In this document: in pieces, positions 1 through 64,000 of the stretch
How the letters are laid out: each line of letters begins with the position of its first letter
Position numbering within the stretch: position 1 is the first letter of the stretch
NCBI GenBank assembly: GCA_026397475.1
Contig: JAPLUT010000005.1
Span: forward strand, 124,001 to 188,000
DNA: 64,000 nt
Origin: a candidate division SR1 bacterium
Lineage (GTDB): Bacteria; Patescibacteriota; Gracilibacteria; Absconditabacterales; Absconditicoccaceae
Direction of reading: 5' to 3'
Notes under the pieces: generated by a model
The model's input: only the letters and a program-made list of their open reading frames with translations
Database searches by the model: none
Told to the model about the DNA's origin: nothing
Program-made: the position numbers and the translations under genes

Positions 1-167
1 AATATTATTCACTGGATAGCGTCCATCAAGTTATTTCTTGCTTCCTCATACGTATCTCACTGCGAGTAATATCAATCATATCACTGTGCTTTTGCTATGA
101 TGACACCATTTTCATCTACCTCATATTTGAGGTTCTTAAATACATAACTGATATAATTTTCAAACAT
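1..167 (-). CDS. hicB: HicB-family antitoxin, 3' end cut by window edge
   Basis: The first about 55 residues are visible. The tract GYDGYYSQGDTYEEARNNL matches the conserved HicB core (GY-x-QGDT-x-EEA-x-NL-x-DAI). HicB antitoxins neutralise the HicA mRNA interferase, and their N-terminal partial RNase-H fold holds this motif. Several of the glycines are TGA codons. ATG at 165-167 is the only ATG after the upstream in-frame TAA. There is no room for hicA on the upstream side, so a toxin partner would lie beyond the window edge. The family call is good; whether a functional pair exists cannot be seen. Confidence 0.75.
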
Positions 168-265
168 TTCAATACTCGTAATGATATAAATTTCACAGTA
201 TTTTAGTTATTTTTTTTATTTTTTCAAGACTAAGGGCCATTTCAGGTTTACTATGCGTTAACTAT

Positions 266-293
266 ATTATATCATAATAATGTAAAATGGCAA
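266..293 (-). promoter_or_regulatory. Sigma70-type promoter for hicB
   Basis: Read on the minus strand: TTGCCA, a 16-nt spacer, then TATAAT. It predicts a leader of about 90 nt before the hicB ATG. The remaining intergenic DNA up to 410 is AT-rich with a small ATATACGTATAT palindrome near 353 and no gene that I can see. Confidence 0.6.
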
Positions 294-410
294 CTCAATT
301 ATCTCCCATATCCCCCAATATTTGCAAAAGATATCTCAGCAGATTATACTTGATATACGTATATTTTCAATATTTCCAACCACAATCTTAATTATTTATT
401 AAGTTAATAT

Positions 411-3400
411 ATGCCTATGGACAAGGGAATCAAAAATATTTCTCATGTAATCAATCACGTGAAAGCACACAAGCACCATTATCTGCTTGGGACATTTTGA
501 TCATTTGCGATTATCAAAATGGTGATTGTCTTTCTCTGACTTTTTTGACTTAGTCAGATAAAACATTCCTTTGCTCGATCTCCTGCAGAGCTCAATAGCG
601 GGAACATAGTGGGATATGGATGTGCTACCAATGACACGATATGTGACTTGTCTAATCTGCAACTTACAGGAATTGCTCCTGATACATTTATAAATCACAC
701 TGATTTGGATTCCTTATATCTTAGCAACAATTCTCTCTCTTCTCTTGATTCTGGTGTTTTCAATAATCTCACTGGCTTGACTCATTTATATCTTAGCAAC
801 AACTCATGAATTATACTTCATACGGGGATCTTTGATAATCTCACTAGCTTAATCGACCTATATCTTAACAGTAATTCAATCTCTTCTCTTCCCGTGGGAA
901 TCTTTGATTCTCTTACTGGTTTGAAAAACTTAGATATTGCGGTAAACCCATGAATTATACTTCATACGGGGATTTTTGATAATCTCACTAGTTTAAGTAC
1001 CCTATATCTTGGAAGCGACTCCCTTTCTTCTCTTAATTCTGGTGTTTTCAATAATCTCACTGGTTTGCATACCTTATATCTTAGCAACAACTCATGAATT
1101 ATACTTCATACGGGAATCTTTGATAATCTCACTAATTTAAATGTTTTAGATCTTAGCGTTAACTCGCTTTCTTCTCTTCCCGTGGGAATATTTGACAATC
1201 TCACTAGTCTGACGCAGCTATACCTTAACAACAACTCATGAATCATACTTCATACGGGGATCTTTGATAATCTCACTAGTTTAAGTATCCTAAACCTTTA
1301 TCGAGATTCACTATCTTCTCTTCCTATGGGAATATTTGACAATCTCACTAGTTTGAGTTTGCTAAACCTTGGAGTCAACTCCCTCTCTCCTCTTAATTCT
1401 GGTGTTTTCAATAATCTCACTGGATTGCATTCCTTATATCTTAACAACAACTCCCTCTCCTCTCTTAATTCTGGTGTTTTCAATAATCTCACTGGTTTGA
1501 CTCATTTAGATCTTAGCAATAATTCGCTTTCTTTTCTTCATACGGGGATCTTTGATAATCTCACTAGCTTAATGGACCTATATCTTAACAGTAATTCAAT
1601 CTCTTCTCTTCCCGTGGGAATATTTAATAATCTTGCTGGCTTGACGCAGCTATACCTTAGAACCAACTCAATTTCTTCTCTTCCCGTGGGAATCTTTGAT
1701 AATCTCACTAATTTAAATGTTTTAGATCTTGGCACTAACTCGCTTTCTTCTCTTCCCGTGGGAATATTTGACAATCTCACTAGTCTGACGCAGCTATACC
1801 TTAACAACAACTCAATTTCTTCTCTTCCACAAAATATTACAGGACTTATAAATTTGACTACATGAGTATGATTATTTATATCTTACAATGCTATCTACAC
1901 AGGATATTGGAATACTGATCTTTTGAATTTTGTAAACAGCAAGACCAACGACCCCAACCGGTATAGTACACAAACATGGGCTCCCGTTGTAAATTGAACT
2001 GTTGCCTCAGGAAGCAGTATAGTTAGTGGTGGATATTATAATACAACGGGCATTACCCTCACCTTTGATTATACGAGCTTAAACTACTCACATCTCTCAT
2101 GACTGAACGACAATACTTACTATAGTGGAACTTTTGCTAATGGCGCAACGATAACATGACAATGAACATATATCTTTATGGTCATGGACAATAATGGTTT
2201 TTCTGGGAGTATAGTATTTACTATCGATAGAATAGCTCCATCCTTTACCGGTACAACTCAAGTAGGTGGACATGTAAGTACAGGTGGACGATATACTACT
2301 TGAATAACAATAACTTTTTATGACACAAATATTTCTGGCGCTACGCTTAATGGAAATCCCTATACAAGTGGAACACTTATTAGCGACAATGGAGAATATG
2401 TATTCTTAGTAGAAGATCTTGCAAGCAATTTTACAGGAATGACATTTACTATAGATACCACTCCTCCTACCCTTACAGGGGTTGTTAGGGGAGTATACTA
2501 TAATACTAGCAGAACAATAACCTGATCTGATGATTTTGCATTCTCTGGATTCCTTCTCAGTGGAACTTTCCATACGGGATCTTCTTTGACCGTAACGGGC
2601 AATGGGACTCGAATGATTACAGGATACGATTTTGCGTGAAACTATTCTACAGGGATTACTTTCATTATAGATAGAACACTTCCTATATTTACATGAACCA
2701 CACAATCAGGAACGATAATACATACGGGCGGACGCTACAATACCTGAATTAGAATAACATTTTACGACACAAACATTTCTGGTGCTACGCTTAATGGATC
2801 AGCATATACCAGTGGGACACTCATCACAGGAAACGGAAACTATACCTTCTTAGTAGGAGATCTTGCAAATAATTCTACTTGAATAAGCTTTACTATAGAT
2901 ACTACTCCTCCTACAATTACAGCGGTCACTTTAACAGGAGATGATGTAAGTAGTGGTGGATATTACAATACAGGGGTTAGTTTTTCATCGGCGACTGTAG
3001 ATTTTTCAGGGATTATATTGAGTGGACTCAATGGAAATAGTTACTACAATCTTAGCTTCTCCAATAGTGTTACCGTAACAGGAGAAGGAACATACCGAGG
3101 AACGATTTATGATGCCGCAGGAAATAGTAGTAGTATGATCTTTACTATAGATACAACCCTTCCTAGCTTTACAGGGACGACACAATGATGAACGATAGTA
3201 CATACGGGATGATATTATACTACAGGAATTAGAATAACGTTTTACGATACCAACATTTCTTGAGCAGCGATATTCCATACTGCTTATACAAGTGGAACAC
3301 TTCTTACCGGTGCTCAGGTATATAGATTTACCGTTACCGATCTTGCAAATAATTCTACAGGGATGACCTTTACTATAGATACTACTCGTCCTACACTTAC

Positions 3401-6302
3401 AGGAGTGACTTCTGGTACCTATCATAATACTGGCGTAACAATAAGTTGATCAGATGATTTTGCATTCTCTGGATTCCTTCTCAGTGGAACTTTCCATGCG
3501 GGATCTTCTTTGACCGTAACAGGCAATGGGACTCGAACCATTACAGGATATGATTTTGCGTGAAACTATTCTACAGGAATTAGCTTTATTATAGATACCA
3601 TAGCACCTACACTTACAGGAGCGACTTCTGGTACCTCCTATAACACTGGCGTAACTATCTCAGGAAGCGATAACACTTTATTTTCTGGATTCCTTCTCAG
3701 TGGAACTTTCTATTCAGGATCTTCTTTGACCGTAACGGGCAATGGGACTCGAACCATTACAGGATATGATTTTGCGTGAAACTATTCTACAGGGATTACT
3801 TTCATTATAGATAGAACACTTCCTATATTTACATGAACCACACAATCAGATATAAATATAATCAGTGGATGATATTACAGTACAGGAATAACGATAACAT
3901 TTACGGGTACTAATATCTCATGAGCTACACTTAATGGCACTTGATATACAAGCGGAACACTTATCACCGGAGACGGAGCATATATATTCTTGGTTACAAA
4001 TACCTTCAATAGTTCTACGGGAATGAGTTTTACTATAGATACTATAGCACCAACGATTACATGAGCTAATTCTGAAACGTACTATACCGGCAATGTAACG
4101 ATTGTATGAACTGATGCCGTCGGATTTTCTGGATTTGATCTCAGTGGAACTTTCTATACAGGAACAAGTATCACAATAACTGGAGATGGCATCCGAACTA
4201 TCACAGGATACGATAGGGCAGGAAATTATTCTGACAGCATTACCTTTACTATAGATGCTACAGCGCCTACATTTGAAGGGACGACACAATCAGGAACTAA
4301 TGTAATCAGTGGATGATATTACAATACAGGAGTAACTATAACATTTGATGATATTCACTTCTCATGAGCTACACTAAATGGTACCTGATATATATGAGCG
4401 ACACTTATCACCGGAAACGGAGCATACATTTTGTTCGTATCAGATATATTCAACAATTCCACAGGAATGACATTTACTATAGATACTACAAATCCATTAG
4501 TGACCGGAAACTACCCAACGAGCGGACTTAATATCTCTGGAGGAAACCTTATAAACTTCCTACGATCGGGAACCGATACCAACATCTCTGGATATACGCT
4601 TTACATAACTGGCGCACAATCAAATACCGTTATTACAACAGGAACAAGTTCTGGAGTTTGGCTCATAAATTGAGATTATAGCTGGTATGTTCTTGCTACA
4701 GATCGTGCAGGAAATACTTGAGTAAGTGAAACATTGTCTTTCAATATCACTACGCCACTTTCAGGAACAGTTACTCTAACAGGTACAAACATAAAATACA
4801 ATACAAACCCATATACAAAAGATTACGTTTCACTTTTGTTTCAACCTAATCAACCTTGTGATTATAGCATGACAGGTGATATAATTCTTGGAACAATAAG
4901 TTGATCTACTAGTAATGCAGTAACTATTAGTCCTTATCTTACAGGAAACGACGGAATAAAACATATCTATTTAAGCTTCTCAAATGCAAGCGGTGCGGTT
5001 GTTTCAAACACAATAACGATCTACTTGGATACTACAGTAAATGGCCCAACACTTACTAGTCCTACAAGTGGAGCAACACTTACAGGAGCAACACTTACAG
5101 GAGCATTTAGCTTGGCTTGGGCAGCATCTTGAACTGACGCAGTTTGACTTTCTGGATATCAATACTTTATATCTACGACGTGAACATTTGCTACTTTAGT
5201 TTTATCAGGCACTACCACAGGAACATCTACAGGTATCGCATATAATAGACTAGGAAGTACAGGAACATTTTACTGGTATGTAAAAGCACTTGATGTGTTA
5301 GGAAATTCATGATCATCAGTAGTTCAATCATTCTACTATAGTGGAATAGCAGACACCATCCCAGATACCTTTACGTTTGCTAGCGTAACTAATGCTACGA
5401 TAAACAGAGTCTATGGATCTAATACCGTAACACTTACATGACTATCTCCAAATACATCTGTACTTGCAAGCATCAATAGATGAGTGCTTTATATCAGCGG
5501 ACATGTAGTAGGAACAACAGGATACGTACAGAATGGATGGACGATAAAAATTGAACTTATTTCAAGTGTAGACTATAATACTTTGATAACAAGCACCCTC
5601 ACTATATGAGGAGTTGCTACCCTTTTCCGTGTTACTACCGCTGCTAGCACTGGAGCATCTTATGGCGATATAACAACAAATCTTTCAAATACAGAGAAAA
5701 TTCAAATCATCGCAGTATTTGAAACACTAAGAGACTTGTATGCTGGAACTAAACAAGATGAGTTCCTTAATTCACTTATGGTAATGCTTCTCAGCAAAAT
5801 ACACGCCCTTGGAACTACCGCAGATGATATCCATAGATCAGAAGTATTACAATATTTGTATGATCTTGCTGATCAATATCGCACAAATCAATGATCAAAC
5901 ACTACTATTGAATGAACCTCACGAATAATAAACGGAGTCTATACTGCGCCTAATGGTAAGCATTATACGATCACTTATAATTCTGCCAAAGCACAATTTA
6001 CTTCAACAAACTTTATAACACCTAAGTATTTTCCAACTCTTGATGTATTAAAATACACGATAGATCTTAGCAATCCTGCATGATCAAGCTACCTTGCAGC
6101 CAAAACTATTAGAGCACGATGGGGACGCATCTCTATTGATGGTACACGACAAACATCACCGTTTACCGCGCCTAATCATAAAGTATTCTATTTCTTCAAG
6201 ACAACCGGTTGAAAATACTCATCATACACATTCACCACAGAAAAATATTTTGACACTTTAGAACTGGCTAAAGAAAATATTCACAACAACAACCTTAGAT
6301 AA
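411..6302 (+). CDS. Giant surface protein with LRR and Ig-like repeats
   Basis: This is a 1963-residue predicted exported adhesin. A basic, His-rich N-terminus (HVKAHKHHY) leads into a hydrophobic segment at residues 32-47, a probable signal or anchor, with two TGA glycines inside it. Residues about 82-484 hold some 17 leucine-rich repeats of 24 residues with the consensus LPxGIFDNLTSLxxLYLxxNSISS, resembling VLR-type LRRs. Residues about 600-1365 hold about 11 tandem Ig-like units of some 73 residues, each with an IDTTxPT motif. A non-repetitive C-terminus follows. I read the frame without TAA or TAG through the LRR block, the start of the Ig block and the last third. Many TGA codons interrupt it in the standard code. 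Its stop precedes a strong hairpin. Ligand unknown; adhesion is inferred from domain type. Confidence 0.88.
654..1862 (+). repeat. 72-bp tandem repeats encoding LRRs
   Basis: About 17 direct repeats of 72 bp follow one another without spacers. Blocks such as ctcttcccgtgggaatattt and gtgttttcaataatctcact recur nearly unchanged, so similarity is at DNA as well as protein level. This favours slippage or recombination between units and thus repeat-number variation. The contiguous, in-frame arrangement rules out a CRISPR array. Confidence 0.85.
2200..4500 (+). repeat. Tandem Ig-like module repeats (about 220 bp)
   Basis: About 11 modules of roughly 220 bp recur, each containing a variant of tttactatagatac (FTIDT) and a block encoding DxNISGATLNG or FSGFLLSGTF. 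At least two alternating subtypes exist. Several copies are nearly identical over more than 100 bp, for example the block at about 2520-2700 and that at about 3720-3840. This suggests recent internal duplication. Confidence 0.75.
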
Positions 6303-6307
6303 TTATT

Positions 6308-6341
6308 TAAAAAAACTCTGCTAATCAGCAGAGTTTTTTTA
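6308..6341. terminator. Hairpin terminator shared by convergent genes
   Basis: AAACTCTGCT and AGCAGAGTTT form a perfect stem with a short loop. It is preceded by an A-run and followed by a T-run, so it can act in both directions. The TAA of the minus-strand glycosyltransferase lies in the T-run. Confidence 0.85.
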
Positions 6342-7466
6342 GTGATATTCTTTTATTATGTCTTTGACGGTAGCAGTCCATGAAAACTCTTTTGAGGGAA
6401 TCGTATATTCAGGACTTCCTATCCATTGATCACGTTCAAGGATCGCATGAATGATTTCTCTTTTAGATGAAGGAGGAATAAATTTCACATTTCCTCGAAC
6501 CACCTCAGGGATAGAAGCAATATAGGTTGTAAGAAGCGGTTTTTTCATCGCAACACTTTCTGCATGAACTGATCCAAATCACTCTGATAATGAAGGAGCG
6601 ACAATCATGTCGGAGCTAGCAATCAATGTGCGGAGCTCATTTTTTTCGAATCCATCGAATATTTGTACTGAAGAACCTAAATGATATTTTCTTATTTGTC
6701 TTTTAATATGTTCTGTTCTTTTGGATTCAATCAGATTAAAAACAAAAAGTAATTTACTGTCAACCGTCACAAGTTCTGGCAAGGCACTCACTAAATAATC
6801 AAGTCCCTTAGACTTTCCTGCATGACCATAATAAGTAATCACGAAGCGATTACTTCGTCCATATTTATTTTTCCAAGATTTGACATCAAAGGGAGATACC
6901 TCTTCTGGATTTCGGAAATGCGTATCTACCCCATTGTGAATCATGGTGATTTTTTTGTCCGGTATCCCGTAGACCAAACGTAGAGAATTCATGGTGTATA
7001 AGGACACACAATGATACACGTCGTAAGAGAACCAGAAAATAATTTTTTCAAAAAATCTATATAATCGGCCTCTCCATATTCATTTGTAGTTTCTTCGAAG
7101 TTTTCAAAATATTTCATGGACCGTAAGAAGCACTCTTTTATGGAAAATTTTTCCTAATAGAGAAGCAGGAATGGCTCCTCCATAGGTACTTGTATGAATT
7201 AGCGAAATATCTTTGTGTGCTTTTAGTATTTTGATTCCTTTAAAAAATGCCAAAAACATAAAAGCGAGTCTACTTTTACCAACTCTATATATGTGGAGTC
7301 ACTCCTTATTTTCTTGTGCAGGGAAATGCGAATCAGAACGACTTGTTAAAACCGAAATAATATATCATTTAATCAATAAACGGGAAATAAAGGCTTCAAA
7401 TACCGTTTCCGATCAGCCTTTATGGGGAAGGTAATAATCTAGAACAAATAATATGTGTTTATTCAT
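6339..7466 (-). CDS. GT4-family glycosyltransferase
   Basis: A 375-residue GT-B fold enzyme predicted to transfer a sugar from a nucleotide donor in envelope or glycoprotein glycan synthesis. The N-terminus has the acceptor-domain start LDYYLPHKGGSETVFE. The middle has MIHNGVDTHF and FVITYYGHAGKSKGLDYLV. The donor-binding motif PSLSEGFGSVHAESVAM sits near residue 300, with the first Gly of EGFG written TGA at 6579-6581. That codon is strong evidence for UGA=Gly, because standard decoding would end the protein at its catalytic Glu. Start ATG 7464-7466. It converges on the adhesin gene; whether it glycosylates that protein is speculation. Confidence 0.9.
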
Positions 7467-7626
7467 ACGTCGCGCTAGTTAAAATAATTTGGATACTAAA
7501 TTATTTTAATCTTTCAGGAAAATATTGCAACCTAATAAGAATAGTCCCTCCCATTAGACTAGAAAAAGGTCTTGCAAAATTTGATTTATCGAATAGTTCA
7601 GTCCATCAAAAAAAGTAGTCGAATAT

Positions 7627-7655
7627 TTGACAAAAATCGAGTTCCCGGGTATAAT
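7627..7655 (+). promoter_or_regulatory. Consensus sigma70 promoter upstream of CHAP gene
   Basis: TTGACA (7627-7632), a 17-nt spacer and TATAAT (7650-7655) match the consensus exactly. The leader to the ATG at 7761 would be about 100 nt. The rest of 7467-7760 is AT-rich with no gene that I can support. Confidence 0.75.
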
Positions 7656-7760
7656 TGAGATGTAATAAAAACTCGAATATTTTGAAGAGCTTTTATACCA
7701 TCGAAATTATATTTACTGTTAAAATATAATTAGACATGTTATTTTATCTCCGGAAACTGG

Positions 7761-9068
7761 ATGAGAAAGAAGAAAAAACTGGCTCTTCATGAAAGGATTC
7801 GCCACCACGTAGTTAAACACATTCATGAACATATTCACAAAATTTTACATGTGAGTGCTTTTTTGCATCACCACATTTTTCATAGCATAGAGCTTATCGT
7901 TGTAACTATGGTTGCTTTGACGTCATTTGGATTTGCAAATCTTACGGGGCTCAATCAAGATCTCTATAGAAACGATGCAACTGAAACTGCGGCGCATCTT
8001 CTTACAGCCATGCAAAACCCGGTAGCATCGCTCAAACAAGGGAACATTATTTCTATTTGGAACATGAGTTTAGATATTGAGAATAGTTTTGCTAAATGAT
8101 ATTGTACTTATGGAGCAGCGAGAGTTTCTCCTGAATTCTTCCCTTTCATTGATGAGCAAACCCAGCAAAGAACATGGGGAGGAAATGCCGTCGATCGATG
8201 TAAAAACGCATCAGATACCTGATATAAAATTTGATTAACTCCAAGCCAATGAGCATTGATTATTTATGAAGCAGGAGGAAAATTTTGATCTTATGGACAC
8301 GTAGGAAAAGTTATGCATTATAATTCCTCACTTAAAAAAATAATTGTAAGAGATATGGCTCGAGTATGAAAATGACAAATGACTGATCGCCGAGAAGACA
8401 TTACTACGGCCAATGTAAAATGTTATATTTACAATAGCAAAACAGATATTCCTACAAGTGATGCCGTATTTGTCCCCGTGACAAGCACTCCAGCGATATT
8501 AGATACAACACCTCCTCCTACGACAAACACTCCTACCATCACTACTAACAGCAATCCAACAGTAACAAAACTTGTGACGCCAACATCGCCACTCCTACTA
8601 AAACCTAAATATGCTTCTACGGAACCAATACTAGCACCGGCAGTTGAAATACCTATAGTTCACCCTACAGCTCCTGTCATTATACCCGTACTTGTTCCAC
8701 AAAACAGCATCAATCAAAAACTAGCATTAACTTTTGATGGCATAGGAGATATGCCAGCACATTTTCTGACACAAAATGATCTTAGTTTCACGCTCGTCTC
8801 AAGATCCCCTCTTAGACTTGGGGAAGTAGCAACTCTAACACTGGAGATAAAAGATAAAAAGACGGGAGAACTTTATTCCGGTTTGCTTCCTTTCTCATTT
8901 ACCCTTCTATCTACAAACGATACGATTCAAACGGATATTTCAAACATTCAACTTATAAATAATGGCTCTGTAGATATCTCCATCCTTGGTCAAAAAATCG
9001 GAAAAGCTTCAGTAGTTATAAATATTGATGACGTAAAAATATGAGAATTTAATGTAGAAGTTAAATAA
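7761..9068 (+). CDS. Exported CHAP-domain peptidoglycan amidase
   Basis: A 435-residue protein. A Lys/His-rich N-terminus (residues 1-45) precedes a hydrophobic segment (about 46-65), so it is probably exported or membrane-tethered. The CHAP domain spans about 110-225: nucleophile Cys115 in YCTYGAARV, then WGGNA, then His180 in GSYGHVGKV, the family's Cys-His pair. CHAP enzymes cut amide bonds in peptidoglycan. A Thr/Pro-rich linker (about 240-305) follows, then a beta-rich C-terminal region of unknown type. Glycines of the CHAP core are TGA codons. In-frame TAG at 7731 leaves ATG 7761 as start. Possible roles are own-wall remodelling or attack on a neighbour cell; the sequence does not decide. 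Confidence 0.85.
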
Positions 9069-9080
9069 CATATTTGAACG

Positions 9081-9113
9081 AAAAAAACCTCTGGTTGCTG
9101 CAGAGGTTTTTTT
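9081..9113. terminator. Bidirectional hairpin terminator
   Basis: AACCTCTG and CAGAGGTT form a stem, flanked by an A7 run on the left and a T7 run on the right. It serves the CHAP gene and, read backwards, the toxin gene ending at 9120. Confidence 0.85.
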
Positions 9114-9119
9114 GTTTTT

Positions 9120-9362
9120 CTACAATCACTTGTACGCGTCTCACCTAAAATCAATTTTTTGGATTTCTCAAAGATTCCCTTTCTTACTAAAAATAATTCT
9201 TACTTTTCACTTTCTTACTCTAAAGACTCACGAAGCCCCTTGTAATGGAATACTATCATATTCAGACAAACGAAGAGCAATAATATCTTGTACCAAAATC
9301 AATAATTCTTGCCTCAATCTAGGCTGCATTGCATCTATCTTTTTTTGCCATTTTTTGGTCAT
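9120..9362 (-). CDS. RelE/ParE-superfamily toxin
   Basis: An 80-residue protein with the RelE/ParE-type pattern of an N-terminal helical part and a C-terminal beta sheet: GVFRVRKGKVRIIFSKKGN then IDFRGDAYKGL. RelE proteins cleave mRNA at the ribosome and ParE proteins poison gyrase; I cannot tell which this is. Four in-frame TGA codons are read as Gly, including one in ASGVFRV. ATG 9360-9362 overlaps the end of the antitoxin gene by 28 nt, as usual for such operons. It resembles the toxin at 61570-61803, sharing an MxKKW start and an RGDxYK end. Confidence 0.8.
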
Positions 9363-9586
9363 TTTGCTGTCGAATCCGTTAAATATTTTACAAATTCACT
9401 TTGATCAATTTTCTCTTTCTCAAAATCAAATAATGTATTCCACTTTTCAAACATCGCAACATCCACCAAGACTGCGACAGGCTTATTGTTTACAAATATA
9501 TACTTTTCTTGTTTTCATAAATCATCCAGACACTCTTTTGTCTTTGTCCTGAGGTCGGTTATAGAAATGCATTGATTGCTAAGCAT
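9335..9586 (-). CDS. Phd/YefM-family antitoxin
   Basis: An 83-residue antitoxin. The N-terminus ISITDLRTKTKECLDDLGKQ and the following YIFVNNKPVAVLVDVAMFEKW match the Phd/YefM pattern (strand, helices, then a strand with a 'kP-x-AvLv' motif). Members bind their own promoter with the N-terminal domain and wrap the toxin with a flexible C-terminus. It is the first gene of the pair and has a perfect inverted repeat just upstream. Broken at two TGA codons in the standard code. Confidence 0.82.
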
Positions 9587-9598
9587 AAATATATTTTA

Positions 9599-9628
9599 GT
9601 ATATAAATATAGTGACGTATTTATATAC
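9599..9628 (-). promoter_or_regulatory. Inverted-repeat operator of the Phd/RelE operon
   Basis: GTATATAAATA and TATTTATATAC form a perfect 11-bp inverted repeat with an 8-nt spacer, 13 nt upstream of the antitoxin ATG. On the minus strand TTGAAT, 16 nt and TATAAA overlap it, so antitoxin binding would block RNA polymerase. Autoregulation is inferred from this and from the family. Confidence 0.65.
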
Positions 9629-9732
9629 AAATTTCTTACGAATTCAACAGATATTCACGCTTTAATGAAAATCCCGTATCAAGTACGGGATATCTATGTG
9701 ATCGATAGTTAAGGGAAAGTTGCTAAACAAAC

Positions 9733-10818
9733 CTATACTATTTCTCCTGCTTCAGCGAGTGCTTCAGCAGCGTCTTCTTCTATATCATGTTCTACTGCTA
9801 TAAGTGCTTCGTCGTCAAGAACTTTCTTTCACATCCTCATTTCTTTGATCTTATTTTGAATATCTTTTTCTAGACTCGCCCTTGTTTTTGAATCACTATC
9901 AAGCGCAGCCACAAATTTTTCTTTACCTTGGAATTTTTGCTTACCGAAGGTATAGAATGCTCCTGCCTTGTCAACTAACTTGAGTACACTTGCTGCTTCT
10001 ACAATATCCATGGTTTTATCGTATCAAACACCTCGCTTAACTGGCAATTCTGCTGTCTTGAACGGAGCAGAGATTTTATTTTTTGCAATCTTTATTTTTG
10101 CAAGATATCAAATTTGTTCTTTGTCTAAAAGTAATTTATCTCCTCTACGAATCTCTACTCTTTGAGATGCGAAGAACTTGAGTGCATTTCCTCCAGGAGT
10201 CGTTTCTGGATTACCAAACATGATTCAAATTTTCATACGAATCTGATTGATAAATACACAAGTCGTACCGGTTTTTGCAAGCACTCCTGATAATTTTCTC
10301 AATCCTTGGGACATCATCCTCGCTTGTAATCACATATATGAATCTCCCATATCTCCTTCTACTTCAGCTCTAGGCACTAGTGCAGCTACTGAATCAATAA
10401 CGATAAGTTTAACTGCTCCAGATTTTGCTAATTCTTCAGCAATCTGTAATGCTTGTTCTCAAAAATCTGGTTGTGAAAGCAAAAGATTATCAACATCTAC
10501 TCAAAGCTTTCTGGCATATTGAGGATCAAGCGCATGTTCTGCATCTATGAATGCGGCAGTCTCTCCTCTCTTTTGAATTTCTGCGATCGCATGTAATGCA
10601 ATAGTAGTTTTACCTGATGATTCTGGTCCATAAATTTCTACGACCCTTCCTTCAGGATATCCTCATCCTAAAATAAGATCAAGTACATAGGATCAGCTGT
10701 GAAATGTACTTACAAGACCTACATTTGCATTATCCCCCATTCTCATAATGGCACCTTTTCCGAATTGTTTTTCAATACTTTTAAACGCTTCCTGTAACTC
10801 TTGTTTTTTTGTTGTCAT
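9733..10818 (-). CDS. recA: Recombinase RecA
   Basis: A 361-residue RecA, close to the usual length. It forms ATP-dependent filaments on single-stranded DNA for strand exchange and activates LexA self-cleavage. Visible motifs: GKGAIMRMG near the start, Walker [22 protein letters not shown] (Walker B), [10 protein letters not shown], and [18 protein letters not shown]. The run LILGGGYPEG contains TGA codons at conserved glycines. The C-terminus is acidic ([17 protein letters not shown]), as is typical. It is divergent from the four-helix-bundle/lexA unit across about 330 bp that holds repeated TTGAC half-sites. Confidence 0.97.
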
Positions 10819-11012
10819 CGATGAATAGTAATAAGATTTAAAATAAGACGATGGAAATAAATACTGAGTACTGACTTTGTTCGCGATAAAAATCGGATAG
10901 CTGAAGTAAGTAATGTTTCGAGTAGTATTTTCACCAACGAAATCAATTTTACATAATTTTTTTGGAAAATCAAGAGATTTTTATCGTATGCTGAACTATG
11001 TTTTCTAAACTT

Positions 11013-11059
11013 GTCAAAAATAGCATTGATTTTGTCAAAATTTACTTGACACCGTCAAG
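11013..11059. promoter_or_regulatory. Candidate LexA operator cluster between recA and lexA
   Basis: GTCAA at 11013 and 11034, then CTTGAC-ACC-GTCAAG at 11045-11059, a perfect 6-bp dyad with a 3-nt spacer that overlaps the -35 box of the rightward promoter. GTCAA at 11034 and TTGAC at 11046 also form a dyad with a 7-nt spacer. The position between recA and lexA makes SOS regulation plausible. The rest of the region between 10819 and 11085 holds no gene. Confidence 0.45.
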
Positions 11060-11073
11060 GAGAAAAATATAAT
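11046..11073 (+). promoter_or_regulatory. Consensus promoter for four-helix-bundle gene and lexA
   Basis: TTGACA (11046-11051), a 16-nt spacer and TATAAT (11068-11073). It reads toward the gene at 11151 and then lexA at 11590. Confidence 0.7.
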
Positions 11074-11084
11074 CAACATTATGA

Positions 11085-11121
11085 AGATTAAAAAAATATT
11101 AAGATTAAAATATTAATACGC
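11085..11121 (+). repeat. Left AT-rich repeat arm of four-helix-bundle cassette 1
   Basis: A run of 'agattaaaa/tattaa' units lies just before the gene at 11151. It is the approximate reverse complement of the arm at 11541-11585 (aaaatcttttaatattatta...). Together they bracket the four-helix-bundle gene as an imperfect inverted repeat. Confidence 0.5.
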
Positions 11122-11150
11122 GAAAATTTAGTAGATAACAATATGTGAAA

Positions 11151-11540
11151 ATGATAATTACGCAATTTGAGGACATGGAAATTTGGAAGAATGCTATAGA
11201 ACTTTCAATGATTATCTACAAAACTACAAATCAAGGCGAATTTAAAAAAGATTTTTGACTTAGAGATCAAATAAGAAGAGCTGCAAATTCTGTTAGCAGC
11301 AATATTGTAGAATGATTCGAAAGACAAAATAATAATGAATTTATTAGATTCTTGAAAATAGCAAAATGAAGTTGCGGTGAGGTCAGGAACCAAACATATA
11401 TTGCTTTAAATGCCTGACATGTAAACGAATCAAACTTTGAAATTCTTAGAAACTCCTCTCTCGCTCTATCCAAACAAATCTCATGATTTATTAAGTATCT
11501 CGAGAATAATAGGAAACAATGAAACTTCAAAACAAAATAA
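11151..11540 (+). CDS. Four-helix-bundle protein, S23/IVS type
   Basis: 129 residues matching the four-helix-bundle family first found in 23S rRNA intervening sequences: FEDMEIWKNAIELS at the start, then RDQIRRAANSVSSNIVEGFER, then EFIRFLKIAKGSCGEVRNQ. Glycines in VEGFER and AKGSCGE are TGA codons. The biochemical role of free-standing members is unknown; relatives include the accessory protein of diversity-generating retroelements, but no reverse transcriptase is seen here. A paralogue lies at 19476-19841. Both are bracketed by imperfect inverted repeats. ATG 11151 chosen because the upstream ATG reads straight into TAA. Confidence 0.85.
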
Positions 11541-11585
11541 CAAAATCTTTTAATATTATTAATCTTTTAATTTTTTAATCAATAC
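11541..11585 (-). repeat. Right AT-rich repeat arm of four-helix-bundle cassette 1
   Basis: aaaatcttttaatattatta followed by atcttttaattttttaatc, an approximate reverse complement of the left arm at 11085-11121. Confidence 0.5.
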
Positions 11586-11589
11586 TATT

Positions 11590-12204
11590 ATGAAAGAGTT
11601 AGACAACATCCAAAAAGCGCTCATTGCCTTTTTCAAAAGGAATACTAACCAAGAATGAATTACTCTCAGAGAAATAGCTAATAATATCTGAGCAGGACAT
11701 CCTCAAACGGTACTCAACAAACTCAATCAACTCGTACTCAAATGATATTTTGCAAAAGATGATCATGGATATAGATTGATCAGAGAAAGTATCACGGATA
11801 GTTTGAACGATATCGTTCAGCTTCCTATCTATGGTTTCGCCCAATGTGGAAATAAATGAAAAAAAGTTGTCGACGAATATTCACAAGAAAAAATCCCTGT
11901 CACCATGGCAATGCTTTGAGTTAAGGACATTGCGACTTGCTTCTTTGTAAGAGCAAAAGGAAATAGTATGGAACCAAAAATACAAAGTGGCGATTTGGTA
12001 TTAATCAAACAACAGCCAAGTTACGATATGAACGATTATGTTTTCGTGATTCACAATGATCTCCCGAAATTAAAAAAAATCATCAAAAAAGAAGGAAAGC
12101 TCTATTTGGAATCTGTGAATAGATTTTTTGATAATGTCGAGGTGAGTAAGTATGATGAGACGAAAGTTATCGGGGTTGTGAAGAAGATCATTAAGGATGT
12201 GTAA
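11590..12204 (+). CDS. lexA: LexA-like SOS repressor
   Basis: 204 residues. The N-terminal helix-turn-helix TLREIANNIGAGHPQTVLNKL binds DNA. The S24 peptidase domain has Ser126 in AKGNSMEP and Lys162 in LPKLKKI, the catalytic pair. The self-cleavage site is predicted at Cys86-Gly87 in YGFAQCGNKG, in place of the Ala-Gly of E. coli LexA; position and spacing fit the family. TGA glycines occur in the HTH and at NKG. It follows the four-helix-bundle gene on the same strand, about 50 bp downstream, and recA is divergent. A phage-type S24 repressor is the alternative, but the recA neighbourhood favours LexA. Confidence 0.88.
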
Positions 12205-12233
12205 GATAATTTAGAATTCAGAAAACAATCAGT

Positions 12234-13265
12234 CTATGCCATGGCAGCTGCTTGTTTTTTTTCTATACTATCATAATTTATATGTGCGACATAAAGCTCG
12301 GATTTGTGGTCTTTTTCTGTGAGCTCTTTTGCAATATTAATTTGGTTTTCTGTTACTCATTCAACTCCATTAGATTCTACTATGCTGACAATTCAAGCAT
12401 CAATATCTATTTTTTTTATAAAGGCGACATGGTGAATACGGTAGTTTATGCCGTCTTTTTCTAGTGAGGGGATCGTTCACGTGCTTCGATGATAGTTTGG
12501 ATTTGTACTATTTCGAAACAGGATATCTCCTTCTTTAATGTCTGAAACATCAGTACTGATATTATGATTTTCTTTTTTGAATTCTAACTTCTTGCTGTCA
12601 AAATGCTTAAACATATCGCTAGAATTTCCGGGACTATTCAATCCTGCTTGATTGAAGGTATAGGAGATTAAACCTGAACAATCAAATCATTTTTCTGGAT
12701 CACTTCTTCATCCAAAGAGATATTTGATGGGAGATTTTTTATTTTCTTCTATCACTGCATTCAAAGAAGCGAGTACCTTTTCCCTATTATTTTTGTCGTC
12801 ATGTTCTGGATTATTTTTTATTTTATTTGCCTGATTAGTATCTGTTCATGCTAGCAAAGTAGGATCAACTCCATCTTTAATTTGAGCCATAAGCGATTCA
12901 AGTTTTTTCTGGTCATCTTTGTTTTGTGTGATCAATGCTTTCATTTTGTTGAGACTTGCTGCGTCATATGTGAGCATCGTTCATCAGGTCATTTTTTCTA
13001 GAAACTTTTTTTTGAGGTTCTCTTTTATCGTTGAAAAAATATTTTTTTTCTTTGAAGGAAGCGCTTCCATAGTCAAAAATTCTATTGCATTTTTTTTGAG
13101 AGGATTGAGATTGATCCCAAGTCCTGCTCCGGTAGCGAGGATTCCTCCTTTTTGTTGATCCAGAAAATTGAGATAAGCTTCAGCAAGTTGCTCTTTGGTA
13201 TCTTGAACAGTCGCCTGATCTTCAGGTTTCGTTTCTGTCACTAGCACCTCCTCTTCTCCAGCCAT
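12234..13265 (-). CDS. NlpC/P60-family cysteine peptidase
   Basis: 343 residues. The N-terminal half is charged and partly helical. The C-terminal NlpC/P60 domain has Cys196 in KGFDCSGLISYTF (the family DCSG motif) and His278/279 in YRIHHVAFI, followed by a polar position in VESNG. Such enzymes cut D-Glu-diaminoacid or related bonds in peptidoglycan. I see no signal peptide, and the N-terminus MAGEEEVLV is acidic. It lies 29 bp downstream of the giant gene on the same strand, so the two are probably co-transcribed and may work together. Both glycines before the Cys (LFGGRS, EKGFD) include TGA codons. Confidence 0.8.
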
Positions 13266-13294
13266 AAAACCTATCTAGTAAGATAATGAAAATA

Positions 13295-16200
13295 TTAATT
13301 CCTTGCAAGTTCTTGATCGATAATCTTGAGATATGCATTACCAATTTCATTGTTCAAATATTTTGTTCCCGTTCATATTTTGATAAGATCACCGTCTTTT
13401 ATTTGTTCTTGAATATCGGCCCTTATCTTCTTGATCGTTGCAACATCGGTTCAAAGATATTCTGTGTCTGTGAAATAATTTCCGTTGACGTCGAGCTTAT
13501 TCTTGTTGAAATATAATCCGTATGTCTTTTCATTACTCTCATTGAAAGTATCTTTAATATCTTCCATCGTATTATTTGTTTTTGCTCCAATAACTTCTGT
13601 AGCAATTCTGTATAAAATCGTCTGAAGTTTTGATGGTGAATTATAGATTTCCTTCTCGGCGATAGGCTTATTGAGATTGAATGTAGCGAAGAAATCTCTC
13701 GTAAGGATAAAGTTTGGCTCGACGAATCCTACTGAATTTGAAGCGACATCGGTTCATTGTTCTAATGTTTTATACTGCATATACGCATCGAAGTAGACTA
13801 TATTTCTAAGGATAGTATCATGTTGTGGTTCTAGAGAATTTCCCTCCGCGTCAATTCCGAATTGCTCAAGATGTTGTTTATAATTAGGCAGATAACGATA
13901 CATATACAACAATGATGGCCTATCTTTTGTAAACAATCATTCTAACAATTCAAAAGTTTTTTTATTCTGATCCAATTTTTCTTTTACTTCTTTTTGATGT
14001 TGGACGATCTTTTCAGGATCTCAGAAGGACTCGGGATTTGCGAGAGCATATTCAGTTTCTAGAAGAAGCTGGTCTAATGCCTTCATTCATTCGCCATTTT
14101 TTATTTTATCGACAGAAACAAACTTCTGTACATTGATATAGTGTTTTCAATTCAAGTCATATGCACCGCACTTCTTTTCAAGATATCCATATTTTGTTTG
14201 AACATTTTTTTCTACCTGATCTTTTGCTTCTGCAATCTGCACACGAGTGGTAGGAGGATTTTCTTTTGCTAATTTATCCATCAATTCAGCATCATTGATG
14301 TCCATCATAGCTAATTGATTTTTCTTCCATTCTTCTGTATACAGCAATGCTTTGATAGCCTCAGATCACGTTTTCATGGCCAGATATTTCATCACAGCAT
14401 TTCCTGAAATATTTCACACCAACCAATCTCCAAAATTACGATCTTCTTTTGATGAACCAAGCTGTGTAGTCAAAATATGTTGTTTGATTAGAAGTGGTGT
14501 AGCATTTATAAAGTCTTTATAATTTTTATTGTATTTATCTAAAGTATCAAAGAGCGCTTCTTTGACTCATGAGGCGATACCTGTTGCCAAAACAATAACT
14601 CAGGCAGCAACTCGTCAAATTCCTGGGATAAATGCACACGCTCAAGCAGCCGTAAGTCAAATATCGACAAAGGATTCTTCTTGCATTAATTCTCATCTTT
14701 CTTTATTAGTAAGTTTAAGTTTTGATCATTCTTCATACGTATTGTAAGCTAATGCTCATCATAAGAGCACTGTTCCTATTCAGAGTGCTCTTCACAACAT
14801 TCTACCGGCATATTTCATACTAGGATTCTGTAATATTTTTGAAAGTTTTCCTAAAGTTTCATATCTTTCCACATATTTCATGGTATCGACCAACTTGGTT
14901 GTGTTTGATGTTTTTGATAATGCAGTAGCAAACTCTTCGGGCACACCGTTTATTCATTTAGATGCAAAAAGCTCTTTTATTGCTTGTTGTGTTTTTGCAT
15001 TACTGAGTTCTTTGAGAAAAATATCATCTTTGAATAAGGGAGAAAGTTCTTTTACCAATCCTGTATTTTTACTCATAGACAATACCCAGTTTCCACTTCA
15101 CATACGTTCAGTCTCTGCAAGTAACGAAACGTCTTCGTTGGACGCTTTAGCTACCTCTTCAAGATTATTTGCAACAGTTTCTACTTGCTGCGGATAGGGA
15201 GTCTTTTTATTTTTTATCAAGCTTCTTAGCGTTTCAGATGATTTTTTAAAATTATTTTTGATAGCATTGAGTTGTCTTTCTAAAAAAGAAGTATTAAATT
15301 TCGCGGTTTCAATATATTTCGTTTGTGCTGTGGTGCTCATAAGTTTAATCTCGTTTCGTTTGCCTATCGTATTGCGAATAAAGGTATTGGTATTGGTAAT
15401 ACTTCCTTTCTGAGTTTTAAGAAAGTTTAAGTATCCCTCTACTTCGTCTAATGTTTTGAATTGACTAAAATTCTTTGCAAGAATTTTTGAAAGCTCGATA
15501 TAATCCTTACTTGTACTACTCACTTCTATAAGCGATCACATCATTTTTTTGTTCTTCATAAACTCCTCAACCCTTTCTAAGGTTTTAGTGTTTTTCAAAA
15601 ATTCTTGTCGGAAAATACCCTCCTTACTTCCTTTGGGAGCGAACTTTAACAAGTGATCGTCTATATTAGATAATTTTTTAAAATTATCCAGATTAATATT
15701 AATGTCTTTTCTCAAAATTCTATCCCACATCATATGCTTAACATTATCTCTCCAGCCTATATATTCAAAAGTTTTTGGTTCAAATAATAGCTGTTTTATA
15801 TTTTTGTTATCAGAATATTTTTTGAAAATATTAACATATATTGGATCTTTTATTCCAAATTCAGCAAGCAAAGCATCAAGCGTTTTAATTGTTTTACTTC
15901 ACATTTTTTCATAAATCACTAGGGCTTTGTGTTCAGAAAGTTCTCAGTGCAAGAAAGCATACTTTACAAGCCTTTCTTTCTCTGCCACAGTAAATTCCGA
16001 GCTTAGTATTTTTTCTGACCATCAGGCTCCCGTTAGAAACGATTTCCCAAGAGAAAGTTTTAATCATTTTTTCATCATCTCAACAGGAAGCATTCCTATT
16101 TTTACGCAAGATTTTCCTGTATATTGTATAAGAGATCATCATATATTAGACCCGAATCCTCTAGCGATACTTCAAAAAATATACAGAGTTCATCATCCGA

Positions 16201-18130
16201 CTACCGCACCTCACAATCCACGTCCAACCCTTTCTCGCCATGAGTTAGTCTTTCCTACTCCAAACGCTTTTCCGATATCTAAAAATGGCTCTATAAAGAT
16301 ATTGTTAAGTATTTTTGAAATATCAACACCTGCCCCTGTATTACTTTTTTCTATCTCTGCAATATGTTCTGTGAATTTTTGTTTTCTCTCAAAATAGACA
16401 TCCGTTTGAACCTTTAAATCTTGCAAGTCTTGTTTAGTAAAGGTATTACTTTTTAGTTTAGCAATGTAGGATTCTAGCGTAACTTGAAGGTCACTTATCC
16501 AACCATCTCGTTGCATCTGTTTCATATAGCCCTTTGCAAGTTCCGTATTTCAAGCAAAAATATCAGTAAGCAAATGTGTATATGCTCCGATAAATCATAG
16601 CTTTCACTCCTTACCGAACAAATCATCTCACAAGCTCTCACATACATCAATGAGCTCATTTCTGGTCTCTTTATCAAATCCTCAATCTAAATTCTTTATT
16701 TCTGCTCTTATAATAGCTGATCCATCATTATCTATTTTGAGTATATCATTTTTTTCTTCCTGTAATTTTTTTCTAATGATTTTTGTGTCTTCAGAAATAT
16801 CGTTCACCTCAATAGTATAAGTTTTCATCAAAGTCGGGATGTCCGATATTCTGATTTGTTGTAATTGATCATCACGCCAAGCATCGTTTTTGATCAGATT
16901 ATGTATTAAATCTTTTTGATCTTCCGTAGGTTCTTTAGAAATATTTTCAGTTCACATTATTTTTTCTTTAGCTTTTTTTGCAAGTATAATCTCTTTTTTG
17001 TTCGTCACATACGATAAGATATTCATGTATTCCCTATAAAATAGAGAAAGCTGTTTTCTACGTTCTCATGGAGTTCCGCCCTTTAACCATTCTTCTACTG
17101 CTTCCGCAGGATTCTGTAAAAATTTTGTTCCGAGAGGATGAAATGATTCTATCTTGGACAGGAATCATCATAGCGTATCGTATAACAATCATTTCCCCCA
17201 GTTTTTTATTTTAGCAAAAAATCCATCAGTAGTTTCTCACTGTATGTAATCCAGTGTAGCCGCTGAGTTAAATTCACTAAGATTTTTTGTTTTTTTGTCT
17301 ATCTCGAAAATAATTTCAGATTTTTTATTTTTATCTTCTTCAGGAGAAGAATCAAAAGTAGGAATATCTGATTTCGAAGAAACATCTATATCATTTGAAA
17401 TAGTGTAATATTTACTCTTCATGTCTTCTGAGAGATATTCAAAGTCTCCGCGAGCTTGTTTCTCTGGCGAGTTTTTATCTTCTGATCAGAATAAATTTCC
17501 AAACCAATCCTTTATCTTATCTCGATTTTTCCAAGCCAATACTCAACCTACTCAGATCCCTCCTCGAGTAAGTGCTTTCTTCCATCGTGATTTTTTCTCT
17601 GTATCTTCTGGTTTTTTTTCTGCATCATCTTTTTTCTTTTCTCCACCAAAAAGTCGTTTGAGTCATTTGTATGCTAGTACCGCAATACCGACTCCTCAAG
17701 CAATACGAGCAGTATTTTTAAGGACATGATTTTCCTCTGTAGAGTCAGAAAAACCATCTCGCTGTCTTTTGAACCAATTCTTTTTGATTTCATCAGGAGT
17801 TTTTTCTCACGCCTTGCCGAACTCCACTTCGCTTCATTTTTCTTTTGGAGACTTAGATTGTTCTGTGATTACCTCTATTTTTAACTTAGACTGAGCATCC
17901 AAGCTTATAAGCATCTCTTGCAGCTTTTGTATTTCATTAGAATTTTTTTCTTCACCAAGTTTTTTAAGCTCATCTATTTTCAAATTTATTTCTTCTTTAG
18001 CATTTTTTATTTTATCAAAAGTTTCTTTCTCTTTTTGTTTTTTTACTTCGACAGAAACTTCTGATTTTAGATTATCTAAATCAGTTTTTATGGTTTCAAC
18101 TTTTTGTTGTAATTTTTCTATGTTTGTCAT
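13295..18130 (-). CDS. Giant protein of unknown function, 1611 residues
   Basis: One open frame after TGA is read as Gly; it appears as at least seven fragments in the standard code. Residues 1-95 are a Lys/Glu-rich coiled coil (IEKLQQKVETIKTDLDNLK). Around 135-200 are two short Gly-rich hydrophobic stretches (RIAGGVGIAVLAYKG, RGGIGVGLAW). The long middle is helical and charged. A second hydrophobic block lies at about 1110-1190 (LGIGTVLLGALAY, then GRVAAGVIVLATGIASG). No signal peptide and no enzymatic motif that I recognise. It precedes the NlpC/P60 gene by 29 bp. I read the junctions between fragments and found no TAA or TAG there, but not every codon. The Gly-rich hydrophobic hairpins suggest membrane insertion; everything else is open. 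Confidence 0.82.
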
Positions 18131-18187
18131 CGATGTAGTGTAGTCAATAAAATACCTCTATAGTATATCCGGAATAGTGTTTTTATC

Positions 18188-18222
18188 CAAAAAAAAGCCT
18201 TCCTAATGAGCAGGAAGGCTTG
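18188..18222 (-). terminator. Terminator of sufS
   Basis: On the minus strand AAGCCTTCCT and AGGAAGGCTT form a 10-bp stem followed by eight T. It lies just past the sufS stop. Confidence 0.85.
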
Positions 18223-18245
18223 ACATATTTTATAAAGTTGTACGA

Positions 18246-19436
18246 CTAAGCTATTTTGGCTAAAGTTTCAAAGAATTTTGCGATATCTGACTCATCATTG
18301 TAGATATATCCGCTCATCCTACAGGTGCCTGATTTTTTAAAACGTTTGTGGAGTGGATATGCACAGTGACCACCACAACGAACTGCTATATTGTCCTCAG
18401 AAAATCTTTCTCCGATGGAATTGAAATTCGAAGTATTGGAAAGGAGGAAAGAAAAAACCGCCACTCTCTCGGTAGTTAAGGGTCAGAGAATTTCTACCTT
18501 ATCTTTGAATTTTGAAAATCCTTCTACACATAACTTTACGAGTTTCTGCTCATGTTCTCGAATTTTTTTCATACCTCAAATTGATTTAATATATTCCAAT
18601 GCCTTCAAAAGACTTACTGCTCAAATAATGTTTGGGGTACCCGCTTCGAACTTGTCGGAATTCCCGATTAACGTATGTCATTGCATATCAACATCTTCGA
18701 TCGTTCATCCTCAACGGATCATGGGAACGAGTTTTTTAAGCCATTCTTTTTTGAGATAAGCGACACCGATTCCCGTATACGCCATCATTTTATGCCCTGT
18801 GAATATCAAACAATCACATCCGATATCTTGTACATCGACTGGAAAATTTGCTACAGACTGAGAACCGTCAACCATAAAAAAAGTATCCTCACGAAGTTTA
18901 GATTTTATTTTTTTGACGTCATAAATTTTTCCGGTAACATTAGAAACTTGCGCCACAGAAACTACCTTTACCTTGTCATTATATTTCTGATCAAAATCAT
19001 TTCGATCGATTTCATATTCTTCGGTAATATTGAAAAATTCTATTTTAAATCCCCTTCTCTCTGCTAACACTTGCCAAGGAAGCACATTAGAATGATGTTC
19101 TCGAATGCCTAGTAAGACTGTATCTCATGCTTGTAAAACATCGCTAATAACGAGAGATTGAGCGATGAGATTTATTGCATAGGTAGAATTATACGTATAG
19201 ATAACTTCACTGGTTTTACAGTTGAGGAGTTCGCCCACAAGCTCTTTGGAGCGATGATATGCTGCCTCTGATTTTTCTGAAAGCGAATACAATCCTCTAT
19301 GAATATTCGCATATGATGAAGCAATAAAATCAGAAACCCCGTCAATGACGTACTGAGGTTTTTGTGTAGAGGCCGCATTGTCTAGGAAGACAAGTCAGGG
19401 GTTATTTTTGAATATGGGAAAGTCTTTTTTAAACAT
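18246..19436 (-). CDS. sufS: Cysteine desulfurase, SufS type
   Basis: 396 residues, PLP-dependent class V aminotransferase fold. It takes sulfur from cysteine as a persulfide for Fe-S or thio-nucleoside synthesis. LDNAASTQKP and ANIHRGLYSLSEK are typical of the N-terminal part. The PLP Schiff-base Lys216 sits in TGHKMMAYTGIG, and the persulfide Cys358 in RCGGHCAYP. No sufBCD or sufU is nearby in the window. A DUF59 gene at 44720 is a possible distant partner in Fe-S assembly. Start ATG 19434-19436; a second TGA-Gly lies in QAGDTVLLG. Confidence 0.95.
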
Positions 19437-19437
19437 A

Positions 19438-19475
19438 GTCGAAAGTCTGTAAGGTCTAAAAGTCGAAAGTCGTAT
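19438..19475 (+). repeat. Left arm of four-helix-bundle cassette 2 (AGTCGAA repeats)
   Basis: GAAAGTCTGTAAGGTCTAAA then AGTCGAAAGTCG. The reverse complement of the arm at 19860-19903 reads GTCTATAAAGTCAAAGG then TCCGTAAAGTCGAAAGTCG, so the two arms form an imperfect inverted repeat around the gene. The same AGTCGAA/AAAGTCA units occur inside uvrA at 34743-34822. Confidence 0.7.
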
Positions 19476-19841
19476 TTAAGTGGTTTGGTGTAAGTATGTT
19501 ATAAATTTAGATATCATTTTTGAAATCTCAACACAAAGAGCACTTATTTCCGTAAAATCTTTTTCTTGTATATATCATTGATCATATGCTATATATAATT
19601 GAGACCTAACTTCTCAACAAGATCATTTAGCGATAAATAAAAATTGTTTAAACTCCTTATCTGTATTTCTTTCAAATCACTCAGCAATATTACTTACTAT
19701 AGAAACAGATGCTCTTCTTATTTGGTCCCTCAATCATCGATCTTTATTAAAGTTATCTGAACGAGTTATTTCGTAAATTCTATTTGTTAACTCTCTTCAC
19801 TTTTTCCATGCCTGAATGTCTTCAAATGTTTCTATTTTCAT
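19476..19841 (-). CDS. Four-helix-bundle protein, S23/IVS type (second copy)
   Basis: 121 residues, same family as 11151-11540: FEDIQAWKKGRELTN, RDQIRRASVSIVSNIAEGFER, KQFLFIAKGSCGEVRSQLYIA. TGA codons give the glycines of AEGFER, AKGSCGE and DQGY, so no ORF over 60 residues is seen in the standard code. It sits between sufS and the deaminase gene with an inverted repeat at its two ends, like a cassette inserted between two unrelated genes. Function unknown. Confidence 0.85.
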
Positions 19842-19859
19842 TATATATTATTAATGATA

Positions 19860-19903
19860 TAAAAACGACTTTCGACTTTACGGACCTTTGACTTTATAGA
19901 CTG
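19860..19903 (-). repeat. Right arm of four-helix-bundle cassette 2
   Basis: CGACTTTCGACTTTACGGAC then CTTTGACTTTATAGAC, the inverted partner of 19438-19475. It ends two bases before the stop of the deaminase gene. Confidence 0.7.
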
Positions 19904-19904
19904 T

Positions 19905-20372
19905 TTAATATTGAATTTTATCTTTTTTTTCACTCCACTGCTTGAATACTTCTAAAGCCTCGTCGTGAAGCAATTGTTCTACAGGAATATTTCTTTGAGA
20001 AAAATGTTTTTTGATATCTTCATGAAATGCACTATCGTCAAATCCTATATCAGCGGCATCTTTTTCTGTATTTGCATAATAAATCTTCTTGATTCTTGCT
20101 CGCGAAATCGCTCAATAGCACATCGGACAAGGCTCACATGAAGTATATATTTCGCAGTCATGTAAGTCGAATGTAGATAAATTTCTGCAAGCGTCGCGAA
20201 TTGCGACTACTTCTCCATGCGCTGTCGGATCATTAGTAGAGGTTACCTCATTCTGTCCTCTCCCTACGATTTTTCCATCTTTTACAATAACAGCAGCAAA
20301 AGGTCATCCAGAGTTCTTCTGTATATTTTCTAGGGAAAGTAGGATAGCTTCTTTCATAAATTCTTTTTGCAT
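19905..20372 (-). CDS. Cytidine/guanine deaminase-family zinc enzyme
   Basis: 155 residues with the zinc deaminase signature: His and Glu in TAHGEVVAIRDA, and the two zinc cysteines in YTSCEPCPMCYGAI. NSGGPFAAVIV and the overall length fit guanine deaminase (GuaD) or the TadA branch. The C-terminal region DAADIGFDDSAFHEDI is GuaD-like, so guanine to xanthine is my preferred reaction, with tRNA adenosine or another nucleoside as alternative. TGA gives the second Gly of SGGPF and the Gly of YGAI, both conserved. Confidence 0.88.
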
Positions 20373-20399
20373 GATATACAACAGCACAATAAAAGTTTT

Positions 20400-21239
20400 T
20401 TATTTTCTTACGATTACTTTATTTATTTCCAAGCTTCCAAGATCAATCTCCTGAAGTTTACTATAATCTTTATAATACTTTTTGAGTAATTGATAATTTC
20501 TAATCTGATTTCCGATATCTCATCAGTTGTTGATATAGAATTGCTTACCATTTAGAAAAACAATTGATCTCTCTCATCATGGCAAATATTCGATATGATC
20601 AAGGCCAGGAAATCATTGATATAACAGTTCTATCTGTTGAACCAATCCGCTCGCAGATTGTCTATAAAACAATCCGGAAAGAGTATTCATCCCACTAAGA
20701 TAGGGAGGAAGATCGAGAACTTTTATCCCGTTGGAAATTTTATTTCATGAGTAAATTTGTAAAATTGAATTACCTATAAGTGCAAATCTAACCTCCTGAT
20801 TTTTAATAACCATATCGATAGGCCTGAATGTTAGTTTTATAGCTACCGTATTGGAGGATACATATTGCACACCTATATCTGACACCATAGGATAAAGCAA
20901 TCTAATGTCGTTTACTATCCTGGACTTATATATCTTGACGGCATAATAATTTTCGCCTTTAACTCGTGTATTGATACGTCTATATAAATAAGGTTCGTCA
21001 TACCAAGCTACATCTCATGAGTCATACAATACTCTTTTGATGGTATATTGATGGTTGAATATCGAGCTTTTCAATAAAAAAAATCCTCCGTAGATGAGTG
21101 CAAACATAATGAATATCAACCGAATTATTTTTACAGAAAAAAAACGAAATCAGACCTTGATTTTTTTCTTGCCTGAATCGATGGGAGTATATGTCCTTTG
21201 TATTTTTTTTACGGGTCTGGGAACTACAAATTTTATCAT
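20400..21239 (-). CDS. FtsQ/DivIB-like cell division protein
   Basis: 279 residues. Basic cytoplasmic N-terminus (about 1-35), one membrane span (about 37-60, IIRLIFIMFALIYGGFFLL), then an extracytoplasmic region that begins with a POTRA-like part. The C-terminus LQEIDLGSLEINKVIVRK resembles the FtsQ end in which a last beta strand contacts FtsB. FtsQ scaffolds the divisome. Sequence match is weak beyond topology, so an unrelated POTRA-type protein is possible. It lies between the deaminase and DUF212 genes in one tight minus-strand run (20-30 bp gaps). Confidence 0.6.
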
Positions 21240-21259
21240 ACTGACTATATATAACTAAA

Positions 21260-21751
21260 CTATTTTATGAAAAACGTATAGTAAAATACATACGTTAGTA
21301 GTGTTCCAAAAATAATTCCTCCTGCTACTTCAAGCGGAGTATGTCAAATCCTTTCTTTCAATAATCCCTTTTCTTTCTTTTGCAGGATGGCCTGTAATTC
21401 TAGCCTCAAATCATTGATATATGATGCATGCTGCCCTGTTTCGTATCTAAGATTCATCGCGTCATATGCAAACAATACGCTGAAAGCAAAGCTTGTCGCG
21501 AACAAAACACTTCCAAATCCATATTGTAACCAAACGAGCATCGTGACACTACTTGCCAATCCGCTATGAAACGATGGGAATCATCCAGAAGCAAATATAT
21601 GTCCCGTGTATATGCGCTTGTATCTTATAATATCGATAATCACTTTTACAATTTGAATGATACATCAAACCATGATTACGATAAAAATTGGGTACATGTG
21701 GAACCCTTGAGCAAAGAATATCTTGAAACCGTCGATTACGTATTGTACCAT
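21260..21751 (-). CDS. DUF212, divergent PAP2-family membrane protein
   Basis: 163 residues with the family signature SGGFPSFHSGLASSVTML, then DAMNLRYETGQHA, then ERIGHTPLEVAGGIIFG, and several membrane spans. The family is related to acid phosphatase/VanZ-type membrane enzymes; its substrate is unknown. Glycines of SGGFPS and RIGHTP are TGA codons and are conserved in the family. ATG 21749-21751 leaves an N-terminal span (YPIFIVIMVGCIIQIV). It is divergent from rsmE. Confidence 0.88.
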
Positions 21752-21931
21752 AGATAAATCTTGTATCGGATAAATCCCTATTTTTGTAGTGAAAATAGAA
21801 CAAAATTCAAATGCAAAATAGACTATTCTATTGCATTAATGTATCAAAATGATAAAAAATATTGAATCGCAATGTATTTCACATTTTGTCGTTTATTCGT
21901 TTCATCGTTTTACTGTTTCGTCGTCTCTTCC

Positions 21932-22663
21932 ATGCAACTTTTCGTCACTGAATATCAAAAAAAAGATAAAAATATCATCATCACCAATGATGAGCTTTTG
22001 TCTCAACTCAGAAAAGTTCTCAGGGCACGCATAGGAGATATTATACGAATTCAAAGCCCAGACATTGAGTCGACAAAAATAAGATACGAGCTTTCTATAG
22101 ACGTTTGGGATAATAAAATTATTGAATGAACTATTGTTTCTGAACAAAATCATACCGGTTCTCATGAGCAAAAAAGTATGATTATCGCTATGCCAAATAA
22201 ACGAGATAAAATTGAAATGATCGTCCAAAAACTCACCGAATGTGGTTTGGATCAGATTATATTTTGGCCTTCTGAAAGATCTATTATCAAAGAATGGAAT
22301 CCAAAAAAAGAAGAAAGACTTCATAAGATTATCAAGGAAGCTACTGAACAATCTCGATGACGAAACATTCCTAATCTTAAATTTACTACGGATATTACCA
22401 AATATTTACAAGATACAGAGCTTGTCGTTTTCGACAAATCTGGAATGAGTAATAAGGGACAAAAAACAAAGACAGAATCTAAGATCCAAGATCTAAGTTC
22501 TAAGATCTGATTGATCGGGCCCGAAGGAGGACTTACCTCAAAAGACTATCAAATTTTTGAATGAACAAATTATGCTACTTATGAACTTGGCGAAACGGTA
22601 TTGAGAACTGAGACTGCAGCGATTATTGGAGGACGATTGATAAAAAACAATTTTAATTCTTAA
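21932..22663 (+). CDS. rsmE: 16S rRNA m3U1498 methyltransferase RsmE
   Basis: 243 residues. N-terminal PUA-like domain (QLFVTEYQ, RKVLRARIGDIIRIQ) and SPOUT methyltransferase domain with KIEMIVQKLTECGLDQIIFW, IKEATEQSRGRNIP, then GLIGPEGGLTSKDY and LGETVLRTETAAI. It methylates N3 of U1498 in 16S rRNA. I start at ATG 21932 because family members begin M-x-LFV; ATG 21872 would add a hydrophobic tail not typical of RsmE. A heptamer repeat tract at about 22478-22515 encodes the segment before GLIGPEGG. Confidence 0.92.
22478..22515 (+). repeat. Heptamer repeats inside rsmE
   Basis: TCTAAGA-TCCAAGA-TCTAAGT-TCTAAGA-TCTGA: five units of 7 bp in frame. They encode SKIQDLSSKI just before the conserved GPEGG loop. 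Confidence 0.75.
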
Positions 22664-22692
22664 AAAAAACTTACCCGGAGAAACCGGGCAAG
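22662..22692. terminator. Hairpin between convergent rsmE and small membrane protein gene
   Basis: ACCCGG and CCGGGC arms around a short loop, with an A-run on the left that gives a T8 tail on the minus strand. It probably ends the minus-strand gene at 22711 and may also protect the rsmE transcript. Confidence 0.75.
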
Positions 22693-22710
22693 CAATAGAT
22701 AATTAATAGT

Positions 22711-23154
22711 TTACCAAACGACATACATCTGGCAAGTAACAAAGAAATTTCCACAATGATCTCCGATGAGCAAAAATTTAGCTCCCGGATATTTTTGTTT
22801 TTGACTCAAGAATACATCCATACGGTTTCCTTGCCATACAAAGTATCCATCAGTATAGATAAAGAAGTTCCTGGGAATCCAGAAGATTTCTTGGACCTGA
22901 GCTCCTTTAAAATCGGGAATTGTAGCAAGAAACTCCATCTTTATCCCTAGGCTATCAAACTCCTCTTTGGATGTATTGATTCTAAAAGGATCTTCGTGAT
23001 AGGATTGAGACTTTTTTGTAATAGATTGTGGTACGATAGGTTTTTTTGTTTTTTCTTCCTGCTGTTCTCTGTAGTTCACAAATACTATCAGTAAGACAAT
23101 AGAACAGACAAACACTATAAATTGAATAAGTGAGATATAATTTTTATTTTTCAT
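22711..23154 (-). CDS. Single-span membrane protein, unknown function
   Basis: 147 residues, no TGA codon inside. The N-terminus is short and basic, followed by a membrane span (about 7-27, SLIQFIVFVCSIVLLIVFV). The extracytoplasmic region has a Gln/Glu/Lys linker and then a domain with IFWIPRNFFIYTDGYFVWQG and two cysteines near the end (GDHCGNFFVTCQMY). I recognise no family. It is followed by a terminator and so is its own unit. The 230 bp upstream (23155-23385) are AT-rich with no gene that I can support. Confidence 0.7.
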   Translation of the reverse strand: MKNKNYISLIQFIVFVCSIVLLIVFVNYREQQEEKTKKPIVPQSITKKSQSYHEDPFRINTSKEEFDSLGIKMEFLATIPDFKGAQVQEIFWIPRNFFIYTDGYFVWQGNRMDVFLSQKQKYPGAKFLLIGDHCGNFFVTCQMYVVW

Positions 23155-23385
23155 TTTTATTTTATTTAGTTTTTATTTGTGTCTATGTTATACGGAACAT
23201 ACTTTTTTAAACAAGTCAATCTTTTATTTTGTGTCGACTATTTCCGACGTTAGAGATAGCTTATACTACAATGATATTCCCGCCTATAAAATATATATTA
23301 TTATCATAGTTTTCGTCAGTTTTTTTTGCATTAAAAACAAATTTCAGTATACTTATTTTAACAATTTAATTTGTTATAAAAAATA

Positions 23386-24153
23386 ATGGAACTTCTAGAA
23401 AAACTTTTGCACGATATTGGACTGAGTGAAATAGAATCCCAAATATTCATCAACTGCCAAAAATATGGAAGACTTTCTGTCGGAGGGATGACCAGATTTA
23501 TTAATTTTCCAAGATCTACGCTCTATGGATACGTAGAAAAAATGGCGGCAAATAAATTTCTCATTGCCGAAAAAGGCAAAGCGGGAAACTATTATAGAGC
23601 CATTACTCCTGATGAATTGATTGCACTTATCAAAGATAAAAAATCACAGTTTGACGAAGTTATCAAAAAAGTAGAAACAATGAAGCCCGCTATCGTAGAA
23701 CTTGCGAGCCAAAATAAATATATTCCTAAAGTCCAATATTATGAGGGCGAAGGCACAATTGCGCTTATTGATGAAAAAATAAATAACGCTAAGGAGAGGT
23801 ATTTTATTTCCGATATGGATACAATTATGGACGTCATGCAGTGGACTCCTCTGCAAGCGGCTAAAGCGTTTATTCACAAATCCTGATATTCTCTTGAGAT
23901 ACTTCTTGACAGTTCAAGAGCCCGTGAATACGCGAAGCTGAAGAAAAAATTAGCGAAGAAATGATCCTATACATTCACCATAAAATTTCTTCCTACCGAC
24001 AAACAATATTTACAATCTGACAATATTTTGATAGACGGATCTTACTTTCACATTGCATATGGAGATCAACTTATCGGTATCGAAATCAACAATCCCATCT
24101 TCTACCAAACACAAAAAATATTGTTTGAACAATTGTGGAAGAGCCTTAAATAG
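23386..24153 (+). CDS. TrmB-family transcriptional regulator
   Basis: 255 residues. The N-terminal winged helix (LHDIGLSEIESQIFINCQKYGRLSVGGM then RSTLYGYVEKMAANKFL) is the TrmB HTH, followed by a coiled coil (FDEVIKKVETMKPAIVEL) and a C-terminal effector-type domain (VQYYEGEGTIALIDE; ISDMDTIMDVMQ). TrmB members often sense sugars, but members in this lineage have no known ligand. Three TGA codons are read as Gly. The gene is followed after 85 bp by murE, with a heptamer tract between them. Confidence 0.8.
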
Positions 24154-24207
24154 TTCGAGATAAGTTTTATTGTAAATATTCGTGAAAATCATATACATAA
24201 ACCAATG

Positions 24208-24237
24208 AATAATTAATAATGATGGAAGATTTTTAAT
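24208..24237 (+). repeat. AT-rich heptamer tract before murE
   Basis: AATGAATAATTAATAATGAT, the same TAATGAA/TAATTAA units as in the elements at 27107, 38447 and 45414, here without a clear inverted arm. It ends at the murE start. Confidence 0.5.
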
Positions 24238-24238
24238 T

Positions 24239-25558
<1,320 letters not shown>

Positions 25559-25710
25559 ACAATATTTTGTCCTCCTTTATTTCAAAGGAGGAGGTATCCG
25601 CGTTTTGCGGATGGAGGATTTAAAAAACAATTTAGTTTACAAATCCCTCTGCCTTCGGCTTCTCCCTTTGCAAAGGGAGACAAACATTATTTAATAATTT
25701 TCTAGTCTTC
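25559..25710. repeat. Compound palindromic repeat between murE and DUF58 gene
   Basis: A string of small hairpins: CCTCCTTTatttcAAAGGAGG, ATCCGCgttttGCGGAT, GCCTTCGGC, and CTCCCTTTGCAAAGGGAG. The ends CCTCC/GGAGG and CCCTC/GGGAG recur. This is the style of a non-coding REP- or MITE-like element. I see no gene in it. Confidence 0.6.
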
Positions 25711-25711
25711 T

Positions 25712-26434
25712 ATGCAAAAAAAGTTTAGCATCAAAATTACGAAACCGATTGTCGGCAAGCGATTTGGTGTTTTTCAGCATATTATGAAATGAGCAGGAAG
25801 CGAAAAAGTAGATATGAGAAAATATTCTAGCGGCGATAGCGCTTCACAAATCAATCGAAAACTTTCTGCAAAATATCAAGAACTCTATACCAACATTTTC
25901 CAGCAAGAAAAATCGCTGAATTTAGATATTTTTTTCGATATCAACTACAATCGAAGAGGCGGAAAAGTTGCTAATGGAGAGCAGGTTCGCGCGTATGCAG
26001 AAGATATTATTTCTTACTGTCAGAAACAACACATCACCATGAGGTTTTTCTATCCTCAACAAAAGTTATTCTCTTCAACTAAACTAGTAGAAAAAGTTAT
26101 CAAGAGAAATACCGAGGAAACGAGAAATATTTTGCATGAAATTTTAGCGAAAGTTAAGAAAACAAAAAAACGTTATGAATCGTTGCTGCATACATTTTTG
26201 AACAACGCCATCAAAGAAAAAAACAGGCGCGCAATAATAATTTTCTCTGATTTTCTATCGACGGACGAAGAGACCAAGAAATTACTTCACTACCTAAGAA
26301 CGCATCACATCCTTTTCTTGTTCCAGCTCCCTATCGATCACGAGCAAGGACAGAATTATAGCAGATTTTTTCTTAAAAAAAATATCTCATCAGACAAAAA
26401 TACTGGCGAGATAGAATTGTTGCAAATAGACTAA
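25712..26434 (+). CDS. DUF58-family protein
   Basis: 240 residues. The DUF58 core is visible: MRKYSSGDSASQINRKLSAK (family pattern R-x-Y-x-x-GD-x-x-x-x-I-x-W/R-k) followed by EKSLNLDIFFDINYN, a von-Willebrand-A-like strand with the Asp cluster. RAIIIFSDFLS lies later. DUF58 genes often pair with MoxR ATPases, but none is next to it here. ATG 25712 is used because the motif GVFQHIMKGAGSEKVDM with a TGA glycine lies upstream of the first standard-code start. Function unknown. Confidence 0.75.
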
Positions 26435-26453
26435 TAGAGCTAATATGTATTTT

Positions 26454-26606
26454 TTATTCAAGATCTGTTGTTGTTTTATCATAAGCTCTATCCATAGCTT
26501 CTTTAATATCCAAATTCTCTAAATCTTCTTTAGTGATACTTATTGTCTCATTTGTCTTTTCTCCCTTATTATACACGACTGCTTTCGAAATCTGTAATCA
26601 TTTCAC
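26454..26606 (-). CDS. Possible 50-residue protein downstream of ruvX
   Basis: A GTG directly after the ruvX stop opens a short frame rich in charged residues (ITKEDLENLDIKEAMDRAYDKTTTD) with one TGA. No family recognised. The tight spacing and acidic helical composition support it weakly; it could be chance. Confidence 0.4.
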
Positions 26607-27107
26607 TTAGTTCATGCTTACAGTTTCTCAAATCGTCGGTATAACTCAATCATCCAAAAAAACTTCGTTTCACTCATTTTTTTGGCGGTTGAGTATATCT
26701 TTTAATCCTCTTTCCAAAATAAGCATCGCACTTACCGTATCTTCAGCGGCATTTTTTTTGAAATTTGAAGTAATTTCACCGGATTGGACACTGGTGTAAT
26801 CTTCCTCAACGAGCTGGATTTCTATTTCTCTATTTTCAATAATGTATCCGAGGCTTTTCATAAATCCTTGAATTTTTGCTTGGATATCTTTTTGCTTGCT
26901 GGGTCGTCAGAGCATGATTTTTCCGACATTATGTTTTTCGATAATACCTGCGACATTGAAATACATCATCTGATCATTGAGGATGTATCCTACAGGAAAA
27001 ATTACGTCGCTTCCTGGAAGTGCGTATGCTAAACCTATATATCTCGTTCATCGATCGATACCGAGGATAGATTTAGTTTTGCGGTGATTTGTTTGCATAA
27101 AAGACAT
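26607..27107 (-). CDS. ruvX: RuvX/YqgF-type Holliday junction resolvase-like nuclease
   Basis: 166 residues with an RNase-H fold: SILGIDRGTRYIGLAYA (family D-x-GT-x-x-x-G motif, with the Gly of DRG written TGA), KIMLGRPSKQ, VEEDYTSVQSGEITSNF, and AAEDTVSAMLILE with the second acidic pair. Members mature pre-16S rRNA ends and have been linked to Holliday junction processing. The N-terminus carries about 12 extra residues; a second Met follows at position 4. The neighbour on the same strand is tsaB, another essential translation-related gene, with a heptamer element between them. Confidence 0.85.
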
Positions 27108-27217
27108 AATTAACAATTAACAATTAAAAATTAATAATTAATAATGATGGGATATCTTTGTATTAAAAAATATACCAACATTATTCATTTTTCATTATTC
27201 ATCTTTCATTAATTCAT
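27108..27217. repeat. About 105-bp heptamer element between ruvX and tsaB
   Basis: TAACAAT-TAACAAT-TAAAAAT-TAATAAT-TAATAAT on the left, a core with GATGGGATATC and AAAAAATATACC, then TTCATTT-TTCATTA-TTCATCT-TTCATTA on the right. The right array is the approximate reverse complement of the left. The tsaB stop lies in the right array. Confidence 0.75.
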
Positions 27218-27811
27218 TGTCGGTTGGATCATATACTCTGGTTCGACACTCAGCATCAATGGGATACAGAGATCCCTAATTTCTATCGCATGAGAATTTC
27301 CTTTGTAATGCATATGGAGAGTATTGTTTCTCATCGTGAATGAAATCATTGCGTCGGTAGTCGGCCAGTAAGGATCGTGAACAAAATCGAGGAAAGTTTG
27401 ATCCGAATATTGTACCTCGTCTAATGTAATTTGTTTATGGGTGTGTTCTTGGAAATCACATTCTCGAACATTACGTTTTTGTCCAATGTAAATAACTCCG
27501 TATCTTGGGAGCCATCATTGCTTGTGAAGATAGGCATAAAAGTCAATTTTGGTGATAGATGCGATAGGAATAAACGTTCATGTGTCGTTTTGAAGTAAGG
27601 CATTGAGGGTATTGAGTGCCAAAGTGCCTACTCTCAGATTGGTAAAACCACCGGGACCATTGAGCAAATAAATCGTTGCTATAGGATGAGTTGTACTATA
27701 GGTCAAAAGCGTTGGTCACAGAGTATTTTCTATCCCATTGCGCTCAAGAAATGATTCGTCCTGATCATCCAGAAGATGCACCCAATCACTGGAAATATTC
27801 ATAAAAAGCAT
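27209..27811 (-). CDS. tsaB: TsaB-like threonylcarbamoyladenosine biosynthesis protein
   Basis: 200 residues of the M22/ASKHA fold. TIYLLNGPGGFTNLRVGTLALNTL matches the TsaB motif (GPGSFTGLR-x-G). TsaB lacks catalysis of its own and supports TsaD in making t6A37 of tRNA. The C-terminal half is poorly conserved, as usual. Start at ATG 27809-27811 with another Met at residue 4; the open frame extends further upstream into hairpin-rich intergenic DNA, so the start is not certain. The last codons come from the heptamer element. Confidence 0.75.
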
Positions 27812-27829
27812 AGAGCAAAACAAACGAAA

Positions 27830-27925
27830 TAAATAGTAATTTGCCCTTCGGGCGTAATTTATTCCTTCGGAATGTAATTTAATTACACGAAGCGAATTAC
27901 ACGAACGTAGTGAGTAATAACATGT
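27830..27925. repeat. Cluster of small hairpins upstream of tsaB
   Basis: GCCCTTCGGGC, ATTCCTTCGGAAT, and TTCG-rich stems with repeated 'taattt' and 'cgaattacacgaa' units follow each other. It looks like REP-type intergenic DNA. Nothing else is seen in 27812-28052. Confidence 0.45.
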
Positions 27926-28052
27926 TATATATATTTTCACGCTTTTTGCAAGCTAACCACCATAGAAATCCCCTATTTATTTGTCGTTTTACTCATTGAG
28001 GGATATACTTTACTATAAAGACAGAGGAATAATTTATAATTAATTTATCACC

Positions 28053-30440
28053 ATGCAACGATTAAAATCTAAAATAATAAGAAAAATATTGGGGATACTT
28101 GTCATCGTAGGATGCTCAGGAATTTTCTTCAATGGATACGTAGGGATAGGTGAACCTGTCCATGCCCAACAACAAGGGATAGGAAACTGATCAACGGGAA
28201 GCGGAAGCGCTATCGACTCCATGAGCCTTTGGACAATACTCAATATGGTTCTCAAAATTATCTATCTCCTTCTCTGGCCACTCTTGGTTGTAGCAGGACT
28301 TGCTTTGGACAATACCCTCGTCTATGCATCTATCTTTCATCTTGATGCACCACTCTGGAAATTTTGGAATATGATAAAAAACTTTGCAAATTTTGCCCTG
28401 TGATTTATGGTCCTCTTTGCAATTATAAAAAGTCTCTTTTCAGTCAAAGAAGACAAATGACCTATTGAAATCATTAAAAAAACATTGATCGCAGGAATAC
28501 TTATCCAAGCAAGTTGGTTCTTGATGGCAGCATTGGTAGATGTCTCAACAATTGCAACATATGCCGTAGGAGGACTCCCTCTCAGTGTCTTAAAAAATAC
28601 CGACATAGGAAATCAAAAAATATTAACAACAAACAGTTCTCTGGATTTGAATAAGTTTAGCGTGATCTCAGCGTGAGGCGAAGATTTTCAGGTATGGAAT
28701 TCTACGACTTATAGCGGAAAATTGTTTAAAATATCTCCTTGTAGAATAGAAAAATCGTATGTCATCTGAAGGGAAAATGCGGATCCTGATTTTATCAACA
28801 GTGATAAATTTGTAGGAACAAATTTTGAATGATATGAAGTCTGTACGCTCTTTGGGAACCAACTTGTGATGTGGAAAGAAGGAGCGCTTCTGTCAGAAAT
28901 ATCCGCAGTTACTAATTCTACTTACAATACAGGATCAAATTTGTGATACAAAACCATTATGAGCGCATTGCTTAATCGAACGTGATGGGATAGCTCATCA
29001 AGTACATTTATCCCATTTATGGTGAATGTTAAATCCTGATCAGCGCTAGCCAGCGTAGATTGATTTGCCAAAGGTAAAGATTTTTTCAACTGATCCTCAG
29101 CTATTACCATCTCTGAGCTCATCAATAAATCTAAATGATTTGTATGACCTCTCGTAACGATGTATTCTTCACTGTTAAACTTTGCACAACTTACAGATAC
29201 TAATGTTACAACTATTTCAGAAACCTCAGGAATATTTCTTATCAAAGCAGGAGTAGCTATAGCACTATTTTTCCCACTTCTCGCCTTGGCAGTAGTGTTG
29301 ATTATGAGAATAGGTATGCTCTGGCTCTATATCGCAGCATCACCGTTTTTGGTGATCACGAAAGTCTTTGATAAGCTTCTTCCCAAAGATCTTTTATGAG
29401 GCAATCTTGATATTACAAATGTTTTCAAACTTATTTTTGCTCCCGTGGTTACAGTAGCTGCTCTGAGCATTTCACTGATATTTATGACTGCACTGGTCAA
29501 TGGATTTAAATCTGGTGATACTCAACATATCTCTTCAGCAGTTTCAGAAAATCTTCAAATACAATCTATCACTCCTACAACTGGAGGAAATCAAGCATTT
29601 CAAATAAGTCCTTCTACCTCATTAGAATTTAAAAATTTTGATCGAGGGTGATCACTTGATTGGTTTTCTCGATTGGTAGTAAACTTCTTTGCAATATGAC
29701 TTTTACGAACTATCGTTTTTGCTGCGATTAAATCTAATAAGATCGGAGAGAAAATCGGTGGCGGAATACAAAAGTTTGGAGCAAATGTCTTCAGCACCCT
29801 TCCTGTTTTACCTATGGGTGCAGGCGGAGCATGAGTCTGAATAGGCAGTGCATATAATGTGCTTAGCAAAGTTCCAGAAAGAAAAGTAGAAGACCGACAA
29901 TATAATGATCAAGAAAAGGTAAGAGAATTATTAGAACCTAGTGATAAGGGAAGCAATACGACATTAACATCAGAATCTACAAATAAAATCGTAAATTCTC
30001 TTTGAGGATTAACAAATCCAACCAACAAAACGGAAACAGAAAAAGTCTTTAGTGCAAACAATATTGCTACTACAAGTATAGCCAACAATAATGACACCTT
30101 CTTTAGATCGATTGAAGCTATAAGCAATCCACAAGAAAAAAATAAAGCGATACAAGGGATAGAAACCATCGCATGAGCATGACGATACGATAGAATGGTT
30201 AAAGAAGAAACAAAGAAAAACTTTTCTTCAAAAATAGCTGATAAAATCATAAAGAATACTGATGTGAATAAGCTATTAAGTAATAATAAAGATATCGCTG
30301 ATGCATATTTCAAGAGCAACAATAACCTTCCTTTTGAAAAAACTTTGGATGGCGGAAAAAACAAAATTACGATTACGCCACAAATAGACCCTAAAGACAC
30401 ACTAAAAATAACTGGATATACCGTCACAGAGATAAAATAA
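28053..30440 (+). CDS. VirB6/TrbL-like polytopic membrane protein 1
   Basis: 795 residues. Signal-like N-terminus (ILGILVIVGCSGIFFNG, then VHAQQQ). Spans follow at about 60-85 (IIYLLLWPLLVVAGLALD), 110-130 and 150-180, then a large loop with cysteines, a second group of spans around 390-430 (IALFFPLLALAVVLIMRIGMLW) and 460-490, and a soluble C-terminus rich in Asn and Lys. Topology and the motif WLYIAASPFLV fit VirB6/TrbL inner-membrane channel subunits of type IV secretion systems. It is a paralogue of the next gene (shared SWFLxAAxVDVSTIAT and NFANF). Many TGA glycines. Confidence 0.7.
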
Positions 30441-30462
30441 TCTTTACCATTCTAATAAACTT

Positions 30463-32352
30463 ATGAACATAAGAAAAATCACCAGAACATTATTTCATCC
30501 GACTACAATCAAAATCGTAAGTATGATTTTTATTGTTTGATTTTTCTTTATCCTCCCTACCTATGCACAAAGTACGGGGACTGGAAGTTTAAGTGAAGTT
30601 CAGAAGTTATTGAATAGTCTACTTTCTTTGTGTTCACGATGATGGATCATCCTAGCTGTTCTAGCAGGAAAACTCATGACGAACGATTGGGTCTATGGAT
30701 CTATTATTCATATGGATATCTACCTTTGGAAGATCCGAAATATTATGAAAAATTTTGCAAACTTTGGATTGGTAGCTATTGTTCTCCGAAATATCATACA
30801 AAATCTTATTGGTAAAGAAAAAATAAACATCAAAGATATCATTACCAAAACATTGATTGCATGAATACTTATCCAAGCAAGTTGGTTTCTCGTGGCAGCC
30901 GTCGTAGACGTTTCTACTATCGCAACTACAGCAATAGGTGCGTTTACAACAAGTTTCCTACAATCTAGTCCCAACCTTCAGACGCAAATCAATAATTCGA
31001 TTACTAATAACGTATATACGAAATATATCATAGATCTTTCTGGTGGAAATGCCATCACCCCGATTGTCGGAGATAAAGTATCTTCACCAAGCCGAGAAAG
31101 TATATTACCGACCTATAATTCTGTAAGCGGCCCACTTATCTATTTGTGATTCAGTGTGTTTAAATTTCAAAATTATATGAATGTCCAATGAAGTCCAGGC
31201 GCGGAAAGCCTCACCATATCATTTCTTTTGAGGGTCGTCTTAATCCTCTTCTATACCCTAGGACTTGCATTATTATTTATTGCGAACATCATCAGAGTTG
31301 CCTTTCTACGGATATTCATCATAGCTGCACCGTTGTTGGTGCTTGCACAAGTTTTCAAAAGCAAGGCGTTGGAATCATGATGATGAGTTGGAAAATATCT
31401 CAAATTTTCAGTAATGCTTGATTTAATTTTCAAGCCTCTAATTTTTGTGGCAGGATTTTCTATGATTCTTATCTTGGTCGTGAGCATTCAAAGTATCATG
31501 AACTGAACCCTCCCAAAAGACTTTAATGGAGTAACAATAGGCGTTAATTCTAGTTGATCCAGCTTAGCAATAGAAGGTATAAGTACTATAAATATACAAG
31601 AAAACAACATATTAGGAAGCGATCCTTTCAGCACAGCAGGAGCACAAATAACCGAGACTGGACAAACTATCTTTGTTAATTTACTTCTCTTTTTCCTTAC
31701 GACATTTTTGATGCGACAGTTTATCAAGATGGCCGTCACTTCTGGGAAATGATCACCTATCTCTGACATTATGACCCCTATGGTAAACTGGGTAGAAAAA
31801 GCAGCAAAAACCGTTCCTGTCCTTCCTATGTGATGAGGTATGTCGGTTGGCGCTATGCAAAATTTTTCTGCTGGACAAAAAAATAAACTTGCAGAGTGAT
31901 TTGGTATGAATACCAGTGGACAATTTACCGAATCAGAACAAAAATTTGATCAATTCGTATCTGCTAAGATGTGAATCCAACAATCTTGGTGAGCAAAAGA
32001 CTATCAAGAACTTAATAAGTTTACTGGATTTTGAGGCAACTTCATAAATGAATCTGCACAAATAGCTGAACAAAGAGTATGATGACTGTATCTTGGTGAT
32101 AGTTCACGAAGACCGCTTTTGGAAAGATGGTTAAAAAATAATCCTACTGCAAGTGGTATAACGCGAAATGATACGTTTGAGAATACCTTTAAAAACAATG
32201 ATAATCCTAATGCAAAGAACAATCGTGTTAAACTTCATAATCTTATGGGATGAGATGGGTCTGTAGCCCCAGGATGAGTTAAATTATGAAACAATACAGA
32301 TATTTCATATGACACACTTAGCAACAACGTTTATCATAAAACAAATAAGTAG
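30463..32352 (+). CDS. VirB6/TrbL-like polytopic membrane protein 2
   Basis: 629 residues. A signal peptide (IVSMIFIVGFFFILPTYAQS) is followed by spans similar to the previous gene: KIRNIMKNFANFGLVAIVLRN, GILIQASWFLVAAVVDVSTIATTAIG, then FYTLGLALLFIANIIRVAFLRIFIIAAPLLVLA and later spans around 390 (MRQFIKMAV is after the last). The C-terminal 160 residues are hydrophilic and Gly/Asn-rich. It starts 22 bp after the first paralogue, so they form one operon with the transglycosylase. I infer paired VirB6-like subunits by tandem duplication; homology to a specific T4SS type cannot be shown here. Confidence 0.7.
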
Positions 32353-32376
32353 TAATATATTTCTCCTTGCAACACG

Positions 32377-32453
32377 ATGAGATAAATCTACATTAAAAGT
32401 TGACCAAATCGGAAATCCCGCTTTAGCGGGGATGGATTTATCTCATTTTTTTT
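32377..32453 (+). terminator. Two-level hairpin with T-run after the VirB6-like genes
   Basis: ATGAGATAAATC and GATTTATCTCAT form a 12-bp outer stem, with an inner AATCCCGCtttaGCGGGGAT hairpin. T8 follows. It stands directly before the transglycosylase ATG (32458), so it may attenuate rather than end transcription. Confidence 0.7.
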
Positions 32454-32457
32454 GATA

Positions 32458-33294
32458 ATGAAAAAGATTGTTACACTGCTCTTTTTGATATGACTATTTT
32501 TCGGACTTAGTTCTGCATATGAACCGACGAGCCAGGATATTGCTCAGGTCAAAATCCTCAAAACACAACTCGATACTATTACCACATGAAATATGAAAGA
32601 CAAGTGGGACTTTTACGCTCAGCTCAAAACCTTGCAAGAACAGTTTAGCTGATATGAACAGCTTAATTACTATCTGAATGAACTATGAATCAATTTGATC
32701 ACCCAAGTAAATACTGAAAAAGTAAAAAGCAAAGCGACTTCTAAAACGGCAAAACAAGATTTTTTTAATCAGTGGAGTGGTTGATTTAGTCAAGAAATAA
32801 CTGTTGCAGATTCTTGTACTTGATGGTACAATACCATGGACAGCATAAGCTTTGCTAATAACTTTCCTACAGCACTGATGATATCGACACGATATAGAGA
32901 AACAAGCTGTTGATTCTATATGCCAAATAATGGCGATGGCCCGTTTCAAATTTTGAGCAAAGACTATGGAACTGGGCAAATTAGCGAAGCAAAATTTATT
33001 CAAACTATGCAAGACTTTATCGACTTTTCTAAAGCGAAATATCTTCAATACAAAACCAAACTCTGAATCTCTCTCACATATACCTGATATTCTTGGACCG
33101 GACTTATCTATCACGCAGCACTGTATAACGGAGGAATAATTACTGGGAATACTACAAGCGGATATGTTGCCACACCTATCAATCCCAGATATGCTTTTGA
33201 CGGATACGGACAAGAGTATAGTGGAGCAGTAAAATATGGGATATTACCTAAGTTTTTAAAAGTACTTGATCGAGAGCTGAAAACCAATTATTAA
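32458..33294 (+). CDS. Secreted lytic transglycosylase-like protein
   Basis: 278 residues. Signal peptide MKKIVTLLFLIGLFFGLSSAYE with a TGA glycine in the core. A lysozyme-like domain has TRYRETSCGFYMPNNGDGPFQIL, giving a candidate catalytic Glu in RETSC and the GPFQI motif of SLT-type enzymes, and SWTGLIYHAALYNGG further on. Such enzymes open peptidoglycan for type IV secretion machines (VirB1 role), which fits the two VirB6-like genes just upstream. Four cysteines may form disulfides. The catalytic Glu is my assignment from motif order. Confidence 0.72.
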
Positions 33295-33323
33295 TTTGAA
33301 ATTTTAGCATATCAGTATTAAGC

Positions 33324-33980
33324 ATGAAAGAGCTCCAAGTTACTAAACTATTTAAAGAATTTGATAAGCTACAAAGCACCCATGGAGATAAAAAACTTTT
33401 GTCGGTGTATGGAGCCGGATGTAAAAAGCGTCCAAAATTATTTCTTTTGTTTATGAATCCCACCTGAAGAAATGTGTCCTGCATAAAATGACGGCAATGA
33501 ATTCGTGCTCCTCGACTTGGGACTAAGAATATCCGAAAAATACTCTTTGCTATTTGAACTATTTCCAAAAAGACGTTTGAGCATATTCAAAAACTAAAAC
33601 CTAATGAACGAACAGAAAAATTCTCGCTCGAAATATATCAAGAAATAGCAGAAAGTAATGTATACATTAGTAATCTTGCGAAATGCACCCAGACAGATGC
33701 AAGACCTCTTAAAGATAGTGTTTTTAAAGAGTATCTTGATTTGATTTATGAAGAAATTAATGAAGCTCAACCCGAGCATATTGTCTCGTTCGGGAATCAA
33801 GTAAGTTCTATTATTTTGAGCAAGAAAATTACCGTATCCTGATATATAAAAGATAAGCATGAAATTTTGCAAGTAAGAAAGAAGAGCTATAAAGTCTATC
33901 CTACCTTCTATCCTGTAGGTTTGTGAATGAGAAACATGCCGAAGGCGATAGAAAGAATAAAAAATATTTTGAAAAAATAA
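33324..33980 (+). CDS. Uracil-DNA glycosylase superfamily protein
   Basis: 218 residues. LFLLFMNPTGRNVS resembles motif A of UDG-fold enzymes, EHIVSFGNQVSSII follows the alpha/beta core, and KVYPTFYPVGLG occupies the motif B position where families have HPS or similar. VYISNLAKCTQTDARPL is typical of family 4/5-like members. Such enzymes excise uracil or related bases. The iron-sulfur cysteine pattern of family 4 is incomplete (Cys in GAGCKK and AKCTQ). It lies between the transglycosylase and uvrA, which suggests a repair role rather than secretion. Confidence 0.7.
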
Positions 33981-34119
33981 TTTGGAATTTATATATTCTC
34001 CTTCAAAATTATATTCAATTTTGATTGAAGAATATATACTTACCAACCCAATAATTTCTCATTACATATCGAACTTATCTGATTGGTAAACTACAAATTT
34101 AAATTTGGAATTTATAACC
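33981..34119. repeat. AT-rich repeat/dyad region before uvrA
   Basis: TTTGGAATTTATATATTC recurs as AAATTTGGAATTTATAACC next to the uvrA start, and GAATATATActtac faces TATATTCTCC. It has the look of the heptamer elements but the units are degenerate. No gene seen. Confidence 0.45.
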
Positions 34120-37100
34120 ATGGCAAAGAAAACAGCTGATAAACATATCATCCAAAACGTCGGAAATATGGAAAATAAAATCACCTTCCAGTGAGTAAAG
34201 ACGCACAATTTGAAAAATATAGACATCGAGATCCCGAAAAATAAGTTGATTAGCATCACCTGAGTTTCTGGTTCTGGAAAGTCCTCTCTAGCCTTCGATA
34301 CGATTTATAAAGAAGGACAGTATAGATATATCGAATCTCTTAGCTCATATCTAAGACAGTTTTTTAATTTATGAGAAAGACCAGAAATTGATCATTGTAG
34401 CGGACTTTCGCCTGCCATAGCAATTGAGCAAAACAAGAAAGCTGGAAACTCAAGAAGCTCCGTTGGGACACTTACAGAGATAGACGACTATCTTAGGTTA
34501 TTATACGCAAAGCTCGGCGATAGTTATTGTTATAACTGTGGAAAGGAAATTAAACCACAGACGATTGAGCAGATTATGACTGATATTCAAGACCACTATA
34601 TGAAACAAAAAATATATCTCTTACAAGAATCTGGAAAGTTTGAAAAGAAAGAAAACCTTGTTGAATTTGTTAAAAAAAATAGAAATAAAGTAGAAAAGTG
34701 AAAATGATTTACCCGTTATTTGCTTGTCGCAGACAACTTAGTCCCTAAAGTCGAAAGTCAAAAGTCAAAAGTCAAAAAAAGTGTCGACCTTACGACCTGA
34801 TGACTTGAAGGACCTTCGACTAAATTAGATCCGATTGAGTATTTCTATCTAGAAACACCTAATGTCCCTGCCGAATATTTCCCGCTTAATGCCTATGGTA
34901 TTTATGATCGTGTGACCGTAGAAGATGAAAAAATGGGAAGACTAAAAGAAGATATTATCAAGATACTCGCAGAGTTTAAAAAGTTTGGAATCTACATTAC
35001 TGAGAACTCAAGTAAAAAAGCTAAAGTAAAAAATGAAATCCATCGGTTTACAGATAAGATGTATTGTCCTGACTGTAATATAACGTATCCTGAATTTACT
35101 CCGCAACATTTTTCTCCCAATAGACAAGAATGAGCATGTAGCACATGTCACGGTATCGGAGAAATTCTGCAGATAGATTTTGATAAGATGCTCGACCCCG
35201 TAAGCCCGTATATGAAGGCGATTTTGCCATGGAGAGATTCGAATCTCGGGCAATCATTACTTTTGAAATTATCACAAAAATACAGTATCGATCCTGATAA
35301 ACTTTGGAAAGATTTGCCGGAATGGTTTCAACATGTAGTTCTCTTCTGAGATGAAGAGCTCCTTAGAGTAAACTATGGCGGAAAATTTATTAGTATGACC
35401 TACAAGTGAATCGAAGAAATCATCAAGGACCAATATGCGAAATGACTCTTGACCGTAGATTTCCAAGCGATGTTGAATATGAGGGATTGTAATGAATGTC
35501 ATGGAACGAAATTAAAAAAAGAAAGTTTGAATGTATTCTTAACATTTAAATTGGGAACAGGGAGCAAGGAGCAGGGAGCAGGAAAACTGAGACTTGGAAC
35601 CTGAAACCTGGAACCTGTAACCAAGTTTAATATCGCGGACTTACAAAGACAACCGCTTAATGAATTAATCACCTTCGTGGATCTCTATAAAGAACATGCA
35701 AGTAAAGCAGAAACATTGCTTCAGAGAATAATCAACCCGCTAAATGATAGAGCAAAAACTATTCAAGAACTAGGACTAGGATATCTCAGTCTGCATAGGG
35801 GAATAGATACACTTTCGGGAGGAGAAATTCAAAGATTGAGACTAGCGAAACAGCTATGAAATAAATTGACGGGGATTATTTACGTACTTGATGAACCGAC
35901 GATTGGACTCGATGATAAAGAGATTCAAAGAGCTATCACGGCGATAAAAAATTTGAGAGAAATGGGAAATACCATCGTCGTTGTAGAACATAATGAAACC
36001 TTTATCAAAGCTTCTGACCGAGTGGTAGAGATTTGACCGGGCGCTGGAGACTTTGGTTGAAACCTTATGTTTAACGGAACCTATGATGATTTTCTAAAGT
36101 CTGATACGCTTACTGCGCAATACATTCTTGGCAAGAAAAAAGTATCGATTAATTTTGAACATACACCAAGTAATAATGTTATAAAAATAAAAAAAGCCTC
36201 GAAGTTCAATCTCCAAGGTATTGATGTTCAGATTAAATTATGAACCTTTACCATCATCACATGACCGTCAGGAGCTGGGAAAACTACGCTCATGTATACA
36301 ACCTTGTTTAAATTTTTGAATGACAAACAAAAGTTTATCCAGAGCTTTATCAGATTGGAACTTTTGAAAAAATGACGAAGCTGGCAAGACATTCTTGCTG
36401 CACCCGTCATGAATAAAGAAAAATATGAACATTATGAAAACTTAGCGCTGCAAGAATTTCATAAAGACTTAGGCGTAGAAACGATCATCGGGCATGAAGA
36501 GATTAAAAATACTATTTATGTCGACCAAACGAGCATCGGAAAAACACCAAGATCTTGTCCTGCTACCTTTATCGGAACTTTTGATCATATCAGACAGTTG
36601 TATGCAGGAACCATGGAGAGTAAATATTTATGATTCAACTCAAGCTATTTCAGCTTCAACTCTGCTAAGTGAGCTTGCCCTGCTTGTGATGGATATGGAT
36701 ACAAAAAAATAGAATTACAATTTCTTCCTGACACCTACATCCCTTGCGAACTTTGTCAGGGGAAAAGATATAAGACAGAAATTTTGTGAATCAAACGAAG
36801 AGGAAAAACTATTTCTGAGATTCTTGGAATGTATGTGAAAGACGCCTTAGAATTGTTCTCTGAAATCGACCATATCCGCGAAGAATTGGAACTTATGGTT
36901 AAAATCGGGCTTGGGTATTTGAGAATGGGGCAACCGGCGCATACGCTTTCTGGTTGAGAAAGTCAGAGATTGAAACTTGTAAAACATTTATTGAAGTCGT
37001 ATAAGGGACACACGATGTACTTTTTAGATGAGCCGACCGTGGGATTGCATTCTGAGGATATTGTAAAATTATTGAAAGTGATCAAAGAATTTTTGGATAA

Positions 37101-37194
37101 AGGCGACACTATTCTGATGATTGAACACGACAAGAGTATTTTGAAATTCGCAGATGAGGTAATTAGACTAGAAAATGGGAAATTAGTGAAATAA
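34120..37194 (+). CDS. uvrA: Excinuclease ABC subunit A
   Basis: 1024 residues, ABC-type ATPase that scans DNA for bulky damage and loads UvrB. First Walker [16 protein letters not shown] near residue 47, zinc cysteines YCYNCGKE and MYCPDCN, CxxC pairs CSTCHG and CNECHG, signature [16 protein letters not shown], then VLDEPTIGL. Second half: Walker [23 protein letters not shown] and [34 protein letters not shown] codons give conserved glycines of both P-loop regions and of SGGE. Two heptamer-repeat tracts are translated in frame (34743-34822 and 35550-35630). A complete and probably functional gene. Confidence 0.96.
34743..34822 (+). repeat. In-frame heptamer element inside uvrA (AAAGTCA family)
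   Basis: AAAGTCG-AAAGTCA-AAAGTCA-AAAGTCA, then a right part CGACCTTACGACC and GAAGGACCTTCGAC that is its imperfect inverted partner. It encodes a Lys/Ser-rich then Gly/Thr-rich insert ([11 protein letters not shown], then LTTGGLEGPS). The units match the arms of cassette 2 at 19438-19903. Confidence 0.8.
35550..35630 (+). repeat. In-frame heptamer tract inside uvrA (GGGAGCA/GGAACCT family)
   Basis: GGGAACA-GGGAGCA-AGGAGCA-GGGAGCA, then GAGACTT-GGAACCT-GAAACCT-GGAACCT. About eight 7-bp units encode [21 protein letters not shown] between the zinc-binding part and the first signature motif. One TGA within it is read as Gly. Confidence 0.8.
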
Positions 37195-37312
37195 CATAAT
37201 TTTTTAAGAAAAACGCAAGAGAATATGTCTTTTCTCTAGCTAAAATTTGCAAATATGTGGATGTGCGAATATACTTAGCTATACACGTAAATTTACATTT
37301 TTGCATTGTCAT

Positions 37313-38419
37313 ATGATTAATTCCAACGACACCATCAATTACAAAAAACAATGATTTGATGGAACGAAATATATCAGACTTCAAAAAGAAAAGATTCTCG
37401 ATAGAATCGCTAATTTCGGTGGTTGAAGACTCTATTTGGAGATTGGTGGAAAATTCATGTTTGATGCCCATGCAAGCAGAGTCCTTCCGTGATTTGATCC
37501 AGAATCGAAAAAAAATATTTTCTCATCTCTAAAAGATCAGGCTGAAATTTTGTTTTGTGTGAATGCTGTAGATATTTTGGACAATAGACAACTGAGTAAT
37601 CAAAACATTGATTACAAAGATTATGTTTATCAAATGATTAGAAACATAGAAAAAAACATCGGGATAAAGCCACATATCGTTATCAACAATATTGATATCT
37701 GAAATATGTTTGATGTCATTCTTGCCTTCGAAAAAGATTTTCAAAGAAAACAATATAGGGTATGGGAAAGATATAAAATCAACGGATATCCTCACAACGT
37801 AGATACTATTTTGAGTGAAGATGGATTTGGGTATGACGATCATATTCCTTTGACGAAGAACTTAATATTGGTTACCGGGGCTGCTTCAAGCAGTGGCAAA
37901 ATGTCTACTTGTTTGGGACAGATTTATCTTGACCATCAAATTGAAGTCAAATCTGGATATGCAAAATATGAAACATTTCCTATCTGGAATATTCCTCTTG
38001 AACATCCTATTAACCTCGCCTATGAGGCAGCTACCATAGATATCGGCGATTATAATATGCTTGATGCCTACCACAAAAAAGCATACGGACAAGATGCTGT
38101 GAACTATAATAGAGACGTCGAGGCATTTGAAATCGTGATGAGCATAGCAAAAAAAATTGTTAATCACAAAAACTATATGGTAAAATATCAGTCCCCTACC
38201 GACATGTGAATAAGCTGTGCAGGTATGGCGATCACTAATGATGAAATAGTAAGTATCGCTTCGCTCAGAGAGATTGAAAGAAGAAAGGTATGGTATCAAC
38301 AAGAGATCGATAGATGATCAGATAAAGAATGAGTATGGATTAAAAAAGCTGATGAGCTCTATGCAAAAGCAAAAAAGTATTGTGAAGATAAAAAATATGA
38401 TATGGGAATGAAGTTATAG
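37313..38419 (+). CDS. DUF1846-family protein
   Basis: 368 residues. The family core is clear: QGFDGTKYIRLQKEKILDRIANFGGGRLYLEIGGKF, HASRVLPGFDPESK, GYPHNVDTILSEDGFGYDD, and ASSSGKMSTCLGQIYLDHQIEVKSGYAKYETFPIWN with HPINLAYEAATIDI. Known members are about 500 residues, so the C-terminal part is reduced here. The SGKMSTC segment is P-loop-like; substrate unknown. TGA codons give conserved glycines (KQGFDG, LPGFDP). It is ended by a strong terminator. Confidence 0.85.
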
Positions 38420-38448
38420 AAAAAAAATCTCCTTAGGGAGATTTTTTA
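38420..38448 (+). terminator. Terminator of the DUF1846 gene
   Basis: AAAATCTCC and GGAGATTTT form a stem with a 4-nt loop, followed by a T-run. Confidence 0.85.
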
Positions 38449-38552
38449 ATTAATAATTAATAATGAATAATCCCTCGGGACAAGTGTTGGTATTTATTTA
38501 TTAAATCAGCCTTTCACACATTTTTCATTATTCATTTTTCATTATTCATTAG
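38447..38552. repeat. About 105-bp heptamer element, CTCGGGACAAGTGTT core
   Basis: Left array TTAATAA-TTAATAA-TGAATAA, core CCCTCGGGACAAGTGTTGGT followed by an AT-rich stretch, right array TTCATTA-TTCATTT-TTCATTA-TTCATTA. The core recurs nearly unchanged at about 45447-45470. Confidence 0.8.
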
Positions 38553-38556
38553 TTTT

Positions 38557-39258
38557 TTATTTAAACGGTGACTGTGAGCTATGGATCAACGGATTATAAC
38601 AACGGAAGATAAGACTTATAGTGTCTGACGTTCCTATTTTTTCTGCACCGATACCCATACCATTGAGACCTTCAATGATCAGGTTTACTCTCGTGTCCAA
38701 AGAACTTCTTCCTTTGAGAAATTGTCTATATCTTGCAACAACTTTTTCTACGGTATCTTTAGCATTGAGAATATCAAGTAGCTTACTCCATCGAGACTTT
38801 TGTATCTGCCCCTTATCTTGTTCATCTACGTAATAAGGCACGACAATATAAAACTCTTTATTGAAGATCAATCATTGTTGCATATCGATATTTTGAAGGA
38901 ATCTGAAATATGCCTCACCCTGTTTTTTAAGTACAGGATTTTCTATAGGATCGATATTGCCTCTTATGTAATTGAGATAATTTGAAAGATCGAGAAAAGT
39001 GTTGCGAACTACGATCTGAATAGGATATTCCAATCCGTTAAGAAATTTTTTATATTGTTCAAGAACGATTTGTTGTTCATCACCGTTTTTAAGATCAAGA
39101 TTTATTCCGTTTATTTTGAGGATACATCTTAATCCTCAGTCCTTCATAATAATGGTATCATTCCTAATTTCTGATATCGGTAACATAGTCTCTGTATTGA
39201 AGAGATTTTCATGTTTTGGTTTTTGAATTTTGTTTTTTTCTCACATACTGAAGAACAT
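38557..39258 (-). CDS. TraC/VirB4-N-terminal-like secretion protein
   Basis: 233 residues. MLPISEIRNDTIIMKDGGLRCILKINGINLDLKNGDEQQIVLEQYKKFLNGL followed by PIQIVVRNTFLDLSNYLNYI is the pattern of the N-terminal TraC-like domain of type IV secretion ATPases, here as a separate protein without Walker motifs. The last third resembles PYYVDEQDKGQ... with helices. It is the last gene of a minus-strand unit with two VirB2-like pilins (gaps of 23 and 7 bp), which supports a secretion or conjugation role. An ATPase partner is not in the window. Confidence 0.65.
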
Positions 39259-39281
39259 GTCTTATCAGGAATAGGTAAAAA

Positions 39282-39830
39282 TTATGCGGTTACTGTTGTA
39301 TAAATATCAAAGAAGAAGCTAGCGATAAACCAGGACAATCACATGATCGCAAGTGCGATCCCCACACCAATAAGTATCTTCTTTGCTTTTGTAACACCTT
39401 CTTCACCTTTGGAGAAGAAAATGAGATAAAATGCGAAGATAATCATCACCAGTGAAAGGAAACTTACCAGTCCAAGTAATATATTGAGTATTCGTTTCAC
39501 ATAGTCGGTCGCTGTTGAAGTAAAATTACCGCTGTTGTAAGAAGTCCCACTGAGTCTAAAAAAATCAGTAAGTCTTTTTATAATTGTTGGATTTGTATTT
39601 GTTGATCCTGGGGTTCCGACTCATTCTTGTTTAACTATGGTTGATAAATTGGTTGTGTCCGCATTTGCAGGTGTAGCATTTATGTCGTAAGGAAATGCAG
39701 AATCCGTATTGGAGAATCATTGTCACAAAGAAACTGCTGGGATAATGCTTCCTAAAGCCAAAAATCATCCTAACATATAGAATATATTTTTAACGATTTT
39801 GTGGAGTGTTGTTTTAATATATTTTTTCAT
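39282..39830 (-). CDS. VirB2/TrbC-like pilin-type membrane protein 1
   Basis: 182 residues. Signal-like N-terminus (FYMLGGFLALGSIIPAVSLGQGF), a polar stretch, then two spans (about 110-135, ILNILLGLVSFLSLVMIIFAFYLIFF; about 150-175, ILIGVGIALAIMWLSWFIASFFF) joined by the short loop SKGEEGVTKAKK. Two helices with a small charged loop near the C-terminus are the VirB2/TrbC pilin topology, and the loop motif is common to CPR pilin-like proteins. TGA glycines occur throughout, including in the signal segment. Confidence 0.65.
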
Positions 39831-39837
39831 GAGAGGA

Positions 39838-40329
39838 TTATGGTCAAATAACTAAAGCAAGTAACCGGAATATAGCGCTTACGAGGAGCCAGCTTGCTCA
39901 TATTCCCGCTATAGCAATACCCGCAAACTTTATTCCTGCCAATCATTTTTTATACTGAGCATCATCTCACGCTGCAGTAAGTATAAGGAACCCATGATAT
40001 ATCAAATATACAAGCGCAATCAACGTAACCATTCATAATGCATAATTGATTATATTTTTGACAACTATCATGACTTTGTTTTGTGCGTTCTGATGAGTAG
40101 AAATTTGTTCTCCCACACCAACTACTCCGATTAATGCTCAACTTCCCTCTGGACTTATTACATTGTATGCTCCTTGTCTCAAAGGATCACTTATATTTTG
40201 CGTATTAAGTACCTGTTGATCGTTTTCATTGAGAATATAATTTTGTGAATCAGGAACTATCATCTGTGCGTATCCAACGACTAACAGACTACAATACATA
40301 AGTATACTTCAAAGAATAAGTTTTTTCAT
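39838..40329 (-). CDS. VirB2/TrbC-like pilin-type membrane protein 2
   Basis: 163 residues. Signal peptide (LILGSILMYCSLLVVGYAQM), polar region, then two spans (YALGMVTLIALVYLIYHGFLILT and IKFAGIAIAGIGASWLLVSAIFRLLALV) with the loop AAGDDAQYKKGLAG. Same layout as the neighbouring gene, so a paralogous pilin pair. It is first in the minus-strand unit 40329 to 38557. Confidence 0.65.
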
Positions 40330-40369
40330 ACTCGGGAATGCTTGATGTAAAAATTGTACTTTTTTATTT

Positions 40370-40432
<63 letters not shown>

Positions 40433-40535
40433 GTGTATTTGTTTTAGTATATATTGCAAATATTGACCTTGAAAAATACCCGCTATTGTATATATATCCT
40501 AATATATAGGCAAAATAAATTGACATTTTTACTTA

Positions 40536-41696
40536 ATGTTATCTGGATCGATGAAAAAAAACCTTTTTCTTTTGTTTAGTATCTATTTTTTTGTCTTACA
40601 GCCATTAATTATTGGAATATTGTGGAATCAAGCAAACTTTTTTCGATTGGGAGCGATTAATCTTATAGCAATTATTTCTATCGGTATAGCAATCAGCGCT
40701 TACGACAAATCTAAAGAACCACAAGAAGCAAACGTAGAACATGAGAGAAAATCCGTACCCGTTAAAGAAGCAAGAGCCTCTTTTCATGATCATTTTCGTG
40801 CCGTAGTAAAAGAACGTAAAAAGAAATCAGAATTAATTTTCCCTACAATCATAAGCTTGATCATAGCAATTGCTATTTTCTTTATGCTTCAATATAGTAG
40901 TTCTGCTATAGAAGTTATGCTTCTATTGGCATTTGTTCTAGGATTCATTGTGTTTCTTTCTTTGACGCTTATGTTTAAACATCGCATCACCAAAAGTTTT
41001 TGGGCATTAGTTGGAACTAAATTATATCTTGTGCTTCTCATATGTAGCCTAGCATTAACAGCATATGATTACTACCAAGTACATCAAGATTTTAATGCAA
41101 GCTTTGAAGATTATATCGCACAAAACTTCCTTGGACAAGAAAGAATTCCAACTGATTGATATGTATTCACCGGAGAGGGTTCTGTATTAGGAAGTGGGCT
41201 ATCAAACACCGCAATGGTACAAGATACTGCTACTGATATTATCACATGAGAAAATACAAATATACCTATTCAAGAAGAAACAGGAAAGGTTATAGCAGCA
41301 TCTACTGAAGAAAGTACGCCTATAGAGACAGTTAGTGATGTCCCTGTCAACAAGATAGGGAATCAAACACTTATTGATGCAGTAAGCTATCTTCTTAAAA
41401 AGAACAATATTCCTCTGATTAGCAAACACGATATTTCATTTACCTACGTAACATTTCAAAATCCACTTTACGATCAATGGAGAACGGCTTATGCTAATAG
41501 ACTTATAGGAAAAGCTACCAACCCAACAAAATATATCGTCTGTGAAAGTTACATCGTTATGAAATGATTATTGTGAAAGCGAAATGTTCCTTACACAGCA
41601 AGCACCGTATTAGCTAACTTCTGGGCTGAAGCCATCAAAAGAGATGCTTTGAATGGATGTGAAAAAGGAAAAATCGTTACGGATAAGACATTGTAA
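40536..41696 (+). CDS. Multi-span membrane protein of unknown function
   Basis: 386 residues. Two spans at about 8-50 (FLLFSIYFFVLQPLIIGILW, LIAIISIGIAISAY), a charged loop with VKERKKK, three more hydrophobic stretches at about 105-185 (IISLIIAIAIFFMLQY, MLLLAFVLGFIVFLSLTLMF, LVLLICSLALTAYDYY), then an external region with a Thr/Glu-rich linker and a C-terminal domain (ISFTYVTFQNPLYDQWRTAYANR, YIVCESYIVMKGLLGKRNVPY) that contains two cysteines. No family recognised. A terminator follows it, so it is a unit of its own. Confidence 0.7.
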
Positions 41697-41715
41697 TTCT
41701 ACTTATGAATCATAC

Positions 41716-41753
41716 AAAAAAAAAACTGATCATCAATGATCAGTTTTTTTTCT
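41716..41753 (+). terminator. Terminator with 7-bp stem ACTGATCATCAATGATCAGT
   Basis: A9 then ACTGATCA and TGATCAGT arms, then T8. It separates the membrane protein gene from the two-component system. Confidence 0.85.
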
Positions 41754-41842
41754 TCTAGTAATTGTCAATTTAATGTTTATTTAAGGTAAATGACTATATA
41801 TTGCTGCATTAGCAATGCTTTTTTATAGACTCCAGCTCTCTC

Positions 41843-43093
41843 ATGCAAAAAAGAAAATATTTTTTCTCCCAACTCAAAACATCTACGCAAATTAGCCTGA
41901 AGTTTACCCTATTTACCGTTCTTCAGGTTTTACTTTTTAGTATACTTGCTAATGGGATATTTTTTCAAAACTGGTACAACAGACAACAATGACAAATCCC
42001 CCCATGAGTAAGACCCGTTCTCAGTCAAAAAATGATTCTAGGGAAAAACCGTGCGCCAGAAACAGAAATATTCGATATCGATAGCCCAGAAGGAGAAACT
42101 CTTGAACAGTCTCATCGAATAAAATCGATCGCAAAGATTGATGATATGTATTTTATGTATAGACAGGTTGGCAATAAGTTATTGGTAACGAACGTCACTC
42201 CTCACATAATAGTTCAAAGAAATCTCATCTGGATTAGCATATATTTGATGATATTTTTTGGCATAATAGCATATATTTCTTCACTTTTCTTTGTCAAAAC
42301 ATCGCTCAGAAAACTCAATGAATTACTCTGATTTCTTGATCAACTCCATATCGATAACTTAGATCAACAGATAGTTATCTCTGGACATCCTCAAGATGAG
42401 ATCAATAGAGTTAGTCAAAAATTTAATGAGGTATTGGAAAAAATACATAAACAAACGATAAGCCTCAAAGACTTTGTTACTAATGCATCACACGAACTTA
42501 AAACTCCCCTTATGAGCATGAGCACAGAAATAGACTATACCAACAAAACTAAAAACTATGAAACGGGACTCGACAATCTTAAACAACAACTTAAGGGAAT
42601 GAATACATTACTAGAGACATTGGTTACTATTAGTAAACTTGAAACTTTGGAAAAATTAAAAAAGGGAACAACTGATATGACTTCACTTACCGAAACAACT
42701 CTTCATGATAGCCAAAAGATTTATCAATACAAAAATATTAAGCTAAATACAAAGATACAAAAAAATATTATTAAAAATATAAATAAGGACAGTCGGAATA
42801 TTATAGTAAAAAATATTTTGGAAAACGCATATAAATTCACTCCTGAATGATGAATGATAGATATTAGTTTGGATAGTAAAAAATTAGTAATCAAGGATAC
42901 TGGAAAGTGAATCTCAAATAGTGATATAGAGCATATTCGAGAAAGATTTTGGCAGGCTGACCGCTCCAAGACTGATACTAAAAGCTTTTGACTAGGCTTG
43001 TATCTAACGAAATTGCTTGTAGAAAAACATGGACGAACCATAACTATCAGCAGCAAGATTAATAAAGGAAGTGTGTTTACAATCGCCTTCTAA
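41843..43093 (+). CDS. Sensor histidine kinase
   Basis: 416 residues. Two spans (about 19-40 and 130-155, WISIYLMIFFGIIAYISSLFF) flank an extracytoplasmic sensor of about 90 residues. A HAMP-like linker leads to the H-box TNASHELKTPLMSMSTE, then N-box (IVKNILENAYKFTPEGG), G1 (IKDTGKGISNSDIEHI) and G2 (SFGLGLYLTKLLVEKHG). The middle Gly of DTGKGIS and the Gly of SFGLGL are TGA codons at invariant ATP-lid glycines. It phosphorylates the response regulator encoded 38 bp downstream. The signal is unknown. Confidence 0.92.
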
Positions 43094-43131
43094 TTTTAAA
43101 TTTAGAATTTTAAATTTTAAATTTTGTTTCT
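43094..43131 (+). repeat. AATTTTA heptamer tract between kinase and regulator genes
   Basis: TTTTAAATTTAGAATTTTAAATTTTAAATTTT, in 7-bp units, fills the 38-bp gap of an otherwise tight operon. Confidence 0.65.
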
Positions 43132-43788
43132 ATGAAAATACTTCTCGTTGAAGATAATAAAACTATCGGGAACAATATAAAAAAATATCTCGAACTTGAG
43201 CATAATGAGGTTATACGAGCTGAAAATGGACTGTATGCCTTTGAGGTTATCAAGCACCAGACTTTTGATGTAATTATATTGGATCTCATGCTTCCATGAA
43301 TGGATGGAATAGCTCTTTGTAAAAAGATAAGAAAAGAATCCTCCGCGACCCCAATCATTATGACAACAGCAAAAGGAGAACTTGATGATAAGTTAGAATG
43401 ATTCTCATCGGGAGCAGATGATTATATCGTCAAACCCTTCGACCTAAAAGAGCTAGATGCAAGGATTAATGCCATTGTAAAGAGATTACCAACAAGAGAT
43501 ATTTTGGAACATAAAAACATCCGTCTTGATAGAAATCAAAAAAAAATATTTAAAAATAATAAAGAAATCAGAGCTACCCTCAAAGAGTTTCAGATATTAG
43601 AATATCTTTTGGAACACAAATGAAGAAGCATCTCTAGGACTGAAATTATAGAAGAGATACGAGGAAACGATCAGATTTTCGAAGAAGATGCAAAATTAGA
43701 CGTCTATATTTCCACACTCAGAAAAAAATTTGGTAAGACAATTATAGAAACCATTAAGGGCTTCGGATATCAGATATCAAGCCAATAA
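43132..43788 (+). CDS. OmpR-family response regulator
   Basis: 218 residues. Receiver domain with the acidic pair in LLVEDN, phospho-acceptor Asp in IILDLMLPGMDG, Thr in IMTTAKGE and Lys in YIVKPFDLKEL. The C-terminal winged helix (LKEFQILEYLLEHKGRSISR, DVYISTLRKKFG, IETIKGFGYQI) is OmpR/PhoB type. The Gly of LPGMDG is a TGA. It belongs with the kinase upstream; the gene after it encodes a secreted protein that could be a target. Confidence 0.94.
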
Positions 43789-43882
43789 AATAGCATAATA
43801 AGATATTTAAGTTTGGTTTAAGGTGATTAGATATACTGGGATCGTTACCATGAATGACCTTTTATATTTTATAGACAATCAC

Positions 43883-44542
43883 ATGAAAACAAAATTTATA
43901 GTGGCAAGTAGTATTGGTTTACTTGGAGTAACAAGTATGTTATTGTGAGCAACAGCATTTGCTGACAATACTGGCAATAACATGAGATGACGAGGATCAG
44001 CAACTAAGATGACAAGAATGCATGACAACATGATGAGTAAAAAATTCACATCTACTGGAGACGCAGAAGCATTTAGAACAGCAGTACAAAATGCAATGAC
44101 GAATAAAGACTTTGCAGCATTTAAAACAGTACACGCAAAGTACAATATTCCGATGAATATCACTGAGAGTCAATTTAATGAAATGATTGCAGTAAAATCT
44201 GAAATGGATACCCTCCACAAAAAGATTACTGATGCACTCAAGAGCGGTGATTATGCTGCATGGAAATTATTAAATAAAGATACCCCTTTGCTTAATAAAA
44301 TCGATACCGAAGCTAAATTTAAACAATTACAAGAAATGGAATCGTATCAAGAAAAAGTAGATAGTATAGCTACTACCCTTAATCTAAAATGACCACAAAC
44401 ATGATTTGAATTTGGAATGAGAATGGACAAAGGAATGAGAAACCACAATCCTATGAAATGAGGAATGATGAAAAATAAATTTGCAAGATGAACTCTTGGA
44501 AACTGATGAAAACTCTGAATGTATACGGGAAACAATAACTAA
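43883..44542 (+). CDS. Secreted protein, helical, unknown function
   Basis: 219 residues. Signal peptide (IVASSIGLLGVTSMLLGATAFAD), Met- and Arg-rich start of the mature part (NNMRGRGSATKMTRMHDNMM), a helical core with repeated KxDFAAFK/SGDYAAWK motifs, and a Gly/Met-rich C-terminus (GGMMKNKFARGTLGNGGKLG). Several of its glycines are TGA. The motif pair resembles small metal- or stress-responsive periplasmic proteins in composition only. It follows the two-component system on the same strand. Confidence 0.7.
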
Positions 44543-44675
44543 TCTTACCAGATTAAACACTGGAAAATATAATTGAGATGAAACAAAAGTGTGAAGCAAT
44601 GAATGCTTTTGCTCTGTCAAAATTATACCTATATACTAGGTGATGCACACTCCACCGACACCCGTCGGTGGAACT

Positions 44676-44708
44676 AAAAAAACCTGGACTACATGCCAGG
44701 TTTTTTTA
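44676..44708. terminator. Bidirectional terminator after the secreted-protein gene
   Basis: AAACCTGG and CCAGGTTT stem with A7 on one side and T7 on the other. A second hairpin, TCCACCGAC/GTCGGTGGA, lies just before it at 44651-44672. Confidence 0.8.
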
Positions 44709-44719
44709 ATATATGGGGA

Positions 44720-45040
44720 TTACATAAACATTCTCTGCAAGTCAGGATCCTTGATCATCTCTTGTGTTCGCGTAGGCTCAAACGTCACTTCTAGATTAAC
44801 TTTTGCACCAGGGACTACTTCGAGAATAGCGTTTGTTATCATCTCTTTAAGCATATCTGCCATAGGACAAAAGGGCGTTGTGAAGGTCATAAGGATATCT
44901 ACAATTTTGCCTTTGGGAGAAAATGTGATATTATAAATCAGTCACAAGGTATAGATATCAATCATAGGAAACTCAGGATCATAAACGGTCTTGAGCTTTT
45001 CCTCAATCTGTTTTATAGTTTTAGATATTTGGGAATTCAT
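44720..45040 (-). CDS. DUF59 (MIP18/PaaD/SufT-type) protein
   Basis: 106 residues. IEEKLKTVYDPEFPMIDIYTLGLIYNI and ILMTFTTPFCPMADMLKEMI match the DUF59 pattern (V-x-DPE-x-x-x-I...GLI, then T-x-x-x-CP with the conserved Cys). Members help mature Fe-S proteins. The Gly of LGLIYN is TGA. The upstream gene overlaps its start by 20 nt, so they are translated from one mRNA. sufS lies 25 kb away and could be in the same pathway. Confidence 0.88.
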
Positions 45041-45413
45041 TGTTTTTTTTACTTTGTTCAGAGAATAAAAGCACTTGAAGAATAATAAACCCTAGGAGAA
45101 GAATAAGTCAGAGGAACTTACTTCGATATCATAAGAGTAAAAATAAGGCATTGATAAGTACATAAATTCCAAACAGAAGAGAAAGCTTATAACTATCTTT
45201 GATCAAACGCTCTTGGCTTACTTCACGAAAGAATTTCTGGATAGCAAGAAAGAGATAGAAACTTGCTCCTCGCGAAGCTATAAAAAGTCAAAGCATACCT
45301 AGAGATATCCCTATTATAGGATCCTCATACACATTGATTGATGTATAGGTTACTAACAAAATAAGGAGGCCAAGCACGAATTTAATAAGTGATGCTATAT
45401 GATACAAATACAT
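45021..45413 (-). CDS. Small membrane protein, four spans
   Basis: 130 residues. Hydrophobic segments LIKFVLGLLILLVTYTS, IIGISLGMLGLFIASRG, LSLLFGIYVLINALFLLLWY and GLILLLGFIILQVLLF, with charged loops. Three glycines are TGA. No family recognised. It overlaps the DUF59 gene by 20 nt. Confidence 0.7.
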
Positions 45414-45525
45414 TTTAATGAATAATTAATAATGAAAAATGAATAATCTCTCGGGACAAGTGTTTGTATTTTTTTATTTAATAAATATTTTCCATCATTA
45501 TTCGTTGTTAGTTGTTCACTGTTAG
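45414..45525. repeat. Heptamer element with CTCGGGACAAGTGTT core (second copy)
   Basis: Left array TGAATAA-TTAATAA-TGAAAAA-TGAATAA, core CTCTCGGGACAAGTGTTTGT and an AT-rich stretch, right array CATTATTCGTTGTTAGTTG then TTCACTGTTAG. The stop of the next gene lies in the right array. Confidence 0.8.
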
Positions 45526-46295
45526 TTTTCTACGTTCACTTCATCACCACTGTTCGTAGTATCGATTCCGTCCACATCATCCTCAGTTTCTGTTGTGGAA
45601 GCGATATAGAATCAATTATTTCAGAGCTCATAAAATTTGTAATAGATTTTTTCTCGGATACCTGCTCAGAATGGAATCAATCCATAACCGATAACTGAAG
45701 GCAAAAGCATAAATAGATAAATTTTTTGCTGTATCGCTGCGGCCCCTGACATTTTGTATATCAGAGCATACGCAAGAAATGCCAGTGTAAATCAAAGAAC
45801 ATTCCCCATGAAAGATGATGCGCTATAATTGGGATTTGTAGAAAACTCTATTTGAGCGGCAGAAGCAAATACAGAGAAAAGAATATGAAATCCTAAAATA
45901 AGGAAGAGTACATCTATTTGATTTGCAAATACGACGTACACAGGAGCGAAGAAAAAGAAAAGAATTCCATTTGTCAACAATAACAGACCAAACATCTTGC
46001 TGGTATTATAATATTTTCTATTGAAAAATAAATTATATACTCAGCCTATAGCTATGTTTCCTATGAAAGTACTTATGAATCAGATAAACAAAAGCACTAA
46101 TGGCAAAAGAGGATTTACCGTAGAACCTGCTTGTTGACTAAATGCTCCTGTAAACATTCCTCCCATAAAGGAAAGAATTACAAATAGCAATGCAGCAATT
46201 ATTCCTCAGATAAGGATACCGATAAGAACCTTTCCTAGCAACTGCCATCCACTAAGATTGGCTGGCTCATTAAAGAAATCTGATTTAGATACCAT
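45522..46295 (-). CDS. Membrane protein, about six spans
   Basis: 257 residues. Spans at about 20-50 (VLIGILIGGIIAALLFVILSF), 65-90, 100-125 (GLLLLTNGILFFFFAPVYVVF), 130-150, 165-185 and 190-210, and an acidic cytoplasmic or external tail (TTETEDDVDGIDTTNSGDEVN). Weak resemblance in layout to Yip1-type proteins, but I do not recognise a family. It is next to a run of small lipoprotein genes on the same strand. Confidence 0.7.
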
Positions 46296-46355
46296 GACTA
46301 TAGGACTAAAGAATTAAAAAGTTTAAAGAAAGAGTGCCTTTTGTTTTACTCACGG

Positions 46356-46895
46356 CTACTGTGTACAGGTTATTGTTGATATGCTATTGATAAAACTACC
46401 AATATCTTTTTTCTTATCACTACTTAGTGAAAGCACATATAATGATGCACTATCCGTGAAAAAGTATTGTCATCAATACATAGTGCTCTTCTCAAATTGA
46501 TAGGAAAAAGCTGTTATATATCAAGAATATTGTAAACCATTACATTTAATCTTTTTTTTGGCATTATCTGTGGATTTATATTGCAATAATTTTATTTGAT
46601 TTTCCTTGGTATTGGAATCGACAAACTCTTTTATATTCATTCATGACAGAATAGCTGTTTTTACTACAACAAATGAGCTAATAAATCATGTATATCCTGT
46701 TCATACATTTTGTTTCATCTCTTGAAGCACTTTCATCCCCAAAATACTTGTATCTGGGGCTAGAGAAGAATATTGTTTATTATTATCATACATCCTCATA
46801 GAGAATCCGTCAAAATTCACCGAAAAATAGCTCTGAGATTTGCATCCCGTCAATATGAGTAAGGTAAATATGATCATCAGATAATATTTCTTCAT
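46356..46895 (-). CDS. Lipoprotein, unknown function
   Basis: 179 residues. Signal peptide with lipobox LTGC (Cys18). The mature part contains FSVNFDGFSMRMYDNN, a TGA-rich middle (GTGYTGFISS) and a C-terminal DKKKDIGSFINSISTITC. No family recognised. It ends 60 bp from the membrane protein gene and starts 9 bp after the gene at 46905, so all belong to one minus-strand run. Confidence 0.75.
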
Positions 46896-46904
46896 ATTAC
46901 ATTA

Positions 46905-47198
46905 TTAAATAAACATATACGCAATAGCCAAAACACTACCTAAAATTACTCAAAAGACAAAAGATCTTATATAAATCTTGTTTTTGTGAGGATGGTCTTC
47001 TTCATAGCCGAGCTGAATACGAGCAGCTATATACCCAAACATAGTTCAACAAAATACGAGATATCCTGGCATTATCATTTGTTTAATCAAAAGATAGTAT
47101 TCTGGACTGAAAATAACGCTTCCTCTGAGAAGGAATATCCCGACTCCTACGGTTAAAAAAAAGAAAATTCATTTAATAATTTCAAAGAAAGTATTCAT
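46905..47198 (-). CDS. Small membrane protein, three spans
   Basis: 97 residues with spans GIFFFLTVGVGIFLLRG, MIMPGYLVFCGTMFGYIAA and SFVFGVILGSVLAIAYMF, separated by short polar loops. Three TGA glycines. No family recognised. Confidence 0.65.
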
Positions 47199-47227
47199 AC
47201 TGTATGCTAAAAACTAAAACTTCATTA

Positions 47228-47593
47228 TTATTTTTTTCATATATCTTGTGCTGCTTTAATGATCTTTTCAAAGAGCCCAATATCTGCTTCATTAAGTTTT
47301 GTCTCATCTTTTGGCTCTGCGTTTCTCTCATCTATAAGCTTTTGAAAATCAGCAGTTACCCCACTTTGTTCTGTAGCCACCTCTGCGCTACCCGTTACCA
47401 CAGAAACTGTTCATGAATCTACTGCCCCCGTAAATTCTTCCATTGCTGGACTAGTTTCTCCTGTCAATATCGTTCCTGTTAATGCCTCTCCTGTTGGTTC
47501 TTGAGTATCATTAGACACTCCTATTGATTTTAGGGAACATCCTGCGACACTAGACATGAGTATCACTACTCCTAGCATGTATAATTTTTTCAT
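47228..47593 (-). CDS. Small lipoprotein
   Basis: 121 residues. Signal peptide with lipobox VAGC (Cys19). The mature part is Thr/Glu/Gly-rich (GEALTGTILTGETS) with a short helical C-terminus (KLIDERNAEPKDETKLNEADIGLFEKIIKAAQ). No family. It shares the start MKKLY with the next lipoprotein. Confidence 0.7.
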
Positions 47594-47635
47594 TATTTTT
47601 GTTTAAAATCTAAAATAATTTAAGCATATTTTGTT

Positions 47636-47899
47636 TTATTTGGTTTGATTTTTACTTTTTTCGATTGCGGCATTTATTTTTTCTATTGCAGCAGCCTGTT
47701 CCGATGTCATGCCCTCATTTCCGGTAGCATTTGCAATCGATCAGATGTCAGTGGTATTTGTGGTTTGAACCTGGATTCTTCTTACTATTGAAGGAGCCTT
47801 TTGTGGAGTAGTAGTTGCTGGTATTCGACTAATCTTGAAGGAGCACCCCGCTAAGATTATGGTAATTAGCGACACTCACATTATGTATAATTTTTTCAT
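47636..47899 (-). CDS. Small lipoprotein
   Basis: 87 residues. MKKLYIMGVSLITIILAGC gives a lipobox (Cys19). The mature part has TTTPQKAPSIV and a C-terminal helix MTSEQAAAIEKINAAIEKS. Two TGA glycines. First gene of the minus-strand run 47899 to 45522; on the minus strand TTGATT, 16 nt and TACTAT upstream may be its promoter. Confidence 0.65.
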
Positions 47900-48055
47900 T
47901 TGCATTGTGAAATATTCTAAAAATCATCAGAATAGTAGTGGTTTTCCAATAAAAATCAAATAAAAAATGGAAATAGCTGATTCATGATATGAGACATAAG
48001 ATACAATATAAAAGCAGTTGTATAGATATATATTTTTAGTAAACATACACTGAAT

Positions 48056-48092
48056 TTAAAATTCAAAACTCAAAATTTAAAATTTAAAATTA
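48056..48092 (+). repeat. TTTAAAA heptamer tract before truB
   Basis: TTTAAAA-TTCAAAA-CTCAAAA-TTTAAAA-TTTAAAA-TTA directly before the truB ATG. The remaining region 47900-48055 is AT-rich without a gene. Confidence 0.75.
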
Positions 48093-48099
48093 CGTTATT

Positions 48100-48825
48100 A
48101 TGCTCCTAGCAGTTGATAAACCAGCACGAATTACAAGCTTTGATGTGATTCGTATATTCAAACGCCACTATCCCAAACAAAAGATAGGACATAGTGGCAC
48201 GCTCGATCCTATGGCTACAGGCCTGATGATTCTCGCATTCGACAAAGATACAAAAAAACTCACAGAACTTATCGGATTAGATAAATCATATATCGCTACC
48301 ATTGATTTTTCCAAACTCACCGACACGCGAGATATGGAATATTGGGAGAAAATTACAAATTACGAACTCCAGATCACCAACTGAAAAGCGACAGGAGTCG
48401 AAATGCAAAATGGCACTGTAGAGGCGCCTATACTTGCTGAAATCACAAAAAAATTAGACAAACTTATCCCCTCTTACGACCTCCCTCTCCCTGCCTTTAG
48501 CGCAAAAAAAAGAGCCGGGAAAACATCCTACGATGAAGCAAGAGCTGGAAACATTATCGAAGAAAATAAAGTGATGAAAGTCCATAGTTATGAAATTTTA
48601 AAATATGAATTTCCTATTCTTCAGATTAAAATAGATGTTGGCTCAGGTACCTATATCAGATCTATCACTTACCGACTCGGACAACAATTGTGAATGGGAG
48701 GAACCCTGATTCAACTCAGAAGAACGCGTATCGGTGAATGGAATTTGGATACGATAAAAAATCGAAAAAATTTGCATAATAGCTATAAAGAAAGAGAAGA
48801 AATTATCCCTTTTGCAGAGATATAG
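48100..48825 (+). CDS. truB: tRNA pseudouridine-55 synthase
   Basis: 241 residues. LLAVDKPARITSFDVIRIFKR, then KIGHSGTLDPMATGLMILAF with the catalytic Asp in TLDPMATG, SYIATIDFSKLTDTRD, PAFSAKKRAGKTSYDEARAG, and VGSGTYIRSITYRLGQQLGMGGTLIQLRRTRIG. It makes psi55 in the T-loop of tRNA. A heptamer-derived stretch (48348-48385) encodes KITNYELQITN in the middle. The C-terminal PUA domain of longer TruB proteins is missing, as in other short forms. Gly of LGMGG is TGA. Confidence 0.95.
48348..48385 (+). repeat. Heptamer tract inside truB
   Basis: GAAAATTAC-AAATTAC-GAACTCC-AGATCACC: degenerate 7-bp units that encode KITNYELQITN, an insert between the TRDM region and the GVEMQNG segment. Confidence 0.6.
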
Positions 48826-48830
48826 TTTAC

Positions 48831-48859
48831 TTGACATTTTCTATAAAAAAAACTATACA
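48831..48859 (+). promoter_or_regulatory. Promoter for the gene at 48893
   Basis: TTGACA, a 17-nt spacer and TATACA, 34 nt before the GTG. Confidence 0.6.
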
Positions 48860-48892
48860 TATGTATGTGTGCTTTATCATATAAAATAAATA

Positions 48893-49324
48893 GTGGCATT
48901 CTCTCAAAAAACGAGTACTCCTTCCGTCGATACTTTCTCGCATGCAATAAAAAAATGTCGAAGTAGAGAAACTTCTGGTGCGCCGGAAGAACGATCTGAA
49001 AAAAATCCTTCGCGTGGACAATGCTTAGCAACTGCTCTTCTTGCAAATGAGGTTTTGTGATTGTCGGTATACGCAGAGAAACTTACCCTTGCCAGCAGAA
49101 CATTGTACCACTACTTCAATAAAAATGAAAACGATGAAGACTATCGTTTTTGCGCAGAACAGCTTACTCATTTTGAAATACTTGAAAGACAAAAAGAAAG
49201 ATTATTGGGTAAAGACCAACTCAATGTACTCTTGGAACAGAATCCAGGAATACAACAAAGGTATGCGTTACTTAAAAAGACATTTCAAACGGAGATACTA
49301 CAGAATTTAGAATTTAGAACTTAG
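48893..49324 (+). CDS. Unknown protein, 143 residues
   Basis: GTG start after an in-frame TAA at 48887. The frame crosses one TGA (VLGLSVYAEKLTLASR). The first half is basic and Ser-rich; the second is helical and charged (FEILERQKERLLGKDQLNVLLEQNPGIQQRYALLKK). The middle, TLASRTLYHYFNKNENDED, could be a DNA-binding helix pair, but I recognise no family. A good promoter sits just upstream, which supports a real gene. Starts at inner codons remain possible. The last residues are encoded by an AGAATTT heptamer tract. Confidence 0.55.
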
Positions 49325-49331
49325 ATTCTCA
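49306..49331 (+). repeat. AGAATTT heptamer tract
   Basis: AGAATTT-AGAATTT-AGAACTT-AGATTCT at the end of the preceding frame. Its stop codon lies in the tract. Confidence 0.6.
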
Positions 49332-49418
49332 AAGGGATAATAGTTTTTTTTGAATTGATTTTTTTGGTCACATCGCTATGCTTGGTCCGCATGTTTATTT
49401 GCTTTTTATAAAGACCTT

Positions 49419-50039
49419 ATGGCTACATCTGCAGAAGCATTATTGAAAAAATATGAAGATATCATCAAGGAAGAAGTGAATGTTAAAAGCATTGAAGACC
49501 TTGATGACTCAATCAAAATACAGAAAACCTTTAAGCCTATCGGTTCTCAACTTTCTGCAAAATTTGGGAAAGATACTGGAAAGATTATCCAGTTTGGGAA
49601 ACAAGGGAATATCAAAGATGCTGGTGACGGGAAAGTCACTATCTTTGATAATGACGGGAACGAACGAACACTTGAGAGTAATGAATATGAAATAGCATAT
49701 GAAGGAATCGATGGAAACAATATGGCTATAGACCAAAACATTATAGCTAAACTTGATTTAGAGCTTACGCCTGAGCTTCAAAGAGAAGGAATTGCTCGTG
49801 AAATTTCTAGATTTTTGAACCAAATGAGAAAAGATGCGGACTATACCGTAGACACCAAGGTAGTAATGCTCTATTCTACAGACAATGCGAATCTCTCTGG
49901 GATCTTGAGTGAATTTAAAGACTTCTTTACACATGAAGCATTAATTTCTGGGATACAATCCATGGATAATCCCCAAGGAGACATCATTGCATTATTTACT
50001 AACGGTGAATCGACTATAAACTTTGCGCTGAGAAAATAA
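49419..50039 (+). CDS. Free-standing IleRS C-terminal domain
   Basis: 206 residues, no TGA inside. EDIIKEEVNVKSIEDLDD, then KPIGSQLSAKFGKDTGKI, then LDLELTPELQREGIAREISRFLNQMRKDADYTVDTKVVM matches the C-terminal extension of isoleucyl-tRNA synthetases that follows the anticodon-binding helix bundle. No class I catalytic motif (HIGH, KMSKS) is present upstream; the frame starts at ATG 49419 after about 90 bp of AT-rich DNA. So this is either a split IleRS with its body elsewhere, or an independent protein. Complete and intact reading frame argues against a decayed remnant. Confidence 0.8.
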   Translation: MATSAEALLKKYEDIIKEEVNVKSIEDLDDSIKIQKTFKPIGSQLSAKFGKDTGKIIQFGKQGNIKDAGDGKVTIFDNDGNERTLESNEYEIAYEGIDGNNMAIDQNIIAKLDLELTPELQREGIAREISRFLNQMRKDADYTVDTKVVMLYSTDNANLSGILSEFKDFFTHEALISGIQSMDNPQGDIIALFTNGESTINFALRK

Positions 50040-50139
50040 TTACAATATTAAAAGATTATTAAGATTAAAAGATTTGTAGTGAAGCAATAAAGTCGGAATA
50101 TTTTAATTTTTCAATGTTTTAATCTTTTAATCTAAAAGC
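50040..50139. repeat. AT-rich inverted heptamer-type element before recX
   Basis: TATTAAAAGATTATTAAGAT then TAAAAGATTT, a GC-richer core (GTAGTGAAGCAATAAAGTCG), then TTTTAATTTTTC and TTTTAATCTTTTAATCTAAA. The outer parts are approximate reverse complements and resemble the arms of cassette 1. Confidence 0.65.
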
Positions 50140-50571
50140 ATGAAATGCCTCGACTACGCTCTTAAATATATCTACCGTTATCCTAAAACCGAAAAAGAGT
50201 TGAGAATTCAACTTTATACGAAAGGACATTCGACGAAAGATATAGACCAGACTATAGAAGAACTTAAGAAAAAAAACTATGTAAACGATACTTTATTTGC
50301 AGATAGTTACATCAAAAGCGAAGTCGTCAATAAAGGGAGACCTGCTATTCGCATTATTTTGAAATTACAACAAAAAGGAGTTCCCCAGGAGATCATCAAA
50401 GAAATATTAAAAAAATATCAGGAAGATATGGGCGAAGGCATCCATGAAAAAATAAAAAAAGAAATCGCAGCATACAAAAAAAGAGATGTAGATGGGTTTG
50501 ATATTATCCAGAAATTAATGAGGAAGTGATATAAATTAGATGATATTAAAAAAGTCATACAGAGCAAATAA
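50140..50571 (+). CDS. recX: Regulatory protein RecX
   Basis: 143 residues made of helical repeats: CLDYALKYIYRYPKTEKELRIQLYTKGHS, DIDQTIEELKKKNYVNDTLFADSYIK, GRPAIRIILKLQQKGVPQEII. RecX inhibits RecA filaments. It is 40 kb from recA. The last 17 residues follow a TGA glycine (MRKGYKLDDIKKVIQSK), which completes a third repeat. Confidence 0.88.
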
Positions 50572-50669
50572 AACAATTTGAAATTTGAAATTTATAATTT
50601 GAAATTTTGAAACACTGTTAGTGAGTTTTAAAATTGTAAATTTCGCCTTTAAAATTTAAAATTACTCCA
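50572..50669. repeat. AATTTGA heptamer element before yebC
   Basis: AATTTGA-AATTTGA-AATTTAT-AATTTGA-AATTTTG, a core with AACACTGTTAGTGAGTTTT, then AAATTTCGCCTTTAAAATTT and AAAATTACTCC. The right part approximates the reverse complement of the left. Confidence 0.75.
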
Positions 50670-51422
50670 ATGTGAAGATGGCATAGTATCGCGGCAAGAA
50701 AAGCATCATGAGATGCAAAAAAATCACAAGCCTACGCAAAAGTAGGAAAGATTATTCAAATCGCTGCAAGAAAATGAGCGGATCCAAAAATGAATCCCTC
50801 ACTAGAACTCGCACTTAGTAAGGCAAAACAATATAACTTACCAAGAGAAGTTGTTGAGAAGGCGATATTAAAATGATCAGGGAATCTTGAAGGAGAAAAT
50901 CTTGAAGAAATATTTTATGAATGATATGGGCCCGAAGGAGTAGCATTACTTATCAAGGCATTAACTCCAAATACCAATAGAAGTGCATCCAGCATAAAAC
51001 AGATTATGAACAAATATGGCTGAACTCTTTGAGCTATCGGTTCTGTGGCTTGGCAATTTAAAGAGCAATGAGTCTTGGTTATCGATGGGATTAGCGAAAC
51101 GGCTCAAGACAAATGAAAAACGATAGAAAGAGTTTTACCCTTACATAAAGAAGAACTTGAGGAACGCGCAATGGAGCTTCCTATAAGTGATTTTGAGGCC
51201 GATGAAAATACCGTAGTCATCTATACAGACAAAAAAGACTTTGCTATTGTACAAAATGCACTAGAAAAATTTCATTATCATATGGTCGAAGCAGATATTC
51301 AGTTTATTCCAGAAAATATGATTACACTTAATGAAGATGCAAAAACTAGACTCTATACCCTTCTTGATATGTTGGAAGACGATGAAGACGTAGATCACGT
51401 CTGGCATAACTTGGGGAGTTAA
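50670..51422 (+). CDS. yebC: YebC/PmpR (TACO1-like) protein
   Basis: 250 residues. MGRWHSIAARKASGDAKKSQAYAKVGKIIQIAARKGADPKMNPSLELALSKAKQ replaces the usual MAGHSKW... start; [44 protein letters not shown] and GGTLGAIGSVAWQFKEQGVLVI follow the family closely. YebC helps translation of difficult motifs and acts as a regulator in some bacteria. Codon 2 is TGA: the standard code would stop right after the start codon. About a dozen further TGA codons fall on family glycines. Confidence 0.95.
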
Positions 51423-51518
51423 TGAAAACTTTAAAATAAATAATGGTGGATTTCTTTTTATTAAAAAATAGGAAATACCTAGATTTCTCATTATTAATTA
51501 TGCACTATTCATTAATAT
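51423..51518. repeat. AT-rich heptamer-type element between convergent genes
   Basis: TAATGAAAACTTTAAAATAA then ATAATGG, core ATTTCTTTTTATTAAAAAAT with GGAAATACC, then TTCTCATTATTAATTATGC and ATTCATTAA. The core and outer arms resemble those at 27108. Confidence 0.6.
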
Positions 51519-53030
51519 TTATTTACATAATCCGGCATCTGAAAGCATTCTATAAAGCTCAAAAAGCTTTATAGTTTTTTTATAATTTCCAAGAGTTGGA
51601 AAATCTTTGTCGAGCTGCTGAACGATTCCTTGAAGTTCCCGAAGATTATCTGCATAACTTTTATCTATTTTATTAACATCAGAAAGCTTCATTATCGCTG
51701 ACTGTATCATTGCATTTCCTTCTTGTGTCGTAAGCATTTTATTTTCTCCCAAACATTTTAGTCCAAGAGCGTTGGCGATTTGATCTACTTCTTGAGATGA
51801 TGCACTTCTTCCATAGACAAGAATCGTTACTTTTCATTGATACTTACTATTGCTTGCATCAGAAAGCGTTGGTGATTTTATTTTATCAAATTCGAAATTT
51901 TGTATAGAAAATATCGGAGGAAGTTGAAGCATAAATTTCTTGAGATTTTCTGCACCATTACTACCAAAATCTGTACCTAACAGATATCCAAATGTGGACA
52001 CGTCTCTATATCTTTCTCTAAATTTATAATAACAAATCTCATTTGATTCATTGTTACATGAAACGATACTTTTTATTGTTTTATCAATAACGTTATCATC
52101 AATAAGTATATTCTTTCAATCTTTAAATATCCAATTATAGAGATAATATCAAATCATTTTAGCCTGATCTATGCTTCATCTATCTCCTGATCAAAATTTC
52201 GTTATATACTCAGATTCTAAGGACTTTATTTCTTTTTCTTTATCTTTTCTAATCTCTGATCGAAGATAGTAAAAGAACTCGTTGATGAGGGAAATATTTT
52301 CTTTGTTGGAGGTCATAGAAAGTTTGTCTGAGAGCAACAGAAACGCGCGCTTAGAATTTGCTATGAACGAAACCGTAATCGGCATAGTAAAAAACCCCTT
52401 ATCGTCTTCTGTAAATTCACCTATCTTCATATCAAGCACATCATTGGACTCATTATTGTCTCCTACGTTTTTGAAAAAATCTCCTCGTTTTTGAAGTAAG
52501 GTGATATCGTTAAATGGATTGTTTTTGAGAAAATTTATTCCTATAAGATTTGTATCTATCTTATCTGTATAATTTTCTTTCCATACGTTAAGAGAAGGAA
52601 GATAAATGTATTTGAGTAAATACGTATAGGGTATCTGAAGTGAATGTAAGTAATCAGTATATTTTGATATTTCTGTTTCTGTAGTAATGTTTTCCTGAAG
52701 AAGATCCTTTATGGTCTCTGAGGTTTTAAGAACATTTTGCGTAGTGGGATTGTTCTCTAGGATACGCATATCATAACTTGATATGTTTGCGAGTTGAGAG
52801 GACTTACCGTTGAGCGCTGCGATATCGCCATAAAGTTGGATACCAAAATAGATAGCAAGTCATGATGTTATTATAGCAAGGAAAAGCATCATCTTACTAT
52901 TATTTTTATTATCTTTGAAAAAATTATACGCTCTGCTCAAATAATTTTGTAGTTCATCAAGAAAAGAAGAGAGCTTAGTTAGGTCCATAGATATGATCTT
53001 TTTTTTCTGTGGTTGTTCTATTGCGTTCAT
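51519..53030 (-). CDS. Membrane-anchored protein, possible pilus-assembly component
   Basis: 503 residues. Cytoplasmic N-terminus of about 48 residues, one span (MMLFLAIITSGLAIYFGIQLY), then a long extracytoplasmic part that starts with a helical section (TQNVLKTSETIKDLLQENITTETEISKYTDYLHSL) and holds mixed alpha/beta sequence with VTILVYGRSASSQEVDQIANALGL. Single span plus coiled coil resembles the PilN/PilO architecture of type IV pili, but the sequence match is too weak to name it. It starts one base before the end of the next gene, so both are co-transcribed. The prepilin peptidase lies 9 kb away. Confidence 0.7.
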
Positions 53031-53031
53031 G

Positions 53032-54456
53032 CTATGGCGAAGAAGTAAAAATAGGATCTATATAGTCACTAATTTCTCTTTGTGATGATTTCTGGATTGG
53101 TAAAACAAAGTCCATCGTAGAGTTATTTACATTGAATACTGAACTTCCTATCTTGATAATTTTTGGCGTTATTTTTATGGATTTAGCATCAATCTTTTCT
53201 GAAATCACAAAAGCACTTTGTTTGATAAGATTTAATAAACTACTAAGAATAAAAATATGTGGATTTATTATTCATTTCTTAATCAGAGCTATTTCATCTT
53301 GTTTAAAGGTGTTTACATCGACAGTAAAACTAATTTGTTTTTGAGTAGGATCATATTTTTTGAAAGTAATTGAGAAACTTGGGATATCGGTTTGTTCTAG
53401 TTTTGTGTCGACATAATACATCACTTTTTTGAAAAAGTTTGTATCAGGTGGCGTTTTCTCCTTGTCTATAAGAGCATAATACCTATCAAAATCTCCCACG
53501 AGATTACAGTCATAATCTATCTCATAGGGATTAAGATAACAATTATTGAGATAAATAACAATATCCTTTTCTCCTCTATCTGCTAAGGTCTGCACATTTA
53601 TTTGCGCTTGATCTGCTGGAATATGCAAGGCATTTGCTAGACTAGAAATAAAGGTATCTAAATATCAAAACACCTTAATCGCGCTACTAAATTTTATAAT
53701 TTCCAATGAGAGCAAATATTTTTTGATTGATGTAGAATAGTCTTGGCTCTGGAGCATATCATATAGCTCTTGAGAAAAAAATCCATATTTGGAAATATCT
53801 TCTTTGAGAGAAGTGAGTTTCTGTGTATTGTTTAGGAACAGCGAAGAAAAACTATTGAGAGCTTGTTGAAGCACATCTTTTTTTTGAATATATCCAAGAG
53901 TTTTATCTTGTATTACTTTAGTGATATTAGTATCTTCTCAGCTTCCGGCAAGTGATAACGAAACGTATTGTTGATAGTCACTGAGATTTAGTGTCTTATC
54001 GAGAAACTGTTGTCCTTGTTTGTAAAGACCGATATATGTTTGATAAGTAGTGTCTGGCAATGTCTGTGAAGCGAAATAAATGTAACGACTGTATAAACGC
54101 AAAATGATAGATGCTAGGCCCGTTACAAGGATAATAAAAAATGATATTAAGAATAATTTCCAATACTGATTATGATATTTAGATTTATTCCCGATGATCA
54201 AACCACTCTCTCCAAGATCAACTCTTGATCATTTTTCCTCTGTCGCTTGTATTTTCATTCCAAGGCTTTCAAAGTTAACATCTTCCTTTTGTGGCTTATT
54301 TCCTTCTGCACTATTGAGCTGAGAAATAATATTTTGAGAAGGCAATATATTTTCTAAGTCATTGAGCTTAAGATTTTGCATTCATCAAAAATTTGGTTCT
54401 CATGAACCCTGCTTATTCGTATTTAGAGTGTTTGTATTTTCGTTTTGTTCTATCAT
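53032..54456 (-). CDS. Membrane-anchored protein, partner of the previous gene
   Basis: 474 residues. An 85-residue cytoplasmic N-terminus (NTLNTNKQGSGEPNFGGMQN and IQATEEKGSRVDLGESG) with several TGA glycines, one span (about 97-120, YWKLFLISFFIILVTGLASIIL), then an external region with helices (QQALNSFSSLFLNNTQKLTSLKED) and a beta-containing C-terminal domain (DIPSFSITFKKYDPTQKQISFTVDV). Same topology as its operon partner, so a heteromeric membrane complex is plausible. Function unknown. Confidence 0.7.
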
Positions 54457-54593
54457 AGAGATTGATTGAATAAAATCTCGTAGTTATAGTATATTCAGAA
54501 AGGCTCAAAATACCAAAAAATCTGAACTTCTCTTCCAGTTTTACTTGACAGAACGATAAAAATATATTCTACGCCTGATGTTAGATCTTTTTT

Positions 54594-54626
54594 TTATAAA
54601 AAAAACTTCCCAGATTCCCTGAGAAG
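54594..54626 (-). terminator. Terminator of the FISUMP-like gene
   Basis: On the minus strand CTTCTCAG and CTGGGAAG form an imperfect stem, then T8. The intergenic DNA from 54457 to 54590 holds no gene. Confidence 0.65.
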
Positions 54627-54638
54627 CTCATATACACT

Positions 54639-55403
54639 CTAGTTTTTGATACAACGGACGGAAAAAGCAGAAAATCTATTATTTCCTAAAGGGACTCATT
54701 CTTTTTTGGTGCAGCTGAACAAAGAGCCATCAGCACATCTTAAGCATATATTTTCACCTATAAATACAAAACTATCACTGTTTTTTCCATACCAACCCGT
54801 GAATAGTATTTGTTCTCATTTCAAGAAAGACTGATAGTCTCATGAATATTTTTTCTCTATGATGTCTTTATAAAAATGTATAGAATCTGGTAATTTCTTG
54901 TTTACTCTTTCTGTTTCCCTTGCGGCAGAGTTTTCATCAAAAAATTGTTGTCACGCATAATCTCCCTCTAGATACTCTTGGACGTCTCCCTCTGGATTTA
55001 CCTTTATTTTTATGCCATTTTGGTCTATTGCTCCTATTCGATTACTTGTATCTTCTACTCTAAAATTTCTATCTTCAAGTTCTGGTAGCTTGTCTAATGT
55101 TTCATTACTTTCTTTCTCTCATGTAAATGAGGTTCTAAACTCCTCTTCTTTTAGCTCTGGATTCGTTTTTTTAGCAAGAAAAAATGCTTCATAAAAAGCT
55201 TTTTCCTTTTTTCTTTCTGATTTTGGAAGTTCTTTATATTCTTTTTTAAGTTTCTTATATTCAGCATCCATAATCATAGCCTTAAATAGAGCTATTTTGT
55301 AAGACTTAATAAAAGTAATTGATCATGGAACTTTTCCTGCTGTAGAGAGCTTATCTTTTATATCCTCTATAAATTCCCAAATATTTTTTGCTTTATTTAC
55401 CAT
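54639..55403 (-). CDS. FISUMP-like domain protein, Lys-rich, no signal peptide
   Basis: 254 residues. The first 120 are helical and very rich in Lys and Glu (EYKKLKKEYKELPKSERKKEKAFYEAF). The C-terminal half ends in LFTGWYGKNSDSFVFIGENICLRCADGSLFSC then VPLGNNRFSAFSVRCIKN, which matches the end of the FISUMP (Fibrobacter major paralogous) domain (GFSVRC-x-K), with Cys pairs. That domain is normally extracellular, yet no signal sequence is seen here. Own promoter and terminator. Function unknown. Confidence 0.65.
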
Positions 55404-55437
55404 GGATACGTTGACTGATAAAATTGAAATAAGATTA

Positions 55438-55465
55438 TTTATACATATTTGATACTATATGTCAA
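55438..55465 (-). promoter_or_regulatory. Promoter of the FISUMP-like gene
   Basis: On the minus strand TTGACA, a 16-nt spacer and TATAAA, 35 nt before the ATG at 55403. Confidence 0.7.
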
Positions 55466-55481
55466 TCACACATTAAAAACA

Positions 55482-55512
55482 AAAAAAAAGGCCTCATATA
55501 ATAGGCGTTCTC
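55482..55512 (-). terminator. Terminator downstream of femAB gene
   Basis: On the minus strand GCCTATTATATGAGGC, a short stem-loop, is followed by T9. It lies about 90 bp past the femAB stop. Confidence 0.6.
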
Positions 55513-55598
55513 TTGATAATCAATATATCGTAGCTCATATATTTCTACTAAAAATGAATGTGAATACTCTAGCAGCAAGGTACCCTCAGATCTCGAAA

Positions 55599-56591
55599 TT
55601 ATTTATGAAGCAATCTATGATACCATTTAAATACTCGATAAAGAAATTTGTTGACAACAATATCATAGCTTCCATACTGTTCTATCTTAGTTCCCCCCAA
55701 TGATTCCTTGAATGCGCTGACGCCGGCAAGTGGATGTTTGGGGAATCCCGTTGGAGATCCTCCTCAGGTATCAACTACGCTAAATCCATTGTCTCTCGCC
55801 CGTGAGAATAATTTGAATTTCAAAAAATGCTGAACTCATAAGTTATTAAACTTTCTATCAAAAAATCCATAAGGACAGTAAATAAATTTATCTCCGAATA
55901 TACAGATTGTTCATGCAATCATTTCGTTCTCGAGAAATGCACCTATCAGCATTCACTTTCCTGTGGAAATATATTTAAGTAATCATTCATATTGCGATTT
56001 TGATATCGTGTTAAACCCTTTATTGTCTGCAGTTTTTTGTCGTTTAGCGAAAAATGCTTCATGGTCTTTTTTCTCGACAATACGATATTCCATCCCTCCA
56101 GCAATAGATTTTTTAATACGTTTTCTGCAAGATTCATTCATATCTTTCAACAATTCTTCATCAGATTTTGTGGTGTCATAGATGATCCCTGCTGTCGGCA
56201 TATTCTCCCTAAAAGCAATTTCTAAACCATAATCAGAGCATAAGACACGCTCTAATCCAAGCCTAACTTCTTTGATATCATCCTTGAATTCATCACATTT
56301 TTGTGAACTATTTTCAAACACAACAATATCATTTATGATGCCCAATTGAAGAAAAAAACATTTATTTCTGAATTTATTTTTAAGCTTTGCTACTTCACTA
56401 CGGACATATTCTTTATCGCTTGGCAACTCCACTCCCATGACTTGATATCGACGTAATTTCCAGGGACCTATTTTTTTTTCTTTGATGGTTCCAAAATATT
56501 CTTTACCAAAAAGCTCAACCGTAACCGTAGGTTTACGGTAGATCTCATGCTGGATATCTCTTCGCAATTGAGATTGGTAAAGATTATACAT
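55599..56591 (-). CDS. FemAB-family aminoacyltransferase
   Basis: 330 residues with two GNAT-like halves: PWKLRRYQVMGVELP and LRRY in the first, KDMNESCRKRIKKSIAGGMEYRIVEKKD in the linker, and MLIGAFLENEMIAGTICIFGDKFIYCPYGFFDRKFNNLGVQHFLKFKLFSRARDNGFSVVDTGG in the second, the FemX pattern. Such enzymes add amino acids from aminoacyl-tRNA to the peptidoglycan stem, usually on Lys. This fits a MurE that lacks the diaminopimelate motif. TGA gives the Gly of VDTGGG. Confidence 0.85.
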
Positions 56592-56615
56592 GACCCTCTA
56601 TCAAATAAAAATCAT

Positions 56616-56672
56616 TTGATTGCGTAGGGGCGATTATTAATCGCCTAAGGCGGATGATATCCGCCCCTACAA
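56616..56672. repeat. GTAGGGGCG palindromic repeat
   Basis: GTAGGGGCG and CGCCCCTAC are outer arms. Inside are GCGATTattAATCGC and GGCGGATgatATCCGCC hairpins. GC content is higher than the surroundings. It lies between femAB and valS, just past the valS stop, and looks like a REP-type element. Confidence 0.75.
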
Positions 56673-56677
56673 ATACT

Positions 56678-59131
56678 TTAAATTTTTATCTCGACATTGA
56701 ATACATCTGATTCTTGAAATACAATTTCGTTACTTCTTGTGACTGATTTCAAATCATTGGTAAATGATTTTAATCAGTTTATAAGCTCCTTCTCTCAGCT
56801 AATAGTAAGTTCTTTAAGTTCGGTTCCAAGTCATAATTTATTTTCTGTTTTATATCCTCTCACTTTCTCGATAATTTGAAAAATACTCTCCATACGTTTG
56901 TATATGGGCTCCATGGATTGTTTCATGGTGAAGATATCATTGTTTGGATATGCCAAGGTATGTACTGATTTTTCTCCTAGTGTCTGTGAATAATAGGTTT
57001 GATATAATTCTTCTGTAATGAAGGGCAAGATAGGAGCAATCATTTTTATAATTGCAAATAAGGTGTGATAGAGTGTGTATTGTGCAGAGAGTTTTTCGGC
57101 AGTTCAGTTGGGATATTTTTCAGCTTTATATATTTTGTCTTTTACAATTTCGAGATAGTTGTCACAGAAATCGTGTCGGAAAAATTTTTCAAATTCTATC
57201 CTTGCGAGTCAGAATTCGTAGTTATTTAAATGCTTAACCATTTCTTGTGAGGTCTTGTTTGCTTGTGCAAAAATCCAAAGATCAATAGGACAAAGTGCGT
57301 CTTCTGTTAAAGTGATCTTTTGACCTGCCCTCGGTTTGCCGGGGTCAAAGTCTTGAAGATTCATAAATACAAAATTGGAAGCGTTTCGTAATTTGGTTAC
57401 TAATTTTTTCCCATTTTGGATTTCTCATTCTTCGAAAGCAGTATTTTTTCCTAAGCTCGCAGAACATGATCGATATCTTACGGCGTCAGCGGAATGTTCT
57501 TTGATAAGATCAGCCGGTTCTTTTCCTGCATTATTTTTTGATTTACTGATTTTTTCTCATTTGCTCGCGAGTACATGACCAGAAACCATTACATCAGTCC
57601 GAGGGATTTGATCCATGTGATACTGTCCTTTTACGATAGTATAGAATGCTCGAGTACGAAGAATATCGTGTGCCTGTGGTCTGAGATTCATCGGGAATAT
57701 TTTATCTGAACGATCATCAGGTTCGCCCCATTTTGCGTTAATTAACGGCGTCAATGAAGAAGTCGCCCGTGTATCGAGCACATCCATTTCTGGTATAATG
57801 TCGTCCATTGTATGTCCTTCAGGTAATGTTTTTGGTTTGTCATTGATAGGATCTACCGGCAATTGAGATGCGTCCGGCAAAATAACTTCTCCCGTCTTCT
57901 TGGAATATCGTACAGGAATAGGAATTCCGTAAAATCTTTGTCTGGAAATACATCGGTCCCATTTGAGGTTTTCTACTCGTTCGTCGTATCTTTTTTTCAT
58001 GTATTCAGGATATCGTTTGATAGTATTTGCGTTGTCGAGAAATTTTTTTTTATGATCTAAGACATTGATAAATCGCTGTGCAGTAGGGATGATTTCCATA
58101 GGTGTTCCACATCTTTCGTGACAACCCACAGCATGACTAATCGGTAATTCTTTGAGTACTAATCCTTTTGCTTTAAGTTTTTCTACGATTAATTTTCTTC
58201 CTTGTCTTGTTGTCAATCCGTCTAATTCTGGATCGCCAGTATTGATCAAGTGACCTGTAATATCAATCACCATGCAGTCCGGTAAGTGATAGGTTTGAAC
58301 TCGATACATATCCGTTTCATCTCCATAGGTACAACACATTACTGCTCCTGTTCCTTTATCGATAGCAACCTTTTCATCAGCGAGAATTTTTACTTTTTTT
58401 CCAAGCGGAGTGAGAATATCTTTGCCAACGATTTTTTTGTATCTCTCATCTTCGGGGTTTACAAATACAGCTACACAAGCAGGAAGTAATTCCGGTCTTG
58501 TTGTGGCAATGATGATAGGTGTTGTATCTTCTAGACTAAATTGGAGATCATAAAATGTAGAATCAAAATCCTTATCTTCTACTTCTGCTTGTGCTACTGA
58601 AGTCTGACATTCCGTACATCGTAGTGCAGGGAAGTTTTTTTTGTAAATCATTTTTTTACTCAATAAATCAAGAAATGATCTTTGCGAAATACGTTGTACC
58701 AAAGGAGAAATCGTTGAGTATTCCAAGCTTCGGTCAGCGCTTACTCCTACAGACTTTCGTAGATCTTTGAATTGTTCTCTGTATCATTTTGTTACGCGAA
58801 GACATTCTGCGATGAAATCTTTTCTCGGCATTTCTGATCATTTTTTCCCGATTTCCTTTTCCACAAGCCTTTCTGTCGGTAGCCCGTTATCGTCAAATCC
58901 AAAAGGATAGAATACATTGTATCCTGACATTCTTTTATATCTTGCGATTACCTCTGCCTGCGTATAAGAAAAAATATGTCCGATATGAATTTTTCCTGAG
59001 ACGGTTGGAGGCGGAGTATCTATAGAGTAGACGGGGTTTGATGAGTTTGCATCGTAAGCGTAGGTAGCGTTTTCTTCTCGATACCCTCTTCGTTTAGCTT
59101 CGGATTCTAGATGATTGTACTTGTTGGCCAT
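56678..59131 (-). CDS. valS: Valyl-tRNA synthetase
   Basis: 817 residues, class I. VYSIDTPPPTVSGKIHIGHIFSYTQAEVIARYKRM with the HIGH motif (HIGH at about residue 47) and PPPTVSG are the ValRS start. AIDKGTGAVMCCTYGDETD belongs to the editing domain. KWDRCISRQRFYGIPIP, then GHVLASKGEKISKSKNN is the KMSKS loop. The anticodon-binding part (FAIIKMIAPILPFITEELYQ) follows. It lacks the long coiled-coil tail of many bacterial ValRS. TGA glycines include the one after ASK in the KMSKS loop. Confidence 0.95.
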
Positions 59132-59194
59132 TAATTAAAGCAAGTGATAAATAATCAATTAGTAATTTTTTGAGTAAAAAATACAAGATTAAAG

Positions 59195-59226
59195 GCAAAA
59201 AAGACATTCAACGAACGAATGTCTTT
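59195..59226 (-). terminator. Terminator of the KAS-III-like gene
   Basis: On the minus strand AAAGACATTC and GAATGTCTTT form a 10-bp stem with a 7-nt loop, followed by a T-run. Confidence 0.8.
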
Positions 59227-59252
59227 ATATATAAAATACCGCAATAACCATA

Positions 59253-61148
59253 TTAAGGCATCCCTATCTCGTGTAAATACACTCTAGGATTTTCTTTTTT
59301 TATGTCTTCGTAGGACTTTATATTTGACGTCAATGTCGCCACTAATGATTTAGTGTCTTCATTAACGATACAAAGTATATTTTCATTGTCTTCTTTCATA
59401 TATTTTGATGGTATTTTTATATCAGAAGCAACTTCACTCAATTTCTTTATAGATATCTTATCTCAAAATTTTGCTCAACCGATGAAATCAATGATAGCCG
59501 ATTGTGGTATTTTATCTTCAAGCAATATTGCAGATGAGATATATCATCAAACCGATCAATGTACATTCACATCATCTGATGCTATTGTTCTGATATTTGT
59601 TTTTTGAGTTTCAGAAATGTCTTTATATTTATCCATATATTTAACATGAACTGGAGCTATTTCAGAAAATTCAGAAATAATTTTCACTCCATCTTTTAAC
59701 GTTACAATTCTATAAATATCTTTTCAAGATTTCGTTGTTCAGATCCTTACTATATTGTCTATTTTGAGAACTCATCAAACTTCTTCATTGTTTGCATAGA
59801 AAGTTGGAGTTGTTGGAGAATCTTTTTCTGCTGGTTTTGGTACTTCGTAATAAATGTTTTTAGTTACAAACTCTTTATCTGTATGTATTGATTTCAATAC
59901 TTGCCAATGAAATATATCGATTGAAGAGATTAATTTATTTATTGTTATTTTTTGTGGTAAGAACCAATCTAGACTATATTCACTCATTATGTTTGGTATT
60001 AATCTTCATGCTATACTTTTTTTATAGGATATGGGGGCATTTACTCAAAAAACTTTTTCATTGGCTTCGTATGCTATCTTTGAATATTTTTTATATTCTT
60101 CCGCCCATATTTTTGGAAAAACTCCAAAAATCTTTTTATTATCATCTTTGTATTGTATCTCTGCTCAAGCAAGATGTCATCACGCTCAAAATGGAGCCAA
60201 GATAATATGCTTGCATCATTTAGGCATTAATCATTCTTTGAGGACTTTTTGCAATCCAAACAAAACTGATGCTCATGATACATTTCAGATGGTTTTATAT
60301 GTCTCATTATGCACCCCTATTTCCAATCATTTATTTTTTGCTTCTGAAATTATTTTTGAATTATTTTCTCGCTTTTGAATCATTTTATTATTCGGTTGAT
60401 GTGGAATTATCAATGTTCAATTTTCTAATCTTCTAATATCCAACAAAGAGAATATTTCATCAGCAGTATTAAGCAATGAAGAACTTAATTCTTTACCATC
60501 ATTCATTCATAACTTTTCTCATTCCGGTTGTGATATGGCATATATATTATTTGCATTTACACCTTTTGATAATCATGAGGCAGTCTTTTTTATCTGCATG
60601 CTTGATGAAGCATCAGGATGATTTGATATAATCATACATCAAACTCAATCTGAAAACATTCAAGTTTTTATATCCCTAGCATCTCTTTGTCAGCTTCATA
60701 AATCATCTCAAGCTACTACAATATAATTTTTAAAATTAAACATTCCATCATTCTTTATTTGTTGAAATGCCGTATCCAGAGCATCACCAAATCACACGCA
60801 GGCTGCATTTACATCTTTGGCAATTATATTTTTTTTCTTGTTTAATCATAATCTTGTCGCCAATATTGCAGATAAACTAATTAGTTTGTTTCAATGAGAT
60901 CATGAATTTGACACAAATATTCAATCAATATTATCGACGGTTAGTCTGGCATCAATCAATGCGTTTAATATAGCATCTACAAAAACATCCTCGATATTTC
61001 ATTGATTTTTTTCCAAATAGAAAACATTTGTCAATTCTGTTCTTACTTTCAAGAATCACTCCTCTTTACCTGCAGTTTCACAAACTTCTTTTTCTGATAC
61101 CATCTTATTACCAAGACAAGTTCAGATTCACAATATTTTTACCGACAT
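59253..61148 (-). CDS. KAS-III-like thiolase-fold enzyme fused to an unknown C-terminal domain
   Basis: 631 residues. Residues 1-385 follow the ketoacyl-ACP synthase III pattern: Cys117 in KDVNAACVGFGDA, His250 in LIIPHQPNNKM and Asn289 in TIGNVSGASVLFGL, with spacing close to FabH (112/244/274), plus GMFSDGVGCMIISN and FGAGGHLAGAEI. Such enzymes condense acyl-CoA or acyl-ACP with a malonyl or similar unit. Residues about 388-631 form a separate part (DWFLPQKITINKLISSIDIFHWQVL; VRIGTTKSGKDIYRIVTLKDGVKIISEFSEI) that I do not recognise. Glycine is written TGA at most positions, far denser than in neighbours. No acyl carrier protein or other FAS gene is in the window. Confidence 0.82.
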
Positions 61149-61178
61149 ACTAGCATATTACTACTAAAATATGATTAC

Positions 61179-61206
61179 ATTATAACCAAAAAAAAATATT
61201 TGTCAA
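61179..61206 (-). promoter_or_regulatory. Consensus promoter of the KAS-III-like gene
   Basis: On the minus strand TTGACA, 16 nt and TATAAT match consensus, 31 nt before the ATG at 61148. Confidence 0.75.
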
Positions 61207-61232
61207 ACCTCCTGCTGTTGATTGGAATTCTC

Positions 61233-61276
61233 TTGCATTTTTTATCAACTTATATATAATATATACGTCGTATATA
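61233..61276 (+). promoter_or_regulatory. Promoter and palindromic operator of the RelBE operon
   Basis: TTGCAT, 16 nt and TATAAT (61255-61260), overlapped at its end by TATATACG-T-CGTATATA, a perfect 8-bp inverted repeat at 61260-61276. The repeat would let the antitoxin block transcription start. The site resembles in style, not in sequence, the operator at 9599-9628. Confidence 0.65.
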
Positions 61277-61309
61277 TAGCGTATATATTTTATTTTTTAT
61301 TCACTAGCT

Positions 61310-61585
61310 ATGACTCAATCCGTAATTGTCGCAAAAATAGATAATAAGATAAAACAACAGGCTCAAGAACTTGCTAAATCATTTGGACTGAATCTCAGTT
61401 CACTGATCAATATCCAGCTGAGAAATTTCATCAAAATCAAAAAACTCACTATCGGAGAAACAGATGATACCCATCGATCGTATTATGAGAACAATCCTGA
61501 ATATATAGACGTGAATGTATCTGGAGAAGAATTTCTTAAAACTTTAAAAAAATATAGAAATAAGAAATCATGAAAAAATGGATAA
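61310..61585 (+). CDS. RelB/DinJ-family antitoxin
   Basis: 91 residues. The ribbon-helix-helix start VIVAKIDNKIKQQAQELAKSFGLNLSSLINIQLRNFI is typical for RelB/DinJ: a strand that binds DNA and two helices. The C-terminal half is acidic then basic and would wrap the toxin. It ends KKSGKNG with a TGA Gly. The next gene starts inside its end. Confidence 0.85.
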
Positions 61586-61803
61586 AATATATCAGAACAT
61601 TACCAAGCAAGCTTTATGATCGTATCATCCATGATATTGATTTAATTCTTTCGTGAAAACGAGAATGACTTGATATAAAAAAATTAGAATGACAGATGTG
61701 AATGTATAGATATAGAATAGGCGATATAAGAATAATTTTCAAAAGAAAGGGGAATACTATAGAAATAATTACTATCTGACCGAGAGGCGACGTATATAAA
61801 TAA
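61570..61803 (+). CDS. RelE/ParE-superfamily toxin
   Basis: 77 residues: KKLEGQMGMYRYRIGDIRIIFKRKGNTIEIITIGPRGDVYK shows the RelE-type sheet with Arg/Lys positions used for mRNA binding or catalysis. The preceding helix pair is LYDRIIHDIDLILSGKRE. Five TGA codons are read as Gly. Its ATG overlaps the antitoxin frame by 16 nt as ATGA. Paralogue-like to the toxin at 9120-9362. Confidence 0.85.
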
Positions 61804-61824
61804 ACTTTTAATTACTACTATAAT

Positions 61825-62697
61825 ATGCGAATAATTATCATCTTCTTGTGACTTATCTTCTGATCTCTCGGCACAGTTATACTGGCGAGATTTTCTGATT
61901 GAATTACTCGAAGCAAACTTCGCGGATTTTTTTTCGGATATTCACAATGCCCTGAATGCAAACATAGACTGCTAGCGAAAGATTTAATCCCCGTAGTCAG
62001 CTATGTGGTTCAATGAGGAAGGTGTCGCTATTGTAAGAAAACAATCAGTCGAATATATCCTGTCATAGAAATTTTATGTGCGGGAATTTTTCTCATCACC
62101 TATTTTTTATTAAAAGATTTTTGAATTGAGATATTGGTTTTTTGACTTTTGATGAATCGACTTTTAATTCTCCTTTTGGTCTACGATTTGCAGAAGTATG
62201 AATTACATATGACACTACGAGTACTTTTGACAGCGTTGAGTATAGTAGCGAATATAAATATTTCCGGAGGAAGTGATTGAAATTTTTTGATGAGTGCTAT
62301 TATGTTTGGAGTGACCTTTTTGGTGATCTATTTGTTTGCAAAACGATATGTAAAAATGAGATTTAAAAAAAACGAAGAGTGATTTGGTCAAGGCGATGTC
62401 TTTTTGGCTGTAAGTATATGAATGCTATTCCCTCTCATTCTCTCATTCCACCACCTCTCGTTTTCTTGGTCAATACTAGTAAATGTCTTGATTTTATTTA
62501 TACTATTGAGTAGTATCATTGGGCTAATTCGAGCCTGATTACAATATTTGATCACCAAAAAATCTAGTAAAATAATTCCTTTTTTTCCTGCTATGATTAT
62601 CGCATTTCGACTTATGGCACGAAAGATTAGTTTCTTTATTTCTCCCGCCTTGCGGGATTCCATTTCATTTCATCTTCTTTTCCCTCTCGCATGATAG
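61825..62697 (+). CDS. pilD: Prepilin peptidase (A24 family)
   Basis: 290 residues. First span with LGLIFGSLGTVILAR, then the zinc-binding cysteines CPECKH and CRYCKK, catalytic Asp in LLVYDLQKYEL, and the second Asp in GFGQGDVFLAVSIG (GxGD motif). It cleaves and N-methylates type IV prepilins. No prepilin gene is obvious next to it. TGA glycines occur in the first span and in EEGFGQGD. It overlaps the next gene by 7 nt (ATGATAG). Confidence 0.92.
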
Positions 62698-63611
62698 AAA
62701 ATAAAGTAGTATACTCACGAAAATTTCGATTCTTTGGCATATTGAGTATTTTAGCATACGCACTGCTGTTTTCTACATTATTTTTGCATTTTGTCGCGAT
62801 TACATCGATGCTTTTTGTTTTATTGTTTTTTCTTTTTTTCCATTTTTTCTATCTCGAAATACGCAAATTGCCCATTAAATATTTGTTATTTTTAATGCTG
62901 ATTGTAAGTTGTATTGAATGATTATTTATCTGATATTCCTACATTCTTCTTATTACTTCATTATTATGTATCAATTCGTGAATCGTAATGCTTGCCTACT
63001 TTCTTCAAGATGAATCTCGCGGTAAAATCAGATTTAGTTCTTTAGGGTATTTTAATGTCGGAGGATATATTTTTACGGTATTTATTACTATCGGATACAG
63101 CTTTTTTGTCTTAGGATACTATGCTAAATTTCCGTTTACCTGTCAAACGCTGTCTGATGCATCTAGTCGCGTAATCCATCTCTTTACAAATCCAGTTACC
63201 TCAAGCGTAGAATCTATTAAAACAAATACTAATGCCGTTTTCAACACCAAGATAAAAGACATTGCGACTATAGGACAAAATATTTCACTGCAGACAAAAC
63301 AATCTAACTATTCAATGTTTATCCAACAATTCAATACGTATAAAAAAAATATTATAGATCAGACACTCAAGGATAATACTGCTGTCAACATGGGGATTTG
63401 CGATTACCTTCTCTGACAAATGAATCAAATTTATGAAAATCCATCATTTAAAACATCTGTTATTCTGTTGATGTTTTTGATCTTTTATGGCTTTGTAAGA
63501 ATCGTATTTTGGGTGATGACGGGAATAGCATTTATACTCTTTAAAGTACTGCTTGCCTCAAAAGCATATCACATAAAAACAGCATTAAAAGAAGTGGAAG
63601 ACCTAGAGTAA
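62691..63611 (+). CDS. Membrane protein with central coiled region, unknown
   Basis: 306 residues. Four or more spans at about 12-105 (ILSILAYALLFSTLFLHFVAI, LFVLLFFLFFHFFYLEI, LFIWYSYILLITSLLCINSW), then about 120-150 (YIFTVFITIGYSFFVLGYY), an external helical stretch (VESIKTNTNAVFNTKIKDIATIGQN), and a last span (ILLMFLIFYGFVRIVFWVM). Translationally coupled to pilD through a 7-nt overlap. No family recognised; a role in pilus biogenesis is only suggested by the coupling. Confidence 0.75.
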
Positions 63612-63636
63612 CAATAATTGACTTTATCGGAACAAT

Positions 63637-63984
63637 ATGTATTATAATAAAAAACAAAATCAGAAATACATGAAAAAAATAATAAGAATTAAACGAATAA
63701 GGGTTCTTCTGCGTAGGTTCCTTGAGCACATCGTCCTTCCCTTTTTGATTAGCGCCCTTATGTTCCTTTTCCTTTTATGGGTAGCGATTGATATCTTGGG
63801 ATTTCGATTTTCTTCGGGACTACAAATGATTGTAATTCTTTTAGTGGTCGCTGCGATTATTGGAGGGATACTCTTTGAAGTAGCAAAGAGCATTGTCAAA
63901 CGTATTTTGAAATGATTTGGCCTGGTATCTCTAGGTCATTTTTTTATCACAGAAACCCATAGGATTGAAAATCTTTTGCATTAA
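63637..63984 (+). CDS. Small membrane protein
   Basis: 115 residues. Lys/Arg-rich N-terminus, two spans (FLISALMFLFLLWVAIDIL and MIVILLVVAAIIGGILF), and a short tail after a TGA Gly (LKGFGLVSLGHFFITETHR). A second ATG at 63670 is also possible as start. No family recognised. It is 25 bp after the previous gene. Confidence 0.65.
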
Positions 63985-64000
63985 CGTATATATAATCATA

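Follow-up and report, generated by a model that had tools for sequence, protein, structure and literature searches.

A probable small mobile element composed of an S23 gene and inverted arrays of an element-specific heptamer

How does a gene of the protein family encoded in rRNA intervening sequences (IVS) come to lie between recA and lexA, and what are the AT-rich arms that bracket it? To our knowledge, no function is known for the genes that are annotated as "four helix bundle protein" or "S23 ribosomal protein" and are spread over many phyla of bacteria. Heptamer repeats in unrelated bacteria have been attributed to slippage, G-quadruplexes or unknown regulators. We analysed such a gene, here cassette 1, and its counterparts, starting from the window (the whole 64-kb stretch of DNA) in a genome of 1.17 Mb in eight contigs (G000), in which TGA is read as glycine (code 25). 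The first-pass annotation had read the locus as a possible free-living form of the rRNA element. Coordinates are collected in Table 1.

Cassette 1 in the lexA leader

The assignment to the S23/IVS type was borne out, as the protein of cassette 1 scored above the curated thresholds of both Pfam PF05635 (E = 1.8e-33, 115.3 bits; cut-off 33.8) and TIGR02436 (110.6 bits; cut-off 24). The two arms, claimed to be approximate reverse complements, are 81% complementary over 31 nt (11084-11114 versus 11544-11574), and the local inverted alignment of the two 130-nt flanks has a score of 40. Dinucleotide shuffling of the two flanks never reached this value in 5000 rounds (mean 19.5, maximum 35), and the arms are thus more complementary than shuffled AT-rich DNA. 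The best score was 35 among 1152 equally spaced control pairs in the window and 26 among 52 ordinary genes.

The location between recA and lexA also held and can be refined, in that the cassette separates the promoter of lexA from the start codon. It begins 10 nt past the -10 box and is therefore within the lexA leader; relatives have the same layout of promoter and operator 5' of lexA. As far as the sequence can tell, the lexA promoter now drives both cassette 1 and lexA, and because of this position the S23 gene is probably under SOS control.

Table 1. Coordinates of the features in the window
Feature	Position	Strand	Basis or remark
recA	9733-10818	-	ORF under code 25
lexA promoter and likely LexA operator (TTGTCAA...TTGACA)	11033..11073	+	-35 TTGACA 11046-11051, -10 TATAAT 11068-11073
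Cassette 1, upstream arm	11084..11116	+	word about AAGATTA; arm alignment, shuffle test, fold
Cassette 1, S23 / four-helix-bundle gene	11145..11540	+	code-25 ORF, 131 aa; start GTG 11145 or ATG 11151
Cassette 1, downstream arm (reverse complement of upstream arm)	11544..11580	+	arm alignment, shuffle test, fold
lexA	11590..12204	+	3' of cassette 1; orthologues in 6 genus relatives
Cassette 2, downstream arm	19437..19475	-	word AAAGTC; own-arm score 37
Cassette 2, S23 gene (neighbours tadA-like and sufS-like)	19476..19841	-	ORF, PF05635, genus comparison
Cassette 2, upstream arm	19865..19904	-	word AAAGTC
Gene-less inverted heptad element	27096..27215	.	intergenic gap scan, period-7 scan
Gene-less heptad insert in uvrA, translated	34736..34830	.	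word AAAGTC; downstream limit by eye
Gene-less inverted heptad insert in uvrA, translated	35545..35627	.	GGAGCAG / CAGGTTC
Gene-less inverted heptad element	38437..38563	.	intergenic gap scan, period-7 scan
Gene-less inverted heptad element	45409..45521	.	core resembles that of 38437-38563
Gene-less inverted element	50040..50139	.	same word as cassette 1 (AAGATTA)
Gene-less inverted heptad element, recX-yebC gap	50571..50669	.	full S23 cassette there in G006, G008

Arms and their genes across phyla

PF05635 matches were present in 24 of the 41 genomes searched, eight of them in G000 and up to 13 in a single genome. The 130 matches in this home-clade sample gave 96 cassettes, of which 92 were used and four (L035, L050, L075 and L089) were dropped for short flanks or a missing start or stop. 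Across the 92, own arms had a mean score of 28.1, versus 16.9 for arms swapped between cassettes, and the highest value in 20000 permutations was 18.8. A cross-phylum sample of 80 loci, picked by protein patterns alone from one-per-species genomes, yielded 71 usable cassettes (nine were dropped) with scores of 34.4 for own and 16.4 for swapped arms (permutation maximum 19.4). Judged by record title, these came from Patescibacteria, Planctomycetota, Bacteroidota, Fibrobacter, Omnitrophota, Clostridia, Acidobacteria, Synergistaceae, Nitrospirota, Verrucomicrobiota, Proteobacteria and others.

Flank shuffling was applied to the cross-phylum loci and to 91 home-clade cassettes (one more was dropped for unread bases), made up of 87 cassettes and four linked to reverse transcriptases. 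Arms were significant (p<=0.05) in 60 of the 87 and in 61 of the 71 cross-phylum loci; the remaining 27 and 10, respectively, had no significant arms by this test. None of the four weak PF05635 matches beside reverse transcriptases (L008, L030, L031 and L090) had significant arms, and since these are Avd-like homologues, the arms belong to free-standing S23 genes and not to the fold as such. The L008 locus (G000:C7:29309-30829), a reverse transcriptase with an Avd-like gene 3' of it, is probably a diversity-generating retroelement (DGR).

Both arms show a period of 7, with echoes at 14 and 21, that was not found in 488 control windows and that is stronger outside Patescibacteria than in the home clade. 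Alignment of 70 arrays gave the heptamer consensus nnnTAGK, with a likelihood of 76.5 versus at most 64.1 when phases were shuffled; the most constant positions are the A, the G and the T/G, within arrays and between arrays alike.

For cyanobacterial plasmids, 12 of 34 matching records were read, together with one second site. The 12 cassettes had own-arm scores of 56, 56, 19, 10, 63, 52, 60, 19, 46, 29, 15 and 30, the first two being copies on two plasmids of one strain, and the swapped-arm mean was 18.5. In the Pseudanabaena cassette L248 the arms are direct, not inverted. Three of the plasmid cassettes (L248, L250 and L254) lie within CRISPR-Cas operons, twice between cas6 and cas4 and once between cas10 and cmr3.

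Several other loci are noted in passing. In place of plain heptamers, L087 (G006:C21:6580-6882) has arms made of ACCACCCGGGTGG-type palindromes, and its own-arm score, 49, is among the highest. In three Bacteroidetes (L156, L147 and L161) the cassette is immediately 5' of an sdhB-like gene by ORF reading, possibly a recurrent insertion site. In Vreelandella sedimenti (L184) a cassette lies between rmlB-like and rmlD-like genes, also named from ORF reading, and a heptad-like array inside the rmlD gene is translated in frame.

Kinship with the rRNA elements raises the possibility that the cassettes act as RNA: the arms would pair in the transcript, RNase III would cut the stem, and the S23 segment would be freed from the operon mRNA, so that the stem is what is needed. 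The protein family is the same, and the inverted terminal repeats of cassette 1 can close a stem round the S23 ORF, with 28 bp joining the arms (11086-11116 / 11550-11580) in the predicted fold of a 530-nt transcript. Own-arm duplexes are also stronger than swapped ones (-40.4 versus -28.4). The accessible text of PMC4990558 describes a Coxiella rRNA element whose 28-bp stem is cut by RNase III and which has tandem heptamers (GACAGAT) 5' of its ORF. However, the total fold energy of the 530-nt transcript equals that of shuffled sequence (z = -0.01). Moreover, arm mismatches in the sense RNA of 58 elements were of the G-U type in 54 cases and of the A-C type in 63, with no excess of G-U; the duplexes are as stable in the antisense as in the sense strand (-40.7 and -40.4); and some cassettes are inserted antisense within operons. 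The period of 7, the cassette-specific words and the gene-less copies described below would also be left unexplained. We consider an RNA-level element unlikely, and selection on the arms as an RNA stem, the role first ascribed to them, is not supported. Given equal mismatch classes, strand-equal duplexes and a fold no better than shuffles, we read the arm pairing as maintained or made at the DNA level; a given stem may also be cut in its transcript.

A location in 23S rRNA was rejected. The single 23S match of G000 is on contig C4 and is without an IVS-size insert, and none of the eight PF05635 matches is on that contig; no 23S rRNA was found near S23 in 189 loci, by a search that had no positive control across phyla, and Rfam gave no match in 20 S23 loci. 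Dependence on a reverse transcriptase was rejected as well, as PF00078 is present in 11 of the 41 genomes and missing from 15 of the 24 with PF05635 matches. In G000 the reverse transcriptase matches are at C2:9711-10250 and C7:29309-30025 and cassette 1 is at C2:135169, with no adjacent reverse transcriptase.

Movement, site occupancy and gene-less arrays

The gene lexA was located in seven of the nine genomes compared within the genus. An S23 cassette is found between its promoter and start codon in G000, G006, G007 and G008, and the leader is empty in G001 and G002, where the promoter runs directly into lexA. The gene and the word are common to G000 and G007; in G008 the word is different and the gene matches the profile no further than position 69 of 106; in G006 the array is 24 nt long and the S23 gene a distant one. 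In G005 (L041), an unrelated ORF of about 156 aa occupies the site where the others have a cassette or nothing.

Eight intervals were compared at each of two further sites. Between recX and yebC there are full cassettes in G006 and G008, gene-less inverted elements in G000 and G003, a downstream-type arm alone in G001 and G007, and other inserts in G002 and G005. At sufS, full cassettes are present in G000, G006 and G007, G002 retains an arm only, gene-less elements with other words are found in G004, G005 and G008 (the upstream gene of G004 differs), and G001 has a different repeat. The recA-lexA, recX-yebC and tadA-sufS sites are polymorphic within the genus. By reading, the upstream arms at sufS resemble the upstream arms of relatives, and the words are therefore probably inherited and not continuously copied between arms, which disfavours concerted evolution of the two arms. 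A different repeat family, with TCCTCCTTTACTGAAAGGAGG-type hairpin-like inserts, was noticed at these same intergenic sites in G005 and G002 (L188, L191 and L199).

Filled and empty sites were also compared among the cyanobacterial plasmids. In Calothrix brevissima the cassette fills the space from an integrase gene to the following start codon, a site at which Tolypothrix 7601, Aulosira and Nostoc carneum have a 3-nt gap; the insert has heptad arms at its ends and supplies the stop codon of the integrase gene. A cassette found 3' of a traM-like gene in Nostoc C052 and N. edaphicum is absent from two Nostoc C057 plasmids (94.7 and 92.9% identical). N. edaphicum has, in addition, an antisense cassette between nrdB and nrdA, where Calothrix NIES-4105 has none. 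The comparison at cas6-cas4 was not clean, because the relative has another insert. By eye, no clear target-site duplication was seen in these plasmid comparisons.

The words follow the protein. In 115 pairs with a protein score fraction of at least 0.55 and no homology of the flanks on either side, word similarity climbs with protein similarity from 21.5 to 39.9 in the 14 closest pairs, one of which is from within a single genome (L058 and L069, both G007), over a background of about 18. Over all pairs without orthologous downstream flanks, the Mantel correlation between word and protein was 0.160, and the best of 2000 permutations was 0.085. The gene and its arms are the unit that moves. The idea of a free-living IVS thus survives in part: the cassette is free-standing, encodes an IVS-family protein, has an empty counterpart in G001 and G002 and is mobile, but the importance of the arms as an RNA stem does not stand.

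The S23 protein is under strong purifying selection. The dN/dS ratio was 0.06-0.13 in eight computable orthologous pairs (two saturated), among them cassette 1 and its G007 orthologue at 0.13, and 0.11-0.21 in three non-orthologous pairs. No recombinase, nuclease or polymerase was recognisable in the element, the proteins of cassettes 1 and 2 matching only PF05635 and bAvd-like models, and carriage by phages found no support, one query protein having had no match in a phage collection.

Beyond what the first-pass annotation had seen, the arms are heptamer arrays, the pattern extends to many phyla, and there are derivatives without the gene. The window has 14 period-7 arrays. Its intergenic gaps, scanned for inverted heptad elements that lack a gene, gave such elements at 27117-27208, 38420-38556, 45414-45521, 50040-50139 and 50572-50669. 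Within uvrA (34105-37194) the heptad inserts are translated, and the words differ by species at the same loops (AAAGTC, GGAACAG and AAGGAAC); by eye, inserts of this kind, with differing words, are present in five of the six members of the genus that were compared and missing from G001.

At the family level, 20 stretches from nine S23-bearing genomes (400,000 b, all without a PF05635 match in the stretch) contained 42 arrays, of which 12 had an inverted partner, versus one array and no inverted partner in 20 stretches (369,569 b) from eight S23-negative genomes of the same family. At the class level there were 23 arrays per 200,000 b in nine S23-bearing genomes and 4 per 153,885 b in seven S23-negative ones, of which 7 and 1, respectively, were inverted. 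A control genome, that of E. coli K-12, gave no PF05635 match, and a 50-kb stretch from it contained no heptad array. Away from S23 genes this amounts to 65 arrays in 600 kb of S23-bearing genomes and five in 523 kb of relatives lacking S23, and at least one array was present in 17 of 18 versus 3 of 15 genomes by our own tally, these 33 genomes being of one class, partly related and mostly of one genus. The association follows phylogeny in part, yet recurs at the class level. Arrays were found in G017, G032 and G035 despite their S23-negative call; many genomes are incomplete, and the call can therefore be wrong for some. Periods of 5, 6 and 8-11 showed no comparable enrichment, which is confined to period 7. 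When gene-less arrays were compared with cassettes from eight genomes, similarity was somewhat higher to those of the array's own genome than to those of the seven others (mean 20.7 versus 19.2, p 0.003), and the best cassette match was in the own genome for 14 of 53.

These data bear on two further explanations. If the arms were simple repeats made by polymerase slippage, S23 genes would merely settle in or next to them and would neither make nor move them. Bacterial heptamer repeats have been ascribed to slippage in the parts of PMC4679880 and PMC4692102 available to us, where S23 goes unmentioned, and the direct arms of L248 are what insertion into an array would give. We nevertheless regard this as quite improbable, since in nearly all cassettes the arms are inverted and not direct, arrays are rare without S23 and period 7 alone is enriched, the words accompany the protein to new loci, and the filled and empty sites show joint entry of arms and gene. 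A host-beneficial regulator that binds DNA or RNA, with the dispersed arrays as operators spread for regulatory use, would fit the purifying selection, the arrays near gene starts and ends and the proposal, in the available part of PMC2700814, that paired heptanucleotide sites of Geobacter serve an unidentified global regulator, but is very improbable given that a single genome has cassettes with different words, turnover of the sites among congeneric species is rapid, and the uvrA inserts are translated linkers. This evidence leaves room for some regulatory co-option of arrays.

A proposed element class and its known relatives

The explanation that we favour, and think likely, is a small mobile DNA element with one S23 gene and terminal inverted arrays of an element-specific heptamer, in which a multimer of the S23 protein reads its own word. 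The related PDB entries 2gsc and 2rld have five chains each, and a Xanthomonas protein is a pentameric ring according to the accessible text of PMC4990558. The S23 multimer may sit as a ring on repeated short cores, binding its own word at sites 7 nt apart. Ring subunits that each read a core spaced by 7 nt would explain the period, the constant core with its free positions and the requirement for more than one or two repeats in an arm; an analogy for a ring that reads repeated cores is offered by TRAP and its spaced GAG/UAG triplets. The ring would bring both arms together, and host replication or repair, the likely agent since the element has no recombinase, could then copy or join the element, or the arms alone, into permissive gaps 3' of stop codons. 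By inference, the arrays are bound by the S23 protein, which would thus be responsible for their spread.

More tentatively, and with slightly less than even expectation, S23 proteins as a whole may define a widespread class of mobile elements that lack any known recombinase, in which a ring reads an element-specific heptad word and spreads arrays with or without the gene. On this view the rRNA IVS would be one particular instance, inserted in rRNA, Avd would be a relative that reverse transcriptases have taken into service, and the class would have produced the orphan heptamers of Xanthomonas, Nostoc, Beggiatoaceae and Geobacter. S23 genes and heptamer repeats would thereby be joined as one class of mobile element whose mechanism of movement is not obvious, and two open questions, the function of S23 and the origin of the heptamers, can be tested with one protein and one oligonucleotide. 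We know of no element class that combines cassette-specific heptad ends, gene-less derivatives and the lack of a known recombinase. The S23 element with inverted heptamer arrays is apparently undescribed, a link between S23 and heptamers not having been found in searches of open-access papers.

Terminal inverted repeats are shared with DNA transposons and insertion sequences, but the cassette proteins lack a known transposase or recombinase domain. The likeness to REPIN/RAYT systems and MITEs goes further, as these too pair a gene with inverted flanking repeats and many gene-less inverted derivatives; as with MITEs, gene-less copies with the same kind of ends are present in genomes that have the full element. 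The hallmark of those systems, however, is an HUH or DDE transposase, which the S23 element does not have, and its tandem heptad word differs between elements of one genome. The DGR accessory protein Avd (bAvd) is a homologous four-helix bundle, and the protein of cassette 2 reaches 24.1 bits on the bAvd model, short of the cut-off of 40. The cassettes differ in having no adjacent reverse transcriptase, and the four Avd-like genes that do have one are without arms.

Closest are the rRNA IVS of Leptospira and Coxiella, which share the protein family (PF05635) and have inverted terminal repeats round one ORF; classed differently, the S23 element would be a form of rRNA intervening sequence. In contrast to these, the cassettes lie outside rRNA, in operon gaps and in either orientation, have cassette-specific heptad arms in many phyla and gene-less derivatives, and their arms bear no sign of RNA-level selection. 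Since the Coxiella element combines the same family with a 28-bp inverted repeat and heptamers, the rRNA IVS look like members of the class that landed in rRNA.

The orphan heptamers, the cyanobacterial STRR included, resemble S23 arrays in being 7-nt tandem repeats that are mostly intergenic, and inverted pairs are frequent in those of Xanthomonas and Geobacter, as far as the available parts of the sources go. These describe Xanthomonas GGGAATC, with 70 and 75 inverted pairs in two genomes and no association with insertion sequences, as well as Nostoc GGGGA(C/T)T and Beggiatoaceae TAACTGA (PMC4692102, PMC4679880); the same parts, and that of PMC2700814, name no four-helix-bundle protein as responsible. 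We propose that S23 elements gave rise to the arrays of Xanthomonas, Nostoc, Beggiatoaceae and Geobacter. If true, the orphan repeats of Xanthomonas, Nostoc and Geobacter would be explained, and STRR, used as strain-typing repeats in cyanobacteria, may be traces of active elements.

Follow-up and report, generated by a model that had tools for sequence, protein, structure and literature searches.

How does a gene known so far mainly from inserts in rRNA genes come to lie, enclosed by inverted repeats, between two protein genes of a Patescibacteria genome? The gene encodes a four-helix-bundle protein of the family PF05635, the 23S rRNA intervening-sequence protein, whose function has been a question since the early 1990s. 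It lies in a window of 64,000 nucleotides (the whole stretch of DNA analysed here) from a 1.17-Mb genome in which TGA encodes glycine, as indicated by the TGA identity of the stops within matches and by long open reading frames (ORFs) that appear under code 25 only. The gene itself (19476-19841, minus strand) is likewise an ORF under code 25 only. Its 121-aa product matches PF05635 with 133.6 bits (cut-off 33.8), one of eight such matches in the genome, and its closest solved relative is XCC0516 (PDB 2gsc, E 5e-15). Comparison of the gene in the window's genome (G000) with its same-site counterpart in a congener (G007) gave a dN/dS of 0.086; the protein is under purifying selection.

The whole gene-bearing element (19437-19904, minus strand) fills the gap between the stop codon of a cytidine/deoxycytidylate-type deaminase gene upstream (19905-20387, minus strand) and the start codon of sufS, a class-V aminotransferase gene, downstream (18246-19436, minus strand). 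It holds no transposase or other catalytic domain, PF05635 being its only Pfam match. An earlier note on this DNA had described inverted arms around the gene. These are borne out, the best pair between them being 20 nt at 95%, with the amendments that the left arm begins at 19437 rather than 19438 and that the element takes up the entire gap. The arm downstream of the gene (19437-19478, plus strand) is built of AAAGTCG/AAAGTCT-type heptamers and the arm upstream (19860-19903, plus strand) of GACTTTC/GACTTTA units in inverted orientation. The 11-mer AGTCGAAAGTC occurs twice in the former and once, inverted, in the latter (19860-19900). Across the 1.17-Mb genome it has only eight exact copies (reversed control, 0): three are the arms of the element, one lies in uvrA and four lie at other gene-less sites.

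The uvrA copy belongs to one of two in-frame heptamer inserts in a 1029-aa ORF (34105-37194, plus strand, code 25). The first insert (34743-34823, plus strand) has inverted arms of the AAAGTCG/AAAGTCA family and no gene, just as the earlier note had read it; the arms described there as shared are, however, common to element and insert as a family of repeat units and not as one fixed arm sequence. The second insert (35552-35625, plus strand), also gene-less, consists of GGGAGCA/GGAACCT heptamers. In congeners, the first loop holds GGGAGCA/AACCTGA (G003) or GGAACAA (G008) and the second AAAGCCC (G003) or AAAGATG (G004 and G006), while G007 has the AAAGTCG family in both loops and G001 has short, array-free loops. 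Because the same loops hold other families, or are short, in congeners and relatives, we reject the possibility, raised in the earlier note against its own reading, that the repeats are an ancient, conserved part of UvrA; both their family and their presence vary. Two further ORFs of the same genome (C3:141466, stretch L014 1450-1640; C6:26844, L015 1440-1540) also carry in-frame AAAGTCG-family inserts. The peptide encoded by these (KVESQ.., GPST) resembles that of the uvrA insert, and a Pfam search of both ORFs named no family.

Repeats of this kind are found throughout the window. A second PF05635 gene (11145-11540, plus strand, 131 aa) has an upstream arm of AT-rich ATTAA units (11086-11119, plus strand) and an inverted downstream arm (11544-11581, plus strand). 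Gene-less heptamer hairpins lie at 27104-27209 (AATTAAC/TTCATTA, with related arrays in the same gap of G003 and G008) and at 38441-38554 (AATTAAT/TTCATTA), and gene-less arrays at 22476-22510 (GATCTAA), 40360-40407 (ACTTTAT), 43092-43127 (AAATTTA/AAATTTT), 45415-45448 (AATGAAT), 48053-48093 (AAAATTT), 49297-49329 (GAATTTA) and 50573-50607 (GAAATTT). A scan of the window for periodic runs returned 15 at lag 7 and none at lags 5, 10, 11 or 13. The GGGAGCA- and GATCTAA-type arrays have no matching gene among the PF05635 genes of this genome. Across the syntenic stretches of five congeners (70-80% identity) the arrays vary by species, and one family, TTAACAC/GCTAAGT, is present at three different places.

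The arrangement was then compared across 80 loci from many phyla, collected by search with the protein, and the eight of the window's own genome, giving 86 with usable flanks. Windows lying 500-2000 nt away served as controls, and arms were scored as present where the inverted repeat across the gene lay above the 99th percentile of these. By this measure inverted arms span the gene in 66 of the 86 loci (the count includes two pairs of loci that are nearly identical) and in 1% of the controls (median scores 38 and 18); in the other 20 loci no arms were detectable. Neighbouring genes of 100-300 aa have such arms in 3% of cases, and randomly cross-paired arms of different loci pass the threshold in 11%. 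The two arms of a locus match each other far better than such cross-pairs do: each locus has its own single heptamer family, and no one end sequence is common to all. The flanks show autocorrelation at lags 7 and 14 and less often at 8 and 9; lags 4-6 and 10-12 show none. An unsupervised model of the flanks with period 7 recovered T-Y-N-M-A-R-G, that is AAAGTTN. Upstream of the gene this consensus lies on the strand of the gene, downstream on the other one; it occurs in 47% and 58% of flanks, the rates being 1.2% in controls and 5-8% when the wrong strand is read. In some elements (L052, L068) the units are 8 or 9 nt long, not seven, and share a conserved core resembling GTTCAA.

The placement of the elements raises the question of whether the arms act as RNA. 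Both neighbours are co-oriented with the element gene in 53 of 64 cases and both opposed in two, while 148 of 217 control pairs of adjacent genes lie on the same strand; median gaps to the neighbours are 55 and 65 nt. Sense placement inside operons is what would be expected of a promoterless gene. It would also suit transcript hairpins as binding sites of the four-helix protein, through which mRNA is regulated, stabilised or guided in its processing; the gene-less hairpins would then form the regulon of the protein, and the arms next to its gene an autoregulatory site. The hairpins of rRNA intervening sequences (IVSs) are indeed RNA structures cut by RNase III (PMC4990558), and the number of arrays scales with the number of PF05635 genes, as described below. 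We nevertheless consider this explanation unlikely, given the many unrelated heptamer families within one genome, the turnover of sites among congeners and the in-frame inserts within uvrA. A signature of RNA pairing was also sought and was absent: on the sense strand, arm mismatches of G-U type numbered 72 and those of A-C type 90 (p 0.18). The lack of a G-U excess is a mild argument against upkeep of the arms as RNA, and DNA-level over RNA-level action is weakly favoured. The earlier note had offered the protein as a mobility or RNA-processing factor; the mismatch test does not favour the second role, and the first is taken up below.

Some sites are filled in one genome and empty or differently filled in another. 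The deaminase-sufS gap holds the gene-bearing element in G000 and G007, gene-less hairpins of three other families in G003, G005 and G008, and a short heptamer remnant next to an unrelated hairpin in G002. An empty site between these genes, which the earlier note had envisaged, exists in the more distant relative G033, where the gap is 11 nt. The hairpins of this gap in G001, G002 and G010 (L132, L133, L134) are heptamer-free (AACAAATCC..GGGATTTGTT; CCCTCTCC-type). As non-heptamer hairpin elements occur there too, the gap appears to be a general insertion spot.

A second such site lies on Nostoc plasmids, in the gap after a TraM-domain gene. C052 and CCNP1411 have a gene-bearing element there, C057 p057_K and UHCC 0926 have an empty site, and ATCC 53789 and C057 p057_H have gene-less arrays of other units. 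The elements of C052 and CCNP1411 are identical at 486 of 489 positions (99.4%), whereas the adjoining segments are 75-96% identical and the C052 flanks are nearer to the empty plasmid of C057. Occupancy is thus polymorphic, and the element is more alike than its flanks. Homologous exchange could also cause such same-site replacement, and no single transposition event was caught in these comparisons. Target-site duplications were absent from the deaminase-sufS and C052 sites and none was convincing overall, the one candidate being a possible 4-bp GTCA duplication around an AATTCAA-type gene-less insertion in C057 p057_H (L167 1121-1462), judged against the empty site of UHCC 0926 (L171). Calothrix plasmids 1 and 2 were rejected as evidence of movement, as there the gene lies within a shared multi-gene segment.

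The gap between cas6 and cas4 is a third variable site. It measures ~24 nt in Nostoc sp. UHCC 0302 and holds a PF05635 gene in Anabaena sp. 90 and in Pseudanabaena galeata, with arrays that differ between the two. The two PF05635-bearing loci (L161 2137-2914; L173 791-1472) are unrelated cyanobacterial loci of type I-D, and their repeat families differ; the element of Anabaena sp. 90 has a 3' arm that extends into the annotated start of cas4. An earlier report, which gave no explanation, had already placed PF05635 genes close to cas4/cas6 in cas loci (PMC3936711).

Using a 25-nt heptamer pattern that covers some heptamer families only, we found arrays in 83 of 204 PF05635-positive and 6 of 176 PF05635-negative Patescibacteria (380 genomes in a mostly metagenome-assembled sample; OR 19, p 8e-20). 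The share of genomes with arrays is 3, 20, 25, 50 and 74% at 0, 1, 2-3, 4-6 and at least 7 PF05635 copies, respectively. The reversed pattern itself picks up some heptamer families; with it included, the counts are 125 of 204 and 13 of 176. A test stratified within GTDB families, tallied by hand and a coarse phylogenetic correction, gave an OR of 26 (p 3e-7). Of 148 Flavobacteriales, 38 of the 65 PF05635-positive and none of the 83 PF05635-negative genomes have the pattern, a contrast to which genome size contributes, as many of the negative genomes are small. Gene-less arrays therefore depend on the PF05635 gene at the level of the genome. In the window's own genome none of the five pattern hits is at a PF05635 gene, so the relation between arrays and gene is one in trans. 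The strongest exception is G258, a 0.6-Mb genome with 46 pattern hits and no PF05635 match. The earlier note had allowed that the arms might be confined to the gene's surroundings; gene-less copies proved common, and the four-helix gene is statistically tied to dispersed gene-less arrays in both Patescibacteria and Flavobacteriales. Phages were rejected as carriers after a search of 50,697 phage records returned no hits.

This association also weighs on three further explanations. Slippage and fold-back errors might make the arrays passively, with the four-helix gene a hitchhiker or selfish gene that lands or persists at hairpins. Array lengths are variable, and heptamer repeats are common in several bacteria with no described mechanism (PMC4692102, PMC4679880), as this account would have it. 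It is quite unlikely in our view, because arrays are nearly absent from PF05635-negative genomes in two phyla, with a dose response, and because period 7 is specific and both arms of a locus keep one family. Alternatively, some unrelated enzyme, for instance a RAYT/Y1 transposase, could move the arrays in trans, with the four-helix gene as cargo. Movement of hairpin repeats by Y1 transposases is known from REP/RAYT systems, the window's genome has one PF01797 gene, and among PF05635-positive genomes PF01797 adds somewhat (69% versus 50% with arrays). In PF05635-negative genomes, however, arrays are equally rare with and without it (7% and 7%). Having no predictive power where PF05635 is absent, PF01797 was rejected as the mover, and we regard this explanation as very unlikely. 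Finally, the protein might serve a reverse transcriptase, as Avd does in diversity-generating retroelements (DGRs), with hairpins spreading as cDNA. The element's protein has a weak match to the Avd-like profile PF22296 (24 bits, below cut-off), homology of Avd and PF05635 has been published (PMC10053308), and a sense-strand bias would fit. Array frequency is independent of the reverse transcriptase gene (PF00078), at 63% and 60% of PF05635-positive genomes with and without it, and a reverse transcriptase was rejected as the driver, which makes this account extremely improbable.

Taken with the sites that are empty or filled otherwise in related genomes, the recurrence of the layout across phyla points to a mobile element of a kind not described before. 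We think it probable that this is a widespread small element with a four-helix protein that acts on heptamer arms, that it has gene-less derivatives, and that rRNA IVSs are one class of its insertions. The complete form would consist of inverted arms of tandem ~7-nt units around one promoterless PF05635 gene. Its protein, which has a homopentamer as solved relative and is related to Avd, a protein of DGRs that handles nucleic acids, most likely binds the heptamer arms or their fold-back hairpin, probably at the DNA level. We infer this binding, a cutting and joining enzyme, and movement driven by the protein, which together with cellular enzymes would move or copy its own element and the gene-less hairpins. 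Targets would be operon gaps and tolerant loops of proteins. Complete elements settle sense-wise in operons, where read-through presumably provides the transcription that the gene relies on, and rRNA IVSs would be insertions of the same class that landed in rRNA genes. Against mobility stand the lack of a catalytic domain and arms that differ between loci, unlike ordinary terminal inverted repeats.

A wider proposal, which we make tentatively and rate as somewhat short of probable, is that of a pan-bacterial class of elements with no transposase, recombinase or reverse transcriptase, in which a small Avd-like four-helix protein reads a 7-nt periodicity, not one particular sequence, and spreads hairpins with and without the gene. 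The rRNA IVSs, heptanucleotide repeats and in-frame protein inserts would then be products of one system. The tie between arrays and this gene would explain the reported presence of PF05635 genes in CRISPR-cas operons close to cas4/cas6 (PMC3936711), and it would show how essential proteins, UvrA among them, can gain in-frame segments from short repeats. The heptamer repeats of cyanobacteria, Xanthomonas and Beggiatoaceae have previously had no mechanism. With arrays tied to PF05635 in two phyla, both the function of the intervening-sequence protein and the origin of heptamers become testable in culturable strains.

Several known systems resemble parts of this picture. The earlier note had likened the element to a transposon and its MITE. 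Gene-bearing and gene-less copies with the same kind of arm, inverted ends, and occupied and empty sites agree with that likeness. The element has no transposase, the AAAGTCG family that it shares with the first uvrA insert is replaced by other families in other gene-less arrays, and no target duplication was convincing. Rickettsia palindromic elements are in-frame repeat inserts in protein genes, as found here, and differ in forming single-sequence families, for which we know of no linked gene. In REP/RAYT systems, too, hairpin repeats scattered over a genome depend on a gene that the genome carries, but that gene encodes a Y1 enzyme, and PF01797 does not predict the present arrays. Avd (PDB 4DWL) and PF05635 (PDB 2GSC) are related four-helix-bundle families (PMC10053308); the arrays here show no dependence on a reverse transcriptase. 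The heptanucleotide (STRR-type) repeats of cyanobacteria, Xanthomonas and Beggiatoaceae are, like those described here, tandem 7-mers that are dispersed and mostly intergenic. Heptamer arrays have been described in Xanthomonas and Nostoc, the Xanthomonas unit being GGGAATC with ~70 cases as inverted pairs (PMC4692102), and the TAACTGA heptamers of Beggiatoaceae have no known mechanism (PMC4679880). Compared by their published descriptions, the Xanthomonas and Beggiatoaceae reports make no link to PF05635, and we found no paper in the open-access literature that connects PF05635 genes with dispersed heptamer arrays. A parallel in both gene and layout is the 23S rRNA IVS with its S23/IVP ORF, as in Coxiella and Leptospira, and the 16S/23S inserts of CPR bacteria, in which PF05635 occurs within several inserts of both kinds (PMC11270868). 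There too a PF05635 gene lies in sense orientation in an inverted-repeat loop, and in Coxiella tandem GACAGAT heptamers lie just upstream of the same gene (PMC4990558). Unlike the rRNA IVSs, the present elements lie outside rRNA, in operon gaps and protein genes of many phyla, and the genomes that carry them also hold gene-less copies in abundance.
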